Assembly: GCF_039596395.1 (NCBI RefSeq)
Contig: NZ_JBCNJT010000002.1
Span: 868,001-932,000 of the forward strand
From: Fluviicola sp.
GTDB taxonomy: Bacteria > Bacteroidota > Bacteroidia > Flavobacteriales_D > Crocinitomicaceae
DNA: 64,000 bases
Direction: 5' to 3'
Part shown: positions 1-64,000 of the stretch, in pieces
Numbering within the stretch: the first letter of the stretch is position 1
Layout of the letters: every line of letters begins with the position of its first letter
Program-made: the position numbers and the translations under genes
The notes under the pieces: model-generated
Told to the model about the DNA's origin: nothing
The model's database searches: none
The model's input: only the letters and a program-made list of their open reading frames with translations

Positions 1-839
1 TTGAAAACGACGTGGACTGGGAGATGGAAGGTGTTCGCTTTTTCGCTCCGCAGCGTGGAGATAAAAAAGCTTTGATTGATTTGTCCCTTCGAAATGCCCG
101 GTCTTACCGCATGGAGAAGATCAAACAGGAAAAGATCAAAGATCCGGAAAAACACACCAACCGCATCCTGGAAACCATGAAAACGGACCTGCGTTTGAAA
201 GAACTTCCCGTTCATATCGAATGTTTCGATAACTCGAATATCCAGGGAACGAACCCGGTTTCGGCCTGTGTTGTTTTCAAAGATGCAAAACCCAGCAAAA
301 AGGATTACCGCCATTTCAATGTACAAACAGTAGAAGGACCGGACGATTTTGCCACCATGCGGGAAGCCGTTTACCGCCGCTACAGAAGATTATTGGAAGA
401 AGATCAACCCTTGCCTCAATTGATCATTATTGACGGTGGAAAAGGACAATTAGGGGCAGCACTGGAATCTCTGGAAAAGTTAGGTCTTCGCGGAAAAATT
501 GCCATTATAGGTATCGCGAAACGGTTGGAAGAACTATTCTATCCGGGCGATAGCCTGCCGCTTTACCTCGACAAACGTTCAGAAACCCTGAAAGTCATTC
601 AGCACCTGCGAAACGAAGCGCACCGTTTTGGGATTACGCATCACCGCAACCGCAGAAGCAAAAGTGCCTTGAATAACGAATTGGAAACCATTCCGGGAAT
701 CGGGGAAAAAACGGTTCAGGACCTGATCCGGACTTTCAAATCCGTTAAGCGCGTGAAAGAACAAAGCGAAGAAAGTTTAGCTTCTGTTGTTGGAAAAGCA
801 AAAGCGAAGGTGATCAAGCAGTTTTTCGGAGCTAGTTAA
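1..839 (+). CDS. uvrC: UvrABC system protein C, C-terminal part (5' end outside window)
   Basis: The frame is open from the first bases, so the start lies upstream. This is the 3' half of UvrC, the nuclease that makes both incisions around a bulky DNA lesion after UvrA/UvrB loading. The RNase H-like domain that makes the 5' cut is visible: the HIECFDNSNIQG motif carries the first catalytic Asp, and IIDGGKGQL carries the second. The histidine region EAHRFGITHHR follows, and a C-terminal helix-hairpin-helix pair (ETIPGIGEKTVQDLI) binds DNA. The N-terminal GIY-YIG nuclease domain and UvrB-binding motif are not in the window. The TAA stop shares the palindrome TTAA with the stop of the convergent gene that follows. 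Confidence 0.96.
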   Translation, partial: ENDVDWEMEGVRFFAPQRGDKKALIDLSLRNARSYRMEKIKQEKIKDPEKHTNRILETMKTDLRLKELPVHIECFDNSNIQGTNPVSACVVFKDAKPSKKDYRHFNVQTVEGPDDFATMREAVYRRYRRLLEEDQPLPQLIIIDGGKGQLGAALESLEKLGLRGKIAIIGIAKRLEELFYPGDSLPLYLDKRSETLKVIQHLRNEAHRFGITHHRNRRSKSALNNELETIPGIGEKTVQDLIRTFKSVKRVKEQSEESLASVVGKAKAKVIKQFFGAS

Positions 840-1522
840 TAACTAATTCCGTATCCTCCTCCAAGAAAAAGTAGTAACCCTGCAAGGGCTATTCCACCAA
901 ATACAATAGCTGGTATTGCAAAACCATAAGTCAATCCTTTAAATCCGTACTTTTCAGGATGCTTGCGCAGAGCACGGATTACAATGATTGCAAAAATCAT
1001 CGCGATGAAAAAACCGAGTCCGACACCTATTAAAGCTTCCGCATAAAAAGTCACAAAGAACATACAGGCAATCGCGATACTCCACATCGCCCAAATTCCC
1101 CACATCAAGGGATGCATTCCCGATCTCGGCTCTTCTTCTGTCTCATCATCGGTTTCTTTCGTTACTTTGGATTTGCTCCTGTTGATTTCCCGACTCGTCT
1201 GAATTTTTATTTCGGATTTTAACGAGGATTCTTTCTCTTCGTCTTCGACCAATTGTTCCACTTCAGTCACAGGTACTAAAGTAACGACAAGTTGCTCATG
1301 ACTTTCAGGTATATCTGTCAGCAAAGATTCCGGTTCAAGCGTGTCTTTCTGCACGGCGCTAATGTCCGTCGATTTCTTTCCCCTGCTTTCCTCTTCCGGA
1401 TCAGGTGATGTTTTGATTTTCCGGTTCCATTCCACATGGTATCCAGTTCCAAAATGGCGTTTTGTAATGGTGCAGGAACATACAAGCATTCCGCAGATGA
1501 GAAAAAATAAGCGCTTTTTCAT
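836..1522 (-). CDS. hypothetical lipoprotein with three C-terminal membrane segments
   Basis: Unrecognised protein of 228 residues. The N-terminus looks like a lipoprotein signal (hydrophobic stretch ending LVCSC, Cys17). A hydrophilic region rich in Glu, Lys and Ser spans about residues 25-135. Three hydrophobic segments follow at roughly 140-160, 162-183 and 198-224. A lipid anchor plus several membrane spans is unusual, so the N-terminus may be an ordinary signal anchor instead. The start ATG is followed at once by the typical MKKR signal, which supports it. The gene converges on uvrC and the two overlap by 4 bp at their stops. No function is proposed. Confidence 0.7.
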   Translation of the reverse strand: MKKRLFFLICGMLVCSCTITKRHFGTGYHVEWNRKIKTSPDPEEESRGKKSTDISAVQKDTLEPESLLTDIPESHEQLVVTLVPVTEVEQLVEDEEKESSLKSEIKIQTSREINRSKSKVTKETDDETEEEPRSGMHPLMWGIWAMWSIAIACMFFVTFYAEALIGVGLGFFIAMIFAIIVIRALRKHPEKYGFKGLTYGFAIPAIVFGGIALAGLLLFLGGGYGISY

Positions 1523-1655
1523 CCTGTAAGTTTGTGCTCCAAAGAAACAAACTGCTCATTAAAAACAAGTTGCGATTTTCCGTACTTAGGTTCTTAATTG
1601 TATGGTTTGTTCCTATTAAGATTTTGAACCTTTGATCTTTAAACTTTGAACTTTC

Positions 1656-3998
1656 CTACAGCTTATAACTCAACTGCAACATGAAGCTTCTCGAAGCCTG
1701 GATATCTCCCGGCCGGGTCATGTATTCCGCATTTGCAATGTTGTTCACGATAAACGCAATTTTGTACTTCTCCTTGTAGCAATAACCGATACGCGCATCA
1801 AAAACGATGGAAACCCCGTTGTGTTCAGAGCGGTAATTTTTCAGTCCCGGAAGGATTTCCTGGCCCAAAAACCCGTTTTCAAAAATCGCGTCGATGTTCT
1901 TCATGTAGCTGTTCATACGCATTGATCCTCCGATACTGATTCCTTTGTACTCCAGTTGGATATCTGCTTTCGCCAAGTGGTTGAAACGGTATTTCAACAT
2001 ATTGGATGTTGTATCCGAAAATGTGGAACGGTAAACAGAATCCCGGTTTTTGGAGATCGGATTCATGTAGGTGTAACCCAACAAGGTCAATACTCTTACT
2101 TCTCCGATCTTGCCTTCGCCGGAGATGGAAATTTCCGCACCTGTAATTTCCGCCGACTCAGCGTTTTGCGCGCGGAATCCGAACCATTTTTTGAAATATC
2201 CCGGAGCATTCGGATTCAAACTGAAGGGAATCGAATCCGGTTTGTAAAATCCGAAGGTAAACTCCATCATGTTGTCGTAGTGGTTAACGAAACCGGCCAC
2301 ATCCACAAATCCTTTCCAGTTTCCGATCTTCACTCCCTGCTTCACACCAAGTTCCGCCGCCCAGCCTGTTTCCGGTTTCAAAGCGGGATTGGCGAAAATA
2401 AGCAAGCCGCCCACCGAAGTGGTCGTGTATCTTTCGGCAACACTCGGATAGCGAACTCCCTGTCCGAAGGAAGCGCGTAAATGCGTATGTTTTGCTACCG
2501 CATAATGAATTCCGGCTCTGAGGATCGGTCTGATCGGCATTTTCTTCGTAGAGTCTTTTCCGAAATAATAATACGAATCTCCTTGTCTTCCGTCCTGTTC
2601 AAAATACTCGCCGCGGATTCCGGCAACAATATTCACTTTCTTCCAGTTCTTCTCTCCCTGCAGGTACAATGCTCCGTTCAGGGAATTGTGATCTCCGAAT
2701 AAGTACGATGTGACTTCATTGGCAATGGCTGTAACTCCTGTTGTCAACACCCAGGAATTATTGTTCCAGCCACGCTGAAACTGGTAATCGCCGTACCAAA
2801 CTTCCGATTTGGAGCTTTGGGAAAGGTTCGTGTAATTCTTGTTGTCGATGAAATAAAGCCGGCCTCTCAACTGGTGTCTGTTCCCGAATTTATCTACGTA
2901 TTTGACACTTGGGTCTACAGACACACGCACGCCACGATTATACGTTAAACTCGAACCGGCCACACTCGTATCTGCACCTCCAAACGGCTGGTAAGCCAGC
3001 GAGTCGCTTTGCCAGATAATGAAATTGCCTGCTTTTTGCAATTGGGCATTCCAACCAAGTGAAGCCTTGAAATTTTTGATCTTTTTAGGCCGGTAGCTGA
3101 TCGTTCCGTTGAATCTTCCGCGATCTTCGGTTTCTCCCTGCCGGTAACCATCATTGGTGTAGCCATAAGCACCGATTGTCAGACCAAACCGCCCGAATTG
3201 CTTTGAAAAGGTCAAATCTCCCTGGTAAAACGCCGGATTTTTATTCCACCACTTCAGGCTGGCACGTTTCGGATTATCATAAACTCCTCCCTGTACTTGT
3301 ACGTTCAGGCTGGCTTTTTCGGTCGGTTCGCGTTCAATCAATGAGATCATCCCGTTTAAAGCTCCCGAGCCATACAATACGGAAGAAGCTCCTTTGATAA
3401 CTTCAATTTGCTGTGCATTCTCGATCGGAATGGAATTCCATTTGGCATCTCCTACATCCGCAGAAAGCAGCGGAATTTCATTCCACAGAACCAACACCCG
3501 GCTTCCTGCCCCGTATGTAAACCCGCTTCCACCCCGGATACTAACCTGTCCGTCCATCGTATAAGCACCCGGAACCTGGTCTACCGCCTGTTCCAGGTCC
3601 GTAATTCCTTTATTGGCGATGAGTTCCGGTTTAATGATGTCCAGGGAAATGGTCAATTCCTGCACAGATTGTTTTCTGCGGGACGCTGCTACGACAACCG
3701 GCCCGATATCCTGAACCGGTGCAAGAGGTTTTAAGCGAATTGTTTCGATTCGAGTGGAAGTAATCGTAATTGTATCCGGATAATAATCTGTTGCTGAAAT
3801 AATACACGTTGCCGGAAAGGAATCGACCGTAATTGAAAATTGCCCGTTTTCATCGGCAAAAGCACTCGTTCCACCTACAATTTCCAGCTGGGCAAAAGGA
3901 ACGTTTTCGTTGGTTTCTTCGTCAAAAACAGTCCCGACAATTTGTTGAGAAAAAAGTGTGATCGGGGTTAAAAAAAGTAGAAGTAGCACTTGTTTCAT
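1656..3998 (-). CDS. TonB-dependent outer membrane receptor with N-terminal carboxypeptidase-regulatory-like domain
   Basis: Outer membrane active transporter of about 780 residues. The start is placed at the ATG giving MKQVLLLLF, followed by a signal peptide ending near FSQQ; an in-frame TTG 24 bases upstream is less likely. The order is: CarboxypepD_reg-like beta-sandwich (IVGTVFDEETNENVPFAQ), TonB plug domain (VVVAASRRKQSVQE, then VSIRGGSGFTYGAGSRVLVL and IEVIKGASSVLYGSGALNG), then a long beta-barrel rich in aromatic residues up to the C-terminus. No SusD partner is adjacent, so a SusCD glycan system is not indicated. Substrate is unknown; size and plug resemble receptors for siderophores, cobalamin or metals. 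It is divergent from dprA with only 44 bp between the starts. Confidence 0.92.
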   Translation of the reverse strand: MKQVLLLLFLTPITLFSQQIVGTVFDEETNENVPFAQLEIVGGTSAFADENGQFSITVDSFPATCIISATDYYPDTITITSTRIETIRLKPLAPVQDIGPVVVAASRRKQSVQELTISLDIIKPELIANKGITDLEQAVDQVPGAYTMDGQVSIRGGSGFTYGAGSRVLVLWNEIPLLSADVGDAKWNSIPIENAQQIEVIKGASSVLYGSGALNGMISLIEREPTEKASLNVQVQGGVYDNPKRASLKWWNKNPAFYQGDLTFSKQFGRFGLTIGAYGYTNDGYRQGETEDRGRFNGTISYRPKKIKNFKASLGWNAQLQKAGNFIIWQSDSLAYQPFGGADTSVAGSSLTYNRGVRVSVDPSVKYVDKFGNRHQLRGRLYFIDNKNYTNLSQSSKSEVWYGDYQFQRGWNNNSWVLTTGVTAIANEVTSYLFGDHNSLNGALYLQGEKNWKKVNIVAGIRGEYFEQDGRQGDSYYYFGKDSTKKMPIRPILRAGIHYAVAKHTHLRASFGQGVRYPSVAERYTTTSVGGLLIFANPALKPETGWAAELGVKQGVKIGNWKGFVDVAGFVNHYDNMMEFTFGFYKPDSIPFSLNPNAPGYFKKWFGFRAQNAESAEITGAEISISGEGKIGEVRVLTLLGYTYMNPISKNRDSVYRSTFSDTTSNMLKYRFNHLAKADIQLEYKGISIGGSMRMNSYMKNIDAIFENGFLGQEILPGLKNYRSEHNGVSIVFDARIGYCYKEKYKIAFIVNNIANAEYMTRPGDIQASRSFMLQLSYKL

Positions 3999-4042
3999 AC
4001 GGGTGTTTTTTCTTATATTCAAGAGACCAAAGTACCAAAAAA

Positions 4043-5146
4043 TTGAATTTTACAACTATTCATCATCAAATTGCACTTACCTTTTTAAGTGGTATCGGAA
4101 GTCGAAGAGCACGGGTAATCGTTTCACATTTCAATGATCTGGAGGAATTCTTCGCGGAAAAGCGCCTGAACCTGGCAAAAATTCCCGGTATTCCCGCAGA
4201 TTTTGTTTCCATGAAACTGAGGCTGAATGCGTTGACGGAAGCAGATAAAGTACTCCTGGAACTGGAACGCATCGGTGGAAAAACCGTTTTTTTCACCGAG
4301 AAAAACTACCCGCGCAGGCTGAAGCAATGCGCAGACGCCCCTTTGTTGCTTTACACGAAGGGCAACATCGAGTGGAATCCGGACAAACTGGTTTCCATTG
4401 TGGGTACACGCCATGCCACGGATTATGGAAAAGCACTTACGCACGAACTCATTGAAGGCCTGGCTGCACAGCATATAACGATCGTTAGCGGGATGGCTTA
4501 CGGAATAGACATTTATGCACATATCGAAGCTTTGAAACACAACCTTCCTACCTGGGGCGTATTGGGTCATGGCCTGGCGAAGATGTATCCGGGCGAACAC
4601 CGGAAAATTGCGGATCGCATGCTGGAAACCGGCGGAATCATCAGTGAGTTCATTCCATCACAAAAACCGGAACCACAACATTTTCCCATGAGAAACAGGA
4701 TCGTTGCCGGTTTGACAGATGCCACCATTGTTATTGAAAGCGGAGACAAAGGAGGTTCTTTAATCACCGCTTCACTGGCTTCGGATTACAACCGGGATGT
4801 TTTCGCCTATCCGGGAGATATTTCCAGGCCCTATTCGAAAGGATGTTTGAGCCTGATCCAAAAAAACCAGGCAACACTGATCCGGAATTCGGAGGATTTG
4901 ATCCGGAGCATGAATTGGGAAACAGAAGAACCATCTTCCGGCAAGCAACGATCTTTGTTTGTGGACCTCAACCTGCGCGAAGAAAAAATTATCGCTGTGA
5001 TGAAAACAAAACCGGAGCTCACTTTAGACACCATCGGTTACTTATCCTCTTTGAGCGTGAGTGAAGTTTCCAGTGACTTATTGAGTCTGGAATTCAAAGG
5101 CCTGGTCCGTTCTCTTCCCGGCAGGCGCTTTCAACTTATACACTAA
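4043..5146 (+). CDS. dprA: DNA processing protein DprA (DNA-protecting protein)
   Basis: DprA binds incoming single-stranded DNA and loads RecA during natural transformation. The 367-residue protein has the full family layout: an N-terminal helix-hairpin-helix-like region (LTFLSGIGSRRARVI), the Rossmann-like core with VGTR (120-123), SGMAYGID (149-156), FPMRNRI (214-220) and ESGDKGGSL (232-240), and a C-terminal winged-helix domain (about 310-367). TTG at 4043 is the only start upstream of the conserved N-terminal domain. No other competence genes are in the window. The gene is followed by a secreted peptidase gene 55 bp downstream. Confidence 0.95.
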   Translation: MNFTTIHHQIALTFLSGIGSRRARVIVSHFNDLEEFFAEKRLNLAKIPGIPADFVSMKLRLNALTEADKVLLELERIGGKTVFFTEKNYPRRLKQCADAPLLLYTKGNIEWNPDKLVSIVGTRHATDYGKALTHELIEGLAAQHITIVSGMAYGIDIYAHIEALKHNLPTWGVLGHGLAKMYPGEHRKIADRMLETGGIISEFIPSQKPEPQHFPMRNRIVAGLTDATIVIESGDKGGSLITASLASDYNRDVFAYPGDISRPYSKGCLSLIQKNQATLIRNSEDLIRSMNWETEEPSSGKQRSLFVDLNLREEKIIAVMKTKPELTLDTIGYLSSLSVSEVSSDLLSLEFKGLVRSLPGRRFQLIH

Positions 5147-5201
5147 ATAACAAGTGTGTTTGCGCTTAAATTCCTATTTTAGGGGCCATTAAACTAGAAA
5201 A

Positions 5202-6398
5202 ATGAGAAAACATCTTTTATTTGGAGCGCTGGCTCTGAGTACCCAAATTACCTTTGGACAAACCGTAACAAACGCCACAGATAGTAAGTACCAATTCACC
5301 AAAGTTGTTCAGCTGGATGCAAATCCGGTGGAAAACCAGGGAATGACAGGAACATGCTGGAGCTTTTCATCCCTTTCCTTCTTCGAAAGTGAATTGATCC
5401 GTCTGGGGCATAAAAATCCTGCGGAACTATCTGAAATGTATATTGTTCGTAAAGCTTACGAATCAAAAGCTGACCGTTATATCCGCATGGACGGAAAAAT
5501 CAACTTCAGTGAAGGTGGAGCCTTCCATGATATTCCTTACGTAATCAAACGCTACGGGATTGTTCCAAAAAGTGTTTACACCGGGTTGATGAACGGAAAA
5601 ACAACTTACAACCACGAAGAATTGTTCTCCGTATTGAACAGCTTCATGCAGACCGTTCTTGCTGAAGTACAAAAAGGACACGGAATCGGGAAAGAGTGGA
5701 AAAAAGCGTTTTCTTCTTTGCTGGATGCTTATTTAGGTCCGGATGTGACAGAATTTACATTCGAAGGAAAGAAATACACTCCGATGACTTACGCCAGTTC
5801 TTTAGGTTTGAAAATGAACGATTATGTTTCGATCACTTCTTTCAGCAACGATCCGTTCTATGAGCCTTGTGAGATCGCCATTCCTGACAACTGGGCCTGG
5901 GGAGACAGCTACAACGTTCCTTTGGAAGACATGGTAACTGTTGCAGAAACTGCCTTGAAAAACGGTTACACATTGGCTTGGGGAGCAGACGTTTCCGAGA
6001 AAGGTTTCAACTTCCGCCAGGGAATTGCAATCGTACCGGAAGATGAATCTACTATTCAAACACGTGGAAAAGACAACAAATCTTTCAACGATGCAGGAGC
6101 TGCTAAAACATCCAATGCCTTTTTGGAGCCTGTAAAAGAAAAAGTAATCACACAGGAATTGCGCCAGGACGGTTACGACGGAAAAGTGACAACAGACGAT
6201 CACGGAATGCACATCGTTGGTTTATTTAAAGATCAAAACGGAACCCGTTACTTCCTGGTTAAAAACTCCTGGGGGACAGACAATTTACCTCAAGGATACC
6301 TGTATGTTTCCGAGAATTATTTCCGTTTGAAAACCATCAATATTTACCTAAATAAAGACGGTTTATCCAAGGACTTGAAATTAAAACTAAAATTATAA
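5202..6398 (+). CDS. secreted C1B-family cysteine peptidase (bleomycin hydrolase-like)
   Basis: Papain-like cysteine peptidase of 398 residues, related to bleomycin hydrolase/PepC aminopeptidases. A signal peptide (MRKHLLFGALALSTQITFGQ) sends it out of the cytoplasm, unlike classical cytosolic PepC. The oxyanion Gln46 and nucleophile Cys52 lie in ENQGMTGTCWSFSS. The catalytic His337 is in DHGMHIVGL and Asn355 in FLVKNSWGTD. No T9SS sorting domain is visible at the C-terminus (ends DLKLKLKL), so a periplasmic location is more likely than surface display. The C-terminal hydrophobic/Lys tail recalls the bleomycin hydrolase tail that enters the active site and enforces aminopeptidase specificity; this is inference. 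Confidence 0.88.
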   Translation: MRKHLLFGALALSTQITFGQTVTNATDSKYQFTKVVQLDANPVENQGMTGTCWSFSSLSFFESELIRLGHKNPAELSEMYIVRKAYESKADRYIRMDGKINFSEGGAFHDIPYVIKRYGIVPKSVYTGLMNGKTTYNHEELFSVLNSFMQTVLAEVQKGHGIGKEWKKAFSSLLDAYLGPDVTEFTFEGKKYTPMTYASSLGLKMNDYVSITSFSNDPFYEPCEIAIPDNWAWGDSYNVPLEDMVTVAETALKNGYTLAWGADVSEKGFNFRQGIAIVPEDESTIQTRGKDNKSFNDAGAAKTSNAFLEPVKEKVITQELRQDGYDGKVTTDDHGMHIVGLFKDQNGTRYFLVKNSWGTDNLPQGYLYVSENYFRLKTINIYLNKDGLSKDLKLKLKL

Positions 6399-6406
6399 GT
6401 AAATAG

Positions 6407-6437
6407 TTTGCAGGATACAGTTTTTTTGTTAGATTTG
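6407..6437 (+). promoter_or_regulatory. Bacteroidota-type promoter of the blaI-like gene
   Basis: TTTG at 6407-6410, a 19-bp spacer, then TAGATTTG at 6430-6437. This matches the Bacteroidota primary sigma consensus (TTTG, 19-21 bp, TAnnTTTG) at every defined position. The predicted transcript start lies about 20 bp before the ATG at 6463. Autoregulation by the BlaI-like product would place an operator here, but I see no clear dyad. Confidence 0.7.
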
Positions 6438-6462
6438 TCACATTACCACAAATTATTATAAC

Positions 6463-6786
6463 ATGGAAAGACTAACACCCGCTGAAGAGAAAGTCATGTT
6501 ACGACTTTGGAAACTGGAAAAAGCAACAGTAAAGGAAATTGTTGACATGTATCCGAATCCAAAACCCGCTTACAACACTGTCTCAACTATCGTAAGAATC
6601 CTCGAGCGAAAAAAATTCATCAAGCACAAACCAATGGGAAGAGGTTACATTTACCTTCCGAAAATTGGCCGCGAGCAGTACCGCGATTATTTAGCGGACT
6701 ACATTTTGAAGTTTTACTTTGACGGAAGCCGGAACGAAATCGTTTCTTTCTACAACAGTAATGTTTCGCTCAACGAAATTTTATAA
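6463..6786 (+). CDS. BlaI/MecI/CopY-family transcriptional repressor
   Basis: Small winged-helix regulator of 107 residues. The N-terminal three-quarters fits the Penicillinase_R family: LTPAEEKVMLRLWKL, the recognition-helix segment PAYNTVSTIVRILERK, and the wing FIKHKPMGRGYIY. The C-terminal dimerisation segment is shorter than in BlaI/MecI (about 125 residues). These repressors dimerise on dyad operators and are usually inactivated by proteolysis triggered by a membrane sensor BlaR1/MecR1 (M56 peptidase). No such partner is adjacent here: the gene sits alone between its own promoter and a strong terminator, so its inducer and targets cannot be read from context. Confidence 0.88.
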   Translation: MERLTPAEEKVMLRLWKLEKATVKEIVDMYPNPKPAYNTVSTIVRILERKKFIKHKPMGRGYIYLPKIGREQYRDYLADYILKFYFDGSRNEIVSFYNSNVSLNEIL

Positions 6787-6794
6787 TGCACACC

Positions 6795-6824
6795 AACCCC
6801 GGTCTCATCGCCGGGGTTTTTTAT
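6795..6824 (+). terminator. intrinsic terminator of the blaI-like gene
   Basis: Perfect 8-bp stem AACCCCGG (6795-6802) with CCGGGGTT (6811-6818), 8-base loop, then a T-rich run. Confidence 0.85.
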
Positions 6825-7253
6825 TTAGTCAGAAATTACAATCTCGGGATTCAGCTTCAGAATTTCTTTTATAAACGAGTCATTGGTCCTGGGGCTGATA
6901 TAGATTTCGTCGTATTTACCGTATTTGATAATTAATCCTTTTGAAGCGGTAGCCGGTTTCATTCCCGTGTAAAGTGTTTTTCCCTTTTCGATTTCCCGGA
7001 TTGCATCTATCCGGATTTTCCCCCTAATGGGGCCGCTGCGGTAAATCAATTCTGTTTCGGTTAACTGGTAATACGTTCCGAAATAAATCCACAACAGCAA
7101 AGTAACGATGAGACTCACAGGTATAAAGACCCAGAAATCCGGTTTTTCCAGCCAGCCAAAAACAATTCCAAAAACTGAAAATGAAATCACTAAAGCTGAG
7201 AAGCCGAGGACAAGAATATGGAATAAGACACTTTTTCTACTGGAGAACTTCAT
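6825..7253 (-). CDS. membrane protein with bacterial PH-like domain
   Basis: 142 residues. Two hydrophobic helices at roughly 12-32 and 37-57 are followed by a small beta-rich cytoplasmic domain: YQLTETELIYRSGPIRGKI, IREIEKGKTLYTG and GLIIKYGKYDEIYISP. This pattern (two membrane helices, then a short domain with strands ending near ISPRTNDSFIKEI) fits the bacterial PH-domain families (bPH_6/YyaB-like) of unknown function. The stop directly abuts the terminator of the blaI-like gene. No link to the neighbours is evident. Confidence 0.68.
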   Translation of the reverse strand: MKFSSRKSVLFHILVLGFSALVISFSVFGIVFGWLEKPDFWVFIPVSLIVTLLLWIYFGTYYQLTETELIYRSGPIRGKIRIDAIREIEKGKTLYTGMKPATASKGLIIKYGKYDEIYISPRTNDSFIKEILKLNPEIVISD

Positions 7254-7363
7254 AAAAAGATGTTGTATCGTTCTTCAAAGTTAGTGAATCCTGTTCGAGC
7301 GTTCGAGGATTCCCGAATTCTATAGCTATCGAAACGAACTATGGCTTAACCATCCTGATTTAC

Positions 7364-9466
7364 TTATTCAACAATCAATCGCGTGAGCGACTTAGACCCG
7401 TTTTGGGTAATTTCCACCAAATAACACCCTGCTTTCAAATTTGTGTTCAATTGAACCTCGTTTTCATTCAATTCCTTTTGATAAACCAATTTCCCTTGCA
7501 GGTCGCTGATTTTCACATGCGCTTTCGAAGCACTCAAACCGGAGATCGTGATTGTTCCTCCCATCTGTGAAGGATTCGGGAAAATTTCAATTCCTGTTAA
7601 TTTATTGTCCGAAATTCCCAAAACGCCGTCAATCACAAAGTTGTCGATGTATAGATTGTTGGAATGATTCGACGCAACAAATTCAAACTTGAAACGCGTT
7701 TTGGTATCGGTCAACAGCGAAGTATAAGGAAACGAAACATGTTTCCACTGATTGGGGGCGGGTGCAAAATTAGAACTTTGAGAAGCAAAAGCAGTAACGA
7801 GTGCCGTATCCACAATTGTTTGTTTCAACACCCACGTTTTTCCGCAATCGCGGGAAGCATAAACCTTCAACACTTCTGTAATGGCATTCTGAGCAGCGGC
7901 CGATCCGTAAGCGTAATCGAAAGAAACCTCAAGTCCGGTCGATGTGGAAAGATCGAAAGCAGGTGAAACCAGGTTGTCTTTGCTTTGATTGATCTGTGCC
8001 GGATCTCCCTGGTAACAATTCATACTATCCGTTTCGTAATGATTTCCCAGCAGAAAACAACCGGTATTCTGAACTCCATTTGTGGGAATCCGCTGGAAGT
8101 ATCCGTTATCGTCCTGCATATTCTGACTCTGCCAAAAAGCGCTTGAAGCATTAAAATCCTGTACGGTCGGACCTGTAAATTCCGGCCAGCTTCCGCTCAC
8201 ATAGATCATTGCGGTTCGGGTGGTAGTGGTTGAACCATTCTGGTTCGTTGCCGTTAGGGTCACATCATAGTACCCGGGATTTGCATAGGTAACAACAGGG
8301 TCTTCAATGGTCGAAGTCGCGGGAGAACCTCCGGGAAATGACCAGGAATAAGTAGTTGTGGCAGAAGGAACTAATCCGTTTTGAGTAGTAAACTGGACAT
8401 CATCACCTGCACAGATCATTCCGTAAGTATAGGGACTTCCACTTGTGTTGTTACTCAAAATGGAAAAATTCGAGTGTGGCAAAGCTGTTGAAGCAGGCTG
8501 TACTCCCGGACCTGTTCCGGTTGCTATCAGATTCGCATTGGTCCATAACTGATCTCTTCCGTAAAACGGACTTTCTGCCACATTGCGCATCAATTCGACC
8601 TGGCCATTCGTAAACATTCTGGTGCAGAAAGAAAATTCCATGAAATTTTCAACGTTGTCTCTCGGGTCAAATCCCCAATACCCGAAGCTGGCTGCATCAT
8701 TGGTATCGTCGCAGGAATTGATATTTGGCTGGCAGGAACTATTCCCTTTTGAAACAGGAGTATCGGTTATCCCATCCGAATAATTACAGGTCTGGCCCAA
8801 ATTCTGATCTCCCCAGGTATGGAACAGCCCAAAGTAATGGCCCATTTCGTGCGTCAGGGAATGACCTACAAATGGGGATGCCGTTCCAACGGAACCGGTA
8901 TAATTATGAAGCATCATGATTCCCTGTGCACAAGGATCCATACTTACCAACGGATTAGAAGTAAATGCGGCAACTCCCTGGTAGGAAAAGCTTTTCACAA
9001 GCCAAATATTGACATAGCTCAAAGGATCCCACTGATTGATCATGGAAGATTGATTTGCCATATTGGTCAAGGGGCTAAAAATCCGGTCGATTCCGGTGGT
9101 GGGATTTCCGCTGGGGTCGATGGTTGCCAGGCGGAATTCGAAATTCACCTTCCCGATGATCGTATCAAAAGGAGCTGTTACAAACGAGGTGTCTGCATTC
9201 AGTTTTTGAAAGTCTTCGTTCAGGATGCGCATCACATCTTCTATCTGTGCATCAGAGATATTTTCGTAACCATTTTGGTGAAGCACGTGAAAAACCACCG
9301 GGATAATCTTCAGATCTGTAGATTTTTGAGCGTGTTCTATAAGTGATTTCGCTTGCTTGAGTGATATGGTGGTCGGATCATCGTGTTTGCAACCCAGGTG
9401 GTTTGCCTGTGCGGAACTATTCAAAGAATATAGTAGCAATCCGATAGTCAGAAAGATTGATTTCAT
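7364..9466 (-). CDS. secreted M43-family zinc metallopeptidase with PKD domain and T9SS type A sorting domain
   Basis: Extracellular protease of 700 residues related to cytophagalysin/pappalysin. A signal peptide ends near SSAQ (about residue 20). The catalytic zinc motif HEMGHYFGLFH gives ligands His206, His210 and His216 with Glu207 as base; a later Met in NVENFMEFS fits the metzincin Met-turn. A PKD domain follows (ATTTYSWSFPGGSPATST to TNQNGSTTTTRTAMIYVSG), then a beta-sandwich region, and the C-terminus has the T9SS type A signature (GIEIFPNPSQMGGTITISGL, final LTRLIVE). The protein is therefore expected to cross the outer membrane by T9SS and be anchored or released. It is read away from the gene-poor gap upstream. 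Confidence 0.93.
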   Translation of the reverse strand: MKSIFLTIGLLLYSLNSSAQANHLGCKHDDPTTISLKQAKSLIEHAQKSTDLKIIPVVFHVLHQNGYENISDAQIEDVMRILNEDFQKLNADTSFVTAPFDTIIGKVNFEFRLATIDPSGNPTTGIDRIFSPLTNMANQSSMINQWDPLSYVNIWLVKSFSYQGVAAFTSNPLVSMDPCAQGIMMLHNYTGSVGTASPFVGHSLTHEMGHYFGLFHTWGDQNLGQTCNYSDGITDTPVSKGNSSCQPNINSCDDTNDAASFGYWGFDPRDNVENFMEFSFCTRMFTNGQVELMRNVAESPFYGRDQLWTNANLIATGTGPGVQPASTALPHSNFSILSNNTSGSPYTYGMICAGDDVQFTTQNGLVPSATTTYSWSFPGGSPATSTIEDPVVTYANPGYYDVTLTATNQNGSTTTTRTAMIYVSGSWPEFTGPTVQDFNASSAFWQSQNMQDDNGYFQRIPTNGVQNTGCFLLGNHYETDSMNCYQGDPAQINQSKDNLVSPAFDLSTSTGLEVSFDYAYGSAAAQNAITEVLKVYASRDCGKTWVLKQTIVDTALVTAFASQSSNFAPAPNQWKHVSFPYTSLLTDTKTRFKFEFVASNHSNNLYIDNFVIDGVLGISDNKLTGIEIFPNPSQMGGTITISGLSASKAHVKISDLQGKLVYQKELNENEVQLNTNLKAGCYLVEITQNGSKSLTRLIVE

Positions 9467-10122
9467 GTACGCAGTAATTAAAGTTGGGGGAAACTACATC
9501 TTTTATTTGACTCCCAAAAGCGGGTGCGAAAGGCATTGATTTAAGAGTGGATGTGATTGAGCAAAAGGAAAATAGTCTGATCCGGTGAGGATCTGAAGAT
9601 TTTATTATTCGATGAATGGTGAGTAGCCTTGTTTGGTCTTTTTTAACACAATGTGTATTTCTTGTTAAAATAGTAAATTTATTGGGTATCAGTGAAATAA
9701 GGTCATACATTAGACCTATCCGGAAGAAATGACCGGGTTGCTCACAACTATTCACATCCGTTATTTAACCGGCCAATCCGTAACACCGGATAGTCGCCTG
9801 AACAATCAGATGGTTTTTAATCTAAAAATGTACTGCGTAAGTTGGTAGTAATATGGCTTTGCCCGTTTTACACCACTAATTGATAATGCTCGTCGGGTAA
9901 ACCGACATAGTCAATAGAACCTATGACCTCGATCGGGGCAGGGCTTGCAATCGAATGGGCTGATCCGTTCATGCAGGCTTCATGCAACATGTTTTATGAT
10001 GACTATGAAAACAAACTGGCACACACTATCACTCAACAGGAGATCCAGGCATCCTCCCTGATCTGTGGATTTCACTAGAAATTACTACGATCAAATTACT
10101 ATTTACATTAAAATGAATCAAA
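9467..10122. other. 656-bp gene-poor interval between two secreted peptidase genes
   Basis: The interval separates the divergent M43 and S1 peptidase genes and should hold both promoters. I found no full TTTG/TAnnTTTG pair for either gene. A 51-codon frame, ATG at 9923 to TAG at 10078 (MTSIGAGLAIEWADPF...), has a protein-like composition but no recognisable family and no clear ribosome binding site, so I do not call it a gene. A 5-bp hairpin (GTCGG/CCGAC, 9892-9906) is minor. Nothing else is evident. Confidence 0.5.
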
Positions 10123-12510
10123 ATGAAATTTAAATACCTTTTAGTTGTTTCGGCGATTTGCCTTTTCAGCGAAAGTGCTTTGTCACAGACCAAAAATGTT
10201 CCACCGGGAAGCATGGGATATTCCTGGGGTTACGGAACCTCCAATATTTTAGGTGGAACAACGATCCCGATCTCAGCTGCACCTTACCAGGTTTCCATGG
10301 AAATAGGCGGAAGCCATGCCTGCGGAGGTTCTATTATTGCCGACCGCTGGATCCTTACCGCTGCACACTGCGTTGTATTAGGCGGAGCAACCACATCCAA
10401 TACGGTAATCCATGCAGGAAGCAACGACCAGACCAGCAGTGCCGGCCAGAATATTTCCGTAGATGCGATCTATACACACCCGAGCTACAATAGTTCCACA
10501 TCGGAAAATGATATCGCTTTGCTGCACCTTTCTTCGCCGTTGACATTCAATAACAATGTCATGCCGATTGAATACGCAAACAGTTGTAACACCAAACCGG
10601 CCGATTATACTGCAGGGAATCCTGTTTATTTATCCGGTTGGGGAATCACATGTAATAGCTGTGGTGTTGCAACTTTTTTACAGGGCTTATCGATTCCTTT
10701 TGTTTCGAATGCAACTGCAATGGCGATCAACGTAGCGTATAATTCTGCTTACACTGCAAACATTTCGTCGAATATGATTGCCTTCTACAATTCCGGAACA
10801 GGAGCAGGGCCGGGTGATAGTGGTGGGCCGGCAGTGATTGATAAAAATGGGAACAAAATTAACCTGGGTGCTTCAAGCTGGGGATATTGGCCGAAAGATC
10901 AATTGCCGACCGTTTACACCAACGTAAGAAATTACGCCAGCTGGATTCAAAGTATTACAGGATTTTCCATCAGTGATCCGGGATTGGATTTGTATTCCAA
11001 AGATAAACCCTGGGACATGGGGTTTGAGCCGAGCAATGTTACCAACCTCTGGGAAAGTGAAGACATCTGGGTACGCAGGCAAAATGACGGGATCGCGAAT
11101 CAGGTGCACCAGGATCCGGAATATTATACGCTTCCGGGAAATCACGATTACGTATATGTGAGAGTGAGAAACAGAGGATGTGTGGCATCTACCGGAACGG
11201 AACAGATAACTTTGAATTGGGCGAAGGCTGCAACAGCTTTATCATGGCCGGCCAACTGGAATGGCTCCATACTAACCAGCGGAGGTTTCCCGCTTGGAGG
11301 TGTGATCGGAACAGCGACTTTGCCGGTCATTCAGCCGGGAAATGCTGCTATTATTACATTCCAATGGGATCCGCCGAATCCTGCAAATTATGTTGGCGGT
11401 TTAACAACCGATCCATCCCTGTTTTGGGCAGAAGAGCCACATCACTTTTGTTTGTTGTCACGAATTGTTGCATCCGGAGATCCGATGACCGTTGCTGAAA
11501 CACCGAATCTGGGAAGCAATGTAAATAACAATAACAACATCGTCTGGAAAAACTTGTCTGTAGTAGATCTGAATCCTAGCAATATTTCACCGGGAGGAAC
11601 GATCCACACCGGTGCTACCGTGCTGGTCGGTGATGCCTGGAACCAGGGAGGAGTATACACGATTGAATTCGCAAATCCTACCTGGATTACCGGAAATCCG
11701 ATCACCCAAGAGGCGGAAATTAAGGTAAAGCTAGACGCACCTTTGTGGGCAAAATGGGCACAGGGCGGTTATCAAGCCGAAAATGTGGAAGTAGTGAATC
11801 CACAGGAGCATCTGGTACAGCTTTTTGGACATCATTCTGCGCTTAAAAATTTGCCGTTCCTGCCAAATGAACGAAATTTAATCAATGTCAGCTTCAATTT
11901 CCTGACCCAGCAAGCGACGAACCAAAATGAGTTTGATTTTTCTGTTATTCAGCGAACGAGTGCGGATAACCGGATTGTGGGTGGAGAAACCTATAAAATC
12001 TATAAGGAGCAGAAAAGAACCCTTTTCGTAGCTGATGCAGGTGGTGACAAAGAAATAGAACAGCTGAACAGCACTACGCTAAGCGCTTATCCGATCGGCG
12101 AGCAGGCTGTCTATAACTGGTACGATGAAAAAGGTAACCTGGTTTATACCGGTGAAGACTTTACAGTTTCTCCGGAAGTTACAACCAAGTATAAACTGGA
12201 GGTAATTGCTTCTCTTGATGGATTTAAGGATTATGACGAAGTGGAGGTAAAAGTCAAAGAATATGCAATTACCAACATCTCACCGAACCCGTCAAGCAGC
12301 ATCATCAATATCGATTACAGAGCACAAAAAGCACAATCGGCCTATGTGATGATCGTACCGTTGTTTGCAGGAACATCGAATCAGTATCTGTTAAACACGT
12401 CTGAAACTTCCAAAAGAATTGATGTTTCAAACTACGTGCCGGGCCAATATGCCGTGGTCTTGATTTGCGATGGCAATGTTGTTGACTACAAAAATATTTT
12501 AGTACAATAA
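10123..12510 (+). CDS. secreted S1-family (chymotrypsin fold) serine peptidase with T9SS sorting domain
   Basis: 795-residue extracellular protease. Signal peptide ends near ALSQT (about 22). The protease domain starts with an activation-type site ILGGTT (42-47), then TAAHC (His82), ENDIALLHL (Asp130) and GPGDSGGPAV (Ser233). The Cys67-Cys83 pair around the active His is kept. The residue six before the active Ser, Asp in true trypsin, is Gly here, and the usual Cys191 is Gly, so trypsin-like Arg/Lys specificity is unlikely. A long beta-rich region (about 290-620), an Ig-like segment (about 640-700) and a T9SS type A domain (ITNISPNPSSS to the end) follow. A stem-loop closes the gene. Confidence 0.93.
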   Translation: MKFKYLLVVSAICLFSESALSQTKNVPPGSMGYSWGYGTSNILGGTTIPISAAPYQVSMEIGGSHACGGSIIADRWILTAAHCVVLGGATTSNTVIHAGSNDQTSSAGQNISVDAIYTHPSYNSSTSENDIALLHLSSPLTFNNNVMPIEYANSCNTKPADYTAGNPVYLSGWGITCNSCGVATFLQGLSIPFVSNATAMAINVAYNSAYTANISSNMIAFYNSGTGAGPGDSGGPAVIDKNGNKINLGASSWGYWPKDQLPTVYTNVRNYASWIQSITGFSISDPGLDLYSKDKPWDMGFEPSNVTNLWESEDIWVRRQNDGIANQVHQDPEYYTLPGNHDYVYVRVRNRGCVASTGTEQITLNWAKAATALSWPANWNGSILTSGGFPLGGVIGTATLPVIQPGNAAIITFQWDPPNPANYVGGLTTDPSLFWAEEPHHFCLLSRIVASGDPMTVAETPNLGSNVNNNNNIVWKNLSVVDLNPSNISPGGTIHTGATVLVGDAWNQGGVYTIEFANPTWITGNPITQEAEIKVKLDAPLWAKWAQGGYQAENVEVVNPQEHLVQLFGHHSALKNLPFLPNERNLINVSFNFLTQQATNQNEFDFSVIQRTSADNRIVGGETYKIYKEQKRTLFVADAGGDKEIEQLNSTTLSAYPIGEQAVYNWYDEKGNLVYTGEDFTVSPEVTTKYKLEVIASLDGFKDYDEVEVKVKEYAITNISPNPSSSIINIDYRAQKAQSAYVMIVPLFAGTSNQYLLNTSETSKRIDVSNYVPGQYAVVLICDGNVVDYKNILVQ

Positions 12511-12520
12511 TTCTATTACC

Positions 12521-12559
12521 AAAGGCAAGGCAGGAAAAATCCAATCCTGTCTTGCCTTT
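12521..12559 (+). terminator. stem-loop after the S1 peptidase gene
   Basis: Arms AAAGGCAAGGCAGGA (12521-12535) and TCCTGTCTTGCCTTT (12545-12559) form a 15-bp stem with one G-T pair. The T run after it is short, so it may be a partial terminator or a 3' stabilising hairpin between this gene and the next, 14 bp further on. Confidence 0.6.
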
Positions 12560-12572
12560 AAAAACAACTAAC

Positions 12573-13205
12573 ATGAGAAAGATCATTTTACTTAGTTTAT
12601 TGTTGGCGCCTGTCCTTTGTTTCTCCCAAACAATTGATAGCGTATCGGTTACAATCGGCAACCCGACAAGCACGGTTTATGTCAAAGGCATCAAGCCATA
12701 CATGGATTTGTCACATCTCACGATCGCGGCCCTGAATGATATGAATAATACGCAGGTAATCAGTTTATACTTCAAAGGATGCCCGCTGAATCAAATAGCC
12801 TTGCCTTATGACACACTTATTTCCATAAGCGTACCGTTTCCTTTTGCTTTAGAGATCAATACTTTACACGACACTTCAACCGTTTGTTCTTACCCGTCCG
12901 CTCCTTTTATAGTGGATACGTTTTATTTAAATGCCGTTCAGATTTTAAGCCTGGAAGAATTGTCCGGAAAAGAAGAGAACCTGACTATTTACCCCAATCC
13001 CACAAACAATTCAATAGACATTTCTGCGAAATCGATCGTGGAAGCAGTATCAATTTATTCCATGGAAGGCAAAAAACTATCGGATAAAGTGATCGAAAAA
13101 AGCCAATTTAACATGGATCTGGCGGATCTTTCTTCCGGCGATTACTTCCTGGTGTTCAAAACCAAATCAAAGGAATTAATCACCAAAAGGATTACCAAAA
13201 AGTAA
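12573..13205 (+). CDS. small secreted protein with T9SS type A sorting domain
   Basis: Unrecognised secreted protein of 210 residues. The start is the ATG giving MRKIILLSLLLAPVLCFSQ, a clean signal peptide; an upstream in-frame TTG lies inside the preceding stem-loop and is rejected. About 110 residues without a recognisable fold follow, containing two Cys that could form a disulphide (GCPLNQ and VCSYPS). The C-terminal 75 residues are a T9SS type A domain (LTIYPNPTNNSIDIS, then LADLSSGDYFLVFKT and ITKRITKK). It lies in the same direction behind the S1 peptidase and may be co-transcribed by read-through. Confidence 0.85.
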   Translation: MRKIILLSLLLAPVLCFSQTIDSVSVTIGNPTSTVYVKGIKPYMDLSHLTIAALNDMNNTQVISLYFKGCPLNQIALPYDTLISISVPFPFALEINTLHDTSTVCSYPSAPFIVDTFYLNAVQILSLEELSGKEENLTIYPNPTNNSIDISAKSIVEAVSIYSMEGKKLSDKVIEKSQFNMDLADLSSGDYFLVFKTKSKELITKRITKK

Positions 13206-13232
13206 TTTAGAAGTTGCAGATCATCATTGGAT

Positions 13233-16200
13233 TTAAATTGATTGATTCACAATCTCCCCTAACCTTTCAAACGCCTGGTCCATATTCATCACATGACTGT
13301 AGATTAAACGCAGTTTGTCGTTTTTCTCACTCATTTTGCAGTCTTTCGGATTGCTCTGAACGTATTTCAAGACTTGTGTGAACATCGGTGATTCGTAGTA
13401 TTTGCTCTGCGGATTGGAAACGAAATACCCGATCATGGATCCTTGTTTGATGACCAATTTTTCGAAACCGATTTCCTGTGCCAGCCAGCGCAACTCGAAC
13501 GAACGCAGCAATTCTTTTACTACGCGCGGAAGCGGCCCGAAGCGGTCGATCAATTGCTGTTTGTAATTCTCGATCTCTTCTTTGGTTTCCAGGTTGTCCA
13601 GGTCCTGGTAAATACTCAAACGTTCGCTCACATTGTTGATGTAATCTTCCGTGATACGCAACTCGAAGTCGGTTTCCAGCACACAGTCTTTGACGAAATG
13701 CGCTCCCATCGTTTCGGTATTGCGCTCGTCGTAAAGGTCCTTGAATTCCTCTTCTTTCAATTCGTCCATGGCTTCGTTGAGGATTTTCTGGTACATCTCA
13801 AAACCGATTTCGGAAATAAATCCGCTTTGTTCGCCACCCAAAAGGTTTCCTGCTCCGCGAATATCCAGATCCTTCATGGCAATATTGAACCCGGAACCCA
13901 GATCGGAGAATTGTACCAAAGCTTCCAAACGTTTACGCGCTTCGGAAGTGAGGAGACTGATCGGCTGCGAAATAAGGTAGCAGAACCCTTTTTTGTTGGA
14001 ACGGCCCACGCGACCACGCAACTGGTGTAAATCGCTCAAACCGAACATGTGCGCATCGTTGATAATGATCGTATTCGCATTCGAAATATCAATTCCGGAT
14101 TCGATAATGGTGGTTGCAATCAGAACGTCGTATTCTCCCTGGATAAAATCCATCATCACTTTTTCCAGCTGCTTTCCATCCATTTGTCCGTGTCCAATCG
14201 CCACACGCACTCCCGGACACAAACGCGAGATCATTCCTGCTATTTCCTTGATGTTTGACAGCCTGTTATTCACAAAATAAACCTGCCCGCCACGACTTAC
14301 TTCGTACGAAATCGCATCCCGGATATTTTCTTCGTTGAAGGTAATGACTTCCGTCAGGACCGGCTGACGGTTTGGCGGCGGTGTATTGATGATACTCAAA
14401 TCACGTGCACCCATTAACGAAAATTGAAGTGTTCTCGGGATTGGTGTTGCAGTAAGCGTCAAGGTGTCGACCGTCGTTTTCAGGGTTTTCAACTTGTCTT
14501 TTACCGCCACTCCGAACTTCTGCTCTTCGTCGATAATGATCAATCCAAGGTCTTTGAATTTCACTTTGTCGCTGACAATCTTGTGCGTTCCAACCAAAAT
14601 ATCGATCTCCCCGCTTTCCACTTTTTTCAAGGTTGCCGTAATTTCCTTCGCAGACTTGAAACGATTGATGTAATCCACGTTTGCCGGGAAATTCTTGAAA
14701 CGTTCCTTGAAACTGCGGGCATGCTGATGGCTCAGGATCGTTGTCGGAACCAAAACTGCTACTTGTTTGCTGTCGGCAACCGCTTTGAACGCCGCGCGCA
14801 TGGCAACTTCCGTTTTTCCAAAGCCTACATCTCCGCAGACCAAACGGTCCATCGGCATCGGTTTTTCCATGTCTTCCTTCACAGCCTGGGTTGCTTTCAA
14901 TTGGTCGGGAGTGTCTTCATACATAAACGAAGCTTCCAATTCGTTTTGCAGGTAAGTGTCCGGTGAAAACGCAAATCCGGGTTGACTTTTGCGTTTTGCA
15001 TACAACTGAATCAAATCAAAAGCCAACTCCTTGATGCGTTTTTTGGTCTTCTGCTTCAGCGTTGCCCAGGCCTGCGTTCCCAATTTATTCATCTTCGGGG
15101 CGGCTCCGTCTTTCCCGGTAAATTTCGAAATGCGGTGCAAAGAGTGAATGCTCACATACAACACATCCCCATCTTTGTAAACCAACCGGATCGCTTCCTG
15201 GGGTTTTCCGTTCACATCAATGGTCTGCAGACCGGAAAATTGTCCCACACCATGATCGATGTGTGTCACATAATCGCCTTTTTGCAGGTTGTATATTTCC
15301 TTTAAAGTAAGCGCTTGTTTCGCCTGGCGGAAACCTTCTTTCAGTTTAAAGCGGTGATAACGCTCAAAGATCTGGTGATCCGTATAGCAAACCAGCTTTA
15401 GCGACGGAAGAATAAATCCTTCATGCAGGGCGATGTTCATCGGTTCAAATTCCACTTCCGCACCGATATCCTCGAAAATCTGGTACAAGCGTTCGATCTG
15501 TTTCGGTTGGTTGGAGAAAATGAGGTTCTCCGCTCCTGCTTTTTTACGCGCTATCAAATCATCCTTCAACAAGTCAAAATCTTTGTTGAATGTCGGCTGA
15601 TGCAGCGTTTCGAATGTCACAACTTCCGAAGTTTTGAAAGCATATTCCGGACCGAACTCTACAATAGCATGCACCGGAAGCTGTTCCTTCCAGTCGGAAG
15701 GATGCATGTACAATTCGCCTGGCAAGCTGTGCTTAATGGTATTTTTCGGCAATGAATCGTAAATTTTTACGGCCTTCTCGTAATCTTTTTCCAAAGCAGC
15801 TTTCACCAGGTCGTTGGAAGCCAGCCAGATGGTTGTTTGCTTTCCGATGAATTCCAAAAATGTTCCGGTACCGTTCAAAACCAATTGGCGCTGTACATTC
15901 GGAACCACCGAAAAATGGGTATGCGTTCCAACTGACAATTGGGAAACCGGGTCAAATGTGCGGATAGAATCTACCTCATCTCCGAAAAACTCCACCCGGA
16001 AAGGCTGGTCATTTGAAAACGAGAAAATATCGACAATCCCTCCGCGAATCGAAAACTGGCCAGGTTCGTAAACGAAATCCACCCGTTCAAAGCCGTATTC
16101 CAACAGGAATTCATTGAAAAAGTCGATGGAATAGCTTTTCCCGCGTTCTACCCGCATGGTATTCTCGGACAGTTTTTTCTGGGTCGGAACACGCTCGAAT

Positions 16201-16583
16201 AAGGCTTGCGGGTAAGTAACTACCCACGTGTTTTTACCGGTATTGACCTTTTCCAGCACTTCTGCGCGTGCAACTACATTCGCATTGTCTGTTTCTTCCA
16301 GTTGATAGGGCGTTCTGTAGGAAGCCGGGTAAAAGTAAATGTGCTTGTTATCGGGATATAATTGCTCCAGGTCATTGAGAAAGTATGCGGCCGTTTCCTT
16401 GTCTTCGAGAATGAATAAATGATTTCCCGGAACCTGCTCACAGACGGAAGCAGTCGCTATTGATTTGGAAGAACCGATGAGTCCTTTCCAATGAATGCGA
16501 ATTTCTGCCTGTTGCAATAAATCTGCTGTTTGATCGAGTCCTTTGAGTTTTTTGAATCGTTGTAAAAATTGTGCCTGGTCCAT
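13233..16583 (-). CDS. mfd: transcription-repair coupling factor Mfd
   Basis: Mfd pushes stalled RNA polymerase off damaged DNA and recruits UvrA. The ATG at 16583 (MDQAQFLQRFKKLKG) gives 1116 residues, normal for the family; the frame stays open for 68 more codons upstream but these are not Mfd-like and run into the AraC gene. Visible in order: UvrB-homology region (GLIGSSKSIATASV, QFSIRGGIVDIFSF), the CarD-like RNA polymerase interaction domain (GDYVTHIDHGVGQFSGL), Walker A GDVGFGKTEVAMRA, DEEQ box (LIIIDEEQKFGV; DEEH in E. coli), helicase motifs TATPIPRTLQ and QLRGRVGRSNKKG, and the C-terminal TRCF domain. uvrC also lies in this window, but far away. Confidence 0.97.
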   Translation of the reverse strand: MDQAQFLQRFKKLKGLDQTADLLQQAEIRIHWKGLIGSSKSIATASVCEQVPGNHLFILEDKETAAYFLNDLEQLYPDNKHIYFYPASYRTPYQLEETDNANVVARAEVLEKVNTGKNTWVVTYPQALFERVPTQKKLSENTMRVERGKSYSIDFFNEFLLEYGFERVDFVYEPGQFSIRGGIVDIFSFSNDQPFRVEFFGDEVDSIRTFDPVSQLSVGTHTHFSVVPNVQRQLVLNGTGTFLEFIGKQTTIWLASNDLVKAALEKDYEKAVKIYDSLPKNTIKHSLPGELYMHPSDWKEQLPVHAIVEFGPEYAFKTSEVVTFETLHQPTFNKDFDLLKDDLIARKKAGAENLIFSNQPKQIERLYQIFEDIGAEVEFEPMNIALHEGFILPSLKLVCYTDHQIFERYHRFKLKEGFRQAKQALTLKEIYNLQKGDYVTHIDHGVGQFSGLQTIDVNGKPQEAIRLVYKDGDVLYVSIHSLHRISKFTGKDGAAPKMNKLGTQAWATLKQKTKKRIKELAFDLIQLYAKRKSQPGFAFSPDTYLQNELEASFMYEDTPDQLKATQAVKEDMEKPMPMDRLVCGDVGFGKTEVAMRAAFKAVADSKQVAVLVPTTILSHQHARSFKERFKNFPANVDYINRFKSAKEITATLKKVESGEIDILVGTHKIVSDKVKFKDLGLIIIDEEQKFGVAVKDKLKTLKTTVDTLTLTATPIPRTLQFSLMGARDLSIINTPPPNRQPVLTEVITFNEENIRDAISYEVSRGGQVYFVNNRLSNIKEIAGMISRLCPGVRVAIGHGQMDGKQLEKVMMDFIQGEYDVLIATTIIESGIDISNANTIIINDAHMFGLSDLHQLRGRVGRSNKKGFCYLISQPISLLTSEARKRLEALVQFSDLGSGFNIAMKDLDIRGAGNLLGGEQSGFISEIGFEMYQKILNEAMDELKEEEFKDLYDERNTETMGAHFVKDCVLETDFELRITEDYINNVSERLSIYQDLDNLETKEEIENYKQQLIDRFGPLPRVVKELLRSFELRWLAQEIGFEKLVIKQGSMIGYFVSNPQSKYYESPMFTQVLKYVQSNPKDCKMSEKNDKLRLIYSHVMNMDQAFERLGEIVNQSI

Positions 16584-16602
16584 ATTTTGAATAAACAGTT
16601 TA

Positions 16603-16625
16603 GGGGACACAGCGCACTGTACCCC
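16603..16625 (-). promoter_or_regulatory. hairpin-forming dyad just upstream of mfd
   Basis: Arms GGGGACACAG (16603-16612) and CTGTACCCC (16617-16625) pair with one bulged base around the loop CGCA. The dyad sits 20 bp before the mfd start, so it is either in the mRNA leader or an operator. No T run follows, so it is not a typical terminator. Confidence 0.35.
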
Positions 16626-16704
16626 CTTGTAATGTTGTTGCAAAGTTCGTGATTTTTGGTTGAACTGAAAATAGAAATTACGATTAATTAGCGAGCAGGA
16701 TTCT

Positions 16705-17622
16705 TTATCTGAAAGTCTTCCGGAAATCCAACGGTGAAACACTAGTCTTCTGTTTAAACAACTTATTGAACGACTGTGGATATTCAAACCCTAATTGGTA
16801 AGCCACCTCGGCTACCGTGAGGCTGGTGTTGCTAAGTAATAACTTTGCACGTGAGATCAACTTACTATGTATCAACTGCTGAGCGTTTTGACCGGTCTGT
16901 GAGCGAAGCATATCACTTAAATAATGAGGGGAGACATGAAGCTCTCCGGCAAGATACTGAACGGTCGGCAAACCGTTTGTCAAGGTCATCTCATTCTCAA
17001 AATAGTTGTCCAGTAACTGTTCCAGCTTCACTAATAAGTCATTGTTCAACACTTGACGAGTTGTAAACTGACGTTTATAAAACCGGCTGCTATAATTGAG
17101 CAACAATTCGAGTTGTGCTATCAGAACATCCCGGCTCGAACTATCTATACCCGATTCCAACTCCTCTTCGATTCCTTTAAAAACGGTCATAATTCTTGTC
17201 CGCTCTTTGTCTGAAAGATGCAATGCTTCATTCGCCGAATAGGTAAAGAAATGATGTTTTTCGATAGTTGATGCAATAGAATGCCCCCTTAAAAAATCAG
17301 GATGCACAAACAGGTTAAACCCTTTATATTCATCGGCGTCGGGTTCTGCTGTTAACAATTGTCCGGGTGAAACGAACACCATACCTCCTTCATCGAAATC
17401 GTAGTAACTTTGTCCATATTTCACTTTGCCACGCATATCTTCAATAAAAGATATCTTATAAAAATGAAGCACCAGCGTTTCCGGAAACTCGTCTTTAACC
17501 ACATTTACATTACAATTTTGAACAAGGCTAATCATCGGGTGCAATGGTTTGGGAAGTCCAAGCAACCTGTGCAAATCCGATATGGAATTGATCTTATGTG
17601 GAGTGGCTGCCATTTTCTTCAT
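16705..17622 (-). CDS. AraC-family transcriptional regulator
   Basis: 305-residue activator-type regulator. The N-terminal part (about 1-190) fits the AraC_binding cupin-like ligand domain: LHFYKISFIEDMRGKVKYGQ and GGMVFVSPGQLL. The C-terminal 100 residues hold the two helix-turn-helix motifs: first LAGELHVSPHYLSDMLRSQT, second VAEVAYQLGFEYPQSFNKLF, ending with the usual VSPLDFRK. The gene lies downstream of the alpha/beta hydrolase gene in the same direction but is separated by a strong terminator, so it is probably its own unit. Control of the hydrolase is plausible from position only; the ligand is unknown. Confidence 0.92.
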   Translation of the reverse strand: MKKMAATPHKINSISDLHRLLGLPKPLHPMISLVQNCNVNVVKDEFPETLVLHFYKISFIEDMRGKVKYGQSYYDFDEGGMVFVSPGQLLTAEPDADEYKGFNLFVHPDFLRGHSIASTIEKHHFFTYSANEALHLSDKERTRIMTVFKGIEEELESGIDSSSRDVLIAQLELLLNYSSRFYKRQFTTRQVLNNDLLVKLEQLLDNYFENEMTLTNGLPTVQYLAGELHVSPHYLSDMLRSQTGQNAQQLIHSKLISRAKLLLSNTSLTVAEVAYQLGFEYPQSFNKLFKQKTSVSPLDFRKTFR

Positions 17623-17645
17623 GTTTTAAATGTACAAACTCTTTG

Positions 17646-17687
17646 GAATAAAAATCGAAGCCTCCTATTCTAACAAAGAGGCTTCGA
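17646..17687 (-). terminator. intrinsic terminator between hydrolase and AraC genes
   Basis: Perfect 10-bp stem TCGAAGCCTC (17655-17664) with GAGGCTTCGA (17678-17687). Read on the minus strand it is followed by TTTTTATTCC, so it ends the hydrolase transcript. Confidence 0.85.
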
Positions 17688-17698
17688 CTAATGAATCA

Positions 17699-18652
17699 TT
17701 ATAAATTCGAATCATAAAATTCAACAATCCTGGTTACTGCCGGTGCAACAAATTCCATCTTATCGTACAAATCTACATGTGTTGCCCCATCGATTATAAC
17801 CAGTTCCTTCGGGCTTTGAGCATTCTCCATTGCTTCCTGTGTCATCCACAACGTCTTTGCTTCCGATCCGGCGATCATCAATAAAGGTCTTGGTGCAATC
17901 ATCTCCGCAAAACGGAAAGCATCAAAACCGGCAGCAAGTTCTACACTTTTCCAGGTAAACGTCTTTGCAGAACGCGGATGGAAACCTCTTTCCGTGCAAT
18001 AATATTCCCAACCTTCATAAACGTGTTCTCCAAGTGCTCTTGCTTCTTCGGATGACGCAGGAAAAATTGGAAATTCACCTGGTTCCCTGCCTTCTGCCAC
18101 GTTAATCCGGTCCATTTTTGCATAGTTCAACAGTGTTTGAATTACTTCCGGGCTTTGTAAGCCATCGCCCCCTTTTCGCAGCTGGTGCCCTATTCCTGCG
18201 GCTGAAACTGTCGCCAATACTTTTATCCGGTGATCAGTTGCTGCAGCTGTTACACCATATCCCCCGGAAGCACAAATTCCCAGCACACCGATTCTTTCCG
18301 AATCTATTTCTGACGTGGAAGACAAGCATGTAACCGCCGCCTTAATGTCTTCGGTTCGCTGTGCCGGATCTTCGTAATTGCGAGGGAACCCTTCACTTTC
18401 TCCCTGGTAGGCAGCATCAAATGCAAGAGCCACATACCCTTTTTCTGCCAATAATCCGGCATAAAGTCCGGATGCCTGTTCTTTTACTCCTGCTCCCGGA
18501 TGTCCCACCACAACTGCAGGGCGAAGTTTCCCCGGTTGATGAAAATCTGACGGAAGATATAGCATACCTGCGATGGTCAGTCCGTTAGATTTAAATGTGA
18601 CTGCCTTTTTTTCTACTCCTGCCGGAGTGTTTGTTTGATTTGTTGTGTTCAT
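17699..18652 (-). CDS. alpha/beta hydrolase (YcjY/dienelactone hydrolase-like)
   Basis: 317-residue cytosolic hydrolase; ATG at 18652 (MNTTNQTNTPAGVEKK) chosen because the 38 upstream codons are not protein-like. The fold is clear: VTFKSNGLTIAGMLYLP, oxyanion region VVVGHPGAGVKEQ, nucleophile elbow IGVLGICASGGYGV, acid region LLMIAGSEAKT, and His in DGATHVDLYDK. The elbow has Cys where classical esterases carry Ser, as in dienelactone hydrolase (G-x-C-x-G), although the last Gly of the motif is Ser here. The reaction is unknown; related proteins are annotated as general hydrolases or xenobiotic-responsive. A terminator follows and an AraC gene lies beyond it. Confidence 0.85.
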   Translation of the reverse strand: MNTTNQTNTPAGVEKKAVTFKSNGLTIAGMLYLPSDFHQPGKLRPAVVVGHPGAGVKEQASGLYAGLLAEKGYVALAFDAAYQGESEGFPRNYEDPAQRTEDIKAAVTCLSSTSEIDSERIGVLGICASGGYGVTAAATDHRIKVLATVSAAGIGHQLRKGGDGLQSPEVIQTLLNYAKMDRINVAEGREPGEFPIFPASSEEARALGEHVYEGWEYYCTERGFHPRSAKTFTWKSVELAAGFDAFRFAEMIAPRPLLMIAGSEAKTLWMTQEAMENAQSPKELVIIDGATHVDLYDKMEFVAPAVTRIVEFYDSNL

Positions 18653-18885
18653 AAATGTTCTCTGTTTAATGATGACACAAAATTCAGACAATGCCCTTGA
18701 CAGAGTGTTTCCAAAATACTTAGAAGTGTATCTAAAACGAAGCTTGACATTTATAGCTCTTTTCAAAAAGGAAGGATTTTTTTCATTTTGAAAAGATAGC
18801 GCCGCTATAAATCGGGAAAATTCCCGCTAAATCAGTGTGTTTCATTTTTGGCACAACTTTTACGTTGCGTTTGGCACGAACGAAA

Positions 18886-19422
18886 ATGAAGATTATGAAA
18901 ACAACAGCATATTTTGTGGCGTTGGCATTAGTGGGAGTGTTGGGAATTTCTACTGGGTGCAAGAAGAAAGAAGGAACAAGTCAGATGACTGTGAAGATGG
19001 TGGACGCACCCGGTGATTTCCAGCAAGTGAATGTAGAGGTTTTACAGGTGCAGGTGCATCACAGCACTCAGGGCTGGATCAACCTTCCCACAGTTGCAGG
19101 TATTTATGATTTGTTGACTTTACAAAATGATGTTTCAGCAACATTGGTGAATGCGGGAACGCTTCCTTCCGGAGATTTACAACAATTCCGTTTGATTCTT
19201 GGTGACGAGAATACAGTCATGGTAGATAGCCTTTATTTTCCATTGGCAACTCCGTCGGCACAGCAATCCGGTTTAAAAATTAATTTGAATTCAAACTTTG
19301 CTCCGAATACGCAGTATGAAGTAGTACTCGATTTTGATGCAGAGAAAAGTATTGTGACTCAGGGAAATGGGTCTTATTCCTTAAAACCTGTTATCCGGGT
19401 TTTATCGGTCAATCCTATTTAA
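18886..19422 (+). CDS. DUF4382-type lipoprotein
   Basis: Lipoprotein of 178 residues. A signal with lipobox GISTGC is followed by a Lys-rich stretch (KKKEG). The body matches DUF4382: MTVKMVDAPGDFQQVNVEVLQVQVH, WINLPTVAGIYDLLTLQN, and ALTLVNAGTLPSG-like text leading to QQFRLILGDENTVMVDS. Members are surface or periplasmic lipoproteins of Bacteroidota with a beta-sandwich fold and no established function. ATG at 18886 or the ATG three codons later could be the start. The gene is divergent from the hydrolase and ends in a strong terminator, so it is a single-gene unit. Confidence 0.85.
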   Translation: MKIMKTTAYFVALALVGVLGISTGCKKKEGTSQMTVKMVDAPGDFQQVNVEVLQVQVHHSTQGWINLPTVAGIYDLLTLQNDVSATLVNAGTLPSGDLQQFRLILGDENTVMVDSLYFPLATPSAQQSGLKINLNSNFAPNTQYEVVLDFDAEKSIVTQGNGSYSLKPVIRVLSVNPI

Positions 19423-19465
19423 GTTCTTTAGGTGTGGTGTAATAAGTAGTAGTAGTATGTCCACG

Positions 19466-19502
19466 AAAGCCATCCGTTTACACGGATGGCTTTATTGTTT
19501 TT
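19466..19502 (+). terminator. intrinsic terminator after the DUF4382 gene
   Basis: Perfect 12-bp stem AAAGCCATCCGT (19466-19477) with ACGGATGGCTTT (19482-19493), 4-base loop, then ATTGTTTTT. Confidence 0.88.
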
Positions 19503-19624
19503 AAATCAGTCGATTCTCCTTCCGAATAACCGATTAGGCCCGTTCCATCAATAGATCCGCTTTTTTCCCAACTGGATCTAAACCACAGACGTTCAGTGTT
19601 ATTATTCACTTAATAACTCATTTT

Positions 19625-21175
19625 ATGAAAGCAATCATTACCTCATTGGTGATTTCAGGCGTAGCAGGAGGAGCGCTTGGACAAGGATCTCTTACTTTGA
19701 GTACAACCAATTCAAACGTTAAGTTTTCCGTTTCGAATAACGGGACCTTTTTTCACAACCCGACATCAACCGGAACACCGGGCGGATATATTGTCCCGAA
19801 AGACAGTGCCGTCAGTTCCATTTATGCCATGTCGTTCATGGCGGCCGGTGAAGACATCAACGGACTCCTGAAAGGAGCTGTCGCCCAATACATGACTTCC
19901 GATTTCAAGCCCGGCCCTTTTTTGATGAACTTTGCCAATTACAGTTCGCAATCGTATCTTGATAAATACCAGTTTTCTTTGTGGGACATTACCAAAGTGC
20001 AGATTGACAATCACATCGCACATTGGATGGATGCAGGTTATGTGGTTCCAGCTGTTATAGCCGGATGGCCGGGAAATGGCAATACAGGAAACGGGGAAAG
20101 TCCGCTGCTTGCGCCCTTTCACGATGTAGACGGCGATCAGATTTACGAACCGCAAAACGGAGATTACCCGCTGATCCGAGGAGACAAAGCGGTCTATACA
20201 ATTATAAACGACGGAAACGGTATTCATCCTTCCGGAACAGAACCCATCGGATTAGAAGTCCACATGATGTTCTACCAATACGAAGATCCTTCGGATGAGA
20301 ATTTAACCAACACCGTTTTTTTTCAAACAACACTTTTCAATCGCGGCACACAAACCCTGTATCATTTTCATGCAGGACACTTAATCGATTTCGATTTGGG
20401 AAATCCGCACGACGATTATATCGGAAGCTTACCTTCCGACAACCTCGTTTATGTTTACAACGGAACCTCAAACGATGCCGACTTCTCGGGAAATCCGGGT
20501 TTTGGATCAATGCCGCCTGCTGCAGGAATTATCAACCTGGAGGGAGCACTGAATTCACATATTCCATTAACCGGTCCAACCAGCTTAAACAGTCCGGCAG
20601 CTTACTACAATGTCTTACAGGGTCTTTTGCCGGATGGAAGTCCATTAATAGATGATCTTAATCAGCCTAATCCGTTTATTTACTCTGGCTTTTATCCACT
20701 GGGCGGCACATGGAATGAAGTGAGCCTGGGGAATGCCCCGGGAGACCGCCGGTCAGTGATCGGACACGACGAAGCGAATTTCTGGCCGGGAAGATCTCTT
20801 TGTTACAACCATGCGGCCATTTTTGCCAGAAAAAGCGGAAACTTAACGGCAAGTGTTGACAGCTTATTCCAGGTCGCAAATCACATCCAGAATTTTTATG
20901 ATAGTCAGAATTTCTACTGCGAGACCCAATTAATGAGCATTCAGGAAGCACAAAAACTGAAAGTTTCCATCTATCCGAATCCGGCCAAAGACCAGCTCCA
21001 TGTGGAAGGTGTAACAACAGGTATTTACCGCATTTTGACCCTGGACGGAAAAGAAGTACAAGCAGGAAACCTGGAAAACAGCATCGTTCCGGTGGATTCT
21101 TTAAAGAATGGTTTCTACCTGTTTGAAATTAGTTCCGGTGAAAAATACGACCGGAAATCCTTTGTAAAGGAATAA
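19625..21175 (+). CDS. secreted protein with T9SS type A sorting domain
   Basis: 516-residue exported protein of unknown function. Signal peptide ends near GGALGQ (about residue 20). The body is beta-rich, with an Asp/Gly loop (HDVDGDQIYEPQNGDYPLI) that could bind calcium, as in dockerin- or thrombospondin-3-like loops; only one copy is present. This FHDVDGDxxYxPxxGDYP text recurs in large surface proteins of Bacteroidota. The C-terminal 75 residues are a T9SS type A domain (LKVSIYPNPAKDQLHV, LKNGFYLFEISSGEKYDRKSF). It stands alone between two terminators. Confidence 0.82.
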   Translation: MKAIITSLVISGVAGGALGQGSLTLSTTNSNVKFSVSNNGTFFHNPTSTGTPGGYIVPKDSAVSSIYAMSFMAAGEDINGLLKGAVAQYMTSDFKPGPFLMNFANYSSQSYLDKYQFSLWDITKVQIDNHIAHWMDAGYVVPAVIAGWPGNGNTGNGESPLLAPFHDVDGDQIYEPQNGDYPLIRGDKAVYTIINDGNGIHPSGTEPIGLEVHMMFYQYEDPSDENLTNTVFFQTTLFNRGTQTLYHFHAGHLIDFDLGNPHDDYIGSLPSDNLVYVYNGTSNDADFSGNPGFGSMPPAAGIINLEGALNSHIPLTGPTSLNSPAAYYNVLQGLLPDGSPLIDDLNQPNPFIYSGFYPLGGTWNEVSLGNAPGDRRSVIGHDEANFWPGRSLCYNHAAIFARKSGNLTASVDSLFQVANHIQNFYDSQNFYCETQLMSIQEAQKLKVSIYPNPAKDQLHVEGVTTGIYRILTLDGKEVQAGNLENSIVPVDSLKNGFYLFEISSGEKYDRKSFVKE

Positions 21176-21199
21176 GATTTCCTGTTTCTTTATCTACGC

Positions 21200-21236
21200 A
21201 AAACCCTTTGGAAACAGAGGGTTTTTGTTTTTTCAG
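21200..21236 (+). terminator. intrinsic terminator after the T9SS protein gene
   Basis: Stem AAAACCCT (21200-21207) with AGGGTTTT (21218-21225), followed by a T-rich tract. Confidence 0.8.
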
Positions 21237-21341
21237 AACATTTTTTTTAAAAAATCTTCGTTTTTAAATGAACCTTTGAATACCGGTTGAGTAATCCTTT
21301 TAGAACCAATAGTCAAGCGCTGATTTTTTTAATTGAAAGAC

Positions 21342-23252
21342 ATGAAACACATATTTATCGGACTTACTTTTTTGACTTGCTTCCATTCCTTTGCTCAAAA
21401 AGACGGACAAGCGAATCAAAAACCGGAAACTGTTTACAGTATTGCAAAAGAAGAGAGAGGAATAAAATGGTACGAAGATCAGCTCAAACTCTGGAAAGCA
21501 GAGGTGGATAAAAACCCGGGAGACGGAAATGCCTGGTCGAACTATTATGCTGCTGCCCGCGCACTTCGAAATACCACCCCGCATGATTCGGAACAGCGAA
21601 AGAAATACCGCGATCTGTGTGCACAGATTCCGGCGGAAGTTCAAAAAGCTATGCCCAATACTTTTGAAGGCTATTTCATTCCTTTTATAGAAAATGAAGG
21701 AGCTTGGGGAAATCCGGAAGGTCTTCTTAAAGCTGCTGCCATCGACCCGGATGATCCCAGACTTTTGGATGAAATGCTCATTCACTTTGCTATGGAACGC
21801 AACCAGGAGCAATTCGATCTTTACGGCCAGAAAATGTTTGCCATCAATGAACTGCCCGTAGGTCTGCTCAATTGGGGATACAATGTGATGTCGGAACTCG
21901 ATGAAAATGCCGTTTTGTTTACTTGCGGAGACAATGATACCTATGCCGCCTGGATTATGCAGGCCGTCAAAAAAATGAGAAAAGACGTTACGGTCGTCAA
22001 CACTTCATTAATCGAATTGGAAGGTTATAGAAACCGTTTGTTGAAAGAATTGGGTTATCCTCCACTGACATTGAAAGAAGCTACAACCGATGAGGAATAC
22101 CTGCAGAATAAAGATAAGATATACCGTCATTTTTTTCAGGGAAAAAGACCCGTGTATGTTGCTACAACAGCGATCAACCAGTTCGAAAAAGGATTCGGAG
22201 ACAAATTATATCTTACCGGATTGGCTTATAAATACAGCGAATCAAATTTTGACAACACCACTGTCATTCGCAGGAACTATGAAAAGCGGTATTTGCTGGA
22301 TTACCTGAAAGAAGTATTTGCCTGTAACATCGGGGATTTGAAAGCAATGGAATTCAATGGGATGTATGTTCCTTCCATGATCAAACTATACCAGCATTAT
22401 GATGAAAGTGAAGAAACACTAAAAAAACAAAACCTGGAACTCCTGCTGTTAAAAGTGGCCGAACAAAGTGGTCAGCAAAGTGAAGTCATCGAACTTCTTT
22501 CTTCGAGGGAAAAGCCGGCGTCCATTCTTTCAGCAGTTCTGGATTTGAAAACACTGGAAAATAATATGGTTCCCGTGAGCGGTAATGTGTACATGGATAA
22601 GTATGAAGTTACAAACGGAGATTACAACAGGTTCCTGAACAACCTGAAACTTTCCGGTCAAACAGAATTGTACCAGGTTGCTTTGTATGATTCTACTCAA
22701 TGGGTCCAGGGAAAATACGCCATCAGTTTCAATGATCCGATGAAGGATATGTATCATTGGCATCCCGCTTACAAAAACTATCCGGCTGTCTGCATGTCTT
22801 ATGAAGGAGCAAAAGCTTATTGTGAATGGCTGACAAAACAATATAATTTGCAACGCAAAAGAACCTATACGCAAGTTGTATTCCGTTTACCAACTGAAAA
22901 GGAATGGAGAACAGCAGCAGGTTCCGGTGATCCGAAAGCAATCACCCCGTTTCCGAATAATCAGATTAAAACTTGTGATAAATGCTATTTAGGGAATATT
23001 CGTACATCAAATGACCGTTTTTTTGAAGATGGTGGATTCCACCAGGTGAAGGTACATAGTTACGACCCGAACAAAATGGGATTCTTCAATACCCTGGGGA
23101 ATGTTTCCGAAATGACCAGCAGCAAAGGAAAAGCATTGGGAGGATCCTGGTACGACTTGTTTGAAGATTGTACCTTTGATAAAACACAAAGCTATTCAAA
23201 CCCAGACCCCACAGTCGGCTTTCGCGTTGTGATGGAGATAATTGAAAAGTGA
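21342..23252 (+). CDS. exported protein with C-terminal SUMF1/formylglycine-generating-enzyme-like domain
   Basis: 636 residues from ATG 21342 (MKHIFIGLTFLTCFHSFAQ, a signal peptide); a TTG three codons earlier is less likely. The N-terminal half is TPR-like, then ENAVLFTCGDNDTYAAWIMQ and KDVTVVNTSLIELEGYRN, text that resembles the soluble part of DUF2723 proteins. The C-terminal third (about 410-636) is an FGE-sulfatase/SUMF1 fold: YMDKYEVTNGDYNRFL, YEGAKAYCEWL, FRLPTEKEWRTAAG, NTLGNVSEM, GGSWYDLFEDC, VGFRVVME. Of the two copper-binding Cys of true FGE, only the second is kept, so oxidase activity is doubtful; GldJ/GldK-type structural use is an alternative. A sigma-factor gene follows after 16 bp. 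Confidence 0.8.
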   Translation: MKHIFIGLTFLTCFHSFAQKDGQANQKPETVYSIAKEERGIKWYEDQLKLWKAEVDKNPGDGNAWSNYYAAARALRNTTPHDSEQRKKYRDLCAQIPAEVQKAMPNTFEGYFIPFIENEGAWGNPEGLLKAAAIDPDDPRLLDEMLIHFAMERNQEQFDLYGQKMFAINELPVGLLNWGYNVMSELDENAVLFTCGDNDTYAAWIMQAVKKMRKDVTVVNTSLIELEGYRNRLLKELGYPPLTLKEATTDEEYLQNKDKIYRHFFQGKRPVYVATTAINQFEKGFGDKLYLTGLAYKYSESNFDNTTVIRRNYEKRYLLDYLKEVFACNIGDLKAMEFNGMYVPSMIKLYQHYDESEETLKKQNLELLLLKVAEQSGQQSEVIELLSSREKPASILSAVLDLKTLENNMVPVSGNVYMDKYEVTNGDYNRFLNNLKLSGQTELYQVALYDSTQWVQGKYAISFNDPMKDMYHWHPAYKNYPAVCMSYEGAKAYCEWLTKQYNLQRKRTYTQVVFRLPTEKEWRTAAGSGDPKAITPFPNNQIKTCDKCYLGNIRTSNDRFFEDGGFHQVKVHSYDPNKMGFFNTLGNVSEMTSSKGKALGGSWYDLFEDCTFDKTQSYSNPDPTVGFRVVMEIIEK

Positions 23253-23268
23253 AAAAGCCTAAGTATCC

Positions 23269-23856
23269 TTGAAAAGTTTACATCATAAACAACAAAGCGA
23301 CGAAGAGTTGATGGTTCAGGTAATGGACCATCACTCTCCTGTTGCATTGGAGGAACTGCATCGCCGGTACAGCAAAAAACTGCTGGGTTATTTCATCAAA
23401 ATGCTGAACAAGGATGTGGACCTGGCGCAGGATTTTGTGCAGGAACTATTCCTGAAACTACTAGAGAAAAAACACCTGTTCAATCCGGAAAAGAAATTCT
23501 ATTCCTGGATTTTTACCATTGCTTCCAATATGTGCAAAACCGCTTACCGGCATCATGGGAAAACGGTTTCATTGCACCCTGAAATCAATCACCCAACCGG
23601 CCTGGCGGAAAATTTACTGGAAAAAAAGTTGTTCTTAAAAGCATTGCAGGACAGTATCGACGGATTGGAACACCACCACAAAACAGTATTCGTACTGCGC
23701 TACCTGGAGCATTTCCCGTTAAACGAAATTGCGGAAATCACCGAAAGCTCATTAGGAACGGTGAAATCGCGGTTGTTTTATGCAACCAAAAAAATCACGG
23801 ATCAGCTGAAGCATTTTGATCCCAGTTTTGAAACAACACTCTTTAAATTGAATTGA
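23269..23856 (+). CDS. ECF-type RNA polymerase sigma factor
   Basis: 195-residue sigma-70 family factor. Region 2 is seen in LEELHRRYSKKLLGYFIKML through DLAQDFVQELFLKLLEK and KKFYSWIFTIASNMCK; region 4 is the helix-turn-helix FPLNEIAEITESSLGTVKSR. The start is TTG at 23269; the first ATG would remove part of the segment before region 2. The gene lies 16 bp after the SUMF1-like gene and 1 bp before a membrane protein that should be its anti-sigma factor, so the three genes probably form one operon. The inducing signal is unknown. Confidence 0.88.
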   Translation: MKSLHHKQQSDEELMVQVMDHHSPVALEELHRRYSKKLLGYFIKMLNKDVDLAQDFVQELFLKLLEKKHLFNPEKKFYSWIFTIASNMCKTAYRHHGKTVSLHPEINHPTGLAENLLEKKLFLKALQDSIDGLEHHHKTVFVLRYLEHFPLNEIAEITESSLGTVKSRLFYATKKITDQLKHFDPSFETTLFKLN

Positions 23857-23857
23857 T

Positions 23858-24466
23858 ATGGAAGAGCAACACGAACGCTTATTCGATTTGATCGAATCCA
23901 AATCTTTTGAGGAACTCACTCAAGAAGAACGGGCTTTTGTTTTGGAGCACCTCACAGAAGCAGCATACACCCTTCAGCGGAATGTGATTGCAGCTACAGC
24001 CGAACTGGAATACAGCGATGAAGAACCGCGTGCTCTCGCTCTTCCGAAAACCAAAAAACACTTTTTGAACAGATCCGTTCCGCTCTACCAGGTATTGATC
24101 GGTGCTGCTTGTCTCGTCCTGCTTTTCCTGGCCGGGAACCAGAAAAGCTATTCGCTGAACTGGCGCTTTCCGGAAAATCCGCTGGAAATTTCCCTGACCA
24201 ACGGAGCTTCTTCCGGGAAAATCATTCACGATACCATTGTGCGTGAAATCCCGGTTTTCCGGACAGCCTCCACCATTATCCGCGATACGGTGACCATTGT
24301 TCAACAGGTTTTGAGACAACCCGAAAAACGGTTGCTGGAAGTCAGTAATTCGCTGGTTTACCCGGAACTGAGCGAGCGGTTGCTGGAAAACAAAGGCTCT
24401 TCCTACAGTGAGGACCAAACAACCCGGTTCCTTCCTTCGATCACGGTTGTGAGTACGATGAAATAA
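23858..24466 (+). CDS. probable anti-sigma factor, single-pass membrane protein
   Basis: 202 residues. The N-terminal 85 residues are acidic and helical (LFDLIESKSFEELTQEERAFVLEHL), then one membrane helix (about 78-95, LYQVLIGAACLVLLFLAG), then a periplasmic part of about 105 residues with no recognised domain. This cytosolic-TM-periplasmic layout and the 1-bp spacing behind an ECF sigma gene are the basis for the call; sequence identity to a named anti-sigma family is not evident. The SFEELTQEERAFVLEHLTEAAY opening recalls other Bacteroidota sigma-linked membrane proteins. Convergent with the small membrane protein downstream. Confidence 0.68.
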   Translation: MEEQHERLFDLIESKSFEELTQEERAFVLEHLTEAAYTLQRNVIAATAELEYSDEEPRALALPKTKKHFLNRSVPLYQVLIGAACLVLLFLAGNQKSYSLNWRFPENPLEISLTNGASSGKIIHDTIVREIPVFRTASTIIRDTVTIVQQVLRQPEKRLLEVSNSLVYPELSERLLENKGSSYSEDQTTRFLPSITVVSTMK

Positions 24467-24471
24467 TTCCG

Positions 24472-24819
24472 CTATTCTTTACGGGATTTTGGCAGCGAAA
24501 AAAGTTGCTGACCGTAAAAGATGAAGAGCAAAATCAACCCGCTTCCGAAGAAAATCAATGCGAGCGGCCGTGTTCCGTCTTCGAAGAAAAACTCACCGAT
24601 CATCCAGGTGGAATTTGCCAGTATCCAGAGTATTACCGCCAGGTTGTGCATCAGTTCCGAATACGACTTACGCATTTTCCAGGTCAGCCAAAATGCCACG
24701 GAAATCGTTGGCAGGATCATAATCGTTCCCAGCCATTTCAGATCAGCTGCCCAGCAAATATCCTTGAGCAGCCACAGTAAAATATGGAGATTCTCTATTT
24801 TCCGGAAATCAAGAAACAT
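24472..24819 (-). CDS. small membrane protein, unknown function
   Basis: 115 residues with three or four hydrophobic helices (ILLWLLKDICWAADLKWLG, IMILPTISVAFWLTW, LAVILWILANSTWMIGEFFF, LALIFFGSGLILLFIFYG). The ATG directly follows the fbp TAG stop without a gap, so translation is likely coupled to fbp. No family is recognised and no link to gluconeogenesis can be claimed beyond position. Confidence 0.62.
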   Translation of the reverse strand: MFLDFRKIENLHILLWLLKDICWAADLKWLGTIMILPTISVAFWLTWKMRKSYSELMHNLAVILWILANSTWMIGEFFFEDGTRPLALIFFGSGLILLFIFYGQQLFSLPKSRKE

Positions 24820-25836
24820 CTATGCTTTTGCACGTGCTTTTTCCAAACAATCGATCGCTTTTTCCATCATTTGCCTGGAACCCGTGAAGAATCCGCAACG
24901 TTCATGCAATTGATGCGGCTCCAGGTCCAAAATACGTTCTGTTCCGTTTGTTGCCATTCCACCAGCCTGTTCCGCCACAAATGCCAAAGGATTGCATTCA
25001 TACAGCAAACGCAGTTTTCCTTTCGGGCTTTGATTGGTTACCGGGTAAATGTAAATTCCTCCTTTGATCAGGTTCCGGTGGAAATCTGCTACCAACGAAC
25101 CGATGTATCTTCCGGAATACGGTTTTCCATCGGCCTGCACTTGCTGGCAGAAAGAAATATAATCCTTTACACCCTGTTCACATTCGTGGATGTTTCCTTC
25201 GTTCATCGCATAAATACGGCCTGTTTCAGGCATGCGCATGTTCGGGTGCGACAAACAAAACTCCCCGATGGAAGGGTCCAGTGTAAATCCGTTCACTCCG
25301 TGTCCGGTAGTGTAAACCAGCATGGTAGACGATCCGTACAACACGTAACCGGCGGCTACCTGCTGTGTTCCTTTTTGCAGCATGTCTTCCAGTGTTGCAG
25401 GCGAACCTTTCGGAGAAATGCGTTTATAGATAGAGAAAATCGTTCCGATAGAAACATTGCAATCGATGTTGGAAGAACCATCCAGAGGATCGAACAATAC
25501 AATGTATTTTCCGCTTTGTGCACGCTCGGTAGTGAATGCCAGGAAATCATCGTTCTCTTCCGAAGCAATTCCGCAGATCTCACCGCTTGATTCGAACACT
25601 TTGATGAATTGCGTGTCAGCAATTACGTCCAGTTTTTGCTGTTCTTCACCCTGAACATTCACATCTCCATGGGCTCCCAGGATGTGATCTACCAAACCGG
25701 CTCTGCGGACATCTCTTGCCACAATTTTTGATGCAATTGAAATATCGTTCAAAATACGGGATAATTCTCCGGATGAACCCGGGAATTCCGCCTGACGTTC
25801 CATTATAAAATCGCTCAATGTGATGATATGTGACAT
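24820..25836 (-). CDS. fbp: fructose-1,6-bisphosphatase, class I
   Basis: Hydrolyses fructose 1,6-bisphosphate to fructose 6-phosphate, the committed step of gluconeogenesis, in the cytosol. The 338-residue protein from [15 protein letters not shown] shows the class I pattern: helix [17 protein letters not shown], metal-site acids in SEENDD and the diagnostic [17 protein letters not shown], then [30 protein letters not shown] and [21 protein letters not shown] six codons upstream is possible but not needed. A small membrane-protein gene follows directly. Confidence 0.96.
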
Positions 25837-25940
25837 AATTGCTGTTTTATACAAAGATATGAAATAGCTTTTAGGTTTGGGTGGATCGATTTAGTCCCGG
25901 GTGGAAAAAAACTTTAAATTTAATGACCAATCGAATCCGG

Positions 25941-26522
25941 ATGAAACGCTTTGTTTATTGCTGCTACCTGTTTTTGTTAAGTGTTTCATGCACTAATGGC
26001 GCTTATACCAACAAACCTTCCAATCCGCCAAGCCCGGAATTGGTGCAATTTTGTTCGGAATTCATAGCCAGGAACCGGAGTACCGACACCAGCCGGTTGG
26101 TCGTAAAAGGACTTTACGAAGAATTAATTTACGATTCTGTTCAACACTTCGACAAACAGCCTTTCTATCCCGTTTCCATGGAAAACAGCCGGATTATCCG
26201 TTTCTTACAAAATGAATTGCCGGATAAATTGCCCCTGTTTGAAAAGACAACCGGTGTTTGGGGATTCTTTTATTTCAGGCAGGATGGTGACCTTTTCCCG
26301 GATGGAGTTATTGAAGAATGGATATTTCGCTCAGAGGAAGAAGCCAAAGAAGCCATTCAAGCTATCCATAGTTCGGGCGATCTGATTTTTTTCAACACAC
26401 AACCTTATTTCTGTGTAGTGAAAAACAGGTTGTATGTGTTTCATACCAGGGCAATGGCCTTCAGCGTTGACCAGAAACCGTTGTTTCAGGAATTTGTTCA
26501 AAGAACCGGGGCAAACAGGTAA
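25941..26522 (+). CDS. hypothetical lipoprotein
   Basis: 193 residues from ATG 25941 (MKRFVYCCYLFLLSVSC), a clear lipoprotein signal with lipobox LSVSC. Two earlier in-frame starts are less likely because they would add a charged tail before the signal. The mature part has no domain I recognise; it contains an alternating aromatic/acidic section (VWGFFYFRQDGDLFPDGVIE) and a C-terminal pair of strands (PYFCVVKNRLYVFHTRA). Monocistronic, divergent from fbp. Confidence 0.65.
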   Translation: MKRFVYCCYLFLLSVSCTNGAYTNKPSNPPSPELVQFCSEFIARNRSTDTSRLVVKGLYEELIYDSVQHFDKQPFYPVSMENSRIIRFLQNELPDKLPLFEKTTGVWGFFYFRQDGDLFPDGVIEEWIFRSEEEAKEAIQAIHSSGDLIFFNTQPYFCVVKNRLYVFHTRAMAFSVDQKPLFQEFVQRTGANR

Positions 26523-26654
26523 TTCGTTTAATGGAAGGACCCTGTTTGACGGAAATCCATAATTAAAACCCGTTTTTTCATAATTCATTACGCATACCGA
26601 TGGTTTAATTTCGAAATACCGGTTTATCGGTCTTATTCAATTAAATTCCATCGT

Positions 26655-27464
26655 ATGAAAACAATTTACCCTTTATTAATCGCGCTGGGGATTTGCAGCG
26701 TCCATTCAGCAAATGCGCAATGCACTCTGGATTCATTTCTTATCCGTCCTTTCGAATTCAATGGTTCAAACTACGAGATTGTACTTGAAACCCGGAACTG
26801 GCAGGATGCTGCCACTTGTGCTGTTTCCCGCGGAGGCAAGCTTGTTGAGATCAATTCTCAGGCAGAACAGGACGCTGTATTTATGGAAATCAACAATGTG
26901 TTTTTCGATCATTCACAAACCGTAGCTCCCGACGGAGGAGGTGCATCCTACCTATGGCTGGGAGGCAATGATGCTTCTTCAGAAGGAAATTGGGTTTGGA
27001 ACGGGGACAATGATGCACAAACGTCGCCCTTCTGGATAGGAACTTCCAATGGTACACCTGTAAACGGCAGTTATGAAAATTGGGGCAACGAACCGGATAA
27101 CTGGAATAACCAGGACGGTTTGGCTATTGCTGTTACTGACTGGCCGCTAGGTCAATCGGGCCAATGGAACGATGTGTTCCTTTCCAATCAACTTTACTTT
27201 ATTATCGAATATCCTCCTTCATCTTTGGGAATAGCGGAAGAAGCCATCTCAACTGCAGCCATTTGGCCCAATCCTGCAAACCGGCAGGTAACCATTTCAT
27301 TCCGGGAAAATGACGGTATTTTCAGAATCGCAGATTTATCCGGAAAAACCCTGCTTACAGGAGAAACAACTTCCGGAGTAAGTATTGTGGACCTTTCTGC
27401 ATTTGCTTCGGGAACTTACCTGGTATATGCCGGACCAGAAATTATAAAACTGGTTATTGAATAG
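26655..27464 (+). CDS. secreted C-type lectin-domain protein with T9SS type A sorting domain
   Basis: 269-residue surface or released protein. Signal peptide ends near ANAQ (about 22). Residues about 27-187 form a C-type lectin-like domain: NYEIVLETRNWQDAATCAV, GGKLVEINSQAEQDAV, YLWLGGNDASSEGNWVW, YENWGNEPDNWNNQDGLAI, GQWNDV and FIIEY. The EPD tripeptide sits where EPN (mannose type) or QPD (galactose type) selects the sugar, so carbohydrate binding is possible but specificity is not predictable. The last 75 residues are a T9SS type A domain (AAIWPNPANRQVTIS, FASGTYLVYAGPEIIKLVIE). Confidence 0.88.
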   Translation: MKTIYPLLIALGICSVHSANAQCTLDSFLIRPFEFNGSNYEIVLETRNWQDAATCAVSRGGKLVEINSQAEQDAVFMEINNVFFDHSQTVAPDGGGASYLWLGGNDASSEGNWVWNGDNDAQTSPFWIGTSNGTPVNGSYENWGNEPDNWNNQDGLAIAVTDWPLGQSGQWNDVFLSNQLYFIIEYPPSSLGIAEEAISTAAIWPNPANRQVTISFRENDGIFRIADLSGKTLLTGETTSGVSIVDLSAFASGTYLVYAGPEIIKLVIE

Positions 27465-27573
27465 CCGGGCGGAAAGGTATCGAACAATTGCTGTCCGGTA
27501 CCTTTACCCGCGTTTCGGGTGAATTTGTCGAAAGAAACAAAGCGGAAATCCAAATAAGCCCTAACTTTGAGTC

Positions 27574-28479
27574 ATGTTTCAAAAGTTCCGGTATTATATT
27601 TTAATGCATCTGGTCATTTTCATGTGGGGTTTCACCGGAATTTTGGGGAAACTCATTCACATTGATGCACAATATTTGGTTTGGCACCGGATCCTGATTG
27701 CATTCCTTTCTTTGCTGATCGGGCTTTATTTCCTGAAGATGCCCATGCGTATACACAACCGGAAAGCGATGCTGAAGGTTTTCGGTACCGGGATTATTGT
27801 TGCTCTGCACTGGATCACTTTTTACAGCGCCATCAAACTTTCTACCGCGTCTTTGGGAATTTTGTGTTTGTCAACAGCAACCCTGCACGTCACATGGATC
27901 GAACCGATTGTTTTCAAAAAGAAATTTTCCTGGATTGAATTCCTGTTCGGTGCGCTGGTGATATTCGGTATCTATTTCGTTTCTTCCGATTTTGATGAAA
28001 CCCAATATTTAGCCCTTGGTTTGGGATTGGTTTCTGCACTTTGCGCCGGTTTCTTCTCCGTTTTTAATGCGAAACTGGCCGAGGAAGTTCCTTCATCAGC
28101 CATTACATTGCACGAAATGGGAATCGGTTTGGTCTTCCTTTCCGGAATGCTTTTATACAATGGAAAATTGGACAGCAACTTGTTTAACATGTCGGGAAGT
28201 GACTTTGCCTGGCTGCTTTTCTTGGGTATTTGCTGTACGTCTTTTGCGTTTGTTGCCACCATCGAGGTGATGAAAAAACTGGGAGCTTTTACGGTTTCCC
28301 TAAGCATTAATCTGGAACCGGTTTACACCATTTTACTGGCCATTCCGATCCTGCATGAGGATGAATTACTGAACGGGAATTTTTATGCCGGCTCTGCAAT
28401 GATTATCGTGGTGGTGATTGCCAATGCGATTTACAAATCGAAAATGCGCGAACGTGAGTTGAAAAGGGCTCAATCTTAA
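27574..28479 (+). CDS. EamA/DMT-family membrane transporter
   Basis: 301-residue protein with ten hydrophobic helices in two repeated EamA halves; the first begins MHLVIFMWGFTGILGKLI and the second near QYLALGLGLVSALCAGFFSV. EPVYTILLAIPILHEDELL near the end is the conserved glutamate/proline motif of the family. Members export amino acids or metabolites; the substrate here is unknown. A perfect TAnnTTTG box (TAACTTTG, 27562-27569) lies only 4 bp before the ATG, so either the mRNA is leaderless or the true start is the ATG at 27604, which begins directly at the first helix. Confidence 0.88.
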   Translation: MFQKFRYYILMHLVIFMWGFTGILGKLIHIDAQYLVWHRILIAFLSLLIGLYFLKMPMRIHNRKAMLKVFGTGIIVALHWITFYSAIKLSTASLGILCLSTATLHVTWIEPIVFKKKFSWIEFLFGALVIFGIYFVSSDFDETQYLALGLGLVSALCAGFFSVFNAKLAEEVPSSAITLHEMGIGLVFLSGMLLYNGKLDSNLFNMSGSDFAWLLFLGICCTSFAFVATIEVMKKLGAFTVSLSINLEPVYTILLAIPILHEDELLNGNFYAGSAMIIVVVIANAIYKSKMRERELKRAQS

Positions 28480-28513
28480 TCCACGAAAGGTTTCAGAAGC
28501 ACTGGGTTTTGTC

Positions 28514-28650
28514 TTGCCACGAATGCACGAATTTTAAGGGCGCTTACCAGTCGCCCTTGTCTTCTCTTCTTCAATTACAAATAAATTAAACCAAAAATAA
28601 TGTACGTGGTGAGTGCTTTAGCCGAGCAATAATTCGTGCATTCGTGGCAA
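28514..28650. repeat. 137-bp interspersed element bounded by 20-bp perfect inverted repeats
   Basis: TTGCCACGAATGCACGAATT at 28514-28533 and its exact complement at 28631-28650. An inner 7-bp stem, AAGGGCG (28536-28542) with CGCCCTT (28552-28558), lies next to the left arm. No coding sequence is inside. It looks like a REP- or MITE-like non-coding repeat; the CACGAATGCACGAATT text is, from memory, frequent in Bacteroidota genomes. It separates two convergent genes. Confidence 0.7.
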
Positions 28651-28666
28651 AAAATAGGATTTCAGC

Positions 28667-30184
28667 CTAAACTCCCAGGAACAACCTCCATTCTTTTGCC
28701 TGGTGCTCGTTCATCACGCGCGGGAATTTATTCTGTGATCCCAGTTTTCCTTTTTCTTCCATGAATTTATAGAAGTTCTTGACATCTGTTTGATAAGAAG
28801 CCGGTTTTTTCAGGGTATCGTATTTTCGGGCGGAAGCATAATCGTCATTGAGCTCACACAGGAATTCATCTACGGTTTTCATTACCAATTCGTTGTCCAT
28901 CGGTTTATCTGTACCGAAACACCAATAATGCCGCTGTTCTTTCGAATTGGCATACAAACAAAATTCCGGGATAGCCACATCCAGCTTTTCACCGGCTTTC
29001 ATGACGGCAGTGTTGATATTATCCAAAGACAAGTGCTCCCCGACCAGGCTCATATATTGCTTAATACGCCCGGTAATGCGGATTTCACGACGTTCCAGGT
29101 CTACAAACTGGACTAAATCTCCAACCAGGTAGCGCCACAGTCCGGCGTTTGTTGAAATCACCAGCGCGTAATCTTCCCCGGTTGTTACCTCATCAACAGT
29201 CAGCGCTTTCGCTTCCGGTTTCAGGTTTCCATACTCATCAAAATTATCGCGGTTAAACGGAACAAACTCGAAGAAGATCCCCGATTTCAGCAGCAATTGC
29301 ATGCCATTGCTATCCGGTCTTTTCTGGTAGGCAAAATAGCCTTCGGAAGCGAGATAGGTATTCAGAATATGTACTTTCTTGCCACATACTTTCTCAAAAC
29401 GATGCAGGTATGGTTCCATGAATACTCCACCGGAAAGGTATAGCTCCAGGTTTGGCCAGATATCGTGGATGGTATTTACTTTGTATTTTTCAATGATGCG
29501 TTCCATGAGCATGATGCACCAGCTCGGGATCCCTGCAATGGAACTGATATCCCATTCCGGCGCTTTTTCCACCATCCGGTCCAGCTTTTTGTTCCAGTCC
29601 TTAATTGCTGCTGTTTCCGCATCCGGTTTGGTAAGTGGAAGCAATACAACCGAAGTGTGTTTCTTCAGAATACCCGACAGATCACCTTCAAAGTGCTTTC
29701 CTTTTTTTTCCGGTTTGGAAGATCCACCCACCCCAATAAACGATTTCTGATAAAACCCATCGGATAGGTTCAGATCGGCTGTCGCCGTAAATTGCTTGAT
29801 CGTGTTGCGCTGAAACGAGCGGATCATTTGTTTGGTAACGGGAATCCGTTTGCTTGGCGAACCGGTTGTTCCGGAAGAAAGTGCAAAATATTTGATTTTC
29901 CCCGGCCAGATAACATCTTCCTCATCATCCAGGCAACGGTGCAGCCAAGTTTGATAGAACTGATCATAGTCGCGGATCGGAATTGTTTTTTGAAACTCCT
30001 CCACCAAATTGGGTGAATCCAGAATAGATTGGAAATCATAGTGATAGCCAAATTTTGTTTCCTGGGCGAATTTTAAAAGTTTTGAGAGAACTTTAATCTG
30101 GTCTTTGAAATCAAGTCCTTTCAACGCATTTCTCCGCGCCGAGAATTCGGTAGTCTTCTTCAGTAATTTCCCGATTATTGGCAT
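28667..30184 (-). CDS. GH3-family (auxin-responsive promoter-like) acyl-adenylating enzyme
   Basis: 505 residues. The family is known from plant GH3 enzymes that adenylate a carboxylic acid and join it to an amino acid; bacterial members are mostly uncharacterised. Visible signatures: the ATP-binding loop YFALSSGTTGSPSKRIPVT (about 100-117), ELYLSGGVFMEPYLHRF, the second nucleotide motif NTYLASEGYFAYQK, DYALVISTNAGLWRYLVGDLVQF, and the hinge-region segment IRITGRIKQYMSLVGEHLS. A purine-rich AAAGGAGAAAAG stretch before the ATG is an unusually good ribosome binding site for this organism. Substrates cannot be read from sequence. Confidence 0.9.
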   Translation of the reverse strand: MPIIGKLLKKTTEFSARRNALKGLDFKDQIKVLSKLLKFAQETKFGYHYDFQSILDSPNLVEEFQKTIPIRDYDQFYQTWLHRCLDDEEDVIWPGKIKYFALSSGTTGSPSKRIPVTKQMIRSFQRNTIKQFTATADLNLSDGFYQKSFIGVGGSSKPEKKGKHFEGDLSGILKKHTSVVLLPLTKPDAETAAIKDWNKKLDRMVEKAPEWDISSIAGIPSWCIMLMERIIEKYKVNTIHDIWPNLELYLSGGVFMEPYLHRFEKVCGKKVHILNTYLASEGYFAYQKRPDSNGMQLLLKSGIFFEFVPFNRDNFDEYGNLKPEAKALTVDEVTTGEDYALVISTNAGLWRYLVGDLVQFVDLERREIRITGRIKQYMSLVGEHLSLDNINTAVMKAGEKLDVAIPEFCLYANSKEQRHYWCFGTDKPMDNELVMKTVDEFLCELNDDYASARKYDTLKKPASYQTDVKNFYKFMEEKGKLGSQNKFPRVMNEHQAKEWRLFLGV

Positions 30185-30301
30185 CTTTTCTCCTTTTTTG
30201 TAATCCTACAAAAGTGAGAAAAAACCACGACTTATTGTTTTATTAACGTCTTATTTTTAATATTGAATCAGGAAATAGAATCATGCTTCTAATGCTTTGA
30301 T

Positions 30302-30309
30302 TACATTTG
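30302..30309 (+). promoter_or_regulatory. -7 element of the universal stress protein gene
   Basis: TACATTTG matches TAnnTTTG fully and lies 31 bp before the start at 30341. No TTTG is found at the right distance upstream, so only half of the promoter is supported. Confidence 0.4.
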
Positions 30310-30340
30310 CACTACTATATAAAACCCACAAATACTCCTT

Positions 30341-31159
30341 ATGGAAAAAAAGACCATTATTGTTCCCCATGATTTTACCCCGGTTGCGGAAAATGCTCTG
30401 AACCATGCAATTAACACTGCAAAAATTACCGGTGCTGAGATCTTGTTGTTACATGTTGTAGCAAAAGACAAGGCTGTTAGTGAGGCAGAAGAAAAATTAA
30501 ATGGCGTTGTAGAACAGCACAAGGGACCAATAAAAATAACTCCTTACGTTCGCGTAGGAAATATTTTTGATGATATCGGCGATTTTGCATCGGAGAATCA
30601 CGCGGAACTGATCTTCATGGGTACGCACGGTCAAACCGGGTGGCAGCACATCACGGGAAGCCATGCCCTGAAAGTAATTACACATTCAACGGTTCCTTTT
30701 ATCGTTGTTCAGGAAAAACCGATCAGAGACACGGGTTATGACGACATCGTGGTTCCGTTGGATTTGAATAAAGAAACGAAGCAAAAGCTGGCTTATGTTG
30801 CCAACATCGCTACTTATTTTAAATCACGTGTTCACGTAATTACTCCGGACGAATCGGATGAGTTCTTGCGCCACCAGGTAAAAGCAAACATTCAATTTGC
30901 CGTTCGTTTCTTCCACGAAAGAGGTATTGACGTAACCACGAAGGTTGTTCCCAACAGCGGATTTGATAAAGAAGTGGTGAAGCATGCCGTATCTCTGGAT
31001 GCCGATCTGATCGCGATCATGAACTTGAACCGCAACAATATGCTGGGTGTAATTACTGCAAACCATGAGCAGTACATCCTTACAAATGATGCACAGATCC
31101 CGACATTGATCGTAAATCCTGTTGCAGGAAAATACGGAAGCAGCGTTTTATTCAGCTAA
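30341..31159 (+). CDS. tandem universal stress protein (UspA family)
   Basis: 272 residues holding two Usp folds. The first (about 1-125) begins TIIVPHDFTPVAENALNHAI and has the full nucleotide-loop signature GTHGQTGWQHITGSHALKVI then TVPFIVV, suggesting ATP binding. The second (about 130-262) begins DIVVPLDLNKETKQKLAYVA but its C-terminal loop (IMNLNRNNMLGVITANHEQYIL) departs from the G-x2-G-x9-G(S/T) pattern, so it may not bind nucleotide. Cytosolic stress-related role by family; no partner nearby. A strong terminator follows. Confidence 0.92.
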   Translation: MEKKTIIVPHDFTPVAENALNHAINTAKITGAEILLLHVVAKDKAVSEAEEKLNGVVEQHKGPIKITPYVRVGNIFDDIGDFASENHAELIFMGTHGQTGWQHITGSHALKVITHSTVPFIVVQEKPIRDTGYDDIVVPLDLNKETKQKLAYVANIATYFKSRVHVITPDESDEFLRHQVKANIQFAVRFFHERGIDVTTKVVPNSGFDKEVVKHAVSLDADLIAIMNLNRNNMLGVITANHEQYILTNDAQIPTLIVNPVAGKYGSSVLFS

Positions 31160-31180
31160 GAAATAAATCAACAGCAATAA

Positions 31181-31217
31181 AAAACCCGTTCGGATATTCT
31201 GAACGGGTTTTGTTTTA
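31181..31217 (+). terminator. intrinsic terminator after the universal stress gene
   Basis: Perfect 11-bp stem AAAACCCGTTC (31181-31191) with GAACGGGTTTT (31201-31211), then GTTTT. A-rich flanks could let it act on the minus strand too. Confidence 0.85.
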
Positions 31218-31253
31218 TCTTCCAGGGTTCCTGAGCAGAATCGAAGACCTTTT

Positions 31254-31643
31254 TTAGTCTTTATAGAACCGGTAGGTGAATCCTCCTACGCGGTCTTCCT
31301 GAACCCAAAGTGTGTCTCCGACATGGTTTAGCATAAATCCATAGGAAATACCGCTCAATTTCATCATGAGTTTTTTGACTCCCAGCGTCTGCGACATTTT
31401 CATGCCATAGATATAAACGCCATTATAATAAGTGGTGTCGTTTCGTTTCCAATCCATATTCTTGTAATCCAACAGGTTTAAAACCTGAGTATTTGAAGAA
31501 GTAGACGTATCTTCCCCGAAAGTCGAATCCTGTACGGTGGAAAGCCATCTCCAGGTTCCCTCAATATTGTTGGAAGGTTCTACCGTATCTTTCCCGCAGC
31601 TGCAAATCAACAACACCACTAATCCGAAAACACCAAATTTCAT
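31254..31643 (-). CDS. small hypothetical lipoprotein
   Basis: 129 residues from ATG 31643 (MKFGVFGLVVLLICSCGKD); lipobox ICSC. The mature part starts with IEGTWRWLSTVQDS, the GxW opening seen in lipocalin-like lipoproteins of Bacteroidota, and continues with alternating polar/hydrophobic strands (MDWKRNDTTYYNGVYIYG, GDTLWVQEDRV). A small beta-barrel is therefore plausible, function unknown. The start lies 56 bp downstream of the cyclase gene stop in the same direction, so it may be the tail of that transcript. Confidence 0.7.
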   Translation of the reverse strand: MKFGVFGLVVLLICSCGKDTVEPSNNIEGTWRWLSTVQDSTFGEDTSTSSNTQVLNLLDYKNMDWKRNDTTYYNGVYIYGMKMSQTLGVKKLMMKLSGISYGFMLNHVGDTLWVQEDRVGGFTYRFYKD

Positions 31644-31705
31644 CGTCAAATTTTTATCAAAAATAGGCTTGTTTTTTTATTTCACCTAATCAAATAGTCA
31701 CCCGA

Positions 31706-34700
31706 TCAATCTTTATACTCGTTCCTTGCCAGGCGCTCTTCCACTTCTTTGAGGTTTTGCATCTTCTTGGCCTGTCTGCTGGCAATTGCTGTAGGGGTGA
31801 AATATTTATGCATATTCAGGAATGCAACCTGCATGTGGTCCCATTGTCTGTCACCTTCAATTTTTCCGTGTTCACGCAACTCTCTTCTCAACCTGTCGGA
31901 AATTTCATGAAAATCATCTCTTCCCAGGTAATCCAGATCGGCATCACAAATGATTTGTTCCAGTTTATTTTTCGGCTGATGCGGAATCTGTGTCACGAAG
32001 ATCAGTTCTTTGATCTGGGCAATGTGCTGATCCGAGTACCCGTATTTCGGAAGAATCTCTTCCGCCATGCGCGCTCCGATCGGTTCATTTTTCTCATAGC
32101 TTTCCACAAACCCCGCATCGTGGTAAGTCGCAGCGGATTTCAAGAGGAATAACCCTTCATCGGTTACTCCTTCCAGTAAAGCATAACGCTCTACCGCCCG
32201 CACCACGTCTTTCGTGTGTTCGATACTATGATAGTGAAGCATCGGTGATAAACCTTTTTCCAGCACTTTGATGATGTGCCGTTCTGCTTTGTAATAATTG
32301 ATACTACTGTATAAATGCAGGTTGACAATCTGCTGGAAACGGTCATTCGGATAAAGTCCTTCACCGTTTATGGAAAGTTCCGGTTTGATGCGTTCCACCG
32401 TGAACATTTCGATCAGGCCCTTACTCTTTGTTTTTACCTTTCCGCGATACGTACATTCAAAATAGGGTTCTATGAGTTTAAAGGTTGATCCCGAAATGGT
32501 CACTCTTCCCGGTTCGCCCATCATTTCCATCCGTTGTGCCTGGTTCACGGTAGCTCCCCAGATATCGTAGGCCAATCTTTCCGAACCGATTACTCCGGCG
32601 GTCACTTCCCCCGTATTGATCCCGAGGCGCAATTCCCAATATTCTTCCCCGTTTTTCAACGCTTCCTCCCGCAGGGTATTCATGTAATCCTGGATCTGGA
32701 GCGCGGCCAATACCGCATCGATCGGGTTGGTGTTGTTTCTCACCGGAACACCTCCGGCACACATGTATGCATCACCGATGGTTTTGATTTTCTCCAGGTT
32801 ATTCTTTACAATGATCTCATCGAACTTGCGGAAATATACGTCCAGTTTGTTTACCAGATCGGTTGGTTTCAACCCTTCTGCAATCTTGGTAAACCCGACG
32901 AAATCCGTAAACAATACCGAAACCGTTTTGTATGCCCGGGCCGAAGCTCTTCCTTTTGTTTTCAGCTCTTCTGCAGTAGATTCCGGGATGATGTTCCGGA
33001 GTAAGGTTTCTGTTTTATCTTTTTCGATCTGCAGCAAGCGTTTTTGTTCCTCTACTTTCGTTTTTTCTTCTTCGATGACTTTTTTCTGAGATTCGATCTT
33101 CATGTTCTGAGCTCGGATCTCCTTTGTTCTTTCCACGATCTTCATTTCCAGGCGAACCTGGTCTCTTCTAGCCAAATCGATTCGTGAACGGATGAAAATG
33201 ATAATCAACAAAGTCAAAACGATCAGAACAATGACCCAGAACCACCATTTCCACCAAAACGGTGCGGCGATTTCGATATTCATTTGCGAAGAAGCCTGGA
33301 CCCAGTTTCCGTCGATACTTTTCACATATACTTTCAGGATATAAGATCCCGGAGTCAGGGATGTGAAGTGAATCTCACTCGAAGAACCCAGGAAAACGGA
33401 ACCTTCATCCAACCCTTCCAATTCGTATTTGAATTGCAGCAGGTCGCGGTTTATCAAGTCTGTGGGTAAGAAGCGGATGGTAAAACTACGCTCGTTATAT
33501 CCCAGCTTGATATCCGGATGGTAAAAAAAGGATTGCTTGAACGGTGCATCTTTGTCGCCCGGTTTCAACCATTGGTCATCGAAGCGGAATTTCAAAAAGT
33601 TGACGTATACTTTGTCTTTCAGTTCCTGCAAATTCTCCGGGTTGAAAAAATTGTATCCTTCAATTCCTCCGAAATACATTTCCCCGTTCCCGGAAAGCAG
33701 GTAAGCACCGGTGTTAAATTCGTTGCTCATCAATCCGTTTACTTCCGAATAATTCGTGCAGTTTTCTTCGGAAATGTTGAATTTGCATAGTCCTTTGTTG
33801 GTACTCAGCCACAAGTTCCCGCGTTTATCAGGAAGAATCCCGTAAACAAAATTATTCGGCAAACCTTGCTTGCGCGTGTACGCCGTAACTTTCCCGCTTT
33901 GCAGGTTGAGTCTCAGCAATCCCGATCCGGAAGAACCCAGCCACAGGGTTGTTTCATTTTCCTGGTAAATACTGGAGATTACGTCTCGGCTTGCCTTCAG
34001 AATGGATTTGTTCATCGGGTAAGGAACGATGCGCTCTTCCCCTTTTTTGTCTGCCGAAAGGATATTGATTCCCCCGACTCCCGTTGCAAAATAATAAGTG
34101 TCGTTCAATCCTTTATAGGCAACCCGGCAAACCCCGGCACCAATGGTGGTTTTGGGCTTTTTCGGGTCGTATACAAAAGGTTTGAATTCTCCCGTTTTAA
34201 GGTCATACAATAAAACACCTCCTTTTGTTGCCAAGAAAAACTGAGACTGCTTGTAAGGAGTAATGTTATAAACACGCTGAAAACCGGAAGGATTCGAAAT
34301 GCCTTTGTAGTTGATCTTTTTAAATACCCCGTTTCCGTTCTTGATCTTCAATTCATACAATCCGTCATTGGCGCCGATCAAAAAATGATTGTCTGTAATG
34401 TGGTGAATTGAAACAATGCTGTTTTCATTGAAATCTTCGGATTTCGAAATGTAATAATGCTTGAACTTCCCAGTTTTGCGGTCCAATTCGGAAATGGCAA
34501 AATCGGTAGCGATGTAAACTTTGGAGAAATCAGTTGATTCCGCAAATCCCCAAACACTTTCGGAAGGTAAGCCTGTGTTCAGGTTGGCAGCAGGACCAAC
34601 ACCAAAAAACGAATCGTTTTTCGGGTTGAATCCACTCAAACCTCTCAGTGTTCCGATCCAGATCGTTCCGTTCTCATCGCAAAACAATTCGTTGAGCTCG

Positions 34701-35614
34701 TTAAACAGGATCGCGTTCTTCTGGAAAATGTCTTTTTTACTGAGTGTAATGCGGTAACCGTCACGGGTGTTGTTCACGCTGATCAACCCGTTGTTTACCG
34801 TTGCGATGTAGAATTCGTTAACCGATTTCACATACACATCCGAGAACTCTTCGATCCCGTAATCTTTCCCGATAAACTTTAAGAACGGAATCAGTTTGTA
34901 GCTCTGATTGTCGAATAACCAAAGGCCTTCGTTACTGGATAAAACGAAACTGCTTTCGGTAAAAGGTTCTACATCGGAAACCAGCCACGTTTTCTGGCCA
35001 TTTGGCGGTGTGAGTTGTTTCCATGTTTTTGTTTTCACGTTGTAGACATACACACCCACATCTTCAAAGGAAACTACCAGCTGATCTTTCGAAACAAACT
35101 TGATGTAATGAATGCGTTTGGAAGGAATCGCACCGGTTAGGAACGCTATTTTTTTGGTGCTTCGATCGTACTTTGCCAGTCCGTTTGTGGAAGAACCGAC
35201 CCAAATGTTGCCGTTTTGTTCTTCCGAAATACTTTCGATGGAAAGGTTGTTATCGTCTGAAGCCAGAAGCGACCGGAAGGTTTCTTTTTTGGGATCATAG
35301 ATCGAAATACCGTCTGCCGTTCCGAACCACAATTGACCGGTTTGGTCTTTTAAACCGCAGTGAATATAGGAACTTCCCAATCCGGGAGTATCATCTGAGG
35401 TAAATACTTCAAACTGTTGTCCGTCAAACCGGTTCAAACCGTCCTGCGTTCCGAGCCACAAAGTCCCGGCTTCATCCTGCACAATAGTCGTCACGGAACT
35501 CTGTGAGAGTCCATCGTTAATAGAAAAATTTCTAAAACGATACGATACTTGACTTACCGCGCTAGTAGTAGCAAACGCAACAACAGCTCCAATTCCTAGT
35601 AATCGAACGAGCAT
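31706..35614 (-). CDS. two-component-regulator propeller / adenylate cyclase / HD-domain fusion
   Basis: 1302-residue membrane sensor. A signal peptide (to about 22) is followed by reg_prop propeller repeats (30-660, e.g. DEAGTLWLGTQDGLNRFDG), a Y_Y_Y domain (about 700-780), one membrane helix (about 788-808) and a coiled coil (815-870). The class III cyclase domain (895-1075) keeps both metal Asp (FTDF, Asp904; GDAYM, Asp948), the ATP-selecting Lys944 and Asp1017 (AYDIWG), and transition-state Asn1024 and Arg1028, so cAMP synthesis is likely. After it comes an HD-type domain (1110-1290): HSIEH, YHDAGF (His1165-Asp1166) and DADLDYL (Asp1224). Such a fusion could both make and degrade a nucleotide signal in response to a periplasmic ligand; that is inference. 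Confidence 0.92.
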   Translation of the reverse strand: MLVRLLGIGAVVAFATTSAVSQVSYRFRNFSINDGLSQSSVTTIVQDEAGTLWLGTQDGLNRFDGQQFEVFTSDDTPGLGSSYIHCGLKDQTGQLWFGTADGISIYDPKKETFRSLLASDDNNLSIESISEEQNGNIWVGSSTNGLAKYDRSTKKIAFLTGAIPSKRIHYIKFVSKDQLVVSFEDVGVYVYNVKTKTWKQLTPPNGQKTWLVSDVEPFTESSFVLSSNEGLWLFDNQSYKLIPFLKFIGKDYGIEEFSDVYVKSVNEFYIATVNNGLISVNNTRDGYRITLSKKDIFQKNAILFNELNELFCDENGTIWIGTLRGLSGFNPKNDSFFGVGPAANLNTGLPSESVWGFAESTDFSKVYIATDFAISELDRKTGKFKHYYISKSEDFNENSIVSIHHITDNHFLIGANDGLYELKIKNGNGVFKKINYKGISNPSGFQRVYNITPYKQSQFFLATKGGVLLYDLKTGEFKPFVYDPKKPKTTIGAGVCRVAYKGLNDTYYFATGVGGINILSADKKGEERIVPYPMNKSILKASRDVISSIYQENETTLWLGSSGSGLLRLNLQSGKVTAYTRKQGLPNNFVYGILPDKRGNLWLSTNKGLCKFNISEENCTNYSEVNGLMSNEFNTGAYLLSGNGEMYFGGIEGYNFFNPENLQELKDKVYVNFLKFRFDDQWLKPGDKDAPFKQSFFYHPDIKLGYNERSFTIRFLPTDLINRDLLQFKYELEGLDEGSVFLGSSSEIHFTSLTPGSYILKVYVKSIDGNWVQASSQMNIEIAAPFWWKWWFWVIVLIVLTLLIIIFIRSRIDLARRDQVRLEMKIVERTKEIRAQNMKIESQKKVIEEEKTKVEEQKRLLQIEKDKTETLLRNIIPESTAEELKTKGRASARAYKTVSVLFTDFVGFTKIAEGLKPTDLVNKLDVYFRKFDEIIVKNNLEKIKTIGDAYMCAGGVPVRNNTNPIDAVLAALQIQDYMNTLREEALKNGEEYWELRLGINTGEVTAGVIGSERLAYDIWGATVNQAQRMEMMGEPGRVTISGSTFKLIEPYFECTYRGKVKTKSKGLIEMFTVERIKPELSINGEGLYPNDRFQQIVNLHLYSSINYYKAERHIIKVLEKGLSPMLHYHSIEHTKDVVRAVERYALLEGVTDEGLFLLKSAATYHDAGFVESYEKNEPIGARMAEEILPKYGYSDQHIAQIKELIFVTQIPHQPKNKLEQIICDADLDYLGRDDFHEISDRLRRELREHGKIEGDRQWDHMQVAFLNMHKYFTPTAIASRQAKKMQNLKEVEERLARNEYKD

Positions 35615-35675
35615 AGAGTACTTAATTTCGTTTATTTCAACGAATAATTCACTGAAAAAGTTTCACTGTCAGGCT

Positions 35676-36194
35676 TTAAGCTTTCTGTTCAGTACCGGCA
35701 CTTTTTGCTGCTCCTGCAGCTTCCATATCGCGGTCAAACAGGTAAAGACCTCCTTTATCGCCACCGATCAAACGCAATTTATCCAGGATACTTCTTCCCA
35801 GTGCTTCCTCTTCCAATTGTTCGGAAACATACCATTGCATAAAATTGTGTGTGGAATAATCTTTTTCCTGCAAACATGCGTCAACTACGTTGTTGATGCT
35901 TTCAGAAACCCCCACCTCGTGTTCCAGCAACAATTCAAAAACGCGCTCCAGGGAATCGTATTCTCTTGGCGGTTCCGGAATTGCGGGAACAACAGCTACT
36001 CCTCCGCGTTCATTAACGAATTTGATCAGCTTCAACATGTGGAAACGCTCTTCGTCTGAATGTGCATACATGAACTTTGCAATCCCGTTCAGACCTTTTG
36101 TTTCTGCCCAGGAAGCCATTGCCAGGTAATATTGAGAGGAAGAGGATTCTTTTTGAATTTGATCATTTAATGCCGCTTCAATTCGCTTATTCAT
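35676..36194 (-). CDS. ftnA: bacterial non-heme ferritin
   Basis: Iron-storage cage subunit of 172 residues; start ATG 36194 (MNKRIEAALNDQIQKE), since the frame upstream overlaps a -7 promoter box and is not ferritin-like. Ferroxidase ligands are in place: Glu in IQKESSSSQYYLAMASWAE, the E-x2-H pair in SDEERFHMLKL, Glu in LLEHEVGVSESI, and Q-x2-E in WYVSEQLEEEALGRS. No haem-binding Met as in bacterioferritin is evident. The C-terminus has a small Ala/Ser/Gly tail. Monocistronic. The symbol follows the usual name for this class. Confidence 0.93.
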   Translation of the reverse strand: MNKRIEAALNDQIQKESSSSQYYLAMASWAETKGLNGIAKFMYAHSDEERFHMLKLIKFVNERGGVAVVPAIPEPPREYDSLERVFELLLEHEVGVSESINNVVDACLQEKDYSTHNFMQWYVSEQLEEEALGRSILDKLRLIGGDKGGLYLFDRDMEAAGAAKSAGTEQKA

Positions 36195-36221
36195 TGTTAT
36201 AAATTTTTGTTCAGTTTCTAT

Positions 36222-36229
36222 CAAAGTTA
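36222..36229 (-). promoter_or_regulatory. -7 element of the ferritin gene
   Basis: On the minus strand TAACTTTG, a full match to TAnnTTTG, 27 bp before the ferritin ATG. No TTTG lies at the correct upstream distance, so the promoter is only half supported. Confidence 0.4.
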
Positions 36230-36344
36230 AAATTTTAAGCTTAAAATCAGGCATCTTCGCAGGTAATAAATCTTATTTTTACACAACCTCCCGAATTAAG
36301 AGGGAATTCAAAAAATTCCGGAGACTGCCAAAAAATCAATTTCT

Positions 36345-38555
36345 ATGAAAAAAACACTGTTCTACCTTCTCTTTTCCTTCGGTTATTTTGCAACCAACAG
36401 CCTTTATTCCCAAAGTGTTGCTTTTGAGTGGGCAACCGGTTTTGGTGAAATGTATTCCGATTATGGAAATGCAATTACCACGGATGCATCTGGAAATAGT
36501 TATACCACCGGAACTTTTCAGGAAACTATAGATCTTGATCCGGGGCCAGGGATCTATAACCTGACCTCACAGGGAGATGCAGATGTTTTTATTTCAAAAA
36601 CGGATATGAACGGAAACTTTCTCTGGGCTGTAAGTATAGGAGGAATTTCTTATGACAACAGTTCTTCCATTGCTTTGGACGCATCCGGGAATGTATGCGT
36701 GATGGGCGTTTTTAAGCAAACCGTTGATTTTAACCCGCAAACGGGCGTTTATAACCTGACTTCCGTTGGCGGTAGTGATGTTTTCGTCCTAAAACTGGAT
36801 ACGAATGGAAATTTTCTCTGGGCTGCAGGCATAGGAGGTACAACTGAAGACACCGGAAAGTCAACCGTTTTGGATGCATCCGGAAATGTGTTTGTAACTG
36901 GAAATTTTCAGGGAACCGTTGATTTTGATCCCGGAATGGGAACGAATTCTGTTACCTCAACAGCAGGTAGCGGTGATATTTTCGTATTAAAATTAGATAT
37001 AGACGGAAACTTCTTGTGGGTTAAGTGCTTTGAAGGGGCAGATCAGCATACCGTTACATCTTCTGCCGTTGACGCATCAGGGAATATTTATACTACCGGT
37101 TATTATACAGGAGCAATTGACTTTGATCCGGGAACAGGAATCTCTTACCTTCTTGCATCTGTTTTCGAAACGTTTATGGCAAAACTGGATCCCGACGGAA
37201 ATTTTATCTGGGTAAAAGCCATAGAAGGAAATGGCCTTGTTCTTGGAAAATCCATCGCCATTGATGGAACGGGAAATAGTTATACCATAGGTTCTTTTGA
37301 CGGGGAGATTGATTTTGATCCGGAAGCGGGAACTTATAATCTTACTTCTATTTCTTCCGGAGGATATGATCTTTTTATTTCGAAGTGGGATGAGAACGGA
37401 GATTTTGTCTGGGCAAAAAATATCGGTGCAACATCCGGTCACATTGTAGGGGAATCCGTTGCAACAGATGCTTCAGGGAATGTTTATTCAACCGGATATT
37501 TTTTCGGGACCATTGATTTTAACCCGGGTACAGGAATTAAAAACCTTACCGCAGTTGCAAACTACGATGCATTTATCACCCGTTTTGATCCGAACGGAAA
37601 TTTTATTTGGGCAAAAGCCCTGGGTGGATTGAACTGGGACTCGGGAAATGATATTGCTGTCGACGCATCCGAAAATGTATACACAACCGGATATTTCGGA
37701 GTTGGAACAACCGATTTTGACCCGGGAGCAGGAATATTCAACCTGACTTCCGTTGGTAGCTACGACGCTTTTATCCTGAAACTCGAACCCTGTCAACCGG
37801 ATTCTGTTACGGATTCCATTATTTCCTGCGGCCCTTACACCTGGATTGATGGCATCACTTACAGCGCATCAACCGATACCGCTACATTTACACTTGCAAA
37901 TTCCGCCAATTGTGATTCCGTTATTACCTTGAATTTGACTGTGATTCCGCTGGCAACTTCAACGGTTTCTGAAACGGTTTGCGGCCCTTTTACCTGGACG
38001 AACGGAAATGGGCAAACATACGCTACAAGTACTGTCGCAACCCATACCATTCCGAATGGAGGAGCGAATGGCTGTGATTCAGTTGTTACTTTAAACCTCA
38101 CCGTCATTGTGAATACGCTCGTTTCCGTTAACGGAATTACTTTGAGTTCCAATCAAACCGGGGCAACTTATCAGTGGTTGGACTGCGACAATGCCAATGC
38201 TCCTATTCCCGGGGCAACAGCACAATCCTTTACTCCGGCAACTAATGGGAATTACGCGGTGGAAATCACCGTAAACGGTTGTACGGAAACATCGGGTTGT
38301 ATTACTGTAACAACTGTAGGATTGGAATCCGAAGAACAAAATGGCCTGAAGATATATCCGAACCCTGTCCTCGAAAATCTATTCATAGAAACTCCGGAAA
38401 GTGTGACCATTCAATTCGCAGATATTTCCGGAAAGATTATTCAAACCGAACAGTTAACAGCTGGCGGTAACACTATTAGCTTAAGTAAACTTACAGCCGG
38501 TGTTTATTTCATTACTTCTTCTTCAGGAACGGTTTTGACATTTGTAAAACAATAA
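36345..38555 (+). CDS. secreted seven-repeat beta-propeller (SBBP-like) protein with T9SS type A sorting domain
   Basis: 736-residue surface protein. Signal peptide ends near LYSQS (about 24). Seven copies of a unit of about 50-57 residues follow (to about 480), each with D-A-S-G-N-V-Y-T-T-G, then IDFDPGTGIYNLTS, then DAFILKLDxNGNFLWA; this fits one seven-bladed propeller of SBBP type. Next come two CGP(Y/F)TW-type adhesin-like segments (SIISCGPYTWIDG, SETVCGPFTWTNG), an Ig-like segment (TGATYQWLDCDN) and a T9SS type A domain (LKIYPNPVLENLFIE to the end). Adhesion or glycan binding is guesswork. The repeats are also similar at the DNA level. Confidence 0.9.
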   Translation: MKKTLFYLLFSFGYFATNSLYSQSVAFEWATGFGEMYSDYGNAITTDASGNSYTTGTFQETIDLDPGPGIYNLTSQGDADVFISKTDMNGNFLWAVSIGGISYDNSSSIALDASGNVCVMGVFKQTVDFNPQTGVYNLTSVGGSDVFVLKLDTNGNFLWAAGIGGTTEDTGKSTVLDASGNVFVTGNFQGTVDFDPGMGTNSVTSTAGSGDIFVLKLDIDGNFLWVKCFEGADQHTVTSSAVDASGNIYTTGYYTGAIDFDPGTGISYLLASVFETFMAKLDPDGNFIWVKAIEGNGLVLGKSIAIDGTGNSYTIGSFDGEIDFDPEAGTYNLTSISSGGYDLFISKWDENGDFVWAKNIGATSGHIVGESVATDASGNVYSTGYFFGTIDFNPGTGIKNLTAVANYDAFITRFDPNGNFIWAKALGGLNWDSGNDIAVDASENVYTTGYFGVGTTDFDPGAGIFNLTSVGSYDAFILKLEPCQPDSVTDSIISCGPYTWIDGITYSASTDTATFTLANSANCDSVITLNLTVIPLATSTVSETVCGPFTWTNGNGQTYATSTVATHTIPNGGANGCDSVVTLNLTVIVNTLVSVNGITLSSNQTGATYQWLDCDNANAPIPGATAQSFTPATNGNYAVEITVNGCTETSGCITVTTVGLESEEQNGLKIYPNPVLENLFIETPESVTIQFADISGKIIQTEQLTAGGNTISLSKLTAGVYFITSSSGTVLTFVKQ

Positions 38556-38623
38556 TTTGGGTTGGAGGTTTCAAACCGCTGAATGTCGTTTCGGTTTCGT
38601 ATTTTTACAGTACAAGACAAATT

Positions 38624-40783
38624 ATGGGTAAAAAAAGACCAACAAAAAAAGTAAAAGATAAATCGACCAAGAAGTTAAAGACCGGACTATATCATATTAT
38701 TCGAAAATTATTTGAACAGCACCAGGACGCCCTTTTGAATTACAAACAGGTGTGCAGTTTGCTGCATATTCACGACAGCGAGTCCCGCAAACTGGTGGTG
38801 GCTTTGCTGCGAGAACTGGAAACGGAAGGTTTCCTGCGTAAAAGCGGACACGAAACTTATGGCTATTCCAATACGACCGAAACTATCGAAGGAGAACTGG
38901 AGCTTACACAGCGTGGTTCCGGATTCGTGACCGTTGGAAAAAATGAACCGGATATCTTCATTGCTCCGCACAACATCGGGCATGCTATTCACGGAGATAT
39001 TGTTCGTGTTGCATTGACCAAAAAGAGCGGCAACAGGCCGGAAGGAAAGGTCATGGAAGTGGTTTCCCGTGAACGGACTCAATTCGTGGGAACGATTCAC
39101 ATTTACGACAAACACGCTTTCTTAATTCCGGACAATACCAAAACGGGCGTGAAGATTTACATTCCGTTCGAGAAATTGAATAAAGCCAAAAACAAGGATA
39201 AAGCGCTGGTAAAAATTACCGTTTGGCCGAAATCTGCGGAGTTTCCTTTCGGGGAAGTGATCCAGACTTTGGGCGGAAATTCGATCCACGACAACGAGAT
39301 GATTTCTATCCTGGTGAGCCAGGGAATTCCTATCGAGTTTGGTGACGACGTGATGAGCGAAGCTGAACAGGTAACTCTTGAGCTCGATCCGGTGGAAGTT
39401 GCCAAAAGACGTGATTTCCGCGATATCCTGACCTTTACCATCGACCCGGTTGACGCCAAGGATTTTGACGATGCTTTGTCGATCCGGAAACTCGAAAATG
39501 GCCACTACGAAATCGGTGTACACATTGCAGACGTGAGCCAGTACGTGAAGCCCGATTCTGCTATGGACAAGGAAGCTTACAAGCGCGGAAATTCCGTTTA
39601 CCTGGTAGACCGCGTGATCCCGATGCTTCCGGAACAGCTTTCAAACATGGTTTGTTCCCTACGACCGAAGGAAGATAAGTTTACTTTCTCAGCAGTTTTC
39701 GAACTGGATGAAAAAGGAAAATTATACAAAGAATGGTTCGGGAAAACAGTCATTCATTCCGATCACCGTTTTGCTTATGAAGATGCACAGGAAATCCTGG
39801 AAGGAGCAGAAGGTCCCTACAAGGAAGAATTGCACATTTTAGATAATATCGCAAAAATCTATCGAAAAGAGCGATTTAAGAATGGTGCATTGATGATTAA
39901 TTCGGAAGAAATCCGTTTCAAACTGGATGAAAACAAAGAACCGGTGGATGTGGTAGTGAAGGTTTCGAAAGACGCGCATCAGCTTATTGAAGAGTTCATG
40001 CTTTTGGCCAATAAACGGGTTGCGATGTATGTCGGGATGCCGCAAAAAGGGAAAGATCCCGTGCCGTTCGTTTACCGCGTTCACGACAAGCCGGATCCGG
40101 AGAAAATCGCATTATTCAGTTTATTTTTAGATAAATTCGGCTATTCCCTGGAATTTACGAGCCCGGAGAAAGCAGCGCAAAGCATCAATAAATTGCTCAA
40201 CGATATCCGTTTGAAAAACGAATACAGCATCATTCAGCAAATGGCAATCCGGAGCATGGCTAAAGCCACTTACGACACAGACAACATCGGTCATTACGGG
40301 TTGGCTTTCCAATATTATACGCACTTCACTTCACCAATCCGTCGATATGCGGATTTGATGGTACACCGTATTCTGCTGGAATGCCTGGAACACCGCCCGC
40401 ACAAATACAACCAGGCACTGGAAGATATCTGTAAGCGCATTTCGCGCACGGAGCGCAAAGCGACGGAAGCAGAACGCGAATCCAATAAGTACTTCCAGGT
40501 CGTGTTTGTTCACGACAAGATCGGGGAAGAATTCGACGGAATTGTTTCCGGGTTGGCAGAATTCGGGCTGTTTGTGCGTATGACCGAAAACGCTTGTGAA
40601 GGAATGGTTCCGCTGCAGGAAATTCCGGGAGACCGTTTTTCATTCGATGAAAAGACCATGACGATAGTTGGCCAGAAAACCGGGAAAACGTTCCATTTCG
40701 GGGATTCGGTGCGTGTAAAGATTTCGGAAGTGAGCCCGAAAAAACGCACAATTGACCTGGAATTGGTTTCGGTTGCGGACTAA
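38624..40783 (+). CDS. rnr: ribonuclease R
   Basis: Processive 3'-5' exoribonuclease of 719 residues that degrades structured RNA. Order: basic N-terminal tail and helix-turn-helix (1-80), cold-shock/OB domains (ELTQRGSGFVTVGKNEPDIF and FVGTIHIYDKHAFLIPD), the RNB catalytic domain with metal-binding Asp274, Asp280, Asp282 and Asp283 in IDPVDAKDFDDALSI, then YRVHDKPDPEKI and HFTSPIRRYADLMVHR, and a C-terminal S1 domain (GLAEFGLFVRMTENACEGMVPL). The basic tail MGKKRPTKKVKDKSTKKLK is shorter than in E. coli RNase R. Convergent with a lipoprotein gene. Confidence 0.96.
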   Translation: MGKKRPTKKVKDKSTKKLKTGLYHIIRKLFEQHQDALLNYKQVCSLLHIHDSESRKLVVALLRELETEGFLRKSGHETYGYSNTTETIEGELELTQRGSGFVTVGKNEPDIFIAPHNIGHAIHGDIVRVALTKKSGNRPEGKVMEVVSRERTQFVGTIHIYDKHAFLIPDNTKTGVKIYIPFEKLNKAKNKDKALVKITVWPKSAEFPFGEVIQTLGGNSIHDNEMISILVSQGIPIEFGDDVMSEAEQVTLELDPVEVAKRRDFRDILTFTIDPVDAKDFDDALSIRKLENGHYEIGVHIADVSQYVKPDSAMDKEAYKRGNSVYLVDRVIPMLPEQLSNMVCSLRPKEDKFTFSAVFELDEKGKLYKEWFGKTVIHSDHRFAYEDAQEILEGAEGPYKEELHILDNIAKIYRKERFKNGALMINSEEIRFKLDENKEPVDVVVKVSKDAHQLIEEFMLLANKRVAMYVGMPQKGKDPVPFVYRVHDKPDPEKIALFSLFLDKFGYSLEFTSPEKAAQSINKLLNDIRLKNEYSIIQQMAIRSMAKATYDTDNIGHYGLAFQYYTHFTSPIRRYADLMVHRILLECLEHRPHKYNQALEDICKRISRTERKATEAERESNKYFQVVFVHDKIGEEFDGIVSGLAEFGLFVRMTENACEGMVPLQEIPGDRFSFDEKTMTIVGQKTGKTFHFGDSVRVKISEVSPKKRTIDLELVSVAD

Positions 40784-40814
40784 TTAATCAGAACCGGTTT
40801 TCCAGAACATCGTT

Positions 40815-41495
40815 TTAGTTCTCCTGTTTCAGGTGGTTTGTCAGTTTTTTCATTTTGAACGATCCTTTCGAAAAAGAAATCTGTGTGGTATCGATCTGGT
40901 CTTCCTGGTCGTGCTCGTTGTAGACAAATCCTTCGGCGAAGAAAATCGTATTCGGCTTGCCCAGTGAATCTTCCGGGAAAATATGCGTGAAAATATGACA
41001 GGCATACCCATCTCCGCCGCAGGAAGAATAGCAATTCTTCAGCCCATGAACCTTGTGATCGGTATCGACCACATAATAGTTGGAAGTTTGGGTATAATCA
41101 CAGGCAGCTGTTCCGTAATTCAGCGTAAAAACGAGTTTCTTCCCGGCTAGTTTGTGATTCCCCAGGGACTTCACAGAAACGTCTCCTTCGCCTTCAAAGG
41201 TGTCTTCGAAAATGATTTTTCCGTCGCGGAGAACGGTTAGATAGCCCGGATTATCGAAGCTATCCGGGTCGTATTTTTTGTACCCGAACCGGAACTCATA
41301 ACCCGCAAATTGCTTTTTCAAATTCACGGCCGATTTGTCCGGTTTTTCCACTTCCCTGGATTCTTTAGGAGTTGGTTCTGCCTGTTTTACAGCTTCCGAT
41401 TTAGTGGTGCTTGCCTTCTCTTCTTTCGGGGTCGGATTCCCGCAGGAAAACAATACCAGGAAAAGGGGTAAATAAATTGCTGGGTTCAGTCGCAT
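40815..41495 (-). CDS. hypothetical lipoprotein
   Basis: 226 residues. Lipobox VLFSC at about residue 18 is followed by a low-complexity Glu/Lys/Pro/Ser linker (20-55). The folded part (about 60-210) has five Cys, including CYSSCGGDGYAC, and strands such as YLTVLRDGKIIFEDTFEG. No family recognised; the GDGYACHIFTHIF text may be a metal or disulphide-bonded site, but that is speculation. The gene lies between rnr (convergent) and the exonuclease gene (same strand, 131 bp upstream). Confidence 0.68.
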   Translation of the reverse strand: MRLNPAIYLPLFLVLFSCGNPTPKEEKASTTKSEAVKQAEPTPKESREVEKPDKSAVNLKKQFAGYEFRFGYKKYDPDSFDNPGYLTVLRDGKIIFEDTFEGEGDVSVKSLGNHKLAGKKLVFTLNYGTAACDYTQTSNYYVVDTDHKVHGLKNCYSSCGGDGYACHIFTHIFPEDSLGKPNTIFFAEGFVYNEHDQEDQIDTTQISFSKGSFKMKKLTNHLKQEN

Positions 41496-41626
41496 ATTGA
41501 ATATTTATTCTAAAAATAACTTCTTTCAGAATATCTCAGGACGAAAATTCAAAGCAGTCAGCCGCGGCTGATCGTTTCGGATTCAATGAGAAACAGAGTG
41601 AGGATTTTTTCCTGAAAGAAGAATCA

Positions 41627-42169
41627 TTACAACAGCGTCCGGAGAATTTTCGCAATGTTCCTTGCATCGTCAACTCCGCGGTGATGCGTTCCTTCCAGTT
41701 TGATCTGCAGGTGTTGAAGTGCTCCGTCCATTCCTTTTTCATGACCCAGTTTGTTTTTCAGGGCGAAAAGTGTTTTCACGTTGATGTGTGAAGGTCCGAG
41801 CGGATAACCGACACCTAATTCGGAACACTGGCGCTGAATGTGTTTCAGATCGTAAGCACCAAAACTGGCCCACGCCCTGCTCTGTCCGTCGTATTCCTTT
41901 CGAATGATCGCGCACGCTTCTTTGTAAGAAATTCCTTCCCGGCGGATCATCTCCGGAGTAATGGTTGTTAATTCCGTGCAGAATTCGCTGATCTCCGAAC
42001 GTTCCGGGATCACCAGGATTCCACGGTTATCGGAAATCTCTCCCGAATGAACATCGAGCAGACAAATCCCGAATTCGATAATATCGTTGGTCATTCCCAC
42101 TGGTGGAGCGGAATTCCAGCACGTGGCTTCCACGTCAATCACAATAATTTTGTCTAGTTTTTTTGCCAT
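41627..42169 (-). CDS. DEDDh-family 3'-5' exonuclease
   Basis: 180-residue DnaQ/ERI-1-like exonuclease. The four acids and the general-base His are visible: Asp12 and Glu14 in IVIDVEATCW, Asp107 in FGAYDLKHI, and His163 and Asp168 in HHRGVDDARNIA. The ExoI opening DVEATCW and the GVDDARNIA ending are those of the KapD/ERI-1 (3'hExo-like) branch rather than of polymerase III epsilon, so the substrate may be RNA. Single gene, ATG at 42169, downstream of an extended non-coding stretch with a repeat. Confidence 0.9.
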   Translation of the reverse strand: MAKKLDKIIVIDVEATCWNSAPPVGMTNDIIEFGICLLDVHSGEISDNRGILVIPERSEISEFCTELTTITPEMIRREGISYKEACAIIRKEYDGQSRAWASFGAYDLKHIQRQCSELGVGYPLGPSHINVKTLFALKNKLGHEKGMDGALQHLQIKLEGTHHRGVDDARNIAKILRTLL

Positions 42170-42339
42170 TTTTTGTTGTTTAAATTGTTAATCAAACACG
42201 ACTTTCCTTTCTGGAAAATTCCCCGGCAAAATGAATGATTCAGGTTCGGTAGTCGCAGGTTTCCGGCTATGCGGATATTATTTTATGGGACAAAAGTAAT
42301 GAAACAGAATGAATCATGATAAATCCGCGAAATCAATAG

Positions 42340-42368
42340 AATCTGCGTGAGCTAAAAGCTCGCAGATT
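42340..42368. repeat. REP-like hairpin (TCTGCG/CGCAGA family)
   Basis: AATCTGCGTGAGCT (42340-42353) pairs with AGCTCGCAGATT (42357-42368) leaving two bulged bases and a 3-base loop. Further CCGCGAAATC and CCGCAGAT fragments flank it (42324-42386). Text of this kind is, from memory, a frequent intergenic repeat in Bacteroidota. The rest of the 237-bp gap between the exonuclease and lipoprotein genes shows nothing else. Confidence 0.5.
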
Positions 42369-42406
42369 TAATAGATTACCGCAGATACTATTCTTATGCT
42401 TTGATC

Positions 42407-42904
42407 TTATCGGCTTGAACTCAGAAGCAGCACTTTTTTGTCCAGCATCCAGATACTTCCGCCTGATCCGAAAAACAGATCCGGAAGGCCGTGGTAGTTT
42501 TTGTTTGACCGATCCAACTCTTCGGAAATTTCCTTGCTGAGAAAATCGAACTGAAAATCTTCCTGGCTGTAATCGGTTGGTGTATAGTTTGATTTCCTGC
42601 TTACATCCAGCATGCTTTCGAAGGTTGCAGAATCAAAATAAAGCACCGCCTGCAGCGAATAATCGGATGGTCCCGGAACCGAAACACGGTCTTTCTCACC
42701 GGAATTATCGATTACCGTGTGCTTAAATGTTACTTCCGTCGGGTTGTATTTTTTCAGGTTAATCAGCTTTCCCAACTTTTCAACGTCCGAAGAATACGTT
42801 GTAGAAATATTATCCGCTTTTTTATCCGCATCTCCGGATTTTCCTTCACAGGAAACAAGGATTGCTGCAAGGGCAAAAACTACTATCGCGCTGACTTTTC
42901 TCAT
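42407..42904 (-). CDS. hypothetical lipoprotein
   Basis: 165 residues from ATG 42904 (MRKVSAIVVFALAAILVSC), a lipoprotein signal with lipobox ILVSC. The frame upstream of this ATG overlaps the end of the preceding gene and is rejected. The mature part shows no known domain; it may be mostly beta with a C-terminal GSGGSIWMLDKKVLLLSSS. The start lies 7 bp after the stop of the propeller lipoprotein gene, so the two are almost certainly in one operon. Confidence 0.75.
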   Translation of the reverse strand: MRKVSAIVVFALAAILVSCEGKSGDADKKADNISTTYSSDVEKLGKLINLKKYNPTEVTFKHTVIDNSGEKDRVSVPGPSDYSLQAVLYFDSATFESMLDVSRKSNYTPTDYSQEDFQFDFLSKEISEELDRSNKNYHGLPDLFFGSGGSIWMLDKKVLLLSSSR

Positions 42905-42911
42905 CTTCTCT

Positions 42912-44057
42912 TTATTCTGAAAATACCACAAATTTCTTTCCTTTCGCTGCCGGATCGAATTTACACAAACCCATGTTGCGGGTCCCGAACCAGAAATCAT
43001 CGGAGCGTGTTTTCAAAACGGTAAAAACCGAATTGTTTGTCAATCCGTCGCCTGCCACGGTGAAATTGGTGAAGGCATTGGATTTCGGATCGTAGCGCCA
43101 TACACCGCCCTTTTTATCTTCAAGAGATCCGCTTCCGAATTCTGTTCCGAACCAGATCTGTCCGTTTTTATCTTCGACCATGGAAGCAATACTGCTGGTA
43201 CTGAATGTGGCAATATCTGCAAAATTGGTGTAGGATTTTTGCGGACCGATTCCGTCGTATCTGCAAACTCCGTGCTCCCGAGTTCCGAACCACAAATTTC
43301 CTGCTTTGTCTTCCAGCAGGGAATACACCATGTTGTCGCCGTTGGGTTCGAAATTGGTCAGCGCTTTTCCGTCAAAAGAGCAGGCGCCTTCATTGTTCCA
43401 GGAAGCAAACCACATTTTCCCTGATTGGTCCTGGATAATTGCTGAAATACCTCTCAGATGCAGGTTTTTTGGGTTGACGATCAAATTGTTCCCGCTAAAA
43501 AACGGAACAAATGACCATTCGTTTTCTGAGGATTCTTTGTTTGTCTGTAACACCGATTTAAACACGCCATGATCTGTTCCGAACCAAAATTGTCCGCTTT
43601 TGTCCTGGTAGATGGCGTGAACGGGATTTTTCTGGTGTTTGTAATCCACAGCAGAGATTTTACCTTCCAAACGATAAGTCGTAAAGCCTTTTGAAGGAGA
43701 TGCAGGATCGTAGCAACAAACTCCGTCGTCCGTACCGAACCACAGCTTTCCGGTATTATCTTCATAAGCACACCACACATGATTGCTGCTCAACCCATCT
43801 TTTACCAGAAAATTCGTAAATTCTTTTCCGTCGTATTTATAAAGCCCTTCTCCGGTTGTACCAAACCACAGGTTCCCGTTTTTGTCTTCCAGCGAACAAT
43901 GCACATTGGCGTATTCGTCCGTTCCCTGGCTGCGGACCAGTTTTGGCTGTGCGATCGTTCTTACGGTTTCTGTTTTCGGTGAATCCGCTTGAACCTGTGC
44001 GCCGCAGGAAACAGAGATCAGCGTAAGTAAAATGTATATCAGTTGGGTTCGCTTCAT
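42912..44057 (-). CDS. lipoprotein with complete seven-bladed two-component-regulator propeller
   Basis: 381 residues. Lipobox LISVSC (Cys18) is followed by seven reg_prop units, each like LEDKNGNLWFGTTGEGLYKYDG: the xDxxGxxWFGTxxxG pattern recurs at even spacing from about 55 to 375. Such propellers are normally the periplasmic sensor of hybrid histidine kinases or, as in this window, of a cyclase; here the propeller stands alone as a lipoprotein with no output domain. It could act as a separate binding protein. Part of a same-strand run with lipoprotein genes on both sides and a GNAT gene upstream. Confidence 0.85.
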   Translation of the reverse strand: MKRTQLIYILLTLISVSCGAQVQADSPKTETVRTIAQPKLVRSQGTDEYANVHCSLEDKNGNLWFGTTGEGLYKYDGKEFTNFLVKDGLSSNHVWCAYEDNTGKLWFGTDDGVCCYDPASPSKGFTTYRLEGKISAVDYKHQKNPVHAIYQDKSGQFWFGTDHGVFKSVLQTNKESSENEWSFVPFFSGNNLIVNPKNLHLRGISAIIQDQSGKMWFASWNNEGACSFDGKALTNFEPNGDNMVYSLLEDKAGNLWFGTREHGVCRYDGIGPQKSYTNFADIATFSTSSIASMVEDKNGQIWFGTEFGSGSLEDKKGGVWRYDPKSNAFTNFTVAGDGLTNNSVFTVLKTRSDDFWFGTRNMGLCKFDPAAKGKKFVVFSE

Positions 44058-44127
44058 GGTTTTTGGTTTTTGTCGTAAACTGTAAATATCCTGTTTCAGA
44101 ACGGATTGATAGCCAAATTCGTGTAAA

Positions 44128-44793
44128 TTACTTTAAATTTTTTTGTTTTTTTAGCCGGAATGCTCCTGTCTGAAAAACCGCATCTTCTTCGACCGTGTAC
44201 AAGGAATCTCCCGAAATAACGACGTCAAAATTCACCTCATCTCCCTGTACAAAATCATAGGCACTTCCAAAAACGGCTTCGACTATTAATGGTTCATTGG
44301 TGATCGGATGGGTATGATCGGTTAAAATGGATGCCGGCGTATATTCGTTAAACAGCCTTTCATCGAAGGCAAAAGCAAGCTGCGAACCAGTCATTCTTTT
44401 TTGGTTCATCAAATCCTCATTCTCGTATTGTACCAGGATCGATTTTTTATCGATCAGTGACGGTGGATCAACGAAGATCATCAAAGAATCCAGGTTCGGT
44501 GCTTTACACACAAACTGTCCGAATGTCAGTTTACACCTGATGCGGAACGTTGAATCATTGATGGCTTTGATGGTCCCGGAATGTTCTCCGTACGCACTGT
44601 TTCCTTCTGTTTGGTAGGTAAACAGCACTTTGTTATCCGGTGAAATTTTCAGGTAACATAAATATCCGCCGCTAGTGGAATATCCTTTATAAAGTTGTTC
44701 TGTTTTGAACTGGTTATTTTCCTTTTTTGCGGAATCAGAACAGCTGATTATCTGGAACAGAATTACCGGAATAAGTAAAAGTCTTCTTTTCAT
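44128..44793 (-). CDS. hypothetical lipoprotein
   Basis: 221 residues from ATG 44793 (MKRRLLLIPVILFQIISC); lipobox QIISC. The upstream open frame overlaps the GNAT gene and is not used. The mature region has KGYSTSGGYLCYLKISPDNKV and a C-terminal DVVISGDSLYTVEEDAVF; no family recognised. The start is 47 bp after the GNAT gene and the stop 70 bp before the propeller gene, compatible with a four-gene transcript (GNAT, this gene, propeller, lipoprotein). Confidence 0.7.
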   Translation of the reverse strand: MKRRLLLIPVILFQIISCSDSAKKENNQFKTEQLYKGYSTSGGYLCYLKISPDNKVLFTYQTEGNSAYGEHSGTIKAINDSTFRIRCKLTFGQFVCKAPNLDSLMIFVDPPSLIDKKSILVQYENEDLMNQKRMTGSQLAFAFDERLFNEYTPASILTDHTHPITNEPLIVEAVFGSAYDFVQGDEVNFDVVISGDSLYTVEEDAVFQTGAFRLKKQKNLK

Positions 44794-44840
44794 TTCTGAT
44801 CTGTTTATTTTCCCGGCGGAGCCGAAAAATTTTTGATTTT

Positions 44841-45245
44841 CTAGCGGAATAATTCCATCAGGTTTTCCGGTTTCGATAATTCCGTGAACCCGAACTGCTT
44901 GTAAAGCCCGTGTGCATCCGTAGTAGCCAGGCGCCATACTTTGACATTCTTCAGAGAGTCATTTTCCAGGATGTGTTCCATCAACCGTTTCGAATATCCT
45001 TTTCCGCGATGTGCTTCGTCAATAAACACGTCCAATAAATAAGCAAACTGCGCGTAATCCGTTACAACACGCGCAAATCCTATTTGTTTCACGTCCAGGA
45101 AAACACCGAAATTCAGCGAATTATCAATGCAGGTTTGCATGGTTTCCCGGCTGCGGTCTTTGGCCCAATACGTTTTAGAAATAAAATCGGTGATGTAAGC
45201 TACATCCAGCAGGTTTTTGTCGGAAGTGATCATTAGATTTTCCAT
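44841..45245 (-). CDS. GNAT-family N-acetyltransferase
   Basis: 134-residue single-domain acetyltransferase. The acetyl-CoA loop (motif A) is AHRGKGYSKRLMEHIL, preceded by the strand AYLLDVFIDE; the C-terminal segment WRLATTDAHGLYKQFGFTEL is typical of GNAT proteins that act on small molecules or amino groups. The opening YITDFISKTYWAKDRSRETM matches a common subgroup of bacterial GNATs with unknown acceptor. First gene of a probable run with three lipoprotein genes; the link is unclear. Confidence 0.9.
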   Translation of the reverse strand: MENLMITSDKNLLDVAYITDFISKTYWAKDRSRETMQTCIDNSLNFGVFLDVKQIGFARVVTDYAQFAYLLDVFIDEAHRGKGYSKRLMEHILENDSLKNVKVWRLATTDAHGLYKQFGFTELSKPENLMELFR

Positions 45246-45278
45246 GGATTAAAAATAAGAAAACCCCTATAAAAACAA

Positions 45279-45310
45279 CAGGGGATTTAAAATTTAAATC
45301 CCCTGCTTTT
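45279..45310. terminator. bidirectional-looking terminator between S8 peptidase and GNAT genes
   Basis: Perfect 13-bp stem CAGGGGATTTAAA (45279-45291) with TTTAAATCCCCTG (45293-45305). T-rich sequence follows on both strands (CTTTTT on plus, TTGTTTTTA on minus). It should end the S8 peptidase transcript on the minus strand. Confidence 0.75.
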
Positions 45311-45328
45311 TAAACATATAAACGTAAA

Positions 45329-46981
45329 TTATGGAAGAATCTGGACCGGTTTGGTAACTACCGTTCCATCTTTATAAATTACCGATAGATAATAAATCCC
45401 CGCCTGAAGTCCGGACGAATGATTATTCGTTCTTAACTCAAATCCCATACCTGTTTTTACACGGTCGATCTGAATTTCTTTCCCCGAAACATCTCTCAGG
45501 GTCAGTTGGTTTACTGTCCCGCTGGGAATATAGACAGAGAAAGAACCGGTATTCGGATTCGGGAAAACGGAAAAGGCATTTTCATTATAAGCTTCTACTC
45601 CCAAATGGTCTGTTAAATAGTTTCCTGCCGCAAAAATGTTCGGCAAAGGGCCTATTTTTTCAGTAACCGGGAACAATACTCCGGCTACCTGTGGTTTTCC
45701 GGTAGTTACCAATATGTTCGCAATCTCATCCCGCGATAAGCTGTTTCCGGTTAAATCCCTGGAAAGCGACTGCAAAAGTGTTACTGCTCCGACCACGATC
45801 GGCGAAGCCCCGGAAGTTCCTCCGAAATCATCCGAATATTCTTTGTTTAATCCTTCAGCTGCGTAGGCAGAACCGTAACCCGTTGTCACAACTCCTTCCC
45901 CGTTTCCCTGTAAATCGATGCGGCTTCCATAATTGGAGAACCACAAACGGGAACGCGGAGTATCATCAATTCCAACTGCTCCGGCGCCAACCATGATAGC
46001 TTCCGACCAGTTTTCCTCCAGGAAAGGATAGTGCCCCCCATTATCAACTGTAAACATCGGATCGTCCAGGTTACGGTTCCCGTTTCCTGCTGCTTCCACT
46101 ACGATCAAACCATTTCCGGAAATCAGCTGGATTGCATCGTAAAAAGGTTCGTACCATTCAACAGGTGCAAATCCTTCGTCTGGCGTTCCTTCAAAAGCCA
46201 TGATCTGTTGCTCAATCAAAACAACATCACCCTGGTCCAGCTGACTCAACGTACTGATCAACGCCTCTTCCAGGTAATACACCTCATTGATGTATGCTCC
46301 CGCAAAATACAATTGGCTTTGATAAGCAATCCCGGTTGTTCCGATGCCGTCATTCAAAGAAGCGATTTCACCCAAAACAGCTGTTCCGTGATCCGGTCCG
46401 TAACCCGGATCTTCCGGTTGCGGTCCGATGATAGTGACAGCAGGAAGATCTTCGTGGTTCTCGTTGAAGAGGTATTCTACGTCACACACTTTCACACCCG
46501 CTCCATAAATCGAATAAGCATTCCAAAATTCCTGCGCATGAATTCCCGGATCCTGGTCGTATAAGTAAAGTTGGGTCGGTTGAAGATTCGGTACGGCCGG
46601 AACGCTCAATTTAGGAGGAATACTAACGTATTTAACCGCATACAAACGTGTTTCCAATTCCTTTTTCACCGATTGAATGTCTGCATTCGCATTCAGATGA
46701 AATTCGAACAGTGTGTGCGGGTCCGAAAGGTTCTTTTTCAGGTTTTGCTTTGCTTTCAGGTAATAGGTATCCAAAAGTTCCTCCGGAATGTTGTAAAACG
46801 GTTCCCAATACCCGTATTGTGCCAGTTCAGGAAATGACGCAAATTCGGAAACTAATTTTCCGTCTTTTGCATATACGGCTGTTCCGTCTTCGAACTTGAC
46901 ATGTAAAATCCGGTCGGGATTATTTTGGGCGGTTGCTGTAAAAACAGCAAGAGATAAAATGGAGAGTAGACGAATTTTCAT
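45329..46981 (-). CDS. secreted subtilisin-like (S8) serine peptidase with T9SS type A sorting domain
   Basis: 550 residues from ATG 46981 (MKIRLLSILSLAVFTATAQ). A propeptide-like region (about 20-125) precedes the S8 domain. Catalytic residues: Asp167 in KVCDVEYLF, His198 in GPDHGTAVLGEIA, oxyanion Asn300 in EAAGNGNRN, and Ser390 in GGTSGASPIVVGAV. The first motif (CDVE) departs from the common D-(S/T)-G, and the Asp-His spacing (31 residues) is short. The last 75 residues are a T9SS type A domain (FSVFPNPNTGSFSVYI, LQAGIYYLSVIYKDG, VQILP). Extracellular proteolysis is likely. Fourth peptidase with an export signal in this window. Confidence 0.92.
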   Translation of the reverse strand: MKIRLLSILSLAVFTATAQNNPDRILHVKFEDGTAVYAKDGKLVSEFASFPELAQYGYWEPFYNIPEELLDTYYLKAKQNLKKNLSDPHTLFEFHLNANADIQSVKKELETRLYAVKYVSIPPKLSVPAVPNLQPTQLYLYDQDPGIHAQEFWNAYSIYGAGVKVCDVEYLFNENHEDLPAVTIIGPQPEDPGYGPDHGTAVLGEIASLNDGIGTTGIAYQSQLYFAGAYINEVYYLEEALISTLSQLDQGDVVLIEQQIMAFEGTPDEGFAPVEWYEPFYDAIQLISGNGLIVVEAAGNGNRNLDDPMFTVDNGGHYPFLEENWSEAIMVGAGAVGIDDTPRSRLWFSNYGSRIDLQGNGEGVVTTGYGSAYAAEGLNKEYSDDFGGTSGASPIVVGAVTLLQSLSRDLTGNSLSRDEIANILVTTGKPQVAGVLFPVTEKIGPLPNIFAAGNYLTDHLGVEAYNENAFSVFPNPNTGSFSVYIPSGTVNQLTLRDVSGKEIQIDRVKTGMGFELRTNNHSSGLQAGIYYLSVIYKDGTVVTKPVQILP

Positions 46982-47096
46982 AAGCAAGCAATTTTTACCA
47001 ATGCTACTGAATATTTCAATACCACTTCTTATGAAAGTGTATACGCAACCAATTATTGAGGGAAATGTATTTCAGAAACTGTGAACCAGCTGTTCG

Positions 47097-47858
47097 TTAA
47101 AGCATTTTGATACGGTTCGTCAATTCATCTCTGTAGGAACCACCGATAGGAATGAGTTTGCGATCATTTTCCAGCTGCAGGTTCGGGAAATCGATCGATG
47201 CAATTTTATCCAGGCGAACAATGAACGAACGGTGCACACGAATAAACTGGTCCGTACCCAATTTCGTTTCGATATCTTTCATCGTGGAATGAATCGTATA
47301 ACGTGTTTCGTTGGTGTTAATAACTACGTAATCCTTTAATGCTTCGATGAAATAAATATCGTTCATATTTAATTTCACCAATTTGCTGTTGGATTTTACA
47401 AAAATGAACTCATTCAGGGAATCTTTTTCCTTGTTTTCAACCAACGAATAAAGCATGTCGCGCTCGCGTTCTACTTCCTGTTCTTTTTTGTGTTTATAAA
47501 GTGCCATTTCAATCGACGTATGTAAATCGATTTCTTTGAAAGGCTTTAGAATATACCCGTAAGGTTCGGTAACTTTTGCTTTGGATAAAGTGGCTTCATC
47601 CGCATAAGCTGTAAGGTAAATTACCGGAATGGAGTATTGGTTACGAACAATTTCAGCTGTTTCGATCCCGTTCATTTCTCCCTTCAACATGATATCCATC
47701 AAGACAATATCAGGCTGATTTGCTTCCAATAATTCCAATGCTTTTTCACCCGAAGGAGCTGCACCAACAACGTGGTACCCAAGCTTTTTCAAACTTGACT
47801 GGATATCCTTCGAAACAATGAATTCATCTTCTACAACTAACACATTAGCCTTCGTCAT
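47097..47858 (-). CDS. response regulator with LytTR DNA-binding domain
   Basis: 253 residues. A CheY-like receiver (1-125) has acidic pocket VVEDE, phosphoacceptor Asp55 in DIVLMDIML, Thr in IPVIYLTAYAD and Lys in YILKPF. A short helical linker leads to a LytTR domain (about 150-253): FIFVKSNSKLVKLNMNDIYFIEALKDYVVI and FIRVHRSFIVRLDKI. Such regulators pair with histidine kinases of the LytS/HisKA type; none is adjacent, so it is an orphan. A Bacteroidota promoter lies just upstream. PorX/LytTR-type links to T9SS cannot be claimed. Confidence 0.93.
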   Translation of the reverse strand: MTKANVLVVEDEFIVSKDIQSSLKKLGYHVVGAAPSGEKALELLEANQPDIVLMDIMLKGEMNGIETAEIVRNQYSIPVIYLTAYADEATLSKAKVTEPYGYILKPFKEIDLHTSIEMALYKHKKEQEVERERDMLYSLVENKEKDSLNEFIFVKSNSKLVKLNMNDIYFIEALKDYVVINTNETRYTIHSTMKDIETKLGTDQFIRVHRSFIVRLDKIASIDFPNLQLENDRKLIPIGGSYRDELTNRIKML

Positions 47859-47876
47859 TCTTTACAGCTTTGGAGT

Positions 47877-47909
47877 CAAAAGTAATTAATTTTAACCGTT
47901 AATTACAAT
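47877..47909 (-). promoter_or_regulatory. promoter of the LytTR response regulator
   Basis: On the minus strand ATTG (47906-47909), 21-bp spacer, then TACTTTTG (47877-47884), a full TAnnTTTG match with three of four -33 bases. It ends 18 bp before the ATG. Confidence 0.55.
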
Positions 47910-48470
47910 CTGTTCTAAATATTTAGTAGACGCCTAACTTTCGTTCGTCTATTCGAATATAAACTTTAACTATGAATTGTGCAAATTAGTCTTCAAGGAG
48001 GAGAAACAAAATAAATAGAATAAAAATCTTTTTTAAAAAGAAATCTATTATATCTATTAGGGGTGTTAATTCGTGTAAAACTTTCATCCGAAAGATTCGT
48101 TTTTTAAACTTATGAGTTCATTCGATGGATTTATTGACAATTGAAAACGTCGATTTGAAGTTCTGTGACAATACTTTACGCAGATATCAACAATTGAGGC
48201 GGAATTGTTAATGTGTATAAAATACTTCCTTTCAACGCTGTTAATATGTGTTTAACATGGGGATAAAAGAGCGATAATTTCACCAAACTTTTGGGTGCTT
48301 CATTCAAAAACTTGTACATATGATGAAATAGTTCGGATATCCTAGAAATAGTTATTGAATCTTTCCAACAGATATTGACAATCCGGAATTAAAAGGTGTG
48401 TAAAACTGTTTTTTGTACTATCAAGGAAATCAAGCCTTTCAGCGAATGCATTTTTTCTTGTTGTTAATTG

Positions 48471-48502
48471 ATTGTTCCATTTGTTGATAAGCCTTAACTT
48501 TG
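48471..48502 (+). promoter_or_regulatory. promoter of rpiB
   Basis: ATTG (48471-48474), 20-bp spacer, then TAACTTTG (48495-48502), a full TAnnTTTG match. The -7 box ends 17 bp before the ATG at 48520, and supports that start over an in-frame one upstream. Confidence 0.55.
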
Positions 48503-48519
48503 ACAAAACTTTCAGTATT

Positions 48520-48954
48520 ATGTCACAAATCATTCCGATCGGAGCAGATCATGCAGGATTTCAATTGAAATCAGAAGTTATTAAACATTTGGAATCCTTA
48601 GGTTACGAAGTAAAGGATTACGGATGCTACAGCGAAGAAAGCATTGATTATGCAGATTTCGGTCACCCGGTTGCAAATCATGTAGAAGCCAATGAAGGAT
48701 CAAAAGGAATTGTGATTTGCGGAAGCGGCAACGGAATTAACATGACTGTTAATAAACATCAGGGAATTCGCGGAGCACTTTGCTGGAAGAAAGAAATTGC
48801 ACAATTGGCACGTGAACACAACGATGCTAATATCCTGACATTGCCTGCACGCTTTGTTTCCGTGGAGGAAGCGTTGGAAATGGTGGATATTTTCTGGAAT
48901 ACGGCTTTCGAAGGAGGAAGACACCAGAAACGAATTGATAAAATCCCGGTATAA
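48520..48954 (+). CDS. rpiB: ribose 5-phosphate isomerase B
   Basis: Interconverts ribose 5-phosphate and ribulose 5-phosphate in the pentose phosphate pathway. The 144-residue protein shows the RpiB/LacAB pattern: IPIGADHAGFQLK at the N-terminus, YGCYSEESIDYADFGHPVA, the phosphate/active-site segment GIVICGSGNGINMTVNKHQGIRGALC (catalytic Cys in VICGSG), HNDANILTLPARF and FEGGRHQKRI. ATG at 48520 is fixed by the promoter and by homology. Followed by a hairpin. Confidence 0.96.
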   Translation: MSQIIPIGADHAGFQLKSEVIKHLESLGYEVKDYGCYSEESIDYADFGHPVANHVEANEGSKGIVICGSGNGINMTVNKHQGIRGALCWKKEIAQLAREHNDANILTLPARFVSVEEALEMVDIFWNTAFEGGRHQKRIDKIPV

Positions 48955-48964
48955 GTTAAAAGTT

Positions 48965-49006
48965 AAAAGGTGAGAAGTGAAAAAGGACTTTTAACTTCTC
49001 ACTTTT
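48965..49006 (+). terminator. stem-loop after rpiB
   Basis: GTGAGAAGT (48970-48978) pairs with ACTTCTCAC (48994-49002); flanking AAAAG and TTTT extend the stem and supply a short T run. Likely terminator. Confidence 0.65.
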
Positions 49007-49024
49007 CAATTATATAAATAAGGT

Positions 49025-50476
49025 ATGAAAGGAATCACCAGTCTACTATTTTCAAGTGCTTTATGCGTTTGCTTTTCCCAGCAGGTTGATATAGCGAAAA
49101 AATACAGTTCCTATATTAATGAAGCAGATCTGAAAAAGAACCTCACCGTTTTAGCTTCCGATGAATATATGGGAAGAGAAACCGGGAAACAAGGTCAGAA
49201 AATGACAGCTGAATTCCTGAGTGCTTATTTTAAAAAACTGGGATGTTCTGTTGCTCCGGGAATGTCGGGTTATGAACAATATTTCGATGTCATAGAAAGT
49301 ACGCCGGGAGGAACTCTGAGTTTAAACGGTTTGAACCTGAATTTCAAAACAGACTTTATTTATTACGCCTGTAAATCCAGAACTACTTTGGATAATCTTC
49401 CTGTTTATACGGTAGATCAATTGGAACAGGCGGAAAAGAAACCGTGTTACGTAGTGTACGTGATGAAAAGCCTGGAAGTGCGTAAAGAAGTTGCTGCACT
49501 TAAAAAAGATCTGCCGAAACAAGTGAAAGGAATTATACTGGTTTCCGATCAATATACTACTTTATATGAATACATGGAACATTACGTAACCACGAAAACC
49601 ATGTACCTGGCAGATGAAAAACGAAAAGAAGAATTCCCCATCCTGTTTGTGAACCAATCTTCCCTGGAACCTTTGAAGAAGAAATCAAACGGATTCCTGT
49701 CGGGAAAGGGAAAAATTGCGAAACCGGCAAAACCTGTTTTTACGGTAAGCGGAGAATTGAATACCCAGGAAGAGCGGTTGACAAGTTCGAATGTATTGGC
49801 ATATATAGAAGGAAGTGATCCGGTACTTTCAAAAGAAGTAGTGGTGATTACTGCGCATTACGATCACATCGGTGTGGATCACGGAGTTGTTTACAATGGT
49901 GCGGATGATGACGGAACCGGAACAGTATCTTTGTTGGAGTTGGCCGAAGCATTTATGGAAGCAAAGAAAAACGGGGAAGGTCCGAAACGTTCCATTCTGA
50001 TTATGCCGGTTTCAGGGGAAGAAAAAGGGTTGCTCGGTTCGGATTACTATTCTTCACATCCCGTTATTCCGCTGGCAAATACTGTTGCCGATTTAAACAT
50101 CGATATGATCGGGCGTAACGATATCGGTCATGAAAAGGACACGAATTACATTTACATTATCGGGTCGAATATGCTGAGCAACGATTTGCACGATGCGAAT
50201 GAAAAAGCAAACGAGACATATACGCGCATAAAGTTGGATTACAAGTTCAACAGTTTGTCAGACCCGAATCAATTCTACTACCGTTCGGACCATTACAATT
50301 TTGCAAAGCACAGCATCCCGGTGATTTTCTATTTCAGCGGAGTACACGAAGATTATCACCAGCCAACGGATGATGTAGAGAAAATCATCTTCTCCAAAGT
50401 GGAAAAAGTAGCACGATTGGTTTTCTACACTGCCTGGGAACTTTCAGACAATCCGAAAAGAATCCGGTTGAATTAA
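49025..50476 (+). CDS. secreted M28-family zinc aminopeptidase
   Basis: 483 residues with a signal peptide (to about FSQQ, residue 20). The co-catalytic zinc site is complete: His278 in TAHYDHIG, Asp294 in YNGADDDGTG, the Glu pair 332-333 in VSGEEKGLLGS, Asp360 in LNIDMIGRND, and the last His in GVHEDYHQPTDD. A PA-like insert lies about residues 90-240. Related proteins are leucyl/glutaminyl aminopeptidases. No T9SS domain is present, so a periplasmic role is likely. The stop shares the palindrome TTAA with the convergent TlpA-like gene. Confidence 0.92.
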   Translation: MKGITSLLFSSALCVCFSQQVDIAKKYSSYINEADLKKNLTVLASDEYMGRETGKQGQKMTAEFLSAYFKKLGCSVAPGMSGYEQYFDVIESTPGGTLSLNGLNLNFKTDFIYYACKSRTTLDNLPVYTVDQLEQAEKKPCYVVYVMKSLEVRKEVAALKKDLPKQVKGIILVSDQYTTLYEYMEHYVTTKTMYLADEKRKEEFPILFVNQSSLEPLKKKSNGFLSGKGKIAKPAKPVFTVSGELNTQEERLTSSNVLAYIEGSDPVLSKEVVVITAHYDHIGVDHGVVYNGADDDGTGTVSLLELAEAFMEAKKNGEGPKRSILIMPVSGEEKGLLGSDYYSSHPVIPLANTVADLNIDMIGRNDIGHEKDTNYIYIIGSNMLSNDLHDANEKANETYTRIKLDYKFNSLSDPNQFYYRSDHYNFAKHSIPVIFYFSGVHEDYHQPTDDVEKIIFSKVEKVARLVFYTAWELSDNPKRIRLN

Positions 50477-51693
50477 TTTTTCCCCAGCAGGGATTCGATC
50501 AGTGCATTCGTTTTATTCACGTATTCCGTATAAACATCTCCTGTTCCCGGACCATTGAACCCGGTATGGATGCGTTTTACTTCGCCGTCTCTTCCGATAT
50601 AAATAGATGTTGGGAAAGAAATGACTTCGTTGAGCATTTTAAATTGATCGGAAGCAATTCCTTTGGAAGCTTTCCCTCCTACCAAAAAGGTGAAGTCGAG
50701 ATTTTTGCGCTGTTTTAAAGTAAGGATTTTCTTTGCCTGTTCTTCGAAAGAATCTGCTGCTTCATATCCGATCGAAATGATTTCCAATCCTTTTGAATGG
50801 TATTTTTCATACAATTCTTTGTAGTAATTGGTTTCATCCATGCAGTTCGGACACCAGGTTCCCATGATTTGAATAATCACAACTTTTCCCCGTGTTTCGG
50901 CATTCGGAAAGGAATAATCCGTTCCGTTAACTGTTTTCAGGTTGAAACTGAAAGGAGTGTGATCTGGCTTAAGTACCGTAATGGAATCCGGATCGCGTAG
51001 TTCAAAATCCGGGTTATAAGTGGCTACGAAATCCGTAGAATAATGTTTGCCGCTGTAGAAATAACCCTGCACACGGTGATCCTTGATGGAACCATTCAAT
51101 AAGAAAGCATGTGAACCGTCAAAAGCAGAAAGATAGAATTTCGAATTTTCAATCACTCCTTCCAGGAAGCGGTAATCTCCGGTTTCTGTGCGGAAAGTAC
51201 CGGTAATGTGATTTTGTTTCTGATCGATAATTCCCAAAGCACTTTCTTCATCCGTAGTTTTCGGAGAGAAATGCGTTTCCCATTTTCCGTTTAAATCACC
51301 GCCCGGTGCATCTTTTTTCCGGGGTTTTGGATTGAAGTTTGCGAAAAAAGGAATTTTGTAGTTTGCACCTTTGTTATAATTGAACCAGAATCCGCGAATT
51401 TCCTTTTTCTTGTCCGTAATGAATCTCAATTCGGAATCGAAACTTGGAAAAGGCAAAACAATCGTATCTCCTTTTTTAATTCCGTTGGTAAGTTCAATGC
51501 GCTCTTCCGCATTGTGAATAACCAGCAGCATTCTTTTCTGTTTTTTCTCCACAGTTAAATGCACGGGCAATTGGGTGGTCTCATTCAATTGAAGATAAGC
51601 AGAATAAGATCCCGGAAGAAGGGCTATTTTTTGAGAATATACAGATGTCGCTGATACGGCAATCAGTAACAAGGAGGCAATACTTATTTTCAT
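50473..51693 (-). CDS. secreted TlpA-like thioredoxin-fold protein with large N-terminal domain
   Basis: 406 residues: signal peptide (to about 20), a 220-residue N-terminal beta-rich domain without a recognised family, and a C-terminal TlpA/AhpC-TSA thioredoxin domain (about 245-400). The redox motif is TWCPNC (Cys281, Cys284), with the cis-Pro in VISFPTSIYIGRDGEV. Such proteins act as periplasmic thiol-disulphide oxidoreductases; the N-terminal domain, unlike DUF4369 in position and length, may select a partner. The gene overlaps the M28 gene by 4 bp tail to tail. Confidence 0.88.
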   Translation of the reverse strand: MKISIASLLLIAVSATSVYSQKIALLPGSYSAYLQLNETTQLPVHLTVEKKQKRMLLVIHNAEERIELTNGIKKGDTIVLPFPSFDSELRFITDKKKEIRGFWFNYNKGANYKIPFFANFNPKPRKKDAPGGDLNGKWETHFSPKTTDEESALGIIDQKQNHITGTFRTETGDYRFLEGVIENSKFYLSAFDGSHAFLLNGSIKDHRVQGYFYSGKHYSTDFVATYNPDFELRDPDSITVLKPDHTPFSFNLKTVNGTDYSFPNAETRGKVVIIQIMGTWCPNCMDETNYYKELYEKYHSKGLEIISIGYEAADSFEEQAKKILTLKQRKNLDFTFLVGGKASKGIASDQFKMLNEVISFPTSIYIGRDGEVKRIHTGFNGPGTGDVYTEYVNKTNALIESLLGKN

Positions 51694-51792
51694 GGGGTGC
51701 TAAAGTACGACTAATTTAATTTTTTATTTTGAAGAAACCTGCCTCGTGCAACCTTTTTTGGTAGTTTAGAGTCTATTGATACAGCAAGTGCT

Positions 51793-52326
51793 ATGGATGA
51801 TTTAACATTGGTAAATGAATGCGCCAAAGGAAATTCAAAAGCACAGCGGGCGTTGTTTGATAAGTTTGCTCCCAAGATGCTGGCAGTTTGCCAGCGTTAC
51901 CTGAGAAATAACCAGGAAGCTGAAGACGTATTACAAGATGGTTTTGTAAAGGTTTTTCAGAAGATTGTGGATTTCAAAATGGAAGGATCTCTGGAAGGAT
52001 GGATCAGAAGAATTGTAGTCAATACAGCTTTGGATACTATCCGGAAGAACAAAAAGTTATTGGATGACGTACAAGTCGAAGAGGTTCAATACAAAGTATC
52101 CTTTACAGACCATCAGTTTGATGGAATGGACCTGGCACAATTGATGAAGTTGATCGATGAAATGCCTGACGGATACCGGATTGTATTTAACATGTTTGCA
52201 ATAGAAGGTTATTCGCATAAAGAAATAGCAGATACATTGGGAGTAACGGAGAATACCTCCAAATCACAATACTCGCGTGCACGGGCTTTTCTACGCACTC
52301 AATTAGAATTATTAGAACGTGATTGA
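51793..52326 (+). CDS. ECF-type RNA polymerase sigma factor
   Basis: 177 residues. Region 2: LVNECAKGNSKAQRALFDKF, then NQEAEDVLQDGFVKVFQKI and EGSLEGWIRRIVVNTALDTIRKNK. Region 4: FNMFAIEGYSHKEIADTLG with VTENTSKSQYSRARAFL. Residues match the Bacteroidota ECF type (RpoE-like) that is followed by a membrane partner. The last codons overlap the start of the next gene by 8 bp (GTGATTGA), which shows translational coupling with the anti-sigma-like protein. Confidence 0.93.
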   Translation: MDDLTLVNECAKGNSKAQRALFDKFAPKMLAVCQRYLRNNQEAEDVLQDGFVKVFQKIVDFKMEGSLEGWIRRIVVNTALDTIRKNKKLLDDVQVEEVQYKVSFTDHQFDGMDLAQLMKLIDEMPDGYRIVFNMFAIEGYSHKEIADTLGVTENTSKSQYSRARAFLRTQLELLERD

Positions 52327-53260
52327 AAAAGATAATATACAAGAACTGTTTTCGAAGGCATTTGAAAACCAGACTGCTCCGGTAAGGCCGGATCTGTGGG
52401 CTGGTGTTCAGGCTAAGATGGCTGCTGCAGGTGTTGCTTCAACGGCAACGGTTGCAACAAAAGGTCTTTCTGCTTTGACAAAATGGATCATTGGCTCAGC
52501 TGCAGTTGGAACTGTAGGTGTGGTCACTACTGTTGTTGCTTTGAATTCAGGTGAAGAAACAGTGAATCAAAAAGCAGATTCTCCGAAGGAAATTTCTCAA
52601 AATACGACTGTAGCAAGTCAGGACGAGCACAAACCGGAGAACACGAAATTCGCACCACATACTATTTATACCAAACCGGAAGTGGTGGACGATAAATCAT
52701 CGGATGATATTCAGCAGGCAATAAAACCAACTGACAAGGAATACAAGAAACCGGATGATCGATTCATTATAGCTGATGATCATGTTGCTGAAACAATAAA
52801 GGCTGATAAATCGAAACAGGAAGACAGAACAACTCCTGCCGACAACGGTAAAAAAGAACCAGGAGATAGAACAACGGATTCGAAAAAATCTCCTGTTGAT
52901 AAGAAGGAAGATAAAGAAACGCCGGTTGTGAAGCATCCGGAGAATACGAAAGAACCGGTTTTTGCTGATCTACAGGCAAAAGTGACGAAGTTCCCGAGTA
53001 TTTTTACACCGAACTCTGATGGAAGTAATGATTATTACTTCGTAGAAGCTGAGAATATCCGCGATTTCCAATTGGTAATCATTGATCAAAACAACCGTGA
53101 AATGTTCCGTTCAAATATTCCTGGCGAACGCGAGGGATGGAACGGTAGAGATAAATCCGGAGACGAAGCACCGAACGGAAGTTATGCTGCGATCGTTACA
53201 GGAAAAGATCAAAACGGAAAAAGCTTCAGGGACATTCAATTGTTCGAATTAAGACGCTAA
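52319..53260 (+). CDS. anti-sigma-like membrane protein ending in a T9SS type B (gliding-motility CTD)-like domain
   Basis: 313 residues from GTG 52319 overlapping the sigma gene. Residues 1-50 are a short cytosolic segment (IQELFSKAFENQTAPVRPDLW), typical of partners encoded next to Bacteroidota ECF factors. One membrane helix spans about 55-76. A charged Lys/Asp/Pro/Glu linker (80-215) would cross the periplasm. The C-terminal 95 residues, KFPSIFTPNSDGSNDYYFV to FRDIQLFELRR, match the T9SS type B/gliding-motility-associated CTD (TIGR04131-like), including the FTPNxDGxND and GWNGRDKSGDEAPNGSYAA motifs. There is no cleavable signal peptide, so this is not a normal T9SS substrate. The role of the domain as a secretion sensor is my inference. 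Confidence 0.85.
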   Translation: MIEKDNIQELFSKAFENQTAPVRPDLWAGVQAKMAAAGVASTATVATKGLSALTKWIIGSAAVGTVGVVTTVVALNSGEETVNQKADSPKEISQNTTVASQDEHKPENTKFAPHTIYTKPEVVDDKSSDDIQQAIKPTDKEYKKPDDRFIIADDHVAETIKADKSKQEDRTTPADNGKKEPGDRTTDSKKSPVDKKEDKETPVVKHPENTKEPVFADLQAKVTKFPSIFTPNSDGSNDYYFVEAENIRDFQLVIIDQNNREMFRSNIPGEREGWNGRDKSGDEAPNGSYAAIVTGKDQNGKSFRDIQLFELRR

Positions 53261-53291
53261 TAATTACACGTATACTGAAACAAAGTGAAAG

Positions 53292-53322
53292 AAGCATTCG
53301 TCCATTGACGGGTGCTTTTTTG
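53292..53322 (+). terminator. terminator of the sigma/anti-sigma operon
   Basis: AAGCATTCGTC (53292-53302) pairs with GACGGGTGCTT (53307-53317) over 11 bp with two G-T pairs, followed by TTTTTGTT. Confidence 0.78.
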
Positions 53323-53349
53323 TTATAAATCGTTTTGGTTTTCATTCTT

Positions 53350-53377
53350 GTAGGTACGCGATGCGTCGCGTACCTAC
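53350..53377. repeat. REP-like 28-bp palindrome
   Basis: Arms GTAGGTACGCGA (53350-53361) and TCGCGTACCTAC (53366-53377) form a perfect 12-bp stem with loop TGCG. No T run follows. It is GC-richer than its surroundings and resembles the REP palindromes scattered in many bacterial genomes. Confidence 0.6.
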
Positions 53378-53407
53378 ACCATTTCAAAACGGAAAATCTT
53401 TACGGGA

Positions 53408-53425
53408 AACCGGAGTATACGGTTT
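53408..53425 (-). repeat. 18-bp duplicate of part of the tRNA-Cys gene
   Basis: AACCGGAGTATACGGTTT here is identical to positions 53492-53509, in the same orientation. In the tRNA this segment covers the 3' side of the anticodon arm, the variable loop and the 5' T stem. The copy lies downstream of the tRNA and its terminator. It could be an attachment-site scar or a local duplication. Confidence 0.6.
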
Positions 53426-53440
53426 AAATATGTTGTAAAA

Positions 53441-53471
53441 CAAAAAAGCTTCGCGGTTATGCGAAGCTTTT
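53441..53471 (-). terminator. intrinsic terminator of tRNA-Cys
   Basis: Perfect 11-bp stem AAAAGCTTCGC (53444-53454) with GCGAAGCTTTT (53461-53471); on the minus strand a TTTTTTG run follows. It begins 3 bases after the tRNA 3' end. Confidence 0.85.
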
Positions 53472-53473
53472 CG

Positions 53474-53544
53474 AGGTCTCGTCCGGATTCGAACCGGAGT
53501 ATACGGTTTTGCAGACCGGTGCCTAGCCGCTCGGCCACGAGACC
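53474..53544 (-). tRNA. tRNA-Cys (anticodon GCA)
   Basis: Read on the minus strand the 71-nt gene folds into a full cloverleaf: acceptor GGTCTCG with CGAGACC, D stem GCC/GGC, anticodon loop CTGCAAA, four-base variable loop ATAC, T arm TCCGG-TTCGAAT-CCGGA. Discriminator base is U, as expected for tRNA-Cys. The outermost pair of the anticodon stem (C-U) is mismatched. The CCA end is not encoded, so it must be added by the CCA enzyme. It lies downstream of gltX-folB on the same strand and ends in its own terminator. Confidence 0.95.
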
Positions 53545-53648
53545 ATCTTGTGCCGGCAAAAATAGTAATTTTTCTTTAATTCCAATGAAAATAGCGAAGA
53601 TGTTTCCTTTCTATTTGAACTCTTGAAACCTTTGAACTTTGAATCTTT

Positions 53649-54011
53649 TTAAAAAGTTCCCGACTCAATAATAATCGCTACGTTATCTACATCCCCGTTT
53701 ATGGGAGGACAAATCTTGGTAACTTTCACTCGCAAGGCAATCAATCCGTTGATTTCCCGCTCAATACGTGAAACAATGCGCTGGCCAACGTGTTCGATCA
53801 ATTTGGAACGGATAGCCATTTCCTGTGTAACGATCGCGTTGATATGCACATAATCGATGGTTTGGCTCAACTCATCACTCAAAGCTGCCTGCTGGAAATC
53901 AGTTTTCATGCGAACATCTACTATGTAGTTTCCGCCGATCTTTCCTTCTTCCTCCAGGCAACCGTGGTAAGCATAGAGTTTTATTCCGTTGACTTCAATG
54001 AGGTGATTCAT
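53649..54011 (-). CDS. folB: dihydroneopterin aldolase
   Basis: Folate biosynthesis enzyme that cleaves 7,8-dihydroneopterin to 6-hydroxymethyl-dihydropterin and glycolaldehyde. The 120-residue protein has the FolB signatures: YAYHGCLEEEGKIGGNY with the conserved Glu, TIDYVHINAIV, LIEHVGQRIV with the pterin-binding Glu73, and KVTKICPPINGDVDNVAI with the catalytic Lys99. The ATG overlaps the gltX stop by 4 bp (ATGA), so the two are translationally coupled. No other folate gene is nearby. Confidence 0.95.
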   Translation of the reverse strand: MNHLIEVNGIKLYAYHGCLEEEGKIGGNYIVDVRMKTDFQQAALSDELSQTIDYVHINAIVTQEMAIRSKLIEHVGQRIVSRIEREINGLIALRVKVTKICPPINGDVDNVAIIIESGTF

Positions 54012-55534
54012 CCCAATTTTGCTAATCCGTCATTCATGCGGTTCAATGCTTCTTCTTTCCCTAAGTAAGCAGCAATTTCAAACATAGAAGGCCCTGTTCC
54101 GGCTCCAGTAAGCAGCAATCGGAATAAAGGCAAGACAGCACCGATTCCTAAAGATTTCTCTTCCAGGAAGGATTTAAATGCAGCTTCAATGGTTGGAGCA
54201 TCGAAAGTGGAGATTGCTTCCAGTTTTCCTTTCCACTCGTTCATCAGAGCAGCAGAATCTTCCTTCCATTTCTTGGAGACGGTTTGTTCGTCATAAGATT
54301 CCGGCTTATTCAACAAGTAAGCACCTTCGGTCATCATGTCTTTCAGGAAGGTTGCACGCTCTTTCATCAAATGGCAAAATTGTGCGATTTTTTCATCGTT
54401 TTCCGCAAGATTAAATTCAGATTTGAGCATTTTAGCCAAATCTTCGTCGCTGGTTGCTTTCAAATATTGTTGCTGGAACCATTTGGTTTTATCCGGATCA
54501 AACTTCGCTCCTGCTTTACTTACACGATCCAAACTGAAGGCTTCAACCAATTGATCCAGGCTGAAAATTTCCTGTGTTGTTCCCGGGTTCCATCCAAGGA
54601 AAGCAAGCATGTTGATAAATGCATTGTGCAGGTACCCGCTCTCACGGTAACCTGTAAATGATTCCATGTTTCCAGTTTTCGGATCTTTTAAACTTCCGGA
54701 AATAGGGAAAACCGGGAAACCTAAACGGTCACCGTCTCTCTTGGAAAGTTTACCGTTTCCATCCGGGCGAAGCAACAGCGGAAGGTGAGCAAATTTCGGA
54801 GCATCCCAACCGAATGCCTGGTAAAGCAAAATGTGCAATGGAGCTGACGGAAGCCACTCTTCCCCACGGATCACGTGAGATATTTTCATCAAATGATCAT
54901 CTACAATGTTCGCTAAATGGTAAGTCGGAAGCCCGTCGCTTTTAAATAATACCTTGTCGTCCAGGTTATTCGTATTTACAACGACCCATCCACGGATGAT
55001 GTCTTCAAATCTAACATCTTCATTTCTAGGCATTTTCATACGAATCACGTACTTATCACCGGCCTCGAGTCTTCTTTGTACTTCGTCGGCAGGAAGTGTC
55101 AGTGAATTCTTCAGATTCGTACGCGTAACGCTGTTGTACTGCCAGTTGGGCATTCCCATATTTTTAGCTTGCTCACGCACAGCATCCAATTCTTCGGGAG
55201 TGTCGAATGCGTAATAAGCTTTGTCGTTTTCAACAAGCTGAAGCGCATACGGTTTATAAAGATCCATGCGCTCACTCTGAATGTACGGACCATATTCACC
55301 ACCGATTCCCGGACCTTCTGTTGGCATGATTCCACACCATTTCAAAGATTCCATGATATAATCCTGTGCTCCTGGAACAAAACGTTCCTGGTCGGTATCC
55401 TCTATCCGAATAATGAAAGTTCCATTATTGTGTTTTGCAAAAAGATAATTATAAAGTGCTGTTCTAACACCTCCCATGTGCAAAGGACCTGTTGGGGATG
55501 GTGCAAAACGGACACGTACGTTTGACGAACTCAT
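54008..55534 (-). CDS. gltX: glutamate--tRNA ligase
   Basis: Class I aminoacyl-tRNA synthetase of 508 residues. HIGH-type motif: SPTGPLHMGG (residues 13-22). KMSKS-type motif: KLSKR at 262-266. RIEDTDQERF and the C-terminal anticodon-binding helices complete the bacterial GluRS pattern. Whether it also charges tRNA-Gln cannot be judged here, since gatABC and glnS are outside the window. The gene is first in an operon with folB. Confidence 0.97.
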   Translation of the reverse strand: MSSSNVRVRFAPSPTGPLHMGGVRTALYNYLFAKHNNGTFIIRIEDTDQERFVPGAQDYIMESLKWCGIMPTEGPGIGGEYGPYIQSERMDLYKPYALQLVENDKAYYAFDTPEELDAVREQAKNMGMPNWQYNSVTRTNLKNSLTLPADEVQRRLEAGDKYVIRMKMPRNEDVRFEDIIRGWVVVNTNNLDDKVLFKSDGLPTYHLANIVDDHLMKISHVIRGEEWLPSAPLHILLYQAFGWDAPKFAHLPLLLRPDGNGKLSKRDGDRLGFPVFPISGSLKDPKTGNMESFTGYRESGYLHNAFINMLAFLGWNPGTTQEIFSLDQLVEAFSLDRVSKAGAKFDPDKTKWFQQQYLKATSDEDLAKMLKSEFNLAENDEKIAQFCHLMKERATFLKDMMTEGAYLLNKPESYDEQTVSKKWKEDSAALMNEWKGKLEAISTFDAPTIEAAFKSFLEEKSLGIGAVLPLFRLLLTGAGTGPSMFEIAAYLGKEEALNRMNDGLAKLG

Positions 55535-55715
55535 GCTTGTAAATTTTATGCAAAAGTAATTAAATATTGACCTTGTTCTGCAAAATGGGAAAGTGTTAAA
55601 AACGAGACGGATTAACCTTTTTTAAGAGTAAAGTGTACAGCCGGTTAGAATTTGAAGAAGATGTTCTGTATGAACTTTTCTACTTTAGTAAGTTATTCCA
55701 ATAAGAATTGTTTTT

Positions 55716-58700
55716 ATGTCAGCTTTTGATCGCTTAATTGAGCAAATAGACGCCTTCATCCGCAAGTATTACAAGAGTGAAATCCTCAAGGGTGTTTTGA
55801 TCGTCGTTGGCTTTTTATTGGCCTCCTGGTTAACAGTGAGTGTCCTGGAATATTTTGGCCGTTTCCCAAGTTCGGTGCGGTTTATATTATTGATTTTGTT
55901 CCTGGGAATGAACGGTTATTTGCTGGTGCGTTATTTTGCGCTTCCACTCATGCGTTTGTATTCCTTTGGAAAACGCATTAACAGAACCCAGGCGGCAAAG
56001 ATTATCGGAGCATTTTTCCCGAATGTTTCTGACAGGTTGTTGAATACGCTTCAATTGAATGAAATCGTGAACGAAAACGATCGCAGTTTTGAATTGATCC
56101 GGGCGAGTGTTTCACAAAAGTCAAATGAACTGCTTGCCGTTAAGTTTGAAGAAGCGGTTCGTTACGAAGAGTCTAAAAAATACCTGAAGTATGTGATTCC
56201 GATAGTTTTGCTTTTCGGGACAATTGCAGTCTTTGCTCCAAGATGGATTACCAAGGGTTCTTCAAACGTAGTGAATTTCTCCCAGGCACAGGAAGCACCT
56301 TTCGACTTTAACCTGGTGAATAAAAAAGATAAACTGCGTGAAGGAAGCTCCTACAATGTGGAGGTGGATATTACCGGGTTGTATGTTCCGGAACACGTGT
56401 TCCTGGTTTCGAACCGCGGACGATATAAAATGAATAAGATTCGAAAGAATCGCTTGTCCTTCCCTATTGAGAATTTGAAATCTGATTTCATTTTCCACTT
56501 TGAAAGTGAAGGATTTGAATCCAAACAATTCGAAGTAAAGATTCTGGGAAATTCCTCTTTGGGAAAAGTAGTAGCGACTTTGCATTACCCGAAGTATTTA
56601 CACAGGAAAGATGAACGCTTGTTGAACATTGCTGACCTGGATCTTCCGGAAGGAACAAAAGTGGACTGGAATGTAGAAGCGCGAAATGTAAGTTGGTTTA
56701 AGGTAAGCAGTAAGGGATTCTCGAAGCAGTTCAATGCGGAGAATGGGACATTCCAATCGGTATACAAAGACGATGGTTCAATCAACTTCATTTTGAAGAA
56801 CAAGGATCTGAATGTATTGGACACTTCCAATATTCAGGTTCACGTAGTCAAGGATGCCTACCCTTCTATCCTGGTTTCTGAAAGCGTGGATTCTGTCAAA
56901 GCTTCCGTTAGATCTTTTGAAGGATTGATCTCTGATGATTATGGATTGACTTCGCTTTATTTCCTGTACACGATTAAAAAGAAGAACGGAACCGAGTTGA
57001 AGCGAAAAATGCTGGTAGACAAGTATACATCGACCAATGATAAATTCTCGTTTGCGGTGGACTTCAGCAGAGACAATATCGATGTGGAAGACAAAATTTC
57101 TTATCACTTCCTGGTATATGATAACGATGGGGTGAATGGTTCGAAAAGTACTTCTTCCCAGAATTTCGTGTATGAACTGCCAACGCTTACGAACCTGAAT
57201 GAAAAACGCGATGAAGTTCAAAAGGAATTGAAGAATGCGTTGACAGATGTTTTCAAGAAAACAGAACAGTTCCAGAAGGATGTGAACAAGTTGCAGAAAT
57301 CGTTGATGAACAAGTCAAAGAGCGACTTTAAGAATATGGAGCAGGTTCAATCGTTGAAACAGCAACAACAATCGCTTCAGGAAGAATTGCAATCCATAAA
57401 GGATAAATTGGATGCAAGTAACGAAGAGAAGAATAAACTCAGTGAGCAGGACGAGGAGTTGTTGAAGCAACAGGAACTCATTGAAGAATTACTCAAAGAA
57501 GTAATGGATGATGAACTCAAAAAACTTCTGGATGAACTGGAGAAGTTGATGGAGAAGAATGATCAGCTTCAGATGAAAAATGAAACAGAGAAGTTGGATG
57601 CTTCCAGCGACGAAATGAAAAAGCAATTGGATCGTACCATGGAAATGCTGAAACGTTTGCAGGTGAATGAGAAGATTGACGATTTGGAAAAGGAATTGGA
57701 CCAGTTGGCCCAGGAGCAGGAAAAGCTTGAGAAAGATATCAAGGAGGAAAAAGTTTCTGAGAAGGACGCATCGAAAAAACAAGAGGAATTAAACAAGAAG
57801 TTTGATGAACTGAAAAAAGACATGCAGGAAATGCAGAAGCTGAATGAAGAATTGGAACGGCCAATGCCGATGGATTCTTTTGAACAGGAGCAGCAGGAGA
57901 TTTCCGATGAAATGAATGACGCAAAAAGTAAACTGGATCAAGGCAAGAAAAGTAAAGCCGGAGAGAATCAGAAGAAAGCTGCAGAGAAAATGAAGGAACT
58001 TTCCGATCAGTTAAACAATCAACAGGAATCCGCCAACAAAAAGCAGAATGAAGAAGACATGAGTTTGATTCGATTGTTACTGGAGAATCTGATGTCATTG
58101 AGCTTTGACCAGGAATATGTGATGAACCGTTTCGGGAAAGTGAAGGACATGGATCCTTACTATAATAAATTGGGAAGAAAACAGCGAAGTATCATCGACG
58201 ACAACAAATTGATCGAGGACAGTTTGATGGCTTTGGCCAAGCGTCAAACGAAAATTGCTCCGTTCATTGACAAAGAACTAAAAGATATTCGCACAAACTT
58301 CGGATTGATTACAGGTGAAATCGGTGAGCACAATCGAAGGGGAATGCAACAGCATCAACAGTATGTGATGACGAGTTACAACAACCTTGCACTGATGCTA
58401 AACGAAAGTTTGCAATCCATGCAACAGCAACAACAAGCTCAACAGAAACCTGGTTCTGGTTCTTGTGACAATCCTGGAGGTGCCGGTCAAAAACCAAGTT
58501 CCGGTCAAATGTCTTCGGGAGATATGAAGGAGATGCTGAAGAAACAGCTGGAGCAAATGAAGAAAGGAAAGAATCCGGGAGGTAAAGAACCAGGCGATAA
58601 GCAGGGACAAGGGAGCCAGGGAATGCCGGGATTGGGAAATAAGGAAGTAGCTAAAATGGCTGCTCAGCAAACGGCCATTCGTCAGCGCCTGGAACAAATC

Positions 58701-59054
58701 CGGAATGAAATGAATAAAGAGGGTCAGGGAAAAGGAAACCAATTAAATCCTTTGATCAAAGAATTGGAGGAACAAGAGAGACAATTAATCAATAAGCAAT
58801 TCTCACCGGAGATGATTCGTCGTCAGCAGGACATTTTAACGCGCTTGTTGGAGAGTGAGAAAGCGCTGAAAGAAAGAGGTTTTGAAGAGAAAAGAGAATC
58901 GACTTCCGGAAAAAATATAAATTATGGTAACCTTATTCGATTTGATGAGTATAAGCGTAACAAGCTTGGACAAGTTGAGTTGCTGCGTGCGGTTGATCCT
59001 TTGTTGACGAAGTACTACAAAGACAAGGCAGGGAAGTACTTCAATCAGTTCTAG
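55716..59054 (+). CDS. DUF4175-like large membrane coiled-coil protein
   Basis: 1112 residues. Three membrane helices lie in the first 175 residues (about 25-44, 56-74 and 155-174). A beta-rich, probably periplasmic region (200-480) follows, then a very long coiled coil rich in Glu, Lys and Gln (about 490-780), and a C-terminal part with Gln-rich and Gly/Pro-rich stretches (MQQQQQAQQKPGSG) and helical ends. The layout fits the DUF4175/TIGR02302 type, found next to envelope and cell-cycle genes in some bacteria; function is not established. It is the first gene of a same-strand run with an RsbW-like ATPase, ybeY and mnmG, with gaps of 17 bp and less up to ybeY. Confidence 0.85.
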   Translation: MSAFDRLIEQIDAFIRKYYKSEILKGVLIVVGFLLASWLTVSVLEYFGRFPSSVRFILLILFLGMNGYLLVRYFALPLMRLYSFGKRINRTQAAKIIGAFFPNVSDRLLNTLQLNEIVNENDRSFELIRASVSQKSNELLAVKFEEAVRYEESKKYLKYVIPIVLLFGTIAVFAPRWITKGSSNVVNFSQAQEAPFDFNLVNKKDKLREGSSYNVEVDITGLYVPEHVFLVSNRGRYKMNKIRKNRLSFPIENLKSDFIFHFESEGFESKQFEVKILGNSSLGKVVATLHYPKYLHRKDERLLNIADLDLPEGTKVDWNVEARNVSWFKVSSKGFSKQFNAENGTFQSVYKDDGSINFILKNKDLNVLDTSNIQVHVVKDAYPSILVSESVDSVKASVRSFEGLISDDYGLTSLYFLYTIKKKNGTELKRKMLVDKYTSTNDKFSFAVDFSRDNIDVEDKISYHFLVYDNDGVNGSKSTSSQNFVYELPTLTNLNEKRDEVQKELKNALTDVFKKTEQFQKDVNKLQKSLMNKSKSDFKNMEQVQSLKQQQQSLQEELQSIKDKLDASNEEKNKLSEQDEELLKQQELIEELLKEVMDDELKKLLDELEKLMEKNDQLQMKNETEKLDASSDEMKKQLDRTMEMLKRLQVNEKIDDLEKELDQLAQEQEKLEKDIKEEKVSEKDASKKQEELNKKFDELKKDMQEMQKLNEELERPMPMDSFEQEQQEISDEMNDAKSKLDQGKKSKAGENQKKAAEKMKELSDQLNNQQESANKKQNEEDMSLIRLLLENLMSLSFDQEYVMNRFGKVKDMDPYYNKLGRKQRSIIDDNKLIEDSLMALAKRQTKIAPFIDKELKDIRTNFGLITGEIGEHNRRGMQQHQQYVMTSYNNLALMLNESLQSMQQQQQAQQKPGSGSCDNPGGAGQKPSSGQMSSGDMKEMLKKQLEQMKKGKNPGGKEPGDKQGQGSQGMPGLGNKEVAKMAAQQTAIRQRLEQIRNEMNKEGQGKGNQLNPLIKELEEQERQLINKQFSPEMIRRQQDILTRLLESEKALKERGFEEKRESTSGKNINYGNLIRFDEYKRNKLGQVELLRAVDPLLTKYYKDKAGKYFNQF

Positions 59055-59071
59055 TATACGTAGAACATTAA

Positions 59072-59494
59072 ATGAATAGAATGAAAGAAGGGTTTACTTT
59101 AATTGATTCGTTAAGCATTCCTTCAGAGTTGAATAATTTACCGGTTGTTGAGTCGATGATTGACAAAGCTTGTCAGACGGTTGGCATTGATGAAGACATG
59201 TACGGTAATGTATTGATAGCGGTTACTGAAGCAGTAAATAATGCTATTATTCACGGGAACTCGATGCACGTTGGTAAAGAAGTGAAGTTGGAATTTTATG
59301 AAACCAGTGATGGTTTTGGTTTTAAAATTTGTGATGAAGGCAGTGGTTTTGATCACTCACACCTACCCGACCCAACGGCTCCGGAGAACATAGAGAAGGA
59401 AAACGGAAGAGGAATTTTCCTGATGAGAAACTTGGCTGATGAAGTATTGTTCAATGAACAGGGAAATGAAGTGAGTGTTTTTTTTAATAGATAA
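59072..59494 (+). CDS. RsbW/SpoIIAB-like serine kinase-type ATPase (HATPase_c domain only)
   Basis: 140 residues forming a single GHKL ATPase fold. N box: AVTEAVNNAIIHGNS with the Mg-binding Asn; G1 box: CDEGSGFD; G2 region: NGRGIFLMRNLAD. There is no His-phosphotransfer or sensor domain, so it belongs to the anti-sigma factor/serine kinase type rather than to histidine kinases. Its partner (a STAS anti-anti-sigma protein) is not adjacent. ATG at 59072 is used; a second ATG lies three codons later. The stop overlaps the ybeY start (TAATG), so translation is coupled. Confidence 0.88.
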   Translation: MNRMKEGFTLIDSLSIPSELNNLPVVESMIDKACQTVGIDEDMYGNVLIAVTEAVNNAIIHGNSMHVGKEVKLEFYETSDGFGFKICDEGSGFDHSHLPDPTAPENIEKENGRGIFLMRNLADEVLFNEQGNEVSVFFNR

Positions 59495-59934
59495 TGGTAG
59501 AAGTTTTTTTTGAAGATATAGATGAAGTTCCGGGTGTAAACCCGGAATTTTTGTTTGCATGGTATACGAATGTTTGTAATGTGGAGTCCAAAACCCTGGG
59601 AGAGATTTCCATTATTTTTTGTTCGGATGAACATTTGCTGGATATGAATAAGGAATACCTGGACCACGATTATTACACAGATATTATCACGTTCGATTAT
59701 ACACAAGACAATCTCGTTTCAGGAGATTTGTTTATTAGTGTAGATCGTGTTCAGGATAATGCAGATGAATTTGATGTGTTATTCCAGGATGAATTACACC
59801 GGGTTTGTGTTCATGGTCTGTTACACTTGTGCGGTTACAAGGATAAATCAGAAAGTGATGAGAGGTTAATGCGCTCTAAGGAGAATGAAATGTTGGAGTT
59901 GCGAAAGTTCCACGTGGAACATTTGAAGGGTTGA
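59494..59934 (+). CDS. ybeY: endoribonuclease YbeY (16S rRNA maturation)
   Basis: 146-residue zinc-dependent RNase of rRNA processing and ribosome quality control. The signature helix is DELHRVCVHGLLHLCGYKDKSESDE: the first two zinc His are present (HGLLH), while the third His of the usual H-x3-H-x5-H motif is Asp. The substrate-binding Arg region and ISIIFCSDEHLLDMNKEYL with DHDYYTDIITFDY are also typical. The last codons (KFHVEHLKG) are encoded by a parS sequence, so the C-terminal FHVEH follows from the DNA site. Confidence 0.93.
   Translation: MVEVFFEDIDEVPGVNPEFLFAWYTNVCNVESKTLGEISIIFCSDEHLLDMNKEYLDHDYYTDIITFDYTQDNLVSGDLFISVDRVQDNADEFDVLFQDELHRVCVHGLLHLCGYKDKSESDERLMRSKENEMLELRKFHVEHLKG
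59906..59921. promoter_or_regulatory. parS: parS site 1, inside the 3' end of ybeY
   Basis: AGTTCCACGTGGAACA: 15 of 16 bases match TGTTCCACGTGGAACA. It encodes Phe-His-Val-Glu-His in ybeY. ParB-family proteins bind such sites to nucleate the partition complex. Confidence 0.85.
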
Positions 59935-59941
59935 TTTTGTT

Positions 59942-59957
59942 TGTTCCACGTGGAACA
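59942..59957. promoter_or_regulatory. parS: parS site 2, ybeY-mnmG intergenic
   Basis: TGTTCCACGTGGAACA, a perfect 16-bp palindrome and the best site of the cluster, 20 bp after site 1. Confidence 0.9.
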
Positions 59958-60009
59958 CATTTTTTGATTTTCGAGTTTTTGTAAAAAGGCCAAATGTTAA
60001 TGTTGCGTA

Positions 60010-60025
60010 AGTTTCACGTGGAACA
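60010..60025. promoter_or_regulatory. parS: parS site 3, ybeY-mnmG intergenic
   Basis: AGTTTCACGTGGAACA, the mixed TTTCACGTGGAA form that also occurs in functional parS sites. Confidence 0.85.
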
Positions 60026-60056
60026 TTGGAAAGCTTGGCAGGAATGATAGTAATTT

Positions 60057-60072
60057 TGTTCCACGTGAAACG
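60057..60072. promoter_or_regulatory. parS: parS site 4, just before the mnmG start
   Basis: TGTTCCACGTGAAACG: 15 of 16 bases match the Bacillus-type TGTTCCACGTGAAACA. It ends 9 bp before the mnmG ATG, so ParB binding could affect mnmG expression. Confidence 0.85.
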
Positions 60073-60081
60073 TGAGAGAAT

Positions 60082-61953
60082 ATGTTGAAGAATTATGATG
60101 TCATTGTAGTGGGTGGCGGACATGCTGGTTGTGAGGCTGCGAATGCGGCGGCAAAACTGGGAAGTTCGGTGTTGTTGATTACAATGAATATGAATACCAT
60201 TGCTCAGATGAGTTGCAACCCTGCAATGGGTGGTGTGGCGAAAGGGCAAATCGTTCGTGAAATTGATGCGCTTGGCGGAGGGTCCGGTATTGTTTCGGAT
60301 TTGTCGGCAATTCAGTTTCGTATGTTGAACCGTTCAAAAGGTCCGGCGATGTGGTCGCCGAGAACTCAAAACGATCGAATGAAGTTTGCTGAGGAGTGGC
60401 GTTTGTTGCTCGAACGAAATCCAAATGTTGATTTTTGGCAGGACATGTGCAATGGATTGATCGTGGAGAACGGTTCTGTTGTGGGTGTTCGCACTTCAAT
60501 GGGTATTCCGGTTTATGGAAAGGCGGTTGTTTTGACAAACGGAACTTTCCTGAATGGATTGATCCATTTGGGTGAAAAACAGTTTGGCGGTGGAAGAATC
60601 GGTGAGAAAGGTGCAACCGGAATCACGGAGGATTTGGTCGCTTTAGGATTTGAATCCGGAAGAATGAAAACAGGAACACCTCCACGTATCGATGGCCGTT
60701 CACTGGATTATTCCAAAATGGAATTGCAGGATGGAGATGAAAATCCCAGCAAGTTTTCTTACGGAAATACAGAGGCGTTGAAAGTACAACGTGCTTGTCA
60801 CATTACTTACACCTCTACTCTCACCCACGATTTATTGCGCGAAGGGTTTGATCGTTCACCAATGTTCAATGGTGCAATTAAAAGTAGCGGGCCAAGATAT
60901 TGCCCGAGTATTGAGGATAAGATCAATCGTTTTGCTGATCGCGACAGACACCAGATTTTTGTGGAGCCGGAAGGATGGAATACGGTGGAAATCTATGTAA
61001 ACGGGTTTTCTACCAGTTTACCTGAAGATGTTCAATTGAAAGCGTTGAGATCTATTCCCGGATTTGAGCAAGCTAAAATGTTCCGACCAGGATATGCGAT
61101 CGAGTACGATTACTTCCCCCCTACTCAACTAAAACACACGTTGGAAACAAAGTTGATAGATGGATTGTATTTCGCTGGACAGATCAATGGTACTACCGGA
61201 TATGAAGAAGCAGCTTGCCAGGGATTGATGGCTGGAATCAATGCTGCTTTGAAAGTACAGGAAAAGGAACCGTTTATACTTTCACGAAGTGAAGCGTATA
61301 TCGGTGTGTTGATCGATGATTTGATCACGAAAGGAACTCAGGAACCTTACCGCATGTTTACTTCCCGTGCAGAATATCGAATCTTGTTACGTCAGGACAA
61401 TGCGGATGTTCGTTTGACACCGATTGCTTTTGAACTGGGTTTACAGGATCAGGAAGCGATGGATCGGGTGAATAGAAAGATTAGTGCAGCAAAAGAGTTG
61501 ATAGGTGCTTTGCGTAAAGAAGGAGTTAGTCCGGAAGTTGCAAATCCGGTCTTGGATTTGGTTGGTAGTTCTCCCCTTTCCCAGCAGGTGAAATTAGCAT
61601 CGGTTCTTACACGACCACATGTAACTATGGAACACGTGTTGGAAATGAGCCAGAATGTTCGTGAGTTGGCTGAAAAGTTACACGTGGAACATGAGGATGC
61701 TGTTGAGCAAGCTGAAATTCTTTTAAAGTACGAAGGATATATAGCTCGCGAGGAAGAAGTCGCATTGAAACTGTCTCGTTTGGAAGAGGTCTCGATTCCT
61801 GATTCAATGGATTATTTTTCAATGAAATCCTTGTCTTCGGAGGCAAAAGAAAAGCTAAGCAAAATTAAGCCGGTGACTATTGGTCAGGCATCCAGAGTTA
61901 GTGGAGTTTCCCCTAGCGATATTTCTGTTTTATTAATTCATTTAGGAAGATAG
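60082..61953 (+). CDS. mnmG: tRNA uridine 5-carboxymethylaminomethyl modification enzyme MnmG (GidA)
   Basis: FAD-dependent partner of MnmE in making cmnm5U at the wobble position of certain tRNAs. The 623 residues show the FAD loop [21 protein letters not shown] at 8-28, [26 protein letters not shown], the Cys region [54 protein letters not shown] and [20 protein letters not shown]. The C-terminal helical MnmE-binding domain holds an LHVEHED segment encoded over parS site 5. mnmG lies beside the origin in many bacteria, which fits the parS cluster around it. Confidence 0.97.
61676..61691. promoter_or_regulatory. parS: parS-like site 5, inside the 3' part of mnmG
   Basis: AGTTACACGTGGAACA: one more departure from consensus than the others (A in place of C/T at position 5). 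It encodes Leu-His-Val-Glu-His in MnmG. Confidence 0.7.
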
Positions 61954-61967
61954 TTTCACGTGGAACA
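61952..61967. promoter_or_regulatory. parS: parS site 6, between mnmG stop and methyltransferase start
   Basis: AGTTTCACGTGGAACA. It overlaps the mnmG TAG stop and contains the GTG start codon of the methyltransferase gene. Confidence 0.85.
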
Positions 61968-62835
61968 TTTAAATCAAACGTCTTGCCCTTCTTGTGGAGC
62001 GCAATCCTTTAGTACATATTTGACCGTAAAAGACCATTTTCTTTCCGGAGAAATCTTTAAGTTGGAGCTTTGTGGTTCGTGCAGTTTACTGTTTACAAAT
62101 CCCCGGCCGAGCCTGGGACATATCGGTGATTATTATAAGTCGGAAGAGTATGTTTCACACAGTTCTACAAAGAAAGGATTCGTCAATAAAGTTTACGGCT
62201 GGGTTCGATCCTATACCCTGAAGAAAAAGATTGCTCTGTTGAAACAACTAACAGATGGGAAACGTCTCTTGGATATCGGTGCTGGAACCGGCCATTTCCT
62301 GGCTAAAGCAAAAGAATCCGGTTATACTGTTTTGGGGTTGGAACCGGATAAAGATGCAAGAAAGGTTGCTTTATCTGAAAATGGAATTGAACTGAAAGAC
62401 CTGGGATTGCTGCATGAACTGAATGAGTCGTTTGATGTTGTTTCCATGTGGCATGTGTTGGAACATGTTTATAACCTGCAAACTGATTTAGAGAAAATCG
62501 TTTCGTTGATAAACCAGAATGGTGTGTTAATTATTGCTGTTCCGAATTACACTTCTTTCGATGCACAGTATTACAAAGAGTATTGGGCGGCTTATGATGT
62601 TCCACGACACTTGTATCATTTTTCTCCGAAGTCCATTATTCCCTTAGTTGAATCGAAAGGCTTGAAATTTGAAAAAATGCTTCCGATGAAATTCGATAGT
62701 TATTATGTTTCGATGCTCAGTGAAAAATACAAGGGCGGTTCGATGCTGAAAGCGATGAGAATTGGATTTTTGTCGAATAAGAAAGCTAAAGAAGGTTTTT
62801 CGAGCTCCCAGATCTATATTTTCCGTAAGAAATAG
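61960..62835 (+). CDS. class I SAM-dependent methyltransferase with N-terminal zinc ribbon
   Basis: 291 residues. GTG at 61960 is the only possible start: an in-frame TAG lies three codons upstream and the conserved part begins at residue 9. A putative zinc ribbon uses Cys9, Cys12, Cys38 and Cys41 (CPSCGAQ, LCGSCSLLF). The SAM loop is RLLDIGAGTGHFLAKA (about 102-117), followed by VLGLEPD, then FDVVSMWHVLEHV and GVLIIAVPNY, as in Methyltransf_23 proteins that modify sugars or lipid-linked quinones. Substrate unknown. It follows mnmG by 6 bp and ends at a terminator. Confidence 0.9.
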   Translation: MEHLNQTSCPSCGAQSFSTYLTVKDHFLSGEIFKLELCGSCSLLFTNPRPSLGHIGDYYKSEEYVSHSSTKKGFVNKVYGWVRSYTLKKKIALLKQLTDGKRLLDIGAGTGHFLAKAKESGYTVLGLEPDKDARKVALSENGIELKDLGLLHELNESFDVVSMWHVLEHVYNLQTDLEKIVSLINQNGVLIIAVPNYTSFDAQYYKEYWAAYDVPRHLYHFSPKSIIPLVESKGLKFEKMLPMKFDSYYVSMLSEKYKGGSMLKAMRIGFLSNKKAKEGFSSSQIYIFRKK

Positions 62836-62842
62836 TGTTTTT

Positions 62843-62867
62843 AAGCCCTCTGAAGGGCTTTTTTTGT
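62843..62867 (+). terminator. terminator of the mnmG-methyltransferase transcript
   Basis: Stem AAGCCCT (62843-62849) with AGGGCTT (62854-62860), 4-base loop, then TTTTTGTG. Confidence 0.82.
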
Positions 62868-62950
62868 GTTTGGAAGGGAAAGACCTTGGTTGTCGGGAGA
62901 TCTGGCAGGAAATCGAGTGAAATTCTTAACTTTTTTGAGCCATTTTTGGA

Positions 62951-62987
62951 TAATACGGCACTTCGACTCCGCTCAGTGACCGTATTA
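62951..62987. repeat. REP-like hairpin with the CTTCGACTCCGCTCAGTGAC text
   Basis: TAATACGG (62951-62958) pairs with CCGTATTA (62980-62987), and inner CACT (62959-62962) with AGTG (62975-62978), one bulged A; 12-base loop TCGACTCCGCTC. From memory, this loop sequence recurs in intergenic repeats of flavobacterial genomes. The remaining 62868-63095 shows nothing further. Confidence 0.6.
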
Positions 62988-63095
62988 AGAAAAGATTCAA
63001 ATTAGTGTAAAGTGTTCTTAAAATCATAGAATTTTTTGACCTGAAAATTTTGCAAGTTCATTGGATGGAAATCGAAATGACCTCAACCGCAAGAA

Positions 63096-64000
63096 TTAGT
63101 TATTCGGTTCAATCCAATCTCCGTTTTCCCGGATCAATTCTATCAACGCGTCTACCGCTTCCTCTTCGGATACATTTTTTCTTACAACTGTTTTTTCTTT
63201 ATAGAGATTGATCTTTCCCGGACCGGTTCCAACGTATCCGTAATCTGCATCGGCCATTTCTCCCGGACCATTTACAATGCAACCCATAATTCCTATTTTG
63301 ATTCCTTTCAAGTGCGATGTACGTTCCCGGATCTTCGCAGTGGTTTCCTGGAGATCAAACAGGGTTCTTCCACAAGACGGACAGGAAATGTATTCTGTTT
63401 TAGAGATTCGTGCGCGTGTGGCCTGAAGAATTCCAAAAGATAAGCTGTTCAGGTCGACAAGTGACCTCGGAGCCGTAATCCAAAGTCCGTCAGCAAATCC
63501 GTCGATGAAGTGAATTCCGGCATCGGAACTGGCGTATAACTGGAGCATTTCCAATTCTGCCAATTCGTAATTCAGTTTGAGAATAACCGGTATCTGGTTA
63601 TTTAATTTCGCTAATTCATGTTGAAATTTGCGGATAATTTGTGTTTTTTGCTTCTTTTTAGTTTCAACTACGTAAATAATTTTTGTTGTCGGAAGAGTTG
63701 AAACCTCAAATTCCGAGTCGAGATCCACCAACAAAAAGACAATCCCCGCCGGACGGTATTTCCGGTATTCCTCCAGAGTGCAAAGCGGATGAGCATCCGG
63801 CCTTTCGTGTTTTTTCCAGGTTTCGTAATTCTGTACCAAACGAAGCGTTCCCGGAAGTTCGAAATCAATGTTCTGATCTCCAAGGTATACATAGTCTGCG
63901 GCCTGGTCAAAAATGTTCCATTTGTCCAACTGCTCGGAATACCCATATCCAAACCCAAAAAAATTAGTTGAAACTATTTTTTCTTTTTTTGATAAGTCTG
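63096..64000 (-). CDS. ispG: 4-hydroxy-3-methylbut-2-enyl diphosphate synthase IspG, C-terminal part (5' end outside window)
   Basis: The frame stays open to the window edge, so the gene starts beyond 64000. IspG makes HMBPP from MEcPP in the non-mevalonate isoprenoid pathway and uses a 4Fe-4S cluster. The cluster-binding segment is visible: CPSCGRTLFDL, then GIMGCIVNGPGEMADADYGYVG. The part before it (SDAGIHFIDGFADGLWIT, IIYVVETKKKQKTQ) belongs to the large insert domain of the long IspG form found in Bacteroidota, Chlamydiae and plants. The flavodoxin or ferredoxin partner is not in view. Confidence 0.94.
   Translation of the reverse strand, partial: DLSKKEKIVSTNFFGFGYGYSEQLDKWNIFDQAADYVYLGDQNIDFELPGTLRLVQNYETWKKHERPDAHPLCTLEEYRKYRPAGIVFLLVDLDSEFEVSTLPTTKIIYVVETKKKQKTQIIRKFQHELAKLNNQIPVILKLNYELAELEMLQLYASSDAGIHFIDGFADGLWITAPRSLVDLNSLSFGILQATRARISKTEYISCPSCGRTLFDLQETTAKIRERTSHLKGIKIGIMGCIVNGPGEMADADYGYVGTGPGKINLYKEKTVVRKNVSEEEAVDALIELIRENGDWIEPNN

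Follow-up and report, generated by a model that had tools for sequence, protein, structure and literature searches.

The question raised by this locus is what a crowd of similar 16-bp palindromes around ybeY and mnmG is for, and in particular whether they form a chromosome centromere. In the chromosomal ParABS systems of Bacillus, Caulobacter and Pseudomonas, 16-bp parS sites are clustered near the origin and work with a parAB pair. We analysed a stretch of 64 kb, hereafter the window (C2:868001-932000), from a Fluviicola-like genome of 4.64 Mb in five contigs. A mismatch scan of the window against TGTTYCACGTGRAACA identified six parS sites at 59906-61967 (Table 1), reproducing exactly the six-site cluster within 2.1 kb described in an earlier note on this DNA. 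The single perfect site given in that note was confirmed, while the up to three changes that it ascribed to the others were not, the six sites carrying 0 to 2 changes against the R/Y consensus. The window contains 18 CACGTG hexamers, and the parS flanks are present on six of them only, all in the cluster; a seventh match at 10245 has three mismatches and no CACGTG core, in agreement with the claim that no comparable site exists in the rest of the window. None of 100 shuffled windows held seven matches at three or fewer mismatches (mean: 1.48; largest: 6).

Table 1. Features of the locus in window coordinates, with mismatches counted against TGTTYCACGTGRAACA
Feature	Start	End	Strand	Remarks
Candidate oriC	47859	48519	.	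Intergenic, LytTR response regulator gene to rpiB; skew minimum 47970, AT-rich stretch at 47959
DnaA-box-like TTATACACA	48212	48220	-	TTATCCACA at the same place in genus-mate L181
DnaA-box-like TTTTACACA	48397	48405	-	Identical in genus-mate L181
rpiB	48520	48954	+	PF02502; landmark of the origin side
ybeY	59494	59934	+	Endoribonuclease YbeY, PF02130
ybeY tail with parS 1	59888	59933	+	46 bases; second copy at 59992-60037, 83% identical, spacing 104
parS 1	59906	59921	+	AGTTCCACGTGGAACA, 1 mismatch; within the 3' end of ybeY
parS 2	59942	59957	+	TGTTCCACGTGGAACA, 0 mismatches (perfect); directly 3' of ybeY
parS 3	60010	60025	+	1 mismatch; in the duplicate of the ybeY tail
Sigma-A -7 box match TAATTTTG	60051	60058	+	Bacteroidetes TAnnTTTG; overlaps the start of parS 4 by its final two bases
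parS 4	60057	60072	+	TGTTCCACGTGAAACG, 1 mismatch; ends 9 bases upstream of the mnmG start codon
mnmG (gidA)	60082	61953	+	TIGR00136, PF01134
parS 5	61676	61691	+	2 mismatches; within the mnmG coding sequence
parS 6	61952	61967	+	1 mismatch; overlaps the mnmG stop codon and a GTG (61960) at which the next gene may start

The scan was extended to the whole genome, as the earlier note had proposed, and the sites proved clustered and not evenly spread: every site with no or one mismatch (5/5) lies in the cluster, at C2:927906-929967, which is 2.1 kb of 4.64 Mb. A first-order Markov model of the whole 4.64 Mb predicted 0.01 perfect and 0.41 one-mismatch sites, or 0.42 at one mismatch or fewer. Two mismatches were found at 13 places beyond the five, and the CACGTG core was kept in four of these: C2:929676 (inside the cluster), C2:935206, C2:944102 and C2:492059. 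As about 2.0 core-bearing two-mismatch sites are expected genome-wide, the last three may be chance matches. C2:935206 and C2:944102 lie about 5 and 14 kb past the cluster, each within a long open reading frame.

The 46-base repeat of the ybeY tail was not found in the relative L064, where ybeY ends in a single copy, and a parS site therefore seems to have been added by duplication in the window's lineage. The site within mnmG (parS 5) is also present in the relatives L063, L064 and L065. By eye, the duplicated tail leaves a 15-codon reading frame containing FHVEH, the peptide that parS encodes in that frame. At the other end of the cluster, the methyltransferase gene 3' of mnmG may start at the GTG within parS 6, in which case its first residues would be centromere-encoded.

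We then compared mnmG loci within the family, scanning the best 80 of at least 592 relatives; among the matches listed, the closest named mnmG relatives belong to Fluviicola or the Crocinitomicaceae. In every one of these loci (80/80) the 100 bases upstream of mnmG include a site, and of the 189 sites that the loci contain, 186 fall between -400 and +2300 of the mnmG start. In an even draw of 99 Bacteroidota genomes, a perfect parS was present in 72 and a reversed control pattern in 1. Among the matches listed (75 perfect sites from 45 of the 72 positive genomes), 72 sites lie within 5 kb of mnmG, with 39/75 at most 150 bases before the matched part of the gene and 23/75 at most 150 bases after it. 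The 99 mnmG neighbourhoods (30 + 69 loci, clipped by a contig end in 1/30 and 3/69) were also scanned for sites with the CACGTG core and at most two mismatches. Such a site occurs within 1.5 kb of mnmG in 92/99 genomes (at most one mismatch: 84; perfect: 65), compared with 0.1/99 genomes at two or fewer mismatches in 20 mononucleotide shuffles per genome. No such site was found within 1.5 kb of mnmG in seven genomes (G013, G034, G037, G064, G077, G082 and G091). The perfect site listed for each of G064, G072 and G025 is away from mnmG; at the gene itself, G072 and G025 additionally carry imperfect sites. These results show a phylum-wide position of parS at mnmG. Ancestrally, the gene order is mnmG-rsmG-parA-parB, and the position is likely inherited from this neighbourhood of mnmG and parAB. 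Searching the open-licence literature by title and the start of the abstract, we found nothing on parS at mnmG in Bacteroidota or on a parS-promoter fusion.

The same palindromes, perfect or near-perfect and placed near both the start and the stop of mnmG, might act as RNA or DNA hairpins, forming an attenuator or terminator at the gene. However, the CACGTG core and its flanks match parS throughout the phylum, where the stems of a hairpin could vary, and one of the sites sits mid-gene, making this explanation exceedingly improbable.

To place the cluster relative to the replication origin, GC skew was sampled in 20-kb stretches of C2. The skew was negative throughout the first 0.86 Mb (12/12 stretches) and positive in 12/13 stretches from 0.91 Mb, and the cumulative minimum over 142 kb fell at window position 47970, 12 kb left of the parS cluster. 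The earlier note had placed the origin near the cluster, close to the right end of the window. Nearness to the cluster is supported by the sign change at the locus and by this local minimum; the minimum falls inside the window and left of the cluster, ruling out an origin past the right end. The region upstream of rpiB combines the skew minimum, one of the most AT-rich stretches and two DnaA-box-like sequences, with no more than two boxes matching TTWTNCACA; it is 72% identical between the window and L181, with several conserved blocks. We take this region, within the window and upstream of rpiB, as the likely oriC.

Within the family, rpiB and mnmG are on one contig, 5-28 kb apart, in 21/28 genomes including the window's own, and on separate contigs in 7/28. 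At least one TTWTNCACA was present within 700 bases upstream of rpiB in 16/28 family loci and none in 12/28, including the single-contig relative G102, in which a 40-kb local skew minimum lies 1.1 kb from rpiB and genome-wide skew is noisy. Of three further genomes, G005 showed a clear skew sign change at mnmG, G057 one displaced to the left (-190 to -16 kb) and G095 an unclear one. A search for dnaA, also proposed earlier, located the gene at C1:924481, away from the skew-defined origin. In a set of 12 gut species including two Bacteroidetes, parS sites are described as mostly clustered and were used with GC skew for origin placement, the origin not necessarily being at dnaA (PMC10197239).

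The ParABS system predicted in the earlier note was then found in the genome. A single TIGR00180 match (2.8e-52) identified parB at C1:1409680, encoding the ParB_N, HTH_ParB and ParB_C domains and immediately preceded by parA (AAA_31), which was identified as the neighbour of parB. The protein contains GERRFRA and ENIQRE, which we take to be the CTP motifs of ParB. In an alignment numbered via the Noc row, its residues at Caulobacter positions 173/179/184/201 read R, H, K and G. According to PMC7383237, RXXG marks the parS-specific class of ParB; R173 and G201 contact parS and are conserved throughout extant ParB, positions 179 and 184 are variable, and K or R occupies position 184 in about 28% of ParB. 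ParB was detected in 99/99 of the sampled Bacteroidota genomes. The features of chromosomal parS found here are thus the palindrome match, clustering, origin proximity, and the presence of ParA and of ParB with parS-type residues.

The parAB pair lies far from the sites. On C1, every stretch sampled below 1.36 Mb had positive GC skew and 7/7 sampled from 1.5 Mb on had negative skew, with mixed signs between 1.36 and 1.44 Mb, suggesting, since the skew turns over around there, that the terminus is near parAB (C1:1.41 Mb). The skew of the other contigs was positive in 5/6 stretches of C3 and negative in 4/5 of C4 and 2/2 of C5; with contigs put in arms by skew sign, the distance between parB and the origin would be about 2.15 Mb in one direction and 2.48 Mb in the opposite one. 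The distance between parB and mnmG ranged from 301 to 2264 kb in 15/15 single-contig genomes of the phylum sample, corresponding to 0.15 to 0.96 of half the genome (rounded sizes).

One site of the cluster overlaps a predicted promoter element. The flavobacterial sigma-A box is TAnnTTTG at -12 to -5 (PMC9723704), and with this placement the box match at parS 4 predicts that mnmG transcription begins near 60063, midway through parS 4. Because box and site share two bases, ParB and RNA polymerase would be expected to compete there, and in Pseudomonas aeruginosa ParB near parS can repress a promoter (PMC7022226). Of the features of a ParB-controlled promoter, the overlap of box and parS was found, the promoter being a consensus match. 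Among 79 related loci (L070, with 49 bases upstream, was dropped from the best 80), TAnnTT precedes the mnmG-proximal parS in 40, starting at exactly -6 in all 40 cases compared with four or fewer at any other offset; it was found at 2/78 sites farther upstream. A -33 TTG at fixed spacing was weak (5/40 at spacer 20 vs 15 at spacer 0). In the fused loci the 40 bases upstream average 33% pairwise identity, and the fused state required 11 changes on a quick mnmG tree compared with 26.9 for shuffled labels. As judged from these sequences, the fusion is clustered by descent, yet appears to be kept as the flanks diverge. The overlap of promoter and parS characterises this group of relatives, and its extension to the whole phylum was ruled out, with 1/16 genomes in the class (the window's own) and 1/39 outside it, counts that omit the 8/24 in-class and 36/75 outside genomes in which the 100 bases before the matched part of mnmG contain no site.

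The exact offset of the box in 40/79 related loci, together with a site close upstream of mnmG in every one of the 80, would suit sites that are mainly operators, through which ParB or another factor controls mnmG, ybeY and their neighbours with no centromere role. Nevertheless, sites also lie inside coding sequence and across the mnmG stop codon, their sequence is that of the universal parS, every sampled genome encodes ParB, and the overlap is confined as described above. We consider a purely regulatory role improbable.

We also searched for the condensin-related families Smc (TIGR02168), ScpB and DUF4194. In the window's genome, Smc was not found (best match about 25 bits vs a cut-off of 567) and ScpB gave no match; the two encoded components by which Smc-ScpAB loading would be recognised were thus both missing from the matches. 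Across the phylum sample at E 1e-40, Smc was detected in 85/99 genomes (82 over the cut-off) and ScpB likewise in 85/99, and the negative sets were identical, comprising 14/99 genomes (the window's own, G000, with G012, G021, G025, G029, G041, G045, G053, G057, G068, G072, G084, G088 and G095). At the same threshold, Smc was matched in 11/14 and ScpB in 9/14 named control genomes, the control Bacteroides ihuae being negative for both. DUF4194, which we take to be the MksE-type family, matched 10/99 phylum genomes and, among the controls, only Corynebacterium glutamicum. MksBEF in place of Smc was ruled out as far as DUF4194 shows (0/14 Smc-negative genomes), and a condensin unlike the Smc, ScpB and DUF4194 models could be encoded in the 14 genomes. 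All 14 (14/14) keep ParB, and each has a parS close to mnmG (perfect in 10, with one mismatch in 2 and with two mismatches in 2). As no Smc or ScpB was found, the ParB-parS complex probably works without Smc loading in this lineage. Two gut Bacteroidetes are reported in PMC10197239 to have no known condensin, one of them nonetheless showing a secondary diagonal; condensin absence is therefore already in print for other Bacteroidetes.

With parAB located elsewhere and neither Smc nor ScpB detected, the sites could conceivably be non-working parS left from the former mnmG-rsmG-parA-parB neighbourhood, segregation being driven otherwise. This is argued against by the near-perfect state of the sites despite diverging flanks (33% identity in the 40 bases upstream of fused sites), by the extra parS copy gained through duplication and by the parS-type residues retained in ParB, and we regard such relict sites as highly improbable, more so than operators.

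Taken together, the results suggest that the cluster, some 12 kb from the likely oriC, is a chromosome centromere; we assign this reading a probability of roughly 0.9. Counting against it are the remote position of parAB, the seven genomes with no site close to mnmG, the perfect sites located elsewhere in G064, G072 and G025, and the shifted or unclear skew switch of G057 and G095. ParB from C1 would bind the six sites, load on DNA as a CTP clamp and then spread, and the resulting complex would be pulled apart by ParA after the origin is copied. In the Smc/ScpB-negative lineage this complex probably acts without loading the Smc condensin. With less certainty, ParB on parS 4 probably also covers and restrains the mnmG promoter. 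We further propose, as a speculative extension that we think doubtful, that a centromere operating with none of the known bacterial condensins also serves as an operator: bound at the fused parS, ParB would silence mnmG until fork passage strips it off and briefly opens the gene. If true, the expression of an origin-proximal tRNA-modification gene would be tied to origin firing and ParB loading.

With the centromere reading, a Fluviicola-like lineage whose dnaA does not mark the origin would gain a named centromere and a candidate origin. Natural ParABS chromosomes lacking Smc and ScpB would also become available, in which the part that ParB plays in segregation can be told apart from condensin loading. 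What aligns the chromosome arms in Bacteroidetes lacking known condensins is a question left by PMC10197239, and the 14/99 negative genomes are lineages in which to study it. The overlap of parS and promoter also allows local repression by ParB to be tested directly.

Compared with known systems, the centromere itself is of a known kind, and what is unusual is that Smc and ScpB are missing together, that parAB is distant and that one site is promoter-fused. With the ParABS systems of Bacillus, Caulobacter and Pseudomonas it shares the 16-bp parS, the cluster near the origin, the parAB pair, the N, HTH and C domains of ParB and the RXXG residues; unlike in those systems, parAB lies near the predicted terminus and away from parS, no Smc or ScpB was found, the sites flank mnmG and one overlaps a promoter box. 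As in the gut species of PMC10197239, the cluster marks an origin that is not tied to dnaA, and as in the two gut Bacteroidetes of that study no known condensin was found; those species were studied by Hi-C, whereas the Fluviicola-like genome was analysed here by sequence. Relative to that report, the combined lack of Smc and ScpB in 14/99 genomes and the promoter overlap are additional. In Pseudomonas aeruginosa, ParB at parS can lower a nearby promoter (PMC7022226 and the title of a 2017 paper that it cites), and we propose a likeness to parS 4; in contrast to the P. aeruginosa case as described in PMC7022226, box and parS here share bases, an arrangement seen again in roughly half the related loci.
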